This document shows positions 1 through 33,111 of a DNA stretch of 33,111 nucleotides, piece after piece. The position numbers and the translations under genes were made by a program. How positions within the stretch are numbered: the stretch's first letter is position 1; each line of letters opens with the position of its first letter. The notes beneath the pieces were generated by a model. The model ran no database searches, was not told where the DNA came from, and saw only the letters and a list, made by a program, of their open reading frames with translations. Location: positions 1-33,111 of the forward strand of contig JAIYDB010000013.1 in assembly GCA_027487695.1 (NCBI GenBank), in the 5' to 3' direction. This DNA comes from Cytophagaceae bacterium. Its GTDB lineage: Bacteria > Bacteroidota > Bacteroidia > Cytophagales > Flexibacteraceae.

Positions 1-33
1 ACGCTTAATCCCTGATTATAAAACTCCTTTATT

Positions 34-1029
34 ATGGCAAACGCACAACCCTTAATGTTGGAACAACCTGCTTATTACCAAGCAAAAATCAGAGATGTTT
101 ATGAAGAAATAAGCCAAGTTGTGGTGGGGCAACGGTATATGGTTTCCCGTTTGCTTATTGGTTTATTTACTAACGGACATATTCTTTTAGAGGGGGTACC
201 GGGACTAGCGAAATCGCTTACCATCAATACCCTAGCCAAGGTATTGAACCTGCATTTCCAACGATTGCAGTTTACACCCGATTTACTTCCTGCCGATTTA
301 ATTGGTACGATGATTTTCAATCAGAAAAATCAGGAGTTTGAAGTAAAGAAAGGACCTATTTTTGCTAACCTTATCCTTGCCGACGAGGTGAACCGTTCGC
401 CTGCCAAGGTGCAAAGTGCCTTGTTAGAGGCAATGCAAGAGCGTCAGGTTACCATTGGTGATACCACTTACGAACTAGATAAGCCCTTTTTAGTACTTGC
501 CACACAAAACCCAGTTGAGCAAGAAGGTACCTATCCCCTACCCGAGGCGCAAGTAGATAGATTTATGTTGAAAGTAAACGTAAGCTACCCTACTAAAACC
601 GAGGAACTAGAAATTATGCGTCGTATGAGTACCACCAACGAACGCACCGAGGTGAGGAAAATACTTTCACCACAAGATATTTTCGGCATTAGAGAACTGA
701 TAAACCGAGTAACAGTAAGCAGTTCCTTAGAAAATTATATCATCGAGCTAATTTTTGCCACCCGTAACCCAGCCGATTATGGCTTGAAGGACGAGGCAAA
801 TTATATTCTTTATGGTGCATCGCCAAGAGCAAGTATTAGTTTAATACGTGCATCTAAGGCATTGGCGTTCCTTAACAACCGCGACTACGTATTACCGGAA
901 GATATTAAAGAAGCCGCTTCCGATGTGCTTAACCACCGCATTATCCTCAACTACGAAGCAGAAGCCGATGGCGTAGTTTCCCGCCAAGTAATTGATAAGA
1001 TATTGGCTACTGTGGCTATTGGGAATTAA
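34..1029 (+). CDS. MoxR family AAA+ ATPase
   Basis: AAA+ ATPase of the MoxR family (331 aa, normal length). These cytosolic chaperone-like ATPases act on von Willebrand factor A (VWA)-domain partners or in maturation of enzyme complexes. A Walker A of the MoxR form GVPGLAKS lies at residues 54-61, Walker B LILADE at 113-118, and the family block EVNRSPAKVQSALLEAMQER follows directly. The sensor region ATQNPVEQEGTYPLPEAQ is also intact. The start is the first in-frame ATG; no Shine-Dalgarno is visible, as is usual in this phylum. The usual DUF58 and VWA partner genes are not seen in the window. The last codons are duplicated about 1.47 kb downstream (2450-2502). The family call is firm; the cellular client is unknown. 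Confidence 0.95.
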   Translation: MANAQPLMLEQPAYYQAKIRDVYEEISQVVVGQRYMVSRLLIGLFTNGHILLEGVPGLAKSLTINTLAKVLNLHFQRLQFTPDLLPADLIGTMIFNQKNQEFEVKKGPIFANLILADEVNRSPAKVQSALLEAMQERQVTIGDTTYELDKPFLVLATQNPVEQEGTYPLPEAQVDRFMLKVNVSYPTKTEELEIMRRMSTTNERTEVRKILSPQDIFGIRELINRVTVSSSLENYIIELIFATRNPADYGLKDEANYILYGASPRASISLIRASKALAFLNNRDYVLPEDIKEAASDVLNHRIILNYEAEADGVVSRQVIDKILATVAIGN

Positions 1030-1039
1030 GAGGATAAAT

Positions 1040-2338
1040 CTATAACCAAGTAGTATCCTCTAGATCCATAACCTTATCGAACACCAACCTTATTGCATCT
1101 GCGTAAGGCACTGCTAACTTTACTTCGTTCATAGTTAGAATTTCAGTTTTACCCCAGTCGTCGGATTGCATTCCAAATTCAGAAAAATACTTATAAAAAT
1201 AGAAAAAAGGTGCCTCTGTATTCTCATCCTCAAAGTTTTTAAAAAAAGCTAAATCCTTGCTCTTAAGTTTTTGCTTCAAATTTTTAGAATCTTCTTTATT
1301 TACAGGGCTATCTGAACATAGGCTAATATTTCCATCACAATAAAGAGCTTGAATATCAGATTGCTTATTAGTTTTATTCCAAGCATCGAAACCAATAGCT
1401 ATATAATTACTCTTCCAATTAATTGGTCTTATTCTTATGAAAGCATATCTTGATCCAAAGCTTTCATTAGGCTCTACCTTAAAATCACTGCCAAGATCGC
1501 TTTGCAAGTTATCAGCAAACTTCCTGTTTAAATCTGGTAAAAATCGGTTGACACTATTTTTGAGTTGGGTTAAGGTTCCTAATACATCATCAGTACCTGA
1601 AAGACTTTCTAGTAAGTTATTAATCATAGCTATTTGAAGTTTAGATTGTTTATCTGTTAATCTCTCAATTGTTAAAGTATAAGATTTTATTGAATGGGTT
1701 ATTGCTTGTTTCGATTTTTGAACATTAGCACAATTTTCCAACCAACTATGAATAAAGTGCTTATTTGATATTGATTGGTAACCATTAAAAGCGTTGTTAT
1801 GGACTAGGTTTCCGGCGGTATAACTACTAGCTAAATTTCCAAATCTGGTTAAATAATAAAGCCAACTGCCATTTTTGAATTCATTTTTAGCCCGAACCAA
1901 TTGGTCTGGTTGATCGCCTGCATAAATCTTGTTTTCAATGACTATCGGCATCACTTTCCCTTGATTTTCATTTCCAGGAAAAATCACAATATCAATTCTG
2001 CCGCCTATTGCAACTCCATCTATCTCACCCTTTTCGCCACAAAAATGCTCAATACCTACCCTTGCACGAGAAGTCCCAAATTCTTCCGCTGTCGGGAAAT
2101 CAGGACTTATTATAGTTAACTGTTTTAGAAATAGGTTAAGGAAATCCGCTCCGCAATTATGTGATGCTGATGGATCCAATAAATAAGCTAAAAATTTAGA
2201 ATGGTAATTTTCCTTACCTTCAATACCAAGTATTCCAAAAAGATTTACGCCTGTTTCTTGATTTCTAGCTTCTTCCCAATTATCCTTTATCAGTTGTTGG
2301 GTTGTATCAACTAAAGATTTAACTAAATTATCTGCCAT
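1040..2338 (-). CDS. PD-(D/E)XK nuclease-like protein (PDDEXK_4-like)
   Basis: Probable member of the PD-(D/E)XK nuclease superfamily (432 aa). The N-terminus shows the family pattern around E40 and H46 (ENYHSKFLAYLLDPSASH). A core follows with D116 (GGRIDIVIF), the E-x-K motif E135-N-K137 (IVIENK) and a DQL motif with Q146. These match the proposed metal-binding and catalytic residues of PDDEXK_4 (PF14281) proteins. The C-terminal half is not recognised. The gene converges on moxR with only ten bases between the two stop codons. It looks more A/T-rich than moxR and lies between moxR and a relic of a moxR 3' end, which suggests acquisition. Such genes are often found in defence or accessory regions, but no restriction partner is visible. 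Activity is inferred, not shown. Confidence 0.8.
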   Translation of the reverse strand: MADNLVKSLVDTTQQLIKDNWEEARNQETGVNLFGILGIEGKENYHSKFLAYLLDPSASHNCGADFLNLFLKQLTIISPDFPTAEEFGTSRARVGIEHFCGEKGEIDGVAIGGRIDIVIFPGNENQGKVMPIVIENKIYAGDQPDQLVRAKNEFKNGSWLYYLTRFGNLASSYTAGNLVHNNAFNGYQSISNKHFIHSWLENCANVQKSKQAITHSIKSYTLTIERLTDKQSKLQIAMINNLLESLSGTDDVLGTLTQLKNSVNRFLPDLNRKFADNLQSDLGSDFKVEPNESFGSRYAFIRIRPINWKSNYIAIGFDAWNKTNKQSDIQALYCDGNISLCSDSPVNKEDSKNLKQKLKSKDLAFFKNFEDENTEAPFFYFYKYFSEFGMQSDDWGKTEILTMNEVKLAVPYADAIRLVFDKVMDLEDTTWL

Positions 2339-2449
2339 ATAATTTCATAATCAAAGCACAAATAATCATACAAAATTTTAATTTAACAAATAAAATTCTC
2401 GCTTAAATAAATTCCCTTCCTAAATGAAATTCCAAAATCATTTAATTTC

Positions 2450-2502
2450 GTTTCTTGCCAAGTAGTAGATAAGATATTGGCCACGGTAGCGATAGGGAAT
2501 TA
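2450..2502 (+). pseudogene. Relic of a moxR 3' end
   Basis: In the same reading sense as moxR this stretch encodes VSCQVVDKILATVAIGN followed by TAG. The end of the intact moxR (about 977-1029) encodes VSRQVIDKILATVAIGN followed by TAA. Only two residues differ, and nearly all base differences are at third codon positions, so the copy evolved under protein-level constraint before it was cut off. Similarity stops abruptly at about 2450 on the upstream side. It is best read as the end of a second or ancestral moxR copy left behind when the nuclease gene segment was gained or moxR was partly replaced. It has no start codon and is too short to be a gene. Confidence 0.8.
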
Positions 2503-2556
2503 GGTAACAGTTAGGTTACTGCTAAATATCCATATTAATCGGATACTGATTTTCGT

Positions 2557-2564
2557 TATATTTG
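2557..2564 (+). promoter_or_regulatory. Bacteroidota-type -7 box TATATTTG
   Basis: The octamer TATATTTG matches the TAnnTTTG -7 box of Bacteroidota primary-sigma promoters. It ends four bases before the ATG at 2569, so transcription would start at or next to the start codon, implying a leaderless message. No convincing -33 TTTG is visible. Confidence 0.5.
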
Positions 2565-2568
2565 ATGT

Positions 2569-2862
2569 ATGGAAGAGAACAAAAATCCCTTTGAAGCTCC
2601 TTTGGCAGGAGGAATTATTGGAGGTCTTCTTGGTGCTATAGTTTCAGAAGACAAAGAGGAAGGGGCCTTCATAGGGGCCTTGCTTGGTGCTGGACTTGCT
2701 GCAATTGCACAAGCCAGCTTAGATGCTGAAAAATCTGGCATTCCTATGGTTAAAGAAGAGGATGGAAACTTAGTAAGGATTTATCCTGATGGGACTAAGG
2801 AAATTATTAAAGAAATAGAGCAAACTGTTAATACTTACCCAAGGAAATTTAAACTAAGGTAA
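2569..2862 (+). CDS. Small glycine-zipper protein, partner of zeta-like kinase
   Basis: Protein of 97 aa that I do not recognise by name. Residues 12-48 form a glycine-rich hydrophobic stretch with repeated GxxxG-type spacing (GGIIGGLLGAIV, then GALLGAGLAAIAQA), typical of glycine-zipper segments that insert in or pack against membranes. The C-terminal part is soluble and charged, with the pattern EEDGNLVRIYPDGTKEIIKEI. Its TAA stop shares one base with the ATG of the next gene, so the two are almost certainly translationally coupled. A small upstream gene overlapping a zeta-type kinase is the arrangement of toxin-antitoxin pairs, which makes it a candidate antitoxin. A membrane anchor for the kinase is an equally open reading. 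The function is inferred from context only. Confidence 0.7.
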   Translation: MEENKNPFEAPLAGGIIGGLLGAIVSEDKEEGAFIGALLGAGLAAIAQASLDAEKSGIPMVKEEDGNLVRIYPDGTKEIIKEIEQTVNTYPRKFKLR

Positions 2863-3593
2863 TGCCAAAGAAAAGAATGCGGGTTTTTGCGGGACCTAAT
2901 GGGTCTGGAAAGTCAACTAGTTTAAATGGTATTTTAACAGAGAAGGGAATTAACTTAGGGGTATACGTTAATGCCGATGAAATTGAGAAAGAACTTAATC
3001 AGATAGGTTGTTTAAACATCTCAAAATTTAAGATTTACCCTAAGGAAATAGAACTATTAGATTTTTTTAAAGCAAGTACCTTCTCACCAAAAATGAGGAA
3101 TGAACCTGATCTATGGCAAAAGCTTACTTTAGAAGGGGATTTTTTAAAAGTTAAATCTTCAATAGATTCTTATTTAGCAGCTGATATTGCTGAGTTTATT
3201 AGGCAAAAGCTCCTAAAAGAAGGAATTTCATTTACCTATGAAACAGTGATGAGCCATCCTGATAAAATTGAATTTATGAAGGAAGCTCAAAAAAATGGAT
3301 ATAAAGTTTACCTATATTTTGTTTCAACAACTGACCCTGAAATAAATAGCTATCGAGTAAAATTAAGGGTAACACAAAACGGGCATTCAGTACCATTTGA
3401 CAAGATTAAAGATAGGTACTACAAAAGTCTATCAAATCTGAAAGCAGCTGTTAAAAATTCAAGTAGTGCGTATGTATTTGATAATTCCAGAAAGGTCGCC
3501 TTTTTAGTTGCTACTATTACAAATGGGGAAGATATTGAATTTGCAGAAAAAGTAGTAATCCCTAAGTGGGTTGAAACCTACCTACTCAGTTAA
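2862..3593 (+). CDS. Zeta-toxin-like P-loop kinase (COG4185-like)
   Basis: P-loop protein of 243 aa resembling the 'predicted ABC-type ATPase / zeta toxin' group (COG4185). Walker A GPNGSGKS is at residues 11-18 and VNADEI with D39 at 36-41, the position of the conserved acidic residue in zeta toxins. Further along are FTYETVMS and the block GHSVPFDKIKDRYYKSLSNL. Zeta toxins phosphorylate UDP-N-acetylglucosamine; the target of chromosomal COG4185 members is largely unknown. The start codon overlaps the stop of the 97-aa gene by one base. Its stop lies one base from the stop of the convergent gene at 3595. The segment between residues 60 and 110 is longer than in minimal zeta proteins and is unassigned. 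Confidence 0.8.
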   Translation: MPKKRMRVFAGPNGSGKSTSLNGILTEKGINLGVYVNADEIEKELNQIGCLNISKFKIYPKEIELLDFFKASTFSPKMRNEPDLWQKLTLEGDFLKVKSSIDSYLAADIAEFIRQKLLKEGISFTYETVMSHPDKIEFMKEAQKNGYKVYLYFVSTTDPEINSYRVKLRVTQNGHSVPFDKIKDRYYKSLSNLKAAVKNSSSAYVFDNSRKVAFLVATITNGEDIEFAEKVVIPKWVETYLLS

Positions 3594-3594
3594 C

Positions 3595-4407
3595 CTACCA
3601 CAACCTTACCTGCACTCCCAAACTTAGCTGACCCGTAGAGGAATAAATAGGTATTGCAACCGTATTTGACGAACTGCCAAAGCCTACTAGGAAAAAGCCA
3701 TCGTTAATATCATTTAGGCTGGACATGAATCTGGCTTGGCCAGTAAGGTATAAATAAGGCAATATCCTAGAGTTAAACTCAATACCAATTGAGCCTAATA
3801 CCAAGTTACTCGTAAAGCCATCGCTTTCGTTTACTTCAATCCAAACGCCTGAGTTCATATCGGGCGATATATTGTACTTTCTGTATCCTTTTTGTAAAAA
3901 TCCAAAGTAAACACTTGGCAAGGCGTAAACAGAAAAAGCTTCATCGCCAGCCTCATATAACCTGAACTTTGCGGTTACTGGCAAGGTAAAATAATGTGCA
4001 GCTGCTTCATTACGTATGGTAGGTCGTTGACCAGAAGTGGAATCAAACTGTCCTAAATAGTCATACTTAGAGGCAAATACATTTTTACCAAACTCTACTT
4101 GCAGGGCAAACCGATCTGAAAATCGATACTCTACTCCTATATATTGGGCAAAGTTTTGCTTTTCTCTAAACTCAAAACCCAGGTTATAGGCAATATCATC
4201 GTACTCAAAGAAAGTTTCTTCAACAACGTTTCTTTGTAAAAGTAATAGTCTGCTTTTACCTTTTGTAAAATCAAAGTATGAGTTATGCTCTTTTGTAATG
4301 GTCGGATTTGAAGGGGTAATATAGATATCGTCTTGGGCAGAGGAATCCAATGCCAACAACATGAACAGACATACTATCCCAAACTTCAAAACCTGTTTCA
4401 ACAGCAT
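3595..4407 (-). CDS. Putative outer-membrane beta-barrel protein
   Basis: Exported protein of 270 aa. The first 24 residues form a signal peptide (positive start, hydrophobic LKFGIVCLFMLLALDSSAQ, probable cleavage after SAQ). The remainder alternates polar and aromatic residues in short strands, for example QYIGVEYRFSDRFALQVEFGKN and LYLTGQARFMSSLNDI. It ends in VQVRLW, a C-terminal aromatic residue that fits a last barrel strand. This is the pattern of small outer-membrane barrel proteins common in Bacteroidota. No family name can be given. It is convergent with the zeta-like kinase gene and in the same direction as guaA, 53 bases downstream of it, so the two may be cotranscribed. Confidence 0.7.
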   Translation of the reverse strand: MLLKQVLKFGIVCLFMLLALDSSAQDDIYITPSNPTITKEHNSYFDFTKGKSRLLLLQRNVVEETFFEYDDIAYNLGFEFREKQNFAQYIGVEYRFSDRFALQVEFGKNVFASKYDYLGQFDSTSGQRPTIRNEAAAHYFTLPVTAKFRLYEAGDEAFSVYALPSVYFGFLQKGYRKYNISPDMNSGVWIEVNESDGFTSNLVLGSIGIEFNSRILPYLYLTGQARFMSSLNDINDGFFLVGFGSSSNTVAIPIYSSTGQLSLGVQVRLW

Positions 4408-4460
4408 TACTTTAAATTGTAAAACCTTTCACTTATACAACGCAGAACTTGGGTTGTTCA

Positions 4461-5990
4461 TTATTCCCACTCAATGGTGGCAGGTGGTTTTGAACTGATA
4501 TCATAGGTAACACGGTTTATTCCACGCACTTTATTGATAATTTCATTACTCACCTCCGCCAAAAACTCGTAAGGCAAATGCGCCCAATCGGCTGTCATTC
4601 CGTCGGTGCTGGTAACAGCGCGTATGGCGATAGCCTTTTCATAGGTACGCTCATCGCCCATTACACCAACGCTTTGTACTGGCAATAGTATTACACCTGC
4701 CTGCCAAACTTGATTGTAAAGGTTATGCTTTTTAAGCAGGTTTATAAAAATGCCATCGGCTTGTTGCAATAGTGCCACCTTCTCAGCCGTAATATCACCA
4801 AGTATTCTAATCCCTAAGCCTGGACCAGGGAAAGGATGACGGTGTAGAATATCTGCTGGTAATCCTAGTTCTGCTCCTACTAAGCGTACTTCATCTTTAA
4901 ATAAAGTATTCAAAGGCTCCACTACTTGGAGCTTCATAAAATCAGGCAAGCCACCTACGTTATGGTGCGATTTTATAGTTACTGAAGGACCTTTTACTGA
5001 AACTGATTCAATAACATCAGGATAAATGGTACCCTGACCTAGCCATTTTACATCGGCAATGGCTTTAGCTTCTTGGTCAAATACATCAATAAATGCCTTT
5101 CCAATAGCCTTACGTTTGGCTTCAGGATCGGTAAGCCCTGCCAAAGCATCGTAAAATAGTTGGGCAGAATCAACACCTTTTACGTTCAAACCCAAACTTT
5201 TATAGCTTTCTAATACTTCAGAGAACTCATTTTGGCGTAGTAAGCCGTTATCTACAAAAATGCAATAAAGGTTTGTTCCAATGGCTTTATGTAGTAACAG
5301 GGCAGCAACACTGCTATCTACTCCCCCGCTTAGGCCCAAAACTACTTTATCTGAACCTAACTGCTGCTTTAATCTGGCAACTGTATCGGTAACAAAGTTA
5401 GCGGGTGTCCAGTTAGGTACGCACTGAGATATATTAATTACAAAGTTCTTAATCAGCGTTTTACCTTCAGAACTGTGGGTTACCTCAGGGTGGAACTGAA
5501 TCCCAAACACTGGTTTATGATCAAACTGAAAAGCAGCAACAGCCACACTTTCTGTACTTCCAATAAGCGATGCACCCGTTGGTAAGGCAGTAATGGTATC
5601 GCCATGGCTCATCCATACTTGGCTTTGAGTACTTAACCCTGCTAGTAAAGGATTAGCTGAATCTGCCACTACCAGTTGCGCCCTACCGTATTCTCTGGTA
5701 TTGCTAGCTTGTACTGTTCCTCCCAAATTGTTGGCCATTAACTGTGCGCCATAGCAAATACCTAAAACTGGCATTTTATCCATATAGGCAGCCAAATCAA
5801 TAGTTGGACTATCGTCCTCTCTAACTGAACATGGACTACCACTTAATATAAGTCCCTTTGCTTCAGAGATATAAGAAGGGATTTTATTATAGGGATGAAT
5901 TTCACAGAATACATTTAACTCGCGCACTCTTCTGGCTATGAGTTGTGTGTATTGGGAACCAAAATCAAGGATAATAATTTGCGGGAACAT
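4461..5990 (-). CDS. guaA: GMP synthase (glutamine-hydrolysing)
   Basis: Converts XMP, ATP and glutamine to GMP, the last step of guanine nucleotide synthesis, in the cytosol. An N-terminal class I glutamine amidotransferase domain has nucleophile C79 (GICYGAQ) with H167 and E169 (QFHPEV). It is followed by the ATP-pyrophosphatase loop SGGVDSS at 221-227 and the dimerisation domain ending KPPATIEWE. At 509 aa it is full length. I place the start at the ATG at 5990 ([14 protein letters not shown]) because family members begin there; an ATG further upstream would add 12 non-homologous residues and would lie upstream of the promoter. A TATTTTTG box ends four bases before this ATG, suggesting a leaderless transcript. 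It is divergent from the AlkB-like gene. Confidence 0.97.
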
Positions 5991-5994
5991 AGGG

Positions 5995-6026
5995 CAAAAA
6001 TACCTTATTTTCATTGGCTTATCCAA
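5995..6026 (-). promoter_or_regulatory. guaA promoter (TTG-N21-TATTTTTG)
   Basis: On the minus strand TTG (6024-6026) is followed by a 21-base spacer and TATTTTTG (5995-6002), matching the Bacteroidota -33/-7 consensus. The box ends four bases before the guaA ATG at 5990, so the predicted transcript would start at or next to the start codon. Confidence 0.55.
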
Positions 6027-6084
6027 TCCTGAAACCAGTTTATCTGGAACAAAAACAGCAACATTCTTTTTTAGTTCTAATCTT

Positions 6085-6711
6085 ATGCTATTTCAAACTA
6101 AAAATCAGGAAGAAACACCAAGTCGGAGAGTGCATTTAGAGGGTGCAGATTTGCTCTATTACCCTAATTTCTTGTCTGAGGACGAGGCCGATTTGCATTT
6201 TACAAATCTACAAACTGAGCTAAACTGGAAAAGCTTCCCAATTAAAATGTTTGGCAAAATGGTAGAACAGCCCAGGCTTGTTGCCTGGCACGGATTGCCT
6301 GAAGTAGCTATCAAATACAGTGGGGTTAAAATTGAACCTAGTCCGTTTACACATACTTTGTTATTGATTAAGCAAAAAATTGAGGCTGAACTAGGTCTTA
6401 AGTTTAACGGTGTGCTTTGTAACCTATATAGGAACGAAAAAGATAGCATGGGTTGGCACGCCGATGACGAAAAGTATTTAGGTCAAAATCCAGTAATACC
6501 ATCTTTAAGCTTGGGAGCCGTACGTACTTTTCAACTAAAAAGTAAAACTACCGCATCGTTAAAAGCGAACTTGCTTTTAGAACACGGTAGTCTATTAATT
6601 ATGCAGGGCGAAACCCAAGCCAATTTCAAACATCAATTACCAAAAACGAGTAAGCCTTGCAGCCCAAGGATTAACCTCACCTTCAGGCAAATAATACCGC
6701 ATTTGGTTTAA
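6085..6711 (+). CDS. AlkB-like 2-oxoglutarate/Fe(II) dioxygenase
   Basis: Oxidative demethylase of the AlkB family, which repairs alkylated bases using Fe(II) and 2-oxoglutarate. From the ATG at 6085 the protein is 208 aa. Iron ligands are visible as H125-x-D127 ([11 protein letters not shown]) and H183 (FKHQLP). The R-x5-R motif that binds 2-oxoglutarate is R195-R201 (PRINLTFR). The [17 protein letters not shown] block is typical of the ALKBH2/3-like branch. An upstream in-frame ATG would run back over the guaA start and adds nothing like the family, so the start at 6085 is preferred. The gene is divergent from guaA and stands alone. The substrate (DNA or RNA) is not decided by the sequence. 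Confidence 0.92.
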
Positions 6712-6717
6712 TCTAGT

Positions 6718-7485
6718 TTAATAAGCGGTTATCTTGATGTACTGATACTGCTCGTACACTTTGATATTGTCCTTCCAATCGTTTGCGTATTCAGGTCCTT
6801 GCACCAAGGTTAAAGGCGGACTAAAGAAGACTAAATCTAGGTTTACACCTGCCTTATCAAGCGCCTTCTTAAGCTTTTCTTTTGCTTCTTCTGCCCTACG
6901 CATGGTAAGTTCTTGGTTGGTTTTATACTTATCGGAAGGTACACGACTTGCGCTACTTTCTATGTTAAAGCTTACTTTACCTGTTTTATCAAACAAGAAT
7001 TTGGCGTCCTTTATAAAACGAGCAAAGGCTGTATCGCTTAGCAAAATGGTCTTTTTGTTATAAGGGAAAAACTGTACATACTCCTTTGGGGTAGGTCGCA
7101 CTTCGCCAGTATAAACCTCGCCTTCAATAGAAATGATTTCCATGTTTGGCGTTCCATTATAGAAAATAGAAATACTCTTACTAAACCTACCTGGTCTTCC
7201 AGCAGGATTGAACTGCACATTGATATACCCTTTCTGACCAGGCATCACTGGTTCTTTACTGAAAGAAGGTGTAGTACAACCACAACTCGCCTTACAGTTA
7301 TTGATAATCAGAGGTTGATCGCCAACATTGGTAAACTCGAATGTATATTTAACAGGTCCACCCTTTTCAGGCACACGACCAAATTTATGCTCAGTTTCCT
7401 TGAACTGAAATTTAGGACCTGTTTGTGCCATTACCATAGTGGTAAGCGCCAAAAGTCCGAAAAGAAGCAAGAAGAAGTTTTTCAT
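6718..7485 (-). CDS. DUF1573 protein with OmpA-like C-terminal part
   Basis: Secreted or periplasmic protein of 255 aa with a signal peptide (residues 1-20, cleavage near VMAQ). Residues 22-130 form a DUF1573 immunoglobulin-like domain with the characteristic cysteine cluster C64, C68, C70 (CKASCGCTTP), followed by the EPVMPGQKGYINVQFNP block. From about residue 145 the sequence changes. FNIESSASRVPSDKY and NQELTMRRAEEAKEKL recall the peptidoglycan-binding OmpA-like motif, in which an N...L..RRA helix follows a strand, but the match is weak. The role of DUF1573 proteins is unknown. The gene lies 35 bases downstream of tauE on the same strand and may share its transcript. Confidence 0.85.
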   Translation of the reverse strand: MKNFFLLLFGLLALTTMVMAQTGPKFQFKETEHKFGRVPEKGGPVKYTFEFTNVGDQPLIINNCKASCGCTTPSFSKEPVMPGQKGYINVQFNPAGRPGRFSKSISIFYNGTPNMEIISIEGEVYTGEVRPTPKEYVQFFPYNKKTILLSDTAFARFIKDAKFLFDKTGKVSFNIESSASRVPSDKYKTNQELTMRRAEEAKEKLKKALDKAGVNLDLVFFSPPLTLVQGPEYANDWKDNIKVYEQYQYIKITAY

Positions 7486-7520
7486 ATATCGTGATTAAGG
7501 AGTTGAACTAAAGCAGGGTT

Positions 7521-8333
7521 TTACATAAATATCTCCCACAACTTTCGGAGCATACTTATTACTATAAACAGTCCAAATATATAATTAATTGTAGTAGGCT
7601 TTATTTTTTTGCTAGCCTTTACACCGAAGGGCGACGCTAGAATTACCCCTGCAGCTAGGGTTAAAGCAACCGGAAATACAATATAACCTATGCTGTAACT
7701 CTCTATTTGGCTCTTAGGTTCTTCAAACAGGTTAAGAATAGTGGTCCATAAACTGGTAATGCCTATTACCCCAAGTGAAATACTATTGGCAAAACGGACC
7801 TGCATTTTATGAATACCATTCAAAATTGGGATAATCACAATACCTCCGCCTAGTCCACTTAAGGGTGCAACCATACCGCTCACTAGACCAATGGTGAATA
7901 ACTGTTTATTGTTCAATATTTTAAAACTATTGGCATCGTTCTTTCTGGCACTCATTAAGGTACGGTAAAGCATAAAGGCCATTAGTCCTATTACGATGAT
8001 ATTGAACTTTGCCTTATCGTAGTAATCGGTATTTACAAATCCTTTAAGCACTAAGGTTGCTGTAATAATGCTAACCAGACCAATAATAAGCACCTCTCTT
8101 GGGTACACATTTTTATCTTTAAACAGACTTATACTGCTGGTTAAACTGCTAAAGAAAATAGCGAACAAGGAATTAGCCACTACATATTGCGCAATTTCAG
8201 CATCTAAAACACCCAAACTGGTAAGTACAGCTGGCAGAATAAGTACAAATAAAATACCTCCTCCTATTCCTATAAGTCCGCCAATAAAACCGCCGAACAA
8301 TCCAAAAACAAACAGGAGTATATAAGTGTGCAT
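7521..8333 (-). CDS. TauE/SafE (TSUP) family permease
   Basis: Integral membrane protein of about 270 aa in the TauE/SafE (TSUP) family, whose members move sulfite, organosulfonates or related anions. The internal duplication is visible. The first half starts with GLFGGFIGGLIGIGGG, and the second half repeats the glycine motif as GLVSGMVAPLSGLGGG. Several other hydrophobic segments account for the usual 7-8 helices. I chose the ATG at 8333 (MHTYILLF). An in-frame GTG at 8357 lies inside the stem of an intrinsic terminator and is unlikely. The gene follows selD on the same strand after a 282-base gap filled with hairpins and ending in that terminator. The substrate is unknown; a sulfur or selenium oxyanion is a guess from the neighbour. 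Confidence 0.9.
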   Translation of the reverse strand: MHTYILLFVFGLFGGFIGGLIGIGGGILFVLILPAVLTSLGVLDAEIAQYVVANSLFAIFFSSLTSSISLFKDKNVYPREVLIIGLVSIITATLVLKGFVNTDYYDKAKFNIIVIGLMAFMLYRTLMSARKNDANSFKILNNKQLFTIGLVSGMVAPLSGLGGGIVIIPILNGIHKMQVRFANSISLGVIGITSLWTTILNLFEEPKSQIESYSIGYIVFPVALTLAAGVILASPFGVKASKKIKPTTINYIFGLFIVISMLRKLWEIFM

Positions 8334-8351
8334 AATGGCAATATAAAAATA

Positions 8352-8377
8352 CCGCACTGCTTTTGCAAACAGTGCGG
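8352..8377 (-). terminator. Intrinsic terminator between selD and tauE
   Basis: A perfect 8-bp stem CCGCACTG/CAGTGCGG is followed on the minus strand by a T-rich stretch (TATTTTTAT). It sits 18 bases before the tauE ATG and 238 bases after the selD stop. It may end the selD transcript or act as an attenuator for tauE. Confidence 0.7.
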
Positions 8378-8398
8378 CTTCGAGGGTTAATTGGGTGT

Positions 8399-8595
8399 AA
8401 TAAGGTATGGAACCTTATTCACAGCTTTCGCTGTGAGCCAAAATAAATTTGGCTTTTTGGTATAGCAAAGGTATAACCTTTGGATATTACCGCAATTACT
8501 TATGTAAAGTTTTTTAAAAACTTTCGTCACTTCCTAAGAAACAATAGCAAAAATTGCCATTTTATTAGGAACCATTCAATTTTCTTATGAAAATT
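8399..8595 (-). other. Dense hairpin array, candidate structured RNA
   Basis: This gap contains at least seven self-complementary elements. In minus-strand order they are: AATTTTC/GAAAATT (8578-8595); TTCCTAA/TTAGGAA enclosing AATGGCAA/TTGCTATT with one G-U pair (8531-8571); a long A/T palindrome (8506-8524); CAAAGGT/ACCTTTG inside a GGTA/TACC pairing (8459-8491); AGCCAAA/TTTGGCT (8436-8454); CACAGC-GAAA-GCTGTG (8420-8435); and AATAAGGT/ACCTTATT (8399-8419). The last three abut with no spacer. The GAAA loop is a GNRA tetraloop only when read on the minus strand, which points to an RNA made in the selD-tauE direction. No open reading frame or known RNA family is recognised. It could be a long selD 3' UTR, a tauE leader or a small RNA. 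Confidence 0.6.
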
Positions 8596-8615
8596 TTAAG
8601 CTTAAGCACAATAAA

Positions 8616-9671
8616 TTAATCTAAGACAACAACAACTGCCGAAGTTTTTTCGGTTAATTGACCAATGCAAGCGTAAAAATGCTGTGCATCATTCATAAAA
8701 GCTTCAAAATTTGCTGCTTCTTCAGGGTTTACAGCAATTAACAATCCGCCAGATGTTTGAGGGTCGGCAACTAATAATCGGTTACGCTCATTATGAACGG
8801 CCACTTTTTCACCATAGCTTTTCCAATTTCTATTGGTACCGCCAGGGATACACTTTAAATCTAAATACTTATTTACCTCAGGTAAAACAGGGACTTGGCT
8901 AAAGTTCAACTCAGCTGAAACATCACTAGCTTCGCACATTTCAATTAAGTGTCCTGCAAGTCCAAAGCCTGTAACATCGGTCATAGCTTCAATACCCGAT
9001 AGATTGCTAATTTCATAACCTATGCTATTTAACTTAAGCATATTCTGCGGTCCTATTTGGCTATCGGCAGGTTCTAAAACGCCATTTTTCTGGGCGGTAC
9101 TTAATATCCCTACCCCAATAGGTTTGGTAAGGTATAACTTAGAACCTGGTTTTGCGCCTCCGTTCTTCTTCACTTTATCAGGATGCACCAAACCAGTAAC
9201 CGCTAAACCAAAAATAGGTTCAGGACAATCAATTGAATGCCCGCCAGCTAATGGAATTCCCGCCTTCGCACAAATAGCCCTTGCCCCTTCTAAAACTTTA
9301 CCGGCCAATTCTGCAGGCAATAAGTTTACAGGCCAACCCAAAATAGCGATTGCCATAATTGGCTTTCCTCCCATTGCATAGATATCTGAAATAGCATTTG
9401 CAGAAGCGATTTGACCAAAGTCAAACGCATCATCTACAATAGGCATAAAGAAATCGGTAGTAGAAACCACTGCTTGGGTATCGGATATCTGAAAAACTGC
9501 GGCATCGTCCTTTTCGGCATTGCCTACCAGTAAATCTTTAAAAGCAGCTTGGGCAGGACCTGTATGCAAAATGGTATCTAAAACTGCTGGCGCTATTTTG
9601 CAGCCACATCCTGCACCGTGCGAATATTTGGTTAGTAAATAGGTTTCTGTATCGGGTGTTGAAGTATTCAT
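8616..9671 (-). CDS. selD: Selenide, water dikinase (selenophosphate synthetase)
   Basis: Makes selenophosphate from selenide and ATP, the selenium donor for selenocysteine and for 2-selenouridine in tRNA. At 351 aa it has the normal length. The N-terminal glycine-rich motif SHGAGCGCK gives C22, C24 and K25, equivalent to C17, C19 and K20 of the E. coli enzyme; the active-site residue is cysteine, not selenocysteine. The AIRS-type domains follow, with DDAAVF, TTDFFMPIVDD, AISDIYAMGG and the C-terminal ADPQTSGGLL. No selA, selB or mnmH lies in the window, so the selenium end product cannot be told. The start is an ATG after 47 bases of non-coding DNA shared with the divergent TPR gene. Confidence 0.97.
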   Translation of the reverse strand: MNTSTPDTETYLLTKYSHGAGCGCKIAPAVLDTILHTGPAQAAFKDLLVGNAEKDDAAVFQISDTQAVVSTTDFFMPIVDDAFDFGQIASANAISDIYAMGGKPIMAIAILGWPVNLLPAELAGKVLEGARAICAKAGIPLAGGHSIDCPEPIFGLAVTGLVHPDKVKKNGGAKPGSKLYLTKPIGVGILSTAQKNGVLEPADSQIGPQNMLKLNSIGYEISNLSGIEAMTDVTGFGLAGHLIEMCEASDVSAELNFSQVPVLPEVNKYLDLKCIPGGTNRNWKSYGEKVAVHNERNRLLVADPQTSGGLLIAVNPEEAANFEAFMNDAQHFYACIGQLTEKTSAVVVVLD

Positions 9672-9710
9672 CCTGAAAATTAACGGTTAATATCTTAGTA
9701 ACAGATAAAA

Positions 9711-9743
9711 TTGGTGCAATGATTTTGCTTTGTGGTAGTTTTG
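9711..9743 (+). promoter_or_regulatory. Promoter of the TPR/DUF6624 gene
   Basis: TTG (9711-9713), a 22-base spacer and TAGTTTTG (9736-9743) fit the Bacteroidota consensus. The box ends five bases before the ATG at 9749, again implying a leaderless or nearly leaderless transcript. Confidence 0.5.
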
Positions 9744-9748
9744 TAATT

Positions 9749-10750
9749 ATGAAAATGCGCAATGCACTTGGTAGCTTATTGGTTTGCTTGATGGTTATAG
9801 GACTAAATTCAGTCTATGCCCAACGATACACATCAAACAATCCTGCTTATATAAAACTAGTAAAAAAAGCCGATTCTGCTTTAGAAAAATCTGACTTTGG
9901 TAAGGCAGTAGCATTATATTCTGAAGCTTTAAACATTAGCAATAAAAGTGTAAGAACAGTAAGCAAGGCAGCCTTGGCTAATATGAAAGTTGGCAACCTC
10001 CAAGTTGCGATCACTTTATTAAATCAGGCACATGAAACCGATTGGAAGTTAGCTTGTACTTACTTAGGCAGCCACGCTGCTGACTATACTGACTTGCAAA
10101 ACAACCCATCATTCTTAGCCATTTTCGAAGATTGTGAGAAAAAAATGGCTGCTTATGAACGCGAGGTAGATGGAGTTTACCAAGATTCTATCCAAGCTTT
10201 ATATAACCGCGACCAAATGCACCGTGCTACTTTTGAAAGCCTTGCCCTAAATCACGGTTACAACAGTCCTCAAATGCAGGAGGCCAAACAATTGCAGCAA
10301 GCTGCCGATGCACTTAATCAAAAAATACTTGCTGAATTATTGCAAACTAAGGGCTTCCCTACCCTAACCAAAGTAAAAAGAAGTGCCACTCAAACTGCGC
10401 TATCAATTCTTCAAAGGGCAGATACATCTGTAATCAATAAATGGATTCCCACCATTAAAAAGTTGATAACTGAAAAGGAACTTTTGGAAGCCGACTGTGC
10501 CTATATCATTGATTTTGCGCTAGTACAGCAAGCTAAACCACAAATTTATGGTACCCAGTTGTATCGGGATAAAGCAGATAATCTGCTAAAACCTAGACCA
10601 TTTACTAGCCTTTCAGCAGTAACGCAAAGCAGAAAGCTTGCAGGCCTACCCTTATGGTCGGAATACCTTTTGCAAATGGGAGCAGAGCAACCTGCTTCTC
10701 CAAAAAACACCCCAGTAATAAAGAAAAGATCAGTTAAAAACGCTAAATAG
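9749..10750 (+). CDS. Secreted TPR protein with DUF6624-like domain
   Basis: Exported protein of 333 aa from the ATG at 9749; an earlier in-frame ATG at 9719 would add ten residues ahead of a good signal peptide (MKMRNALGSLLVCLMVIG, cleavage near VYAQ). Mature residues 10-80 form tetratricopeptide-like helices (KADSALEKSDFGKAVALYSEALNIS, then a second repeat). The C-terminal half has the layout of DUF6624: a repeated RDQMHR-type start, an IPTIKKLI helix, DCAYIIDFALVQQAKPQIYGTQ, and a basic tail. The function of DUF6624 proteins is not known; probably periplasmic or surface-exposed. It stands next to the amidase gene on the same strand, 82 bases apart. Confidence 0.75.
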   Translation: MKMRNALGSLLVCLMVIGLNSVYAQRYTSNNPAYIKLVKKADSALEKSDFGKAVALYSEALNISNKSVRTVSKAALANMKVGNLQVAITLLNQAHETDWKLACTYLGSHAADYTDLQNNPSFLAIFEDCEKKMAAYEREVDGVYQDSIQALYNRDQMHRATFESLALNHGYNSPQMQEAKQLQQAADALNQKILAELLQTKGFPTLTKVKRSATQTALSILQRADTSVINKWIPTIKKLITEKELLEADCAYIIDFALVQQAKPQIYGTQLYRDKADNLLKPRPFTSLSAVTQSRKLAGLPLWSEYLLQMGAEQPASPKNTPVIKKRSVKNAK

Positions 10751-10832
10751 CTAATCCTTATACCTAAAAATTGAGCAATTAGGCTAAAAGGCATAAGCAT
10801 AAGCCAAAAATGAATTAGTTTTACAGTTGTAA

Positions 10833-11663
10833 ATGGCAATAATTTCACCCAAAATACTGCAATCAAAGTTGGGCTTCTTCACAGGAAGTGCAATTGTAGC
10901 CTGTATTTGTCTATTTACACTCACTTCGCTTATGCCTTTAAAAAAGGCTGTTGAAGTAAATAACTATAAGGTAAAAACTGTTGTGATTGATGCAGGGCAT
11001 GGCGGAAAAGACCCTGGCTGTCACGGTGCTAGCAATAATGAAAAGGCTATTACTTTAAAGGTAGCTTTACAACTCGGCAAAATGATAAAGACTTATATGA
11101 AAGACGTTAAGGTGATTTACACTAGAGAGTCTGATAAGTTTATTGAACTAAATGAACGCGCAGGTATTGCCAACAGAAATAAAGCTGATGTTTTTATCAG
11201 TATCCACTGCAATAGCGTAGGCACTAAAACCATTAAAGGTTCTGAAACCTATGTAATGGGTCCGCATAAAAACGAAAGCAACTTAGAAGTAGCCAAGCGT
11301 GAAAACAGCGTAATTCTTCAAGAAAAGAACTACTTAGAAAAATACGACGGTTTCGACCCTAATTCTCCATTGCAGCATATTTTCTTTGCCAACCTTCAAA
11401 GTGTGCACCAAGCAAGAAGCTTGCAACTAGCAGAAAGCATTGAAAAACAGTTCGTTAAAAAGAAAGGCAGAAACTCACGTGGTGTAAAGCAAGCTGGTTT
11501 CCTTGTTTTGTGGCGTACTGCTATGCCAAGTGTGCTTATTGAAATTGGCTACCTGACCAACAAAACCGACGAAAAGTATATTGGCTCAGAAAATGGTCAA
11601 GAATTTATTGCCAAGAGCATTTATAAAGCCTTTCGCGATTACAAATTAGAAATGGAAGAATAA
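10833..11663 (+). CDS. N-acetylmuramoyl-L-alanine amidase (Amidase_3)
   Basis: Zinc amidase that cuts the bond between MurNAc and the L-alanine of the peptide stem in peptidoglycan, used in cell separation and remodelling. It has 276 aa, with an N-terminal membrane or signal segment (residues 14-35) for export. Amidase_3 motifs are complete: H56 in VIDAGHGG, E70 in NEKAI, H125 in FISIHCNS and catalytic E237 in VLIEIGYLTN. The long insert between H125 and E237 resembles the regulatory helix of AmiB/AmiC-type enzymes that must be displaced by an activator. The MlaD gene follows 46 bases downstream, suggesting an envelope operon. Confidence 0.94.
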   Translation: MAIISPKILQSKLGFFTGSAIVACICLFTLTSLMPLKKAVEVNNYKVKTVVIDAGHGGKDPGCHGASNNEKAITLKVALQLGKMIKTYMKDVKVIYTRESDKFIELNERAGIANRNKADVFISIHCNSVGTKTIKGSETYVMGPHKNESNLEVAKRENSVILQEKNYLEKYDGFDPNSPLQHIFFANLQSVHQARSLQLAESIEKQFVKKKGRNSRGVKQAGFLVLWRTAMPSVLIEIGYLTNKTDEKYIGSENGQEFIAKSIYKAFRDYKLEMEE

Positions 11664-11709
11664 AACTTCCACAGTAAAACTTACTACTCACAAAAACTGA
11701 AGCAAACCC

Positions 11710-12654
11710 GTGTTTAAAGCATTTTCTAAAGAAATAAGAATTGGACTCTTTGCCGTCGTGGCACTTACCATGTTAGTAATGGGGGTAAAATTCCTGAAGG
11801 GAAATGGCTTTTTATCGTCTAATGCAACCTACTTTTCTGAGTTTGACAATGTGGGCGGGCTAACAGAAGGTAACTCTGTATCGGTTAGAGGTCTAGCCAT
11901 AGGCAGGGTAAAATCAATCGTGATAAACCCGACCAACTCAAGCAAAATACTTGTCGAAATTGAAATTGATAAAAACATAAAGGTACCAACTAACTCGCGT
12001 CTTGTTTTAGCCGCAGATGGATTACTTGGCGGAAAACTAATGAACTTAGAATTAGGTAATGCCACAACCTTTATGCCTGAAAACGCCAGTATTCCAAATA
12101 TCACAGATGGCGGAATGATGGAAACATTTGGCAGTATTGGTGGCAAGGTTGATCCCATTTTAACCAAGGCCGATAGCATAGCCATTACTTTGAATTTATT
12201 GCTAAAAGACTTTAGAGTAACCTCTGCAGTTTTAAACCAAACACTTTCATCTGTAGGCACGAGCAGTACTAAAGTAAATGATCTACTAGCAGATAACCAG
12301 CAGAATATAAAAGGCATCACAGGTAATATCAATACCCTAACCAATAGCCTTACTGATACAGAGAAGAAGGTAAAAGACCTGATGGTGAAGCTAAATACCC
12401 TTGGCGATACCATAAATAAAGCTGAAGTAGGAAGTGCCTTGCGTGCCACGCAACAAAGCCTATCAGAACTTACTACCACCTTAAAATCGGTAAACAAAGG
12501 TGAAGGCACTATGGGGCAATTCGCTAAAAACGATAGCTTATACCGCAACCTTAATGCAAGCAGTGAGGCACTTGCCAAGCTCCTTAACGATTTTAGAGAG
12601 CGCCCAAAGCGTTACGTGCACTTTAGCCTATTCGGCAAGAAAGATAAAAAGTAA
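11710..12654 (+). CDS. MlaD/MCE-domain lipid transport protein
   Basis: Membrane-anchored substrate-binding component of an MCE-type ABC transporter that moves phospholipids or other lipids across the periplasm (314 aa). One N-terminal helix (residues 9-30, IGLFAVVALTMLVMGVKFL) anchors it. The MCE domain covers about residues 38-118 (YFSEFDNVGGLTEGNSVSVRG, then the RLVLAADGLLGGKLMNLELG strand pair). The C-terminal two thirds is helical, probably coiled coil, with many NTL/LNQTL repeats. The start codon is GTG; no ATG fits, because the next in-frame ATG lies inside the anchor helix. The matching permease and ATPase (mlaE, mlaF) are not in the window. Confidence 0.9.
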   Translation: MFKAFSKEIRIGLFAVVALTMLVMGVKFLKGNGFLSSNATYFSEFDNVGGLTEGNSVSVRGLAIGRVKSIVINPTNSSKILVEIEIDKNIKVPTNSRLVLAADGLLGGKLMNLELGNATTFMPENASIPNITDGGMMETFGSIGGKVDPILTKADSIAITLNLLLKDFRVTSAVLNQTLSSVGTSSTKVNDLLADNQQNIKGITGNINTLTNSLTDTEKKVKDLMVKLNTLGDTINKAEVGSALRATQQSLSELTTTLKSVNKGEGTMGQFAKNDSLYRNLNASSEALAKLLNDFRERPKRYVHFSLFGKKDKK

Positions 12655-12674
12655 AATCTTTTATAGTTATTAAT

Positions 12675-13583
12675 ATGAGTTCCCCTAAAATAGGTTTTGC
12701 AATTCTTTCTCATCGACCTCCAAAACAGGTTTTCACAAAGCTTTTGCAGTATTTAAAAAACCTTCCAGGGGCTGTAATCGGCTTGCATCACGATTATTCT
12801 CAATCGGATTTTCCTCAAGCTATTATCAATGAGTTTGATATTAAGGTGGTTAACCCATCAATGAATACAAAGTGGGGGCATATTTCTAAAGTTCCAGCAA
12901 CGCTAGAAGTATTCAAACTGCTTTATGAACAGCAGCCTGAACTTGATTGGTTTGTAACTGTTAGCCCTAATTGTTATGCTGTAAAGTCACATCAATATCT
13001 GCTTGACTTTCTAAAAAATACACAGTACGATGTATTTATGGAATTGATGGCAATAGCACCACAAGGACACCAGGCACCAGTATCACACTACACAACCTTG
13101 TTTTCCAAACACCAATTTTATTTGCCGTTTATTTCAAGAAAAGGCAAGTTTTATATGCGTGATATCAGGAAAGCTATAGATCCTGAAACCACCCCATTCA
13201 ATAGTAAGCTAAAGCCATTTACTGGTTCAGATTGGTTTATCTTAAACAGAAAAGCCATGAAGGCAATTCTAGATGCTGATATTCCTAACCATCCAGCTTT
13301 TCATTACTTAGCGGAAGCTAATTTGGACAAGAAAAGGAATGCAAGTCCTATTGAAATTTTAGTTCAAACCTTTATTGCTAACAATAAAGAACTAAAAATA
13401 AAGTCAGATAACTTCTATCGTTATATTGATTGGGAAGGAACTACCGAATGGCATCCCAGAACCTTAGTTATGACTGACTATGAACGCATTAAAAATTCTG
13501 ATGCCTTGTTTGCTCGCAAGTTTAATGATGAAGAAAGTTTGCCATTAATCGCCAAGATAGATTCAGAAATAATCAACAAATAG
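12675..13583 (+). CDS. Core-2/I-branching-like glycosyltransferase (GT14-like)
   Basis: Probable glycosyltransferase resembling the core-2/I-branching beta-1,6-N-acetylglucosaminyltransferase family (Pfam Branch, GT14), 302 aa, cytosolic, with no signal peptide. Supporting motifs are KIGFAILSHRPP at the N-terminus, IGLHHDYS, KWGHISKV, the FTGSDWFILNR block at about residue 178, SPIEILVQTFIANN, and a C-terminal IDWEGTTEWHPRTLVMTDY. The usual acidic residue in the 'SPDE' motif is here SPIE, so only the glutamate is kept. Donor and acceptor are unknown. It lies 20 bases after the MlaD gene in the same direction. The family call is good; the activity is inferred. Confidence 0.8.
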   Translation: MSSPKIGFAILSHRPPKQVFTKLLQYLKNLPGAVIGLHHDYSQSDFPQAIINEFDIKVVNPSMNTKWGHISKVPATLEVFKLLYEQQPELDWFVTVSPNCYAVKSHQYLLDFLKNTQYDVFMELMAIAPQGHQAPVSHYTTLFSKHQFYLPFISRKGKFYMRDIRKAIDPETTPFNSKLKPFTGSDWFILNRKAMKAILDADIPNHPAFHYLAEANLDKKRNASPIEILVQTFIANNKELKIKSDNFYRYIDWEGTTEWHPRTLVMTDYERIKNSDALFARKFNDEESLPLIAKIDSEIINK

Positions 13584-13629
13584 TTTTTTTACACCTCCTT
13601 TATATTCTTATTTCTAGTTTAAAATTCCT

Positions 13630-14085
13630 ATGAACAACCTGAAGCAAGCCCTTTTCTTGTACTGCCTAGAACAATTGGAACGTAAACGTGAAACTTTTTC
13701 CGAAGCGTTACTAAAGATTGAGGACGATAGAAGTACAGAAACCAAAAGTAGTGCCGGCGATAAATACGAAACTTCTAGAGAGATGATGCGCCAAGAAATG
13801 GATAAGCTAGTTGATAGAATTAAGGCTGTTGAACTAGACCAACATATCTTGAACACCCTTCAAGAATACAAAGCAGTAAATTCAGTTACGCACGGTTCAT
13901 TGGTAAAAACCGATAACGGAATATTTTGGATCGCTATTAGTTATGGCAGAGCTCAAATGACCGATGGCGTTGAGATTATGGTAATTTCATCTGATTCGCC
14001 AATAGGTGCAGCCCTAATGCATAAAAAAGTAGGCGATACCGTGAGTTTCAACGGACGTAATTTTACTATTGAAGAAATCTGCTAA
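13630..14085 (+). CDS. Divergent GreA/GreB-like transcription factor
   Basis: Protein of 151 aa with the layout of Gre transcript-cleavage factors. An N-terminal helical hairpin covers residues 1-80 and a C-terminal FKBP-like domain about 85-151. The tip region KSSAGDKYETSREMM aligns with the GreA tip GD-x-x-E-NAEY; acidic residues D44 and E47 have the same spacing as the catalytic D41 and E44 of E. coli GreA. The C-terminal SPIGAALMHKKVGDTVSF matches the GreA SPIGKALLGKKVGDEV block well. The family is often labelled '3-oxoacyl-ACP synthase' in databases, for which nothing in the sequence gives support. It could act in rescuing stalled RNA polymerase. The Gre-like fold is likely; the activity is untested. 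Confidence 0.78.
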   Translation: MNNLKQALFLYCLEQLERKRETFSEALLKIEDDRSTETKSSAGDKYETSREMMRQEMDKLVDRIKAVELDQHILNTLQEYKAVNSVTHGSLVKTDNGIFWIAISYGRAQMTDGVEIMVISSDSPIGAALMHKKVGDTVSFNGRNFTIEEIC

Positions 14086-14140
14086 ACTTCCTTTTTTCAA
14101 GTAGCCTAGGGTAAATCACCTAAAAGGTAAAAGGGCGTTG

Positions 14141-14148
14141 TATCTTTG
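14141..14148 (+). promoter_or_regulatory. -7 box TATCTTTG ahead of pcrA
   Basis: TATCTTTG is a perfect TAnnTTTG box 39 bases before the helicase ATG; the -33 element is not clear. The short leader that would follow contains an ATG-TAA start-stop at 14161-14166 and a small hairpin reaching the start codon. Confidence 0.6.
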
Positions 14149-14163
14149 CAAAGCCTATTTATG

Positions 14164-14188
14164 TAATGGGCATAGTAAAGCCCTATTA
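14164..14188 (+). promoter_or_regulatory. Hairpin over the pcrA start codon
   Basis: TAATGGGC (14164-14171) can pair with GCCC-T-ATTA (14180-14188) with one bulged base, closing an eight-base loop. The right arm includes the A of the helicase ATG, so the stem could limit initiation. The only evidence is complementarity. Confidence 0.35.
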
Positions 14189-16455
14189 TGTTGGAAAACT
14201 CCGATGCAATGATTGCCCTGCTTAACCAGCTGAACGAACCTCAGCGACAAGCAGTTGAAAATACCGCAGGTCCTGTAATGATTATTGCAGGTGCGGGTTC
14301 TGGAAAAACCAGAGTACTTACCTATCGTATAGCTTATTTACTCGCTCAAGGAGTAGATGCCTTCAATATACTTTCGCTCACCTTTACCAATAAGGCGGCA
14401 GGCGAAATGCGCCAGCGTATTGAAAAACTGGTAGGCAAAGAAGCGCGCAATCTATGGATGGGCACTTTCCACTCAGTTTTTGCCAAGATACTACGTATTG
14501 AAGCTCAGGCAATTGGCTTTCCTTCCAACTTTACTATTTACGATACCGACGATAGCCGTAGCCTAATTAAGGCAATATTGAAAGAGCTAAACCTGGACGA
14601 TAAAACCTATAAACCATCGGCAGTACATAACCGCATTTCGATGGCTAAGAACCGTTTGGTTAGTTGGCAATCTTATAATACCAATCCTGTTTTTCAGGAA
14701 GATGACGCCCTAAGCGGCAGACCTCAAATCGGGAAAATATATCAGCTTTACCAAGACCGCTTGAAAAAAGCAGGGTCTATGGATTTTGACGATTTGTTGT
14801 TCAATACAAATATCCTCTTCCGCGACCATCCGGATATCCTTATCAAATACCAGATGAAGTTTCAATACATCATGGTTGATGAGTACCAAGATACCAATAT
14901 GAGTCAGTACCTCATTACCAAGAGGTTGGCTGAAATGTATGAGAATATTTGCGTGGTTGGTGACGATGCCCAGAGTATTTATGCCTTCCGAGGAGCTGAT
15001 ATTCAGAACATCCTCAACTTTGAAAAAGACTATCCAAACCTCAGAGTTTTCAGACTAGAACAGAACTACCGCAGTACTAAAACCATAGTTGAAGCCGCTA
15101 ATTCTGTAATCAAAAACAATAGGCATCAGTTAGAAAAAAACGTTTGGACTTCTAACGAAGATGGTGACCTTATTGAACTCATAAAAGCCCATTCAGATAC
15201 TGAAGAAGGCAAATTGGTAGCCACCCACATTTTTGAAGAGAAAATGAAAGAAGGTTGGGGCAGTGGCGAATTCGCCATCCTTTACCGAACCAATTCTCAA
15301 AGTCGTAGTATGGAAGAAGCCCTGCGACGGATGAATATCAAATATAAAATTGTAGGAGGTACCAGCTTTTACCAACGTAAAGAGGTAAAAGATATGCTGG
15401 CTTACCTTCGCTTTACGCTCAATACCAAAGACGAAGAATCGTTCAAGCGTATAATAAACCTACCTAAGCGAGGTATTGGCGATAGTAGCGTTCAAAAAAT
15501 TGTGCTTACTGCCGTAGAGCAAGGCGTAGAAATTTGGGATGTTTTAGAACAAGCCCACCTCATTTTGCCTGGCAGGGCAAGCAAGCCTATTTTAGATTTT
15601 GTAACCCTAATAAAAACCTTCCAACATGCGGCGCAGCAAATGCACGCTTTTGATTTTGCTGCCAAAGTAGCTAAGGAATCAGGCTTATTAAGGGAACTTT
15701 ACGACGATAAAACCCCTGAAGGCGTTTCTCGATACGAGAACGTACAGGAATTGCTTAACGGTATCCAAGAGTTTTCAGAGAATCCTGAAAATGAAGATAT
15801 TAGTATTGGTAAATTCTTACAGGACGTATCGTTAATGACCGATGCGGACGATAAAAAGAAACAAGATAAGGACTGCGTTACCCTAATGACCATCCACGGT
15901 GCGAAGGGACTAGAGTTTAAATCTGTTTTTATAGTAGGCTTGGAAGAAGATTTATTCCCTGGTCAGGTAGATGATAGATCAGACCTTGAAGAAGAACGCA
16001 GGTTATTCTATGTAGCCATAACCCGTGCTGAAAAGAGGCTTCGAATAAGCTATGCCACCTCTCGTTACCGCTTTGGCACACTCCGTAATTGCGAACCGAG
16101 CAGGTTCCTAGAAGAGATCAATAGCAAGTACCTGAAGGTTACGCACAAGTTTATTGTCGAAGAAAAACCAGCCAGCGCAGGTGGCAGCTTTATGAACCAG
16201 TTTCAGACCAAGCAAGTGCCTGTACGCAAAACGGTTACCCCTGTTAGCAATCATAAAACCAGCGATAACTTTGTACCTACACCACCTAAAAACCTAAATC
16301 CGGGCGATAGAGTAGAACACGCAAAGTTTGGCTTCGGTACTATTGTGGAAATGCAAGAAAATGGCGCTGGCGATATTCGAGCTACCGTTAACTACGATAC
16401 CCAAGGACAAAAAGTAATGATGCTTAGTTTCGCTAAGCTTATGAAAGTTCAATAG
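14188..16455 (+). CDS. pcrA: UvrD/PcrA-type superfamily 1A DNA helicase
   Basis: ATP-dependent 3'-5' DNA helicase of the UvrD/PcrA/Rep group, acting in repair and removal of proteins or RNA polymerase from DNA (755 aa, normal length). All SF1A motifs are seen: the Q-motif LNEPQRQAV, motif I GAGSGKT (35-41), motif Ia LTFTNKAAGEM, motif II DEYQDT (231-236), motif III GDDAQSIYAFRGA, motif IV QNYRS (292-296), motif V TIHGAKGLEF and motif VI RRLFYVAITRA. The C-terminal PGDRVEHAKFGFGTIV is the Tudor-like domain of PcrA that contacts RNA polymerase, which favours pcrA over rep. The start may be the ATG at 14188 or at 14209 (MIALLNQLNEPQ). Confidence 0.95.
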   Translation: MLENSDAMIALLNQLNEPQRQAVENTAGPVMIIAGAGSGKTRVLTYRIAYLLAQGVDAFNILSLTFTNKAAGEMRQRIEKLVGKEARNLWMGTFHSVFAKILRIEAQAIGFPSNFTIYDTDDSRSLIKAILKELNLDDKTYKPSAVHNRISMAKNRLVSWQSYNTNPVFQEDDALSGRPQIGKIYQLYQDRLKKAGSMDFDDLLFNTNILFRDHPDILIKYQMKFQYIMVDEYQDTNMSQYLITKRLAEMYENICVVGDDAQSIYAFRGADIQNILNFEKDYPNLRVFRLEQNYRSTKTIVEAANSVIKNNRHQLEKNVWTSNEDGDLIELIKAHSDTEEGKLVATHIFEEKMKEGWGSGEFAILYRTNSQSRSMEEALRRMNIKYKIVGGTSFYQRKEVKDMLAYLRFTLNTKDEESFKRIINLPKRGIGDSSVQKIVLTAVEQGVEIWDVLEQAHLILPGRASKPILDFVTLIKTFQHAAQQMHAFDFAAKVAKESGLLRELYDDKTPEGVSRYENVQELLNGIQEFSENPENEDISIGKFLQDVSLMTDADDKKKQDKDCVTLMTIHGAKGLEFKSVFIVGLEEDLFPGQVDDRSDLEEERRLFYVAITRAEKRLRISYATSRYRFGTLRNCEPSRFLEEINSKYLKVTHKFIVEEKPASAGGSFMNQFQTKQVPVRKTVTPVSNHKTSDNFVPTPPKNLNPGDRVEHAKFGFGTIVEMQENGAGDIRATVNYDTQGQKVMMLSFAKLMKVQ

Positions 16456-16486
16456 GTTAATTCTACCAAATCAGTAAGCAGGCAAA

Positions 16487-17410
16487 ATGTTAAGCGGAAA
16501 GCAAGTATTGGTAAATAAGGTGTCGGTGTATAACGGTCACCCAGATTGTATCTATACTATGATACCGAGCAATAAGCCCAATACTTTCATTACCTCAGGT
16601 GCCGACGGTATGGTAGTGCAATGGGACTTGTTTACGCATAATGAAGGAATACTCATCGCTAAAATGCCTAACTCAGTTTATGCATTATCGTTGGTAAATG
16701 AAGGCACGCAGTTAATGGTAGCTCAAAACTTTGAAGGCATTCACCTTTTAGATTTGGCCACCAAGCAAGAATTGCAAACCAGAGCCTTAGGCAATGTAGC
16801 CATATTCGATTTTGCCATTCTTGAAAATGAAGTTTTGGTTGCCTTGGCTAACGGACAAGTTTTAAAACTTAGCTTGCCAAGCCTAGAGATAATTAGTCAA
16901 GTAAGGCATTCAGAACAATCGGCCAGAAGGTTTGCTCAGCATCCCAATTTTTCGGGTTTAGCTGCGGTCGCTTATTCAGATGGCGTGATTAGGCTTATAG
17001 AAACCACCAACATACAAGTGGTAGAAGAATTACAAAGTCATACTAATTCAGTGTTCGCTTTGCGCTTTTCCCCCGATGGCAAATACCTACTTTCTGGTGG
17101 TAGAGATGCCAAGCTAAAAGTTTGGGATGCCGAAAACCGCTTCGCCTTAATACACGATATTCCCGCCCATCTTTTTTCGATAAACGATATTTGTTTCCAC
17201 CCCTTCAAGCCACTCTTTGCTACCTGTAGCATGGATAAATCGGTGAAGGTTTGGAGCGCAGAAAGCTTTAAATTACTGAAGGTTATAGATAAAAGCAGGC
17301 ACGCCGGGCATGGCAATTCCGTGAACCGATTGCTATGGACCACCACCGATGAACTACTAATTTCAACTGGTGACGATAGAAACATACATCTTTGGAAATT
17401 AAGTTTGTAA
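16487..17410 (+). CDS. WD40 repeat protein
   Basis: Cytosolic protein of 307 aa made of WD40 repeats, probably one seven-bladed propeller used as a protein-binding platform. The clearest blades are SGADGMVVQWDL (about residues 36-47), SPDGKYLLSGGRDAKLKVWD (about 194-213), FKPLFATCSMDKSVKVWS (about 240-257) and the last blade ending STGDDRNIHLWKLSL. The middle blades are degenerate. There is no signal peptide. The gene starts 31 bases after the helicase stop and 46 bases before the DivIVA gene, so a joint transcript is plausible. No partner is known. Confidence 0.88.
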   Translation: MLSGKQVLVNKVSVYNGHPDCIYTMIPSNKPNTFITSGADGMVVQWDLFTHNEGILIAKMPNSVYALSLVNEGTQLMVAQNFEGIHLLDLATKQELQTRALGNVAIFDFAILENEVLVALANGQVLKLSLPSLEIISQVRHSEQSARRFAQHPNFSGLAAVAYSDGVIRLIETTNIQVVEELQSHTNSVFALRFSPDGKYLLSGGRDAKLKVWDAENRFALIHDIPAHLFSINDICFHPFKPLFATCSMDKSVKVWSAESFKLLKVIDKSRHAGHGNSVNRLLWTTTDELLISTGDDRNIHLWKLSL

Positions 17411-17456
17411 TTTTACCTATTCCGAAACAGTAATACGCTATTCAGCAGCTACCCTA

Positions 17457-18329
17457 ATGAAAATTACGCCCATAGATATTAGGCAAAAGACCTTTGAAAA
17501 GAAAACCTTCGGGGGTATTGATAAAGACGAAGTATCGGCTTTTTTGAACACAATTAGCCAAGCTTGGGAAAAGCTTTTAGATGAAAATAAAGATCTGAGA
17601 GCACGCCTAGAATCGGCAGAAAAGGAAGGTCAGAAATTGAGGGAGGTTGAAAGCGCCCTATATAGGACCCTTAAAACAGCCGAACAAAGCAGCGCAAACC
17701 TGCTTGACCAAACCCGTAAAGACGCTGAATTAAGTATTAAAGAAGCCAATATGCGTGCCGAAAGCATCTTGAAAGATGCCCAATGGCGTGCAAAAACGAT
17801 CATTGAAGAAGCTGAAGAAGAAGCCAGAAAAACCTTCAAGGCACTTCAACAAGAAATTAAAGCTTTAGAAATAGAATACCGCACTGTTGAAAATCAGCGC
17901 GATAACCTGCTTACGGAATTACTAAACCTAGCTAAAGATATTGAAGAACGAGTAAATCGTTCTCTAGATAGAACACAGCCTAGCCACCAGCCCATTGCGC
18001 TTAGCAGTCCTGGTAGTGCTGCCCGCAGAAGTAATATCCCAAAGCAAACCCCTGGCCCTAGTGCCCCTCCATTGATAGACCCGCCCGTTTATCAATCGAC
18101 TAAAGCCCAAGCTACAAGTGCTCCTGCATCTGATACACCCTTGTTTGCCTCTATCGCGGAACCTGAACAACCAAGTTCAGCACCAGAGCCTACTGAAGCT
18201 GCGGAAGAAATAAGTCAAGCACCTGTACAAGCAGAAGTTAAACCTGCACTTGCCAAAGAAGAAAAATCAGCCGACCCAAAATCTGGCACTTCAACGGAGG
18301 GTTCTTTCTTCGATCAGTTCAATAACTAA
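17457..18329 (+). CDS. DivIVA-domain protein
   Basis: Coiled-coil protein of 290 aa with a DivIVA domain at the N-terminus: MKITPIDIRQKTFEKKTFGGIDKDEVSAFLNTI in residues 1-33 is the membrane-binding head. A long coiled coil follows (about 35-180), in which repeated KDAE/ILKDAQWRAKTIIEEAEEEA segments resemble the DivIVA/GpsB heptads. From about residue 185 the chain is low-complexity and rich in Pro, Ala, Ser and Glu. The end FFDQFNN is short and may be a contact motif. DivIVA proteins sense membrane curvature and recruit division or cell-wall proteins; the role in Bacteroidota is little known. Three bases separate it from folB, so they form one operon. Confidence 0.9.
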   Translation: MKITPIDIRQKTFEKKTFGGIDKDEVSAFLNTISQAWEKLLDENKDLRARLESAEKEGQKLREVESALYRTLKTAEQSSANLLDQTRKDAELSIKEANMRAESILKDAQWRAKTIIEEAEEEARKTFKALQQEIKALEIEYRTVENQRDNLLTELLNLAKDIEERVNRSLDRTQPSHQPIALSSPGSAARRSNIPKQTPGPSAPPLIDPPVYQSTKAQATSAPASDTPLFASIAEPEQPSSAPEPTEAAEEISQAPVQAEVKPALAKEEKSADPKSGTSTEGSFFDQFNN

Positions 18330-18332
18330 GTT

Positions 18333-18704
18333 ATGCAAGCACAACCCGGCAAGGTGGCCTTAATGGGTATGCAGTTTTATGCACACCACGGTTTTTACAA
18401 AGAAGAAAACACCCTAGGTAACCGATACGAAGTAGATTTTATAGCCTACCTATCAGATATCAATTTAGCTGGCGAAAACAACGATTTAAACGCAACTGTA
18501 AACTATGAAGTAGTTTATAAAGTAGTAAAAGAAGCAATGGCAATTTCAACGCCATTACTAGAAACAATTGCCAATACCATTAACACCAAATTAGCGATTG
18601 CCTTTCCATTCGCTACCAAATTTGAATGCACCATCAGAAAATACAATCCGCCAATTGGAGGTCTTTGTGCCTTTGCAGAAGTAACTTTAGAACATTACTT
18701 ATAG
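18333..18704 (+). CDS. folB: Dihydroneopterin aldolase
   Basis: Converts 7,8-dihydroneopterin to 6-hydroxymethyl-7,8-dihydropterin and glycolaldehyde in folate synthesis; cytosolic and normally octameric. At 123 aa it has the usual size. Family motifs are GMQFYAHHGFYKEEN near the N-terminus, VNYEVVYKVVKEAM with the active-site tyrosine region, LLETIANTI with the pterin-anchoring glutamate, and IRKYNPPIGG with the conserved lysine near the C-terminus. It follows the DivIVA gene after three bases and overlaps the open frame of the ChaN-like gene in another frame. Confidence 0.93.
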   Translation: MQAQPGKVALMGMQFYAHHGFYKEENTLGNRYEVDFIAYLSDINLAGENNDLNATVNYEVVYKVVKEAMAISTPLLETIANTINTKLAIAFPFATKFECTIRKYNPPIGGLCAFAEVTLEHYL

Positions 18705-19555
18705 CTTTAGCTATAATAATTGGTTCAAGCACCACTTCCTTTAAAGAAGTTCCTGCTTACCAAGTTTTCAACCAAAAAGGTAAAGCCACCGATTTTGAAA
18801 AGCTTTGTGAAGCAGCCGCCGATGCCGATGTAATTTGCTTTGGCGAATTGCACAACAATAGCATGGGACATTGGCTTCAACTGCGCTTACTGAAATACTT
18901 GGCAGCTAAAAAAGTAAACAAAGTAGTTGTAGGTGCCGAAATGTGGGAAGCCGATGACCAAATTGTGCTTACCGAGTTTGCCCAAGGCAAAATCACTGAA
19001 AAACACTTAGAAACCGAAGCTAAACTTTGGCCTAACTACGCCTTAGACTATAAGCCCTTTTTCAAGTTCGCTTGGGATAATAAAATCCCTGTTATAGCAA
19101 CCAATATTCCTCGTCGCTATGCTTCTATGGTAATGAAGAAAGGTATGGATAGCATAGCTGCCTTACCTGCTGAAGCTAAAGCTTGGATTGCTCCGCTACC
19201 CGTTACATTTGATTTAACCTTGCCTGGCTATAAAGCATTAACGGAAGGCATGGGTGGCCATGGCGGACCAATGAGCGCAAACTTTGCCAAGTCTCAAGCC
19301 ATTAAAGATGCAACTATGGCGCATTTTATTAGCAAGAATTTAAAACCAGGCGTTCCGTTCTTACACTTAAACGGAAGCTACCACAGTAATAATTTTGAAG
19401 GCATAGTTCATTATCTTCTAAAAGGAAACAACAAACTTAAAGTGCTCACCATTAACATGGTAGAGCAAGAAAACCTTGAGCAGCTAGCCACAGAAAACCA
19501 AGGCACTGCTACATTTATTATTGCCATCCCGTCAGATATGCATCATTCTTACTGA
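18626..19555 (+). CDS. ChaN-like haem-binding uptake protein
   Basis: Exported protein of the ChaN / 'haem-binding uptake, Tiki-superfamily' group. The typical blocks are VICFGELHNNSMGHWLQLRLLKYL, VVVGAEMWEADDQ, NYALDYKPFFKFAWDN, IPVIATNIPRRYASMV and the C-terminal PFLHLNGSYHSNNFEGI. The real start is uncertain. The hydrophobic leader LLIALAIIIGSSTTSF begins just before the folB stop, and the only in-frame ATG (18626) overlaps folB by 79 bases and adds a polar stretch ahead of it. A TTG at 18665 is a possible alternative. Either way the gene overlaps folB. Metal or haem binding is known for Campylobacter ChaN; here it is inference. Confidence 0.82.
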   Translation: MHHQKIQSANWRSLCLCRSNFRTLLIALAIIIGSSTTSFKEVPAYQVFNQKGKATDFEKLCEAAADADVICFGELHNNSMGHWLQLRLLKYLAAKKVNKVVVGAEMWEADDQIVLTEFAQGKITEKHLETEAKLWPNYALDYKPFFKFAWDNKIPVIATNIPRRYASMVMKKGMDSIAALPAEAKAWIAPLPVTFDLTLPGYKALTEGMGGHGGPMSANFAKSQAIKDATMAHFISKNLKPGVPFLHLNGSYHSNNFEGIVHYLLKGNNKLKVLTINMVEQENLEQLATENQGTATFIIAIPSDMHHSY

Positions 19556-19648
19556 AATTTGGCGTTATAACTTTAAAACTTTGGCATGCCTAATTAAAAC
19601 CAATAACCAAGGCAGGTCTTCTTTATTTACCTATTAATAACCTTAACT

Positions 19649-20914
19649 ATGTATCGTTTTCAATTACTAGCCATTGATACTGTTGGCGAAAGTGAAATAG
19701 AAAGTTTAAATGCCCTTAAACATGGAATTTTAAGTTCTGATAAACTTCTAAAAAATCTTAACATTCAAGAGTCTGATAACCGTATTATTTTACAAGACAC
19801 CCAAGCAGAAGTATCTATTACTATTTCAATGGTAGATACCAGCCAAGTGCTTAATGATTTAATTGACGCTGCTTTTATTGTTTCCCTAGAAGGCGAAAAC
19901 TCAGAAACTATTGAGGCTATGCGTACCCCACTTTTAGTGCACTTACGCAAGCGATTACTCTTTTCTAATTTAAGAATTCTGATTGACGATGTTTCTGCTA
20001 ATATTGCTCAATCTATCTACCCAATTATTAACGATGTAGAACTAAGGTTACGCAAGTACCTGATGCAGTTCTTCATCCAAAAAGTAGGCGTAAACTGGTG
20101 GCAACTTACTGCACCACGTCCGTTTATTGAAAAAGTAAATAGCCGTCGTTTCAAATTCAAAGATCTTTCAGAATACGTAACCCTAGATGTTTCTTTAATT
20201 GATTTCGACGATTTAGGAGAACTTATCTACAAGCACAATACTGGCTTCCAACGTTCTGAAGCCCTTATTGAAAAAATAAAGCAAGTAAATACCATTGAAG
20301 AACTTCGCCTTCTGAAAAGCGAACTCGAAAATAACTATACCCGCTTCTTTAAAGAAACCTTCCAAGATAAAGACTTCGAGAAAAAGTGGCTTTCCATGAT
20401 TGATGTCCGCAATCGGGTTGCGCACAACAGTTACTTCACTAACGACGATCTTCGCTTTGCGCAAAGCCTTCATAATGAACTTGTTGCAATCATAGAAAAT
20501 GCTGAAACCCAAATCACTTCGTTCCGTTTCAGCATTGAAGAGCAGCAAATTATTAGGGAGCGTACCATTCAAATGGCTGCCGAAAATGAAGAAGAATCGG
20601 AAATCAGAACTGGTCCTACTGGCTTAAAAATACTCGGCAAAATACAACTACCTGAAAGTCATACTACTAAGATCATCACCGAAGATGATTTAGTAGATGA
20701 GCTTTACAATGCCCTTGAAAAGGCCAAGCACGAAAACTATCCTTACCTAGGTTTGAAGTACTTTGTAACCAAATACTTATCAGATAAAGGTTATGCTACA
20801 GGTCCTTCGTACGCCTTGGTAAACATATTGAAAGACAAAGGCTTTGTCGATTTTTACGACGTTACCCCACCAGGCTTAAGTTATCCTGTAAAAGCCTTAC
20901 GCATAGAACGATAA
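19649..20914 (+). CDS. HEPN-domain protein with C-terminal winged-helix-like region
   Basis: Soluble protein of 421 aa that I do not recognise by name. Residues 1-100 form an alpha/beta region of unknown type. Residues about 120-285 are helical and contain R254-N-R-V-A-H259, the R-x4-6-H motif of HEPN domains, followed by N260 and Y262. With the IDVRNRVAHNSYF context it resembles Swt1-type HEPN domains. HEPN proteins are often metal-independent RNases or RNA-binding components in defence and toxin systems. The last 80 residues (DDLVDELYNALEKAKHENYP, then LKYFVTKYLSDKGY) look like a winged-helix fold for nucleic acid or protein contact. No antitoxin nucleotidyltransferase gene is adjacent. The DinB-like gene follows after 30 bases. 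Confidence 0.75.
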   Translation: MYRFQLLAIDTVGESEIESLNALKHGILSSDKLLKNLNIQESDNRIILQDTQAEVSITISMVDTSQVLNDLIDAAFIVSLEGENSETIEAMRTPLLVHLRKRLLFSNLRILIDDVSANIAQSIYPIINDVELRLRKYLMQFFIQKVGVNWWQLTAPRPFIEKVNSRRFKFKDLSEYVTLDVSLIDFDDLGELIYKHNTGFQRSEALIEKIKQVNTIEELRLLKSELENNYTRFFKETFQDKDFEKKWLSMIDVRNRVAHNSYFTNDDLRFAQSLHNELVAIIENAETQITSFRFSIEEQQIIRERTIQMAAENEEESEIRTGPTGLKILGKIQLPESHTTKIITEDDLVDELYNALEKAKHENYPYLGLKYFVTKYLSDKGYATGPSYALVNILKDKGFVDFYDVTPPGLSYPVKALRIER

Positions 20915-20944
20915 GCCCACCAAAAATCTTTAAACAGCGGTACA

Positions 20945-21481
20945 ATGATCACTACCCCACTCATACCCAAACCACTTGAAGGCACACCAAAATGGGGAAC
21001 CATCAGTGAGAGTCAGGTTAAAGAAGCAATAACGGTATTAGAGCAAATTCCAGGCGAAATTGAACGCTTGGAAGAATCGTTCACTGGCGAAGAAGTAAAT
21101 TTCTGCTACCGCGAAGGTGGCTGGGCAATACGTCAAATCATTCATCACTTGGCCGATAGTCATATCAATGCCTATATCCGAATGAAGTTAGCAGTTACTG
21201 AGCCAGGCAAAACGGTAACCACTTATGATGAAAATGCTTGGGCAGCATTGATAGATGGTAGAGATGAAGATATTTACCCATCGCTACTCATTTTAATGGG
21301 CTTGCATGAACGTTGGACCTTGTTCCTAAACAGCTTATCAGAAGAGCAATTAAAGCTTACTTATATTCACCCAGTGAAAGGCAGCAAAACCCTAGCAGAA
21401 GCCACCTTAGACTATGCTTGGCACGCTTTGCATCACTTAGCACAAATAGAGCTAGCCCTGCAAAAGAAGATTGTAGAGTAA
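20945..21481 (+). CDS. DinB/YfiT-family metal-dependent protein
   Basis: Four-helix-bundle protein of 178 aa in the DinB superfamily, close to Bacillus YfiT (BstA), a thiol S-transferase or metal-dependent hydrolase. The N-terminal IPKPLEGTPKWGTISESQV matches YfiT starts. The three metal-binding histidines are in HHLADSHINAY (H67/H68) and in YAWHALHHLAQI (H160, H163/H164). GGWAIRQIIHHLADSH and VKGSKTLAEA are also family patterns. The substrate, and whether this phylum uses bacillithiol here, are not decided. The gene is followed at once by a strong terminator. Confidence 0.9.
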   Translation: MITTPLIPKPLEGTPKWGTISESQVKEAITVLEQIPGEIERLEESFTGEEVNFCYREGGWAIRQIIHHLADSHINAYIRMKLAVTEPGKTVTTYDENAWAALIDGRDEDIYPSLLILMGLHERWTLFLNSLSEEQLKLTYIHPVKGSKTLAEATLDYAWHALHHLAQIELALQKKIVE

Positions 21482-21500
21482 GACTCAATTAATTATATAA

Positions 21501-21537
21501 ACTCCCCTAATAGCAGTGCTATTAGGGGAGTTTTTTT
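21501..21537 (+). terminator. Strong intrinsic terminator after the DinB-like gene
   Basis: A perfect 14-bp stem ACTCCCCTAATAGC/GCTATTAGGGGAGT with a 3-base loop is followed by seven T. It closes the long plus-strand run of genes. Confidence 0.93.
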
Positions 21538-21578
21538 GTGTGTGGGGGGATTAGTAATAGAGTTTGGGAAACATGTCG

Positions 21579-21628
21579 GATATACCAGTCATTAACCCAT
21601 AAAACCACAATCAATGACTGATATACCA
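21579..21628. repeat. Short direct plus inverted repeat
   Basis: GATATACCA occurs at 21579-21587 and again at 21620-21628. Between them CAGTCATT (21586-21593) and AATGACTG (21613-21620) are exact reverse complements. It lies between two terminators, in DNA with no gene. Function unknown; it may be chance or an operator-like site. Confidence 0.4.
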
Positions 21629-21644
21629 TCAAAGAAGCGCATCA

Positions 21645-21680
21645 AAAACAAAAAAATCGCCACTCAATGAGTGGCGATTT
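21645..21680 (-). terminator. Terminator of ssrA
   Basis: On the minus strand a perfect 12-bp stem AAATCGCCACTC/GAGTGGCGATTT with a 3-base loop runs into a T-rich tract (complement of 21645-21653). It directly abuts the tmRNA 3' end. Confidence 0.93.
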
Positions 21681-21681
21681 G

Positions 21682-22046
21682 TGGAGTCGGAGAGATTCGA
21701 ACTCTCGTCCAGGCAAGGATACCTGAGGCTTTCTACACGCTTAGTTTTGCTTTGATTTTCGTTCGCAGGGCCGATGCAAAACTACCTACCCCACAACTTA
21801 TCTGCTAAATGTCGGCTCTATTAACAGTATCAAGAACCCAAGTTCCGATGTGTCGACACCTCTGAATCACCTGCGACGGAACGGGGCTGGTGAGAGATGC
21901 TAGCGGGCTTAACTGGTTAAAATTAAGCGGCTAGTGCGAAAGTTTCTTCGCCTTTTGTTGTTCGAAAGAATTTTTAAAAGGAGATTCTATCAACTCCTTG
22001 CGTGCTTACTTCAAATAGTCACAGGCTGTCAAAACCGGTCGACCCC
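21682..22046 (-). ncRNA. ssrA: tmRNA (transfer-messenger RNA)
   Basis: Rescues stalled ribosomes and tags the unfinished protein for proteolysis. The 5' end GGGGTCG (at 22046) pairs over seven positions with CGACTCC at the 3' end, and the T arm GAGAGTTCGAATCTCTC next to it is typical. The 5' part contains the usual GGTTTTGACAG. The tag frame at 21923-21952 (minus strand) reads GEETFALAA then TAA, close to other Bacteroidota tags. The 3' CCA is not encoded and must be added. It lies downstream of rplL, where rpoB is usually found. No TAnnTTTG box is evident directly upstream, so readthrough or processing is possible. Confidence 0.96.
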
Positions 22047-22080
22047 ATATTAGTAAGTAATCTTGGTACTCTTACTTTAA

Positions 22081-22117
22081 CGAAACAAAAGGGGTATTAG
22101 TTTAATAACACCCCTTT
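22081..22117 (-). terminator. Terminator of the rplJL transcript
   Basis: On the minus strand AAAGGGGT and ACCCCTTT enclose a 14-base region with its own ATTA/TAAT pairing, followed by TTTTGTTT. It lies between rplL and ssrA. Confidence 0.8.
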
Positions 22118-22184
22118 CAGTTTCTGATTTGGTATTGCTACCGAAATTCAATGTATATGTTTTGCTACCAGAGGTAGCGCTTCA

Positions 22185-22562
22185 TTACTTGATTTCTACT
22201 TCAGCACCAGCTTCTTCTAAAGACTTCTTCAAGCCTTCAGCTTCATCCTTAGCTACACCTTCTTTCAAAGGCTTAGGAGCTGCATCTACTAGTTCTTTAG
22301 CTTCTTTCAAGCCTAGGCCTGTAAGTTCTTTTACTAGTTTAACAACTGCTAATTTGTTAGCACCTGCACCTTTAAGAATTACATCGAACGATGTTTTCTC
22401 AGCTGGAGCTTCACCAGCATCGGCACCACCGCCAGCAACCATAACAGCTGCTGCAGCTGCAGGCTCAATACCATACTCATCTTTAAGGATGGTAGCTAGT
22501 TCGTTTACTTCTTTAACGGTAAGGTTAACAAGCTGTTCTGCTAATGATTTCAGATCTGCCAT
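22185..22562 (-). CDS. rplL: 50S ribosomal protein L7/L12
   Basis: Stalk protein of the large subunit that recruits and activates translation GTPases (125 aa). The N-terminal dimerisation helix ([26 protein letters not shown]) is followed by an Ala-rich hinge ([22 protein letters not shown]). The C-terminal factor-binding domain contains [31 protein letters not shown]. It is 57 bases after rplJ in the same transcript. It ends the cluster: instead of rpoB, a terminator and tmRNA come next. Confidence 0.98.
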
Positions 22563-22619
22563 TGTTATAATAGTTTAATGTTGATAGTTTATTTAGGGGA
22601 CGATTGATACTGTTTGGGA

Positions 22620-23159
22620 TTAACCTTCTCTTTCTGATAAGGTCTTGATTAAACCTGCAATTTTCTGGCCGCTGCCTTTCAATGCAGAAATAACATTCTT
22701 GGCTGGTGATTGTAGTAAACCAATTACTTCGCCAATTAATTCTTGCTTGTTCTTAATGGTAGTTAATACTTCTAATTGGTCTTGACCAATGAATAAACCA
22801 CCTGATATTGAAGCACCTTTAAATACAGGACGAGGGTTTTTCTTATCGCCAGTCTTGTAGAATTCCTTCAACAATTGAGCTGGAGCTTTACCATCTTCTG
22901 TTGCGAATAAAACGCCTGATGAACCTGCTAAAACTTTATCGTTAAATTCGGTGTAATCTTCAGTTTTATCTGCAAGGGCCTTAGCAATAAGTGTATTCTT
23001 ATACACTTTGTACTCAATGCCTTTATTGAAACACAACCTACGGAAGTTGTTGATTTGCTCAACACTCATTCCTTGGGCATCGGTTACGTAGAAAACCTGG
23101 TTTTGGCTAAACTTTTCTTTTAGCTCGTCAATAATTACGCTTTTTTCTTCCCTGGTCAT
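22620..23159 (-). CDS. rplJ: 50S ribosomal protein L10
   Basis: Base of the L7/L12 stalk, binding 23S rRNA and carrying the L12 dimers on its C-terminal helix (179 aa). The N-terminus MTREEKSVIIDELKEKFSQ and YKVYKNTLIAKAL are typical, as is the central GSSGVLFATEDGKAPAQLLKEF region. Only two bases separate it from rplA, so there is no room for the long L10-binding leader found upstream of rplJ in many bacteria. If autoregulation exists, it must act elsewhere in the transcript. Confidence 0.97.
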   Translation of the reverse strand: MTREEKSVIIDELKEKFSQNQVFYVTDAQGMSVEQINNFRRLCFNKGIEYKVYKNTLIAKALADKTEDYTEFNDKVLAGSSGVLFATEDGKAPAQLLKEFYKTGDKKNPRPVFKGASISGGLFIGQDQLEVLTTIKNKQELIGEVIGLLQSPAKNVISALKGSGQKIAGLIKTLSEREG

Positions 23160-23161
23160 AA

Positions 23162-23860
23162 TTAGATACCGGTTATAGTTGTCTTGTCAATGATTACCCC
23201 AGGGCTCATAGTGCTGCTCAAGTGGATACTCTTAAAGTAAGTACCTTTTGCAGATGATGGCTTTAAGCGAGATAGGGTATTAATAATTTCCTGAGCGTTT
23301 TCTACAAGTTGCTCTGGGGTGAACGATACTTTACCAATGCTGGTGTGGATGATACCAGTTTTATCAACTTTAAAGTCGATTTTACCAGCCTTCACTTCTC
23401 TTACAGCTTTAGCAACATCTACTGTTACAGTACCACTCTTAGGGTTAGGCATTAGACCACGAGGACCTAGAATTTTACCTAAACGACCAAGCTTAGCCAT
23501 TACAGCTGGCATGGTGATGATAACATCTACATCGGTCCAGCCTTTTTCGATTTTAGCGATATAATCGTCCAAACCAACGAAATCTGCACCTGCTTCAGTA
23601 GCCTCTTCTACCTTATCTGGAGAACAAAGTACAAGAACACGAACTACTTTACCAGTACCATGAGGAAGGGCAGCAACGCCACGTACCATTTGGTCTGCCT
23701 TACGAGGGTCAACACCCAAGCGTACATCAATATCAACACTTGCATCGAACTTCACGAAAGAAATATCTTTCAAGATAGTAGTTGCATCGTGTAAAGAATA
23801 GGCCTTGTTAGCATCGAATTTGCTAAGCGCCGCCTTCATATTTTTAGTCAATTTTGCCAT
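23162..23860 (-). CDS. rplA: 50S ribosomal protein L1
   Basis: Ribosomal protein of the L1 stalk, which helps release deacylated tRNA and often represses its own message (232 aa, full length). Recognised by [20 protein letters not shown], the [23 protein letters not shown] block and the signature [22 protein letters not shown]. It sits between rplK (43 bases) and rplJ (2 bases) in the conserved order. Confidence 0.98.
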
Positions 23861-23903
23861 TTCTAAAGGGAGCTAAATGATTGAAACTAGGTTCAGTGAA
23901 CAA

Positions 23904-24350
23904 TTATTGGTTATCCCAAGGTGCTTTACCTTGAACAGTGATACCCATACTGCGTGCTGTACCTGCTACCATACTCATTGCGCTTTCAACTGTAAAGCAG
24001 TTTAGATCTGGCATTTTGGTTTCGGCAATCGTTTTAACTTGATCCCAAGTTACGCTACCGATTTTCTTACGGTTTGGTTCAGCAGAACCACCCTTAACCT
24101 TTAGAGCTTCCATCAATAAGATTGGAGCTGGAGGGGTCTTAATTACGAATTCGAAAGACTTATCAGTAAATACGGTAATTACTACTGGCAATACCATACC
24201 CGCTTTATCTTGCGTACGAGCATTGAATTGCTTGCAGAATTCCATAATGTTCACCCCTTTTGAACCTAGAGCAGGTCCAATTGGTGGCGATGGATTGGCT
24301 GCGGCGCCTTTTACCTGCAGCTTCACATAGGTTGAAATTTCCTTTGCCAT
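23904..24350 (-). CDS. rplK: 50S ribosomal protein L11
   Basis: Part of the GTPase-associated centre; also needed for the stringent response through RelA-type enzymes. The start at 24350 ([26 protein letters not shown]) gives 148 aa and matches the family. An ATG 30 bases upstream would add ten unrelated residues. The N-terminal [22 protein letters not shown] and C-terminal [11 protein letters not shown] motifs are intact. It follows nusG after 69 bases. Confidence 0.97.
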
Positions 24351-24419
24351 TGTTTTATCGCTTTTTAAAAGCTCGGGCATTTTAAGGTGTGCCCTTTACA
24401 CCTGATATTTTTATTGAAA

Positions 24420-25004
24420 CTATCCTAAATTCTTTTCCACTTGTCCGTAGCTTAGTTCTACAGGAGTGTTACGACCAAAGATTTTAACTGTTACATTAAG
24501 CTTCTTTCTTTCGTCGAAAATTTCTTCCACCACGCCAGTGAAGCCATTAAATGGCCCATCTATTACTTTTACAGGCTCGCCCTTCGTGAACGGCACCTCT
24601 AAAGTGGCTTCGGCATCTACCAAGGTATCTACCTGACCAAGTAATCGGCGTACTTCGTGGTCGCGTAAAGGCACAGGGTCTCTACGCATTGTACCTTTTT
24701 GCTCGTTACCTAAGAAACCTATAAATCCAGGTATTTCAGATAGCACGTGCTTTACGGTACTGTTATTTACATCGGCATTGATAAGAATATAACCAGGGAA
24801 AAAGGTTTTCTCTTTCACCTTTGGTTTCTTACCAGCAGCAACAGATTTAGCATCTATTACCTTTTCCATAGGAATAAGTACCTGAGGAATAAGGTGTTCA
24901 AGTTGCTGCCTAGAAATTTCTTGTTCTAGGTAGCCTTTCACCTTTTTCTCTTGGCCACTTACTGCCCTAATTACATACCACTTTAATTGACTTTCTTCTG
25001 ACAT
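24420..25004 (-). CDS. nusG: Transcription termination/antitermination protein NusG
   Basis: Binds RNA polymerase and, through its KOW domain, Rho or ribosomal protein S10, coupling transcription with translation (194 aa). The N-terminal NGN domain is seen in WYVIRAVSGQEKKVKGYLEQEI, FFPGYILINAD and VLSEIPGFIGFLG. The KOW domain near the C-terminus has FTKGEPVKVIDGPFNGFTGVV. It lies between secE (27 bases) and rplK. Confidence 0.98.
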   Translation of the reverse strand: MSEESQLKWYVIRAVSGQEKKVKGYLEQEISRQQLEHLIPQVLIPMEKVIDAKSVAAGKKPKVKEKTFFPGYILINADVNNSTVKHVLSEIPGFIGFLGNEQKGTMRRDPVPLRDHEVRRLLGQVDTLVDAEATLEVPFTKGEPVKVIDGPFNGFTGVVEEIFDERKKLNVTVKIFGRNTPVELSYGQVEKNLG

Positions 25005-25031
25005 CAGTACTGAATTGTGCTTGATAGCAGA

Positions 25032-25268
25032 TTAGATGGAGTAAACTAACTTCATTAGGTTTTCAAAACCGAAGTCTAAAACACCAATGAATAAGGCAAA
25101 TAATACCGATGCTACTAGCACTAACAACGAATTGTTAATCAGCTCATTTCTGGCTGGCCAAGTAGTGTGTTGGGTAACTTCTTCGTAACTGGCTTTAAGA
25201 AAAGGACCAAGACCCTTTTCAGGTACGAAATCGGTATTTTCAATAACTGAATTTTTGTTCTCTTCCAT
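25032..25268 (-). CDS. secE: Preprotein translocase subunit SecE
   Basis: Small membrane subunit of the SecYEG translocon that stabilises SecY. From the ATG at 25268 (MEENKNSVIENTDF) it is 78 aa with a single C-terminal transmembrane helix (LVLVASVLFALFIGVLDFGFENLMKLVY). Just ahead of it is the conserved amphipathic segment with EEVTQHTTWPARNELINNSL, the SecE signature. An upstream in-frame ATG (25292) lies close to the tRNA and adds eight residues; it is less likely. It is transcribed after tRNA-Trp. Confidence 0.95.
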   Translation of the reverse strand: MEENKNSVIENTDFVPEKGLGPFLKASYEEVTQHTTWPARNELINNSLLVLVASVLFALFIGVLDFGFENLMKLVYSI

Positions 25269-25312
25269 TAGTAGAAGTACTGATTTTTGCAACCAGATAA
25301 GGTTAAGCTAAG

Positions 25313-25385
25313 CACGGGAGGAGGGCCTCGAACCCCCAGCCTACGGTTTTGGAGACCGCCACTCTGCCAATTGAGCTACTCCCGT
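25313..25385 (-). tRNA. tRNA-Trp (CCA anticodon)
   Basis: On the minus strand the 7-bp acceptor stem ACGGGAG/CTCCCGT, D arm GCTC...GAGT, anticodon stem GCGGT/ACCGT with loop CTCCAAA (anticodon CCA) and T arm GGGGG-TTCGAGG-CCCTC all form. The discriminator base is G and the 3' CCA is not encoded. It is the first element of the secE-nusG-ribosomal protein transcript, 44 bases before secE. Confidence 0.97.
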
Positions 25386-25425
25386 GTGTATTATCGTTTT
25401 TAGTTGTTATACCTCAAACGGAGTG

Positions 25426-25455
25426 CAAAGGTAATAACATAGTAATACTGTGCAA
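25426..25455 (-). promoter_or_regulatory. Promoter of tRNA-Trp and the secE-rplL operon
   Basis: On the minus strand TTG (25453-25455), a 19-base spacer and TACCTTTG (25426-25433) give an almost ideal Bacteroidota promoter, about 40 bases ahead of the tRNA. This is the strongest promoter match in the window. Confidence 0.75.
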
Positions 25456-25563
25456 TACAATTTTTTAATTATTGTTTGCAAAACGCACAATGCTTGCTCT
25501 AATACACTTCAATGGCGGCTTTAATCCCCAAAAAAGATTGATGTAAACAAATAGTCATGTGCT

Positions 25564-25632
25564 AAAAACTTATGCTTGGTAACAGCAAGCCTTAGTTTCT
25601 GCACCAAGAGCGAGTGGAAGCCTACTCTTGAC
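25564..25632 (-). ncRNA. Candidate small RNA or DUF983 3' UTR terminator
   Basis: On the minus strand AAGAG/CTCTT (25606-25629) forms one hairpin. GCTTG/CAAGC (25574-25590) forms a second, flanked by AAACT/AGTTT and followed by a run of T. A TATATTTG box at 25637-25644 lies where a promoter for it would be expected. The whole could be a small RNA of about 70 bases, or simply the terminator of the DUF983 gene. The rest of the 277-base gap shows only the operon promoter. Confidence 0.35.
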
Positions 25633-25636
25633 GGTG

Positions 25637-25644
25637 CAAATATA
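25637..25644 (-). promoter_or_regulatory. Possible -7 box TATATTTG
   Basis: Minus-strand TATATTTG, a perfect TAnnTTTG match, lies between the DUF983 stop codon and two downstream hairpins. No -33 element is seen at the right distance, so it may be accidental. Confidence 0.35.
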
Positions 25645-25662
25645 AGCGTTGGTTCTGAAACT

Positions 25663-26040
25663 TTATTTATTGAGGGCGCTATCATATTGCACATTTCCGA
25701 ATACGTGCAGGAACAATACCCTACTATACCTAAAAAATACTGGCACCAACAATACAATAGAAACTACCACCAAGCTTATTGCCAAAATAGGTGAGTAAAG
25801 GTCTAATATATTTAGCGCGGTAAAAATGGTTATCAATACAGCTACAACTAAGGCATAACTCACATACATAGCCCCTGTAAAAAAGCCTGGTTCACTTTCG
25901 TAACGCAAACCACAATTGCTGCAAGTTTCTTCTACTTTATCAAACTTGCCAGGCAAAAAGGAATTATACTGGAACATATTTCCTTGCCTACACTTAGGAC
26001 ATTTACAGGCTATTACAGCTTGGAGGGCATTTCTTTTCAT
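25663..26040 (-). CDS. DUF983 family membrane protein
   Basis: Small membrane protein of 125 aa of the DUF983 family. A cytosolic zinc-ribbon-like part has CPKC (residues 14-17) and CSNC (40-43), followed by the family pattern ESEPGFFTGAMYVSYAL. Two transmembrane helices come next (about 57-77 and 83-103). A C-terminal RVLFLHVFGNVQY completes the family layout. DUF983 genes often neighbour cytochrome oxidase genes, as here, and a role in haem-copper oxidase biogenesis has been suggested but not proven. It is separated from the oxidase operon by a terminator and has its own possible promoter. Confidence 0.9.
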   Translation of the reverse strand: MKRNALQAVIACKCPKCRQGNMFQYNSFLPGKFDKVEETCSNCGLRYESEPGFFTGAMYVSYALVVAVLITIFTALNILDLYSPILAISLVVVSIVLLVPVFFRYSRVLFLHVFGNVQYDSALNK

Positions 26041-26077
26041 AGGAACTTAGTTCTGTGAGGAGATATTAAACTTTACC

Positions 26078-26085
26078 CAAAAGTA
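26078..26085 (-). promoter_or_regulatory. Possible -7 box TACTTTTG ahead of the DUF983 gene
   Basis: Minus-strand TACTTTTG fits TAnnTTTG and lies 37 bases before the DUF983 ATG and downstream of the oxidase terminator. There is no clear -33 element. Confidence 0.4.
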
Positions 26086-26121
26086 GGCCTATTTACCCAC
26101 CTTCTCTGCTACTTTAGTTAC

Positions 26122-26148
26122 AAAAAAACCTGCTGGTTAGGCAGGTTT
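26122..26148 (-). terminator. Terminator of the cytochrome oxidase operon
   Basis: Minus-strand stem AAACCTGC/GCAGGTTT with a 7-base loop runs into a T tract (complement of 26122-26128). It lies 11 bases after the stop of the last gene of the operon. Confidence 0.88.
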
Positions 26149-26158
26149 CAAATTCAGA

Positions 26159-26419
26159 TTATTGGATTTTAGCAGCTTGCAAACGCATTTTTTTGGCTTT
26201 TGCTTGTCGGTACCATATATAGGTGATGGTTGCGAACATAATATAAGGCAATACCATCAGGTAAAGGATACCACTATTAATATCGTTGCCAATACTAGTT
26301 CTATCGTGTTGCAAGTTATTTTCAACAGAAGCTTTACACATTGCACATTGTGCAAATGCAGTTATAACCGATATTAAAACTAAAACGAAACTTAGGATTG
26401 TGGTTTTTATTGCTGCCAT
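26159..26419 (-). CDS. Small membrane protein with CAMCKA motif
   Basis: Protein of 86 aa without a named family. A signal peptide or first helix (residues 6-23, TTILSFVLVLISVITAFA) is followed directly by QCAMCKASVENN, a C-x-x-C pair at the start of the mature part. A second helix at about 50-68 (GILYLMVLPYIMFATITYIW) and a basic tail YRQAKAKKMRLQAAK follow. The topology would place the CxxC outside the cytoplasm, where it could bind metal or act in thiol chemistry. As last gene of the oxidase operon it may serve oxidase assembly, but this is only inferred from position. Confidence 0.75.
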   Translation of the reverse strand: MAAIKTTILSFVLVLISVITAFAQCAMCKASVENNLQHDRTSIGNDINSGILYLMVLPYIMFATITYIWYRQAKAKKMRLQAAKIQ

Positions 26420-26475
26420 AATGAACTTACCGTTTATTGACTATACAAATTACTAACTTAATACTTTGTTTGGTA

Positions 26476-27072
26476 CTAATGTTGATAGTATGGCGAAATA
26501 AGCAAGTAAACTATTACCCCACTTACCGCAACAAACATCCATATAGGGAAAGTGTAGGCACTTACTTTTCTATGTCTTTTGTTTTGCTTAGTTAACCCGA
26601 AGTAGATACTTCTAAGCACCAATGGAACTATTATAGTAGCTGCCGCAATATGAGTTAACAAGAGCATAAGGTATATAAACCTCATACTGCCTACCGATTC
26701 AAGTTCAAAGGCAGAAAGAATACCATCGCCGTCTAAATCGCCGTACTTGGTGCTTGGTGCTTGAAAGTGGTAAAGAACGTAACTTACCAAGAACAAACTG
26801 CTTAGGACGAAAGCACTCAACATCATAGTTCTATGGGCGTTATACTTGCCTGTTTTTGTTAGGTAATAACCAACTGCTAAACAAAGAGCCGTAGCACTAT
26901 TTAATACCGCATTTAAATGAGGCAAGAAGGTAACATCGAAATCGCCTAGTTTACCTGTTTGTGGAATAAAAATAAGGAAAGCTACTACCACAGGTATAGC
27001 AACAGAAAGCACTCCTATTATATTCATATAGGTTCTATCCCTTTCAGAACCTTGAGTAATTATGTTATTCAT
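26476..27072 (-). CDS. DUF420 family membrane protein
   Basis: Integral membrane protein of 198 aa of the DUF420 (CtaM/YozB-like) group, a family linked to maturation of haem-copper oxidases in Firmicutes. Five hydrophobic helices are visible: GVLSVAIPVVVAFLIFIP, LNAVLNSATALCLAVGYYL, MMLSAFVLSSLFLVSYVLYH, IYLMLLLTHIAAATIIVPLVL and FPIWMFVAVSGVIVYLLI. Conserved histidines occur in PHLNAVLN, NAHRTMM, YHFQ, THIA and NKRHRK. Between helices 3 and 4 is an acidic loop DLDGDGIL that looks like a small EF-hand-type calcium loop, an unusual insert. It is 13 bases after the SCO gene. Confidence 0.9.
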   Translation of the reverse strand: MNNIITQGSERDRTYMNIIGVLSVAIPVVVAFLIFIPQTGKLGDFDVTFLPHLNAVLNSATALCLAVGYYLTKTGKYNAHRTMMLSAFVLSSLFLVSYVLYHFQAPSTKYGDLDGDGILSAFELESVGSMRFIYLMLLLTHIAAATIIVPLVLRSIYFGLTKQNKRHRKVSAYTFPIWMFVAVSGVIVYLLISPYYQH

Positions 27073-27085
27073 AGCTAGTTGCTTT

Positions 27086-27745
27086 TTATTTTAACTCAGA
27101 AAGCACAATTTTAGTTTCCAAAATTAAGGTATCAATTTGCATACTATCGGTACCATTGTAATAGCCTCTGATATAACCATTCCTATCTAAGAGCACTATT
27201 CTATCTGAATGCACAAAAGCATCAGGACCGCTAGCTTCTTCTGATGCAACAATTTTGTAACCTTCAGAAGCTTGTTTATACAACTTTTCCTTTTCACCTG
27301 TTAAGAAATGCCATTTCCCTGATATGGCTCCGTGAACTTTAGCGTAGCTATTAAGCACTTGAACGGTATCGTATTCAGGATCGACAGTATGGCTCAATAA
27401 AACCACATTAGGGTTATCGGCAAAGGCACGTTGTACACTTTCCAAGTTGTTGCTCATTTTCGGGCAAATGGTTTGGCAGCGGGTAAAGATATAATCGGCA
27501 ATTACCACTTTGCCTTCAATATCTTTTTCGGTGATGGTTTTACCATCCTGATCGGTAAAAGAGAAAGGGGGCAACTTATGTGGCTGTCCGTCTTCATTGA
27601 GCAGATATTTGGTAGGATTACCTTCCACATCACGAAAACGCTCCAACTGGTAAGTGTTTTTTCCTGTGTTCAGGAAAATAATAAACAAAACCGGCACCAC
27701 AAGCAGTAAGCTGAGGATGCCGGTCTTAACTAAGTTTTTATTCAT
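27086..27745 (-). CDS. SCO family copper chaperone
   Basis: Membrane-tethered thioredoxin-fold protein (219 aa) that delivers copper to the CuA site of cytochrome oxidase or keeps its cysteines reduced. An N-terminal anchor helix (residues 10-25) is followed by the periplasmic domain. The copper-binding C-x3-C motif is C90-C94 (FTRCQTICPKM) and the distal histidine ligand is H179 (FVHSDRIVLLD). LLSHTVDPEYDT and WHFLTGEKEKLY are further family blocks. It lies between coxIV (5 bases) and the DUF420 gene, fitting a role in oxidase assembly. Confidence 0.95.
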   Translation of the reverse strand: MNKNLVKTGILSLLLVVPVLFIIFLNTGKNTYQLERFRDVEGNPTKYLLNEDGQPHKLPPFSFTDQDGKTITEKDIEGKVVIADYIFTRCQTICPKMSNNLESVQRAFADNPNVVLLSHTVDPEYDTVQVLNSYAKVHGAISGKWHFLTGEKEKLYKQASEGYKIVASEEASGPDAFVHSDRIVLLDRNGYIRGYYNGTDSMQIDTLILETKIVLSELK

Positions 27746-27750
27746 TATAA

Positions 27751-28068
27751 TTATCTTACGCTATAGATGGAACCGCCCTCTGCAATCATTGCAACTAGGA
27801 ACCATATAACAAAGAGTAAAGGCAAAAGGATTGAAAACATTAAAGCTTTTACTTCATATTTCAAGTGCATGAATTCTGCAACTATGTAAAACGCCTTAAC
27901 AATTGTTAAGCCTACGAAAATTGACACTTTAAGCGGACCTGAAGCCATTACGAAAGCAATAACGAATTCTAATGCTGTAATAGCAGCCATAATCCAAAAT
28001 GTACGCCAGATGTGGGCCGTATTTGGTTTAGCTATTTCGCCTGGGGTATGTGATACGGTATGTTCCAT
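27751..28068 (-). CDS. Cytochrome c oxidase subunit IV-type protein
   Basis: Small membrane subunit of the oxidase (105 aa) with three transmembrane helices: TFWIMAAITALEFVIAFVMA, KVSIFVGLTIVKAFYIVAEF and ALMFSILLPLLFVIWFLVAM. This is the prokaryotic COX4 layout (caa3_CtaG/COX4_pro type), including the KAFYIVAEFMHLKYE segment. It probably stabilises subunits I and III. It follows the larger coxIII gene after 30 bases. Confidence 0.9.
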   Translation of the reverse strand: MEHTVSHTPGEIAKPNTAHIWRTFWIMAAITALEFVIAFVMASGPLKVSIFVGLTIVKAFYIVAEFMHLKYEVKALMFSILLPLLFVIWFLVAMIAEGGSIYSVR

Positions 28069-28098
28069 TTCAGTATGTCAGTGTTTTTAGGGAAAGAA

Positions 28099-28839
28099 TT
28101 AAACTAAATAGAAGAAGGTAAATACGAATACCCAAACAAGATCTACAAAGTGCCAGTATAAACCAATCTTCTCGATCATTTCATAATGACCTCTCTTCTG
28201 ATAAACATCCATAGTGGTGTTATAGAAGATTAGGAAATTAAGGATTACACCAGATAGTACGTGAGTTCCGTGGAAACCAGTGATAAAGAAGAACAAATCA
28301 GCAAATAGCATTGGGCCATATTGATTTTCCGCTAAACTAGCTCCAAAAATTCTTTGACCATTAGCCAATAAGGTACCTTCATCAGTTCCGTGGATAAAGT
28401 GGGTCCACTCCCAAGCTTGGCAACCTACGAAAGCAGCACCACCAACAATTGTCCATAGCAACCACTTTTGAACATCGGCCTTATCCATTCTATGCCCTGC
28501 TTCTACGGCTAATACCATAGTTACAGAACTCATGATTAGGATGAAAGTCATAATACCTACAAACACTAGAGGCAAATCATAACCATGCAAGAATGGCATT
28601 GCATTAAATACCTTTTCAGGAATAGGCCAGTATTCTGGACTAAATACTTCGGCACCAGCAGGCCAAGATTTGTGAGCAAATCTGATCAAGCCATAGGTAA
28701 TAAGTAATGCTGAAAAAGTGAAAGCATCTGATAATAGGAAAAACCACATCATCAGTTTGCCATAGCTCGCCTTTAAAGGCTCAACGCCGCCGTTCCAAAG
28801 CTTATCGTCGTTAGTAGGTGATACCGCTACAGTTGCCAT
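28099..28839 (-). CDS. Cytochrome c oxidase subunit III (larger copy)
   Basis: Haem-copper oxidase subunit III (246 aa), a lipid-binding membrane subunit thought to aid proton uptake and stability. Seven hydrophobic segments fit the family. Blocks include KLMMWFFLLSDAFTFSALLITY, QAWEWTHFIHG, FFFITGFHGTHVLSGVILN and the C-terminal GLYWHFVDLVWVFVFTFFYL. Compared with its shorter neighbour it has an extra loop with LLANGQRIFGAS. It is preceded by 86 non-coding bases, the largest gap in the operon. Confidence 0.94.
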   Translation of the reverse strand: MATVAVSPTNDDKLWNGGVEPLKASYGKLMMWFFLLSDAFTFSALLITYGLIRFAHKSWPAGAEVFSPEYWPIPEKVFNAMPFLHGYDLPLVFVGIMTFILIMSSVTMVLAVEAGHRMDKADVQKWLLWTIVGGAAFVGCQAWEWTHFIHGTDEGTLLANGQRIFGASLAENQYGPMLFADLFFFITGFHGTHVLSGVILNFLIFYNTTMDVYQKRGHYEMIEKIGLYWHFVDLVWVFVFTFFYLV

Positions 28840-28925
28840 TTATTAGTGTTTATTAAGAATGTTCGGTGTTTAAGGCAGGTCTAGGACCTAATTATTGCGC
28901 AAGTTAATAGGTACAAACAAAATTT

Positions 28926-29528
28926 TTACCTGTAGAGCGTTAAAAATGTAAAAAGATATAGCCAGAGCACATCTAGGAAGTGCCAATAAACGGCACACAT
29001 CTCAATAGTATTCATGTTTTGGCTATGAATTTTCAGCTGGAAAGTTTTTATGAAAACAATTGTAATGTACACTAAACCACCTATTAAGTGCAGGGCGTGC
29101 ACCAATGAAATCACATAAACAAACGATCCGCTTGGGTTACCAGTAAGGTAAACACCAATTTCAACCATTTCTGCCCAGCCCAAAAATTGTGTAACACAAA
29201 ACACCAATCCTAATAGGAAAGTGATAGACATTGCCAGTTTTAAAGTACCAATCTGGTTTTTACTAGCTGCATATACAGCCCATTGCATAGTTACAGAACT
29301 AAGCACAATAATGATTGAGCTTATATTAAACATCGCAGGCAAATCGAACATGAGCCAATTGCCTTCTGCCCTACGAACTATGTAACCACTTGTAAAGGCA
29401 GCAAAAATCATTATAATGCTAGCAATAAAGAGGTAAAGCATAAACTTCTTAGGGTTCATACTTAAGGTTGGCTGTGGCTCATCTGGCAACAGACGGGTAT
29501 TAACATCTACAAAGCGAGGCTCTGCCAT
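28926..29528 (-). CDS. Cytochrome c oxidase subunit III (shorter copy)
   Basis: Second subunit III homologue (200 aa), with FMLYLFIASIIMIFAAFTSGY at the N-terminus, YVISLVHALHLIGGLVYI in the middle and AVYWHFLDVLWLYLFTFLTLY at the C-terminus. Two tandem subunit III genes are normal in Bacteroidota oxidase operons, and both may be in one complex. It lies 5 bases after ctaB, indicating tight cotranscription. Confidence 0.93.
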   Translation of the reverse strand: MAEPRFVDVNTRLLPDEPQPTLSMNPKKFMLYLFIASIIMIFAAFTSGYIVRRAEGNWLMFDLPAMFNISSIIIVLSSVTMQWAVYAASKNQIGTLKLAMSITFLLGLVFCVTQFLGWAEMVEIGVYLTGNPSGSFVYVISLVHALHLIGGLVYITIVFIKTFQLKIHSQNMNTIEMCAVYWHFLDVLWLYLFTFLTLYR

Positions 29529-29533
29529 AGTGA

Positions 29534-30421
29534 TTAGATTTTATCGAATACGTACACAATTTGTACAATAGGTAAATAGATTACTGAACCCAGTAAAATA
29601 CTGCGCGCTGCTTTAGCAGTGCATTCCTTCATTAAATGGAAGGTGGTCATAAGGAACATACAACCGCAGATTGTAGCTACAATGGCCGATGTAGGTCCTG
29701 TTATTCCTAATTGAGTAGGCAGCATTCCTAGTGGTAAAAGGAACAGCGTATAAATCATGATTTGAAACGCAGTATTCATATCCTTACCACCGCCGTTAGG
29801 CAACATTTTAAAGCCTACACGTTGGTAATCATCGTCCAATATCCAAGCAATTGCCCAGAAGTGAGGAAACTGCCATATAAACTGAATACCAAACAATACC
29901 CAAGCTTCAATGCCTAAAGTACCTGTTTCAGCGACCCAACCAATCATTGGAGGCAAGGCACCAGGAATTGCTCCAACAAGCACAGATAGTGGCGTCCTAG
30001 ATTTTAATGGCGTATAAACGAAACCATATAGCAACATACTTAAGAAGGTAATGGCCGCTGTAAGCACATTTACATAAACAACCAAAAGCAACATACCAGC
30101 TACTGCGCAAGCCATTCCAAAAAGCATTGCCTCTTCTTTAGAGAGCCTGCCAGTGGGTAAGGGACGATTAGCGGTGCGCTTCATGAGCTTATCAATCTCA
30201 ATTTCCTTTACCTGATTAATGATATTAGCTGCGACAGTTACAAGAAAACCACCAATAACCAATGAAAACAACTTTAGGAAATCGGTATGGTCCTTTGCTG
30301 CAAGCAAAAAAGTCATGGCCGCAGAAAAAACAACCAAACTGCTCAATCTGAACTTGGTGAGTTCGCCAAAAGCTTTAAGTTTATCTGAATAAGTAAGCGT
30401 AATAACCTGATTTTGTGACAT
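29534..30421 (-). CDS. ctaB: Protohaem IX farnesyltransferase (haem O synthase)
   Basis: UbiA-type membrane prenyltransferase that attaches farnesyl to haem B, giving haem O for cytochrome oxidase (295 aa). The prenyl-diphosphate site is in NIINQVKEIEIDKLMKRTANRPLPTGRLS, where the usual first Asp of the NxxxDxxxD-type motif appears as Glu while the second Asp is kept. A second motif is DDDYQRVGFKMLPNGGG. YTPLKSRTPLSVLVGAIPGALPP and the QFPHFWAIAW block are diagnostic of CtaB/CyoE. About nine helices. It lies between ctaA and coxIII. Confidence 0.96.
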   Translation of the reverse strand: MSQNQVITLTYSDKLKAFGELTKFRLSSLVVFSAAMTFLLAAKDHTDFLKLFSLVIGGFLVTVAANIINQVKEIEIDKLMKRTANRPLPTGRLSKEEAMLFGMACAVAGMLLLVVYVNVLTAAITFLSMLLYGFVYTPLKSRTPLSVLVGAIPGALPPMIGWVAETGTLGIEAWVLFGIQFIWQFPHFWAIAWILDDDYQRVGFKMLPNGGGKDMNTAFQIMIYTLFLLPLGMLPTQLGITGPTSAIVATICGCMFLMTTFHLMKECTAKAARSILLGSVIYLPIVQIVYVFDKI

Positions 30422-30448
30422 TTCTATAGAAGAAATTGCTGATGTATT

Positions 30449-31507
30449 TTAAGAAACGGTAACTGGCGCAACTTTAGGTGAGTGCCATATTACCATCAGA
30501 ATTAACAAATGAGCCCCTGAAAGCAAGGTACCCAATGTTAAGTGTATAGGTTGAGCAAAGGCGGGAATATCATAGCTATATAGAATGATACCTGTAAGCA
30601 TACTAAGCCCAACTATAACTACTGAAAGATTAACTGCAAATTTAACAATACTATGCGTTTGAACTGCACTTACTTTCATAAAGAGCACAATTGTAGCAAT
30701 TACCACTCCGAAAGAAAGCAATCGGTGTAGCTCCAAATCGTGACTCATAACTAATAACCGCTCGGTTATGGTATATGTTTCAACAGGATTAGCCTTAAGA
30801 ACGTCTACGTTTTCACGTACCTGTGTACCAAGCACAATTTGAGTTAAGCCAATAATTAAGTTAAACCAAACTACCTTATTCAAATCCCAGTGGCTAAAAG
30901 CGCCAGCAAACTGAGTTGCTCGCACTTTCACTATACAGTAAACCAAAGCTCCTACCATTAATAAGCTAAAAAGCATGTGCATGGTAATGGTAGCAGGTAT
31001 TAGATTAGTGCTTACAACTATGGAACCTAAGAAAGCCTGAATGAAAGTAAGCAATAAAGCTAGTCCACTAGCAGCAACAACGCCTGGGTACTGCTTTCTA
31101 ATCCTAAAACTAAATGCGAAACTAAGTAATACAAACAAACCAATAAGCGCGCCCGCAAGTCGATTAATGTACTCAATCCAGGTTTTTACTGCATTAAACT
31201 CCTCGCCTTTGTAAACCGCAGCTTCAGCTACAATTTTATCATGCACTTCTGGGAATCCTATAGATGCCATGAAGTTTGCAATCCGCTCGTTCTTAACTTT
31301 TCTCTTGGCTACATATTGCTCTAAATAATTTTCGGGAAGTTGTTCCACCGAGGTAGGTGGAACAAGCTTCCCGAAACATTTTGGCCAATCTGGGCAGCCC
31401 ATTCCTGAACCTGTTGCCCGAACTAAGCCGCCAATAAGTATTAGCGCGTATAACGCAATTAAAGTAAAGGAAACGAAACGGAGAAATTTAGCCTCCGATG
31501 GTTTCAT
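30449..31507 (-). CDS. ctaA: Haem A synthase (COX15/CtaA)
   Basis: Converts haem O to haem A in the membrane (352 aa). The N-terminal GGLVRATGSGMGCPDWPKCFG motif with two cysteines is typical. Conserved haem-ligand histidines occur in ITMHMLFSLL, DLELHRLLSFG and QPIHLTLGTLLSGAH, fitting eight transmembrane helices. The stretch at about residues 55-110, rich in charged residues (LEQYVAKRKVKNERI), is an extracellular loop longer than in Bacillus CtaA, as is common in this phylum. Its ATG shares one base with the ctaD stop codon, so translation is coupled. Confidence 0.95.
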   Translation of the reverse strand: MKPSEAKFLRFVSFTLIALYALILIGGLVRATGSGMGCPDWPKCFGKLVPPTSVEQLPENYLEQYVAKRKVKNERIANFMASIGFPEVHDKIVAEAAVYKGEEFNAVKTWIEYINRLAGALIGLFVLLSFAFSFRIRKQYPGVVAASGLALLLTFIQAFLGSIVVSTNLIPATITMHMLFSLLMVGALVYCIVKVRATQFAGAFSHWDLNKVVWFNLIIGLTQIVLGTQVRENVDVLKANPVETYTITERLLVMSHDLELHRLLSFGVVIATIVLFMKVSAVQTHSIVKFAVNLSVVIVGLSMLTGIILYSYDIPAFAQPIHLTLGTLLSGAHLLILMVIWHSPKVAPVTVS

Positions 31508-33111
31508 TAATGAGCGTTAACTATTACTGTTGAGTTACTTTCTTCCTTCTCTAAAGCAATTAACTCATTCTCATAAGGTAAGTTGCTTTCCATTGTAGCA
31601 GAGTATGGTACGTGCTGAGGAATATAATCTTCTGCTGCACCTGGCTTGCTATAATCGTATGGCCAACGATACACACTTGGAATTTCACCAACCCAGTTTC
31701 CGTGACCTGGATTAATTGGTGTAGTCCACTCTAATGAGTTTGAACGCCAAGGGTTTTCTGTAGCTCTCTTTCCACGGAAAATGCTGTAGAAGAAGTTATA
31801 AGCAAATAACAACTGAGCAGAGAAAGTAATGAACGCTGAAACAGAGATAAAGCTGTTTAAGTCCGCATACATGTTAAATGCTTGGTAGCTGCTGAAGCTG
31901 TAGTAACGACGTGGGAAACCGCTGATACCTAAGTAGTGCATAGGGAAGAACACTAAGTACACACCTACGAAAGTCATCCAGAAGTGGATATAACCTAAGC
32001 GTGCGTTCATCATTCTACCGAACATTTTAGGGAACCAGTGGTACACACCAGCCATCATACCGAAGAATGATGCAGAACCCATTACAAGGTGGAAGTGAGC
32101 TACTACAAAGTAAGTATCGTGTAATTGAATATCAATTGCAGAGTTACCTAAAGCAATACCAGTTAAACCGCCGCTAATGAACAATGATACAAGACCAATT
32201 GAGAACAACATAGCAGGAGTGAAAATGATATTACCTCTCCATAATGTAGTGATGTAGTTGAAACTCTTTACTGCCGATGGTACCGCAATAATCAATGTTA
32301 GGAACATAAATATTGAACCTAAAATTGGATTCATACCTGTTACGAACATGTGGTGAGCCCAAACGATAAAGCTTAGGAAAGCGATGAAGATCATAGATCC
32401 AATCATTGCTCTGTAACCGAAGATTGGCTTACGGCTCATGGTAGCAATAACTTCTGATGTGATACCTAGAGCTGGTAGAAGTACGATATATACTTCAGGG
32501 TGACCTAGGAACCAGAATAAGTGTTGGAATAAGATTGGGCTACCACCTACTCTATCTAAAGCTTGACCATTGATATAGATTTCACTTAGGTAGAATGAAG
32601 TACCAAAGCTTCTATCAAAAATTAATAATAAAGCAGCTGAGAACAATACTGGGAATGCAAGAATACCAATTACTGCAGTTAGGAAGAACGCCCAAATTGT
32701 AAGTGGCATACGGCTAAAGGTCATACCTTTAGTACGCATGTTAATTACAGTTGATATGTAGTTAATACTACCTAAAAGGCTACTAACAATGAATAATGCC
32801 ATTGAAATTAACCATAGAGTCATACCTAAACCAGAACCTGGCATAGCCTGAGGCAAGGCCGATAATGGTGGATAAATTACCCAACCACCTGAAGCTGGAC
32901 CTGTTGATAGGAATAAGCTTGAGAACATTAATACTGAACTTGCAAAGAAGAACCAGTAAGAAAGCATGTTCATAAAGCCACTTGCCATATCGCGGGCACC
33001 AATTTGAAGTGGAATTAAGAAGTTAGAGAATGTACCACTTAAGCCAGCAGTTAATACGAAGAATACCATGATGGTACCGTGCATAGTAACTAAGGCTAGG
33101 TAAAAGTCTGG
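31507..33111 (-). CDS. ctaD: Cytochrome c oxidase subunit I, 5' end beyond window
   Basis: Catalytic subunit of the haem-copper oxidase, reducing oxygen to water and pumping protons. The gene is cut by the right edge: the frame stays open through the last base, and residues PDFYLALVT precede the first in-window methionine. Visible motifs are GHPEVY (CuB histidine and the cross-linked tyrosine), WAHHMFVTG (two CuB histidines) and HDTYFVVAHFHLVMG (haem a3 and haem a ligands). The HPEVYIVLLPALGI stretch and the YINGQALDRVGG loop mark an A-type oxidase. The C-terminus ends in an acidic tail with YIPQHVPYSATMESNLPYENE. Subunit II would lie outside the window. Confidence 0.97.
   Translation of the reverse strand, partial: PDFYLALVTMHGTIMVFFVLTAGLSGTFSNFLIPLQIGARDMASGFMNMLSYWFFFASSVLMFSSLFLSTGPASGGWVIYPPLSALPQAMPGSGLGMTLWLISMALFIVSSLLGSINYISTVINMRTKGMTFSRMPLTIWAFFLTAVIGILAFPVLFSAALLLIFDRSFGTSFYLSEIYINGQALDRVGGSPILFQHLFWFLGHPEVYIVLLPALGITSEVIATMSRKPIFGYRAMIGSMIFIAFLSFIVWAHHMFVTGMNPILGSIFMFLTLIIAVPSAVKSFNYITTLWRGNIIFTPAMLFSIGLVSLFISGGLTGIALGNSAIDIQLHDTYFVVAHFHLVMGSASFFGMMAGVYHWFPKMFGRMMNARLGYIHFWMTFVGVYLVFFPMHYLGISGFPRRYYSFSSYQAFNMYADLNSFISVSAFITFSAQLLFAYNFFYSIFRGKRATENPWRSNSLEWTTPINPGHGNWVGEIPSVYRWPYDYSKPGAAEDYIPQHVPYSATMESNLPYENELIALEKEESNSTVIVNAH

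Follow-up and report, generated by a model that had tools for sequence, protein, structure and literature searches.

A putative short, structured orphan RNA with a promoter and a terminator of its own upstream of a TauE/SafE permease gene in a Cytophagaceae bacterium

Background

In Bacteroides thetaiotaomicron, high-confidence intergenic small RNAs (sRNAs) are defined by the combination of a start site and an intrinsic terminator; 27 of the 49 RNAs so defined are strain-specific, and 76% of the intergenic sRNA candidates carry a housekeeping promoter (PMC7366714). The Rfp RNAs of Flavobacterium psychrophilum are independent transcribed regions (PMC9723704). The housekeeping promoters of the Bacteroidetes are recognizable by TAnnTTTG at -7 and TTTG near -33 (PMC7366714; PMC9723704). 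Genes of the TauE family are known riboswitch targets, as described for ykkC subtype 2d (PMC7266159).

Here we analyze the gap between selD and tauE in a window of 33,111 nucleotides (the whole stretch of DNA under analysis) from a Cytophagaceae bacterium (assembly GCA_027487695.1, contig JAIYDB010000013.1). An earlier note had described this gap, read on the minus strand, as one array of at least seven hairpins followed by a terminator, and had favored a riboswitch or attenuator, with a long selD 3' untranslated region (UTR) or a small RNA as alternatives. We propose that the tauE-proximal part of the gap probably encodes a short, structured orphan RNA bounded by a promoter and a terminator of its own, a predicted RNA that is possibly also a terminated leader of tauE.

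Results

Extent of the structured region

The features of the locus are as follows.

7521 to 8333, minus strand: tauE, TauE/SafE permease of 270 aa (Pfam PF01925, E 2e-31)
8345 to 8461, minus strand: predicted short RNA of about 117 nt, comprising H5, H6, H7, linker, terminator and U-tract, its start placed from the -7 box
8351 to 8378, minus strand: intrinsic terminator of 12 bp with two G-U pairs and a GCAA loop, then ATTTTTATATT
8379 to 8398, minus strand: linker ACACCCAATTAACCCTCGAA, 20 nt, unpaired in the minimum-energy fold
8399 to 8419, minus strand: H7, AATAAGGT-TCCAT-ACCTTATT
8420 to 8435, minus strand: H6, CACAGC-GAAA-GCTGTG, with a GNRA loop
8436 to 8454, minus strand: H5, AGCCAAA-TTTAT-TTTGGCT
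8459 to 8491, no strand assigned: H4, imperfect palindrome GGTA..CAAAGGT-TAT-ACCTTTG..TACC, overlapping the -7 box
8466 to 8495, minus strand: promoter, TTG (8495-8493), 19 nt, TACCTTTG (8473-8466), an exact match with its -7 box inside the H4 palindrome
8506 to 8595, minus strand: H1-H3 (8578-8595, 8531-8571 and 8506-8524), selD 3' region, of ordinary or weak structure
8616 to 9671, minus strand: selD, selenophosphate synthase-like, 351 aa (Pfam AIRS and AIRS_C; 80 selD relatives)

Each of the seven hairpins, like the terminator, folds at the positions reported in the earlier note, with perfect stems of 6-8 bp in six of the seven hairpins; the imperfect parts are H2 and the outer part of H4. 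The tauE ATG occupies 8333-8331, and the terminator stem (8378-8351) stops 17 nt upstream of it rather than the 18 first given. The hairpin run is genuine and exceeds chance: the 197 nt from 8399 to 8595 hold six perfect hairpins that do not overlap and have 6 bp or more each, with 43 stem pairs in all, whereas dinucleotide shuffles of the same stretch average 0.69 such hairpins and reach 4 at most (0 of 3000 reach six), and the stretch ranks top in hairpin count among 3226 genomic windows with a GC content of at most 0.36, drawn from the 646 kb of this genome, in stretches, that served as background for these and the terminator comparisons.

The hairpins do not form the one continuous array that had been supposed. 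Folded whole, the gap has minus- and plus-strand z-scores of -6.9 and -5.2, and the contributions of its parts differ: 8461-8345 folded separately reaches -9.1 on the minus and -3.8 on the plus strand (-8.0 and -3.1 without the terminator), the H4 region -2.4 and -2.8, and the selD side (8496-8615) -2.4 and -2.2, near background. Exceptional structure is limited to the 117 nt between the predicted start and the U-tract; with a promoter inside H4 and H1-H3 near background, the unit consists of H5-H7 and the terminator alone.

Strand dependence of the structure

The GNRA loop of H6 had been taken as an argument for folding as RNA; GCGAAAGC also forms a very stable hairpin as DNA, so this argument counts for little by itself. 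Folding of the minus strand as RNA nevertheless finds support in other features. The three G-U pairs, of which H2 has one and the terminator two, form on the minus strand only, the GCAA loop of the terminator and the U-tract following its hairpin are likewise confined to that strand, and the excess of structure in the predicted transcript is far larger there than on the plus strand.

These differences also bear on a DNA-level explanation, according to which the palindromes are operators or relics of sequence-templated palindrome formation. H1, H3 and H4 do fold about alike on both strands, H4 overlaps the promoter, and unrelated, very long perfect palindromes exist elsewhere in the genome; against this, the G-U pairs and loops are strand-specific, the z-scores within the transcript differ between strands, and no repeated copies are found in the genome, and we regard such an explanation as very unlikely. 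REP/BIME or another dispersed hairpin repeat was rejected, as the run is single copy in the genome.

The long palindromes elsewhere form a group of their own: perfect 19-30 bp hairpins that have 3-nt loops and GC-rich cores, differ in sequence, mostly lack a U-tract and are scattered over the genome. They include (by stretch and position) L171:9673-9735, L173:13350-13408, L189:3463-3515, L169:5889-5935, L154:814-860, L159:11761-11807, L165:10518-10562, L185:2493-2535 and L156:7290-7330, and several have a common core like GCTGCCC..GGGCAGC.

Promoter and predicted start

The promoter form found in the gap is enriched in this genome. TTG-N19-TAnnTTTG occurs at 9 upstream intergenic sites where 0.9 are expected, with a spacer peak at exactly 19 nt, and TTG-N19-TACCTTTG occurs at 22 sites, against 1 for the reversed control. 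Of eight sites read by hand, six fall upstream of apparent genes and outside coding sequence, while two, about a quarter of the strict sites so read, look intragenic, which is a caveat for the site in the gap. The genes that follow include some that, by eye, we take to encode ribosomal proteins (S8-like, L13-like and S15-like); a tRNA-Pro (ARAGORN) lies downstream of one hand-read site, and a further site is found 40 nt upstream of the tRNA at 25385 in the window. Verified in this genome, the TTG-N19-TACCTTTG rule helps in finding other non-coding genes there.

Because the -7 box occupies -12 to -5 relative to the start (PMC9723704), the start is predicted to be the A at 8461 on the minus strand. 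The -7 box is part of the H4 palindrome, which could have arisen for another reason, and H4 is possibly an operator rather than an RNA hairpin. A genomic operator family built on H4 was rejected, the exact copy here being the sole one, with five one-mismatch sites. A second palindrome, TTACATAAGTAA at 8496-8507 on the minus strand, adjoins the -33 element with its center about -40.5 from the predicted start, and the related TTTTCATAAGAAAA sits in H1. Class II activators bind at about -40.5; an activator site with a regulon was discarded for TTACATAAGTAA, which shows no clear enrichment in the genome.

Terminators and comparable units in the genome

Terminators in this genome start a median of 24 nt past the stop codon and mostly within 40 nt, 11 of 99 lying beyond 200 nt. 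The tauE-proximal terminator is 237 nt past the selD stop, and at such a distance it probably ends a separate unit. A long structured selD 3' UTR would have selD transcription cross the gap to this terminator, with the hairpins shielding the 3' end; the shared strand, the lack of any earlier terminator after selD and the 11 distant terminators are consistent with it, but an exact promoter lies within the gap, the exceptional structure starts only past that promoter, and most terminators here begin at most 40 nt from the stop codon, which makes it improbable in our judgment. The role of selD itself is likely unrelated to tauE, since the genome has a match above cut-off to the tRNA 2-selenouridine synthase model.

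A scan of the 646 kb for the promoter form with a strong terminator at most 200 nt downstream and no intervening ORF of 100 aa or longer returned six units: tRNA-Phe, tRNA-Leu, tRNA-Pro, the tauE locus and two others. The fifth lies ahead of a YidC-like gene. The sixth, at about 18039 on the minus strand of stretch L171, combines a 20-nt promoter spacer with a strong terminator 173 nt on and no 100-aa ORF, and may be a further non-coding RNA or else a short gene.

Elsewhere, just beyond the 3' end of the tmRNA gene (21679-22046, minus strand), lie a perfect terminator-like hairpin of 16 bp (21499-21533) and another of 12 bp (21654-21680).

Attenuation or a riboswitch

The order that had suggested a riboswitch or attenuator (structured leader, terminator, transporter gene) is present. 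A conditional element of this kind would be a tauE leader that toggles between termination and read-through in response to a ligand, protein or ion, and it fits a strong terminator placed between the promoter and the gene to be regulated, close to the ATG and with no obvious other promoter. The position of the terminator alone is no evidence of attenuation, because 16 of 412 gene starts have a terminator within 60 nt. The other expected parts are missing: forbidding the terminator helix frees no competing helix (the same three hairpins remain, at -26.1 kcal/mol), no leader peptide with an ATG was found, and three simple hairpins lack the junction or pseudoknot typical of aptamers. Nor has the leader a match in Rfam or a homologue among 194 relatives, and we consider conditional attenuation unlikely. 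Control by protein-dependent antitermination or by an RNA-binding protein could still operate. A narrowly distributed new class of leader RNA, in which the three stacked hairpins sense a ligand or an RNA-binding protein and regulate termination ahead of a TauE/SafE permease gene, seems to us a decidedly slim prospect.

Searches for relatives

The earlier note had recognized no known family, and this holds: Rfam, searched at gathering and at permissive thresholds (E up to 10), gave just chance matches to unrelated families, with none to a ykkC model at either setting. DNA searches of the own genome and 194 relatives returned only short matches at chance expectation. The covariance search proposed in the earlier note, run with model R1 on these 194 relatives (none from the same genus), detected no homologue that could be aligned for compensatory changes in the stems; its weak matches, with a best E of 0.002 per genome, rest mainly on a terminator hairpin. 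No selD-tauE synteny was seen outside this genome, either at 80 selD loci or at the tauE loci retrieved, and the hairpin array is absent before other tauE genes of the order, two of which have an ordinary terminator ahead.

Discussion

Of the readings offered before, a small RNA agrees best with these results, as a putative minus-strand structured unit with promoter and terminator and not as the product of a single array. The predicted RNA contains no ATG, and its only frames, from GTG or TTG, have at most 11 codons. We suggest that RNA polymerase carrying the housekeeping sigma factor initiates near 8461, where the motif is present and transcription is what we infer from it; that the product, according to computed folds, consists of three abutting hairpins, the 20-nt unpaired linker and the intrinsic terminator; and that transcription would mostly halt near 8345 and yield a stable RNA some 117 nt long. 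H4 would then be promoter or operator DNA, and H1-H3 would belong to the selD 3' region.

Such an RNA may be an orphan sRNA that acts via the linker or via its loops, or else a terminated 5' leader that keeps tauE expression low, and the two options are compatible. Judging from the fold, the linker is a possible base-pairing region; a search for its targets found none better than for shuffled linkers. As the ATG follows 17 nt after the terminator and leaves little room for another promoter, tauE would probably be expressed by read-through. Alternatively, a candidate weak promoter over the terminator, TTTG-N19-TTATATTG, could serve tauE; it was found by eye, with 4 of 6 -7 letters, and sigma-70-like matches are there as well.

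If transcribed, the unit would add an orphan structured sRNA for a bacterium of the Bacteroidetes that has been little studied, and would provide a concrete case in which an independent sRNA can be weighed against a terminated leader just before a start codon; with no homologues, its wider impact would be small.

Comparison with known systems

The tauE locus resembles 5' UTR terminator attenuators and riboswitches such as ykkC subtype 2d (PMC7266159), which precedes TauE genes, in the order of structured leader, terminator and TauE-family gene, but has no Rfam ykkC match, antiterminator or aptamer-like junction. With the sRNAs of Bacteroides thetaiotaomicron (PMC7366714) and the Rfp RNAs of Flavobacterium psychrophilum (PMC9723704) it has in common a TAnnTTTG promoter, a short structured unit and a terminator. 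Unlike them, the tauE-proximal unit adjoins a downstream start codon, and the likeness is one of architecture, with no relation in sequence claimed. By the features used for sRNAs in PMC7366714, the locus has a housekeeping promoter and an intrinsic terminator and holds no coding sequence; on the features tested, it appears to fit the Bacteroidetes kind of intergenic sRNA, as a candidate.
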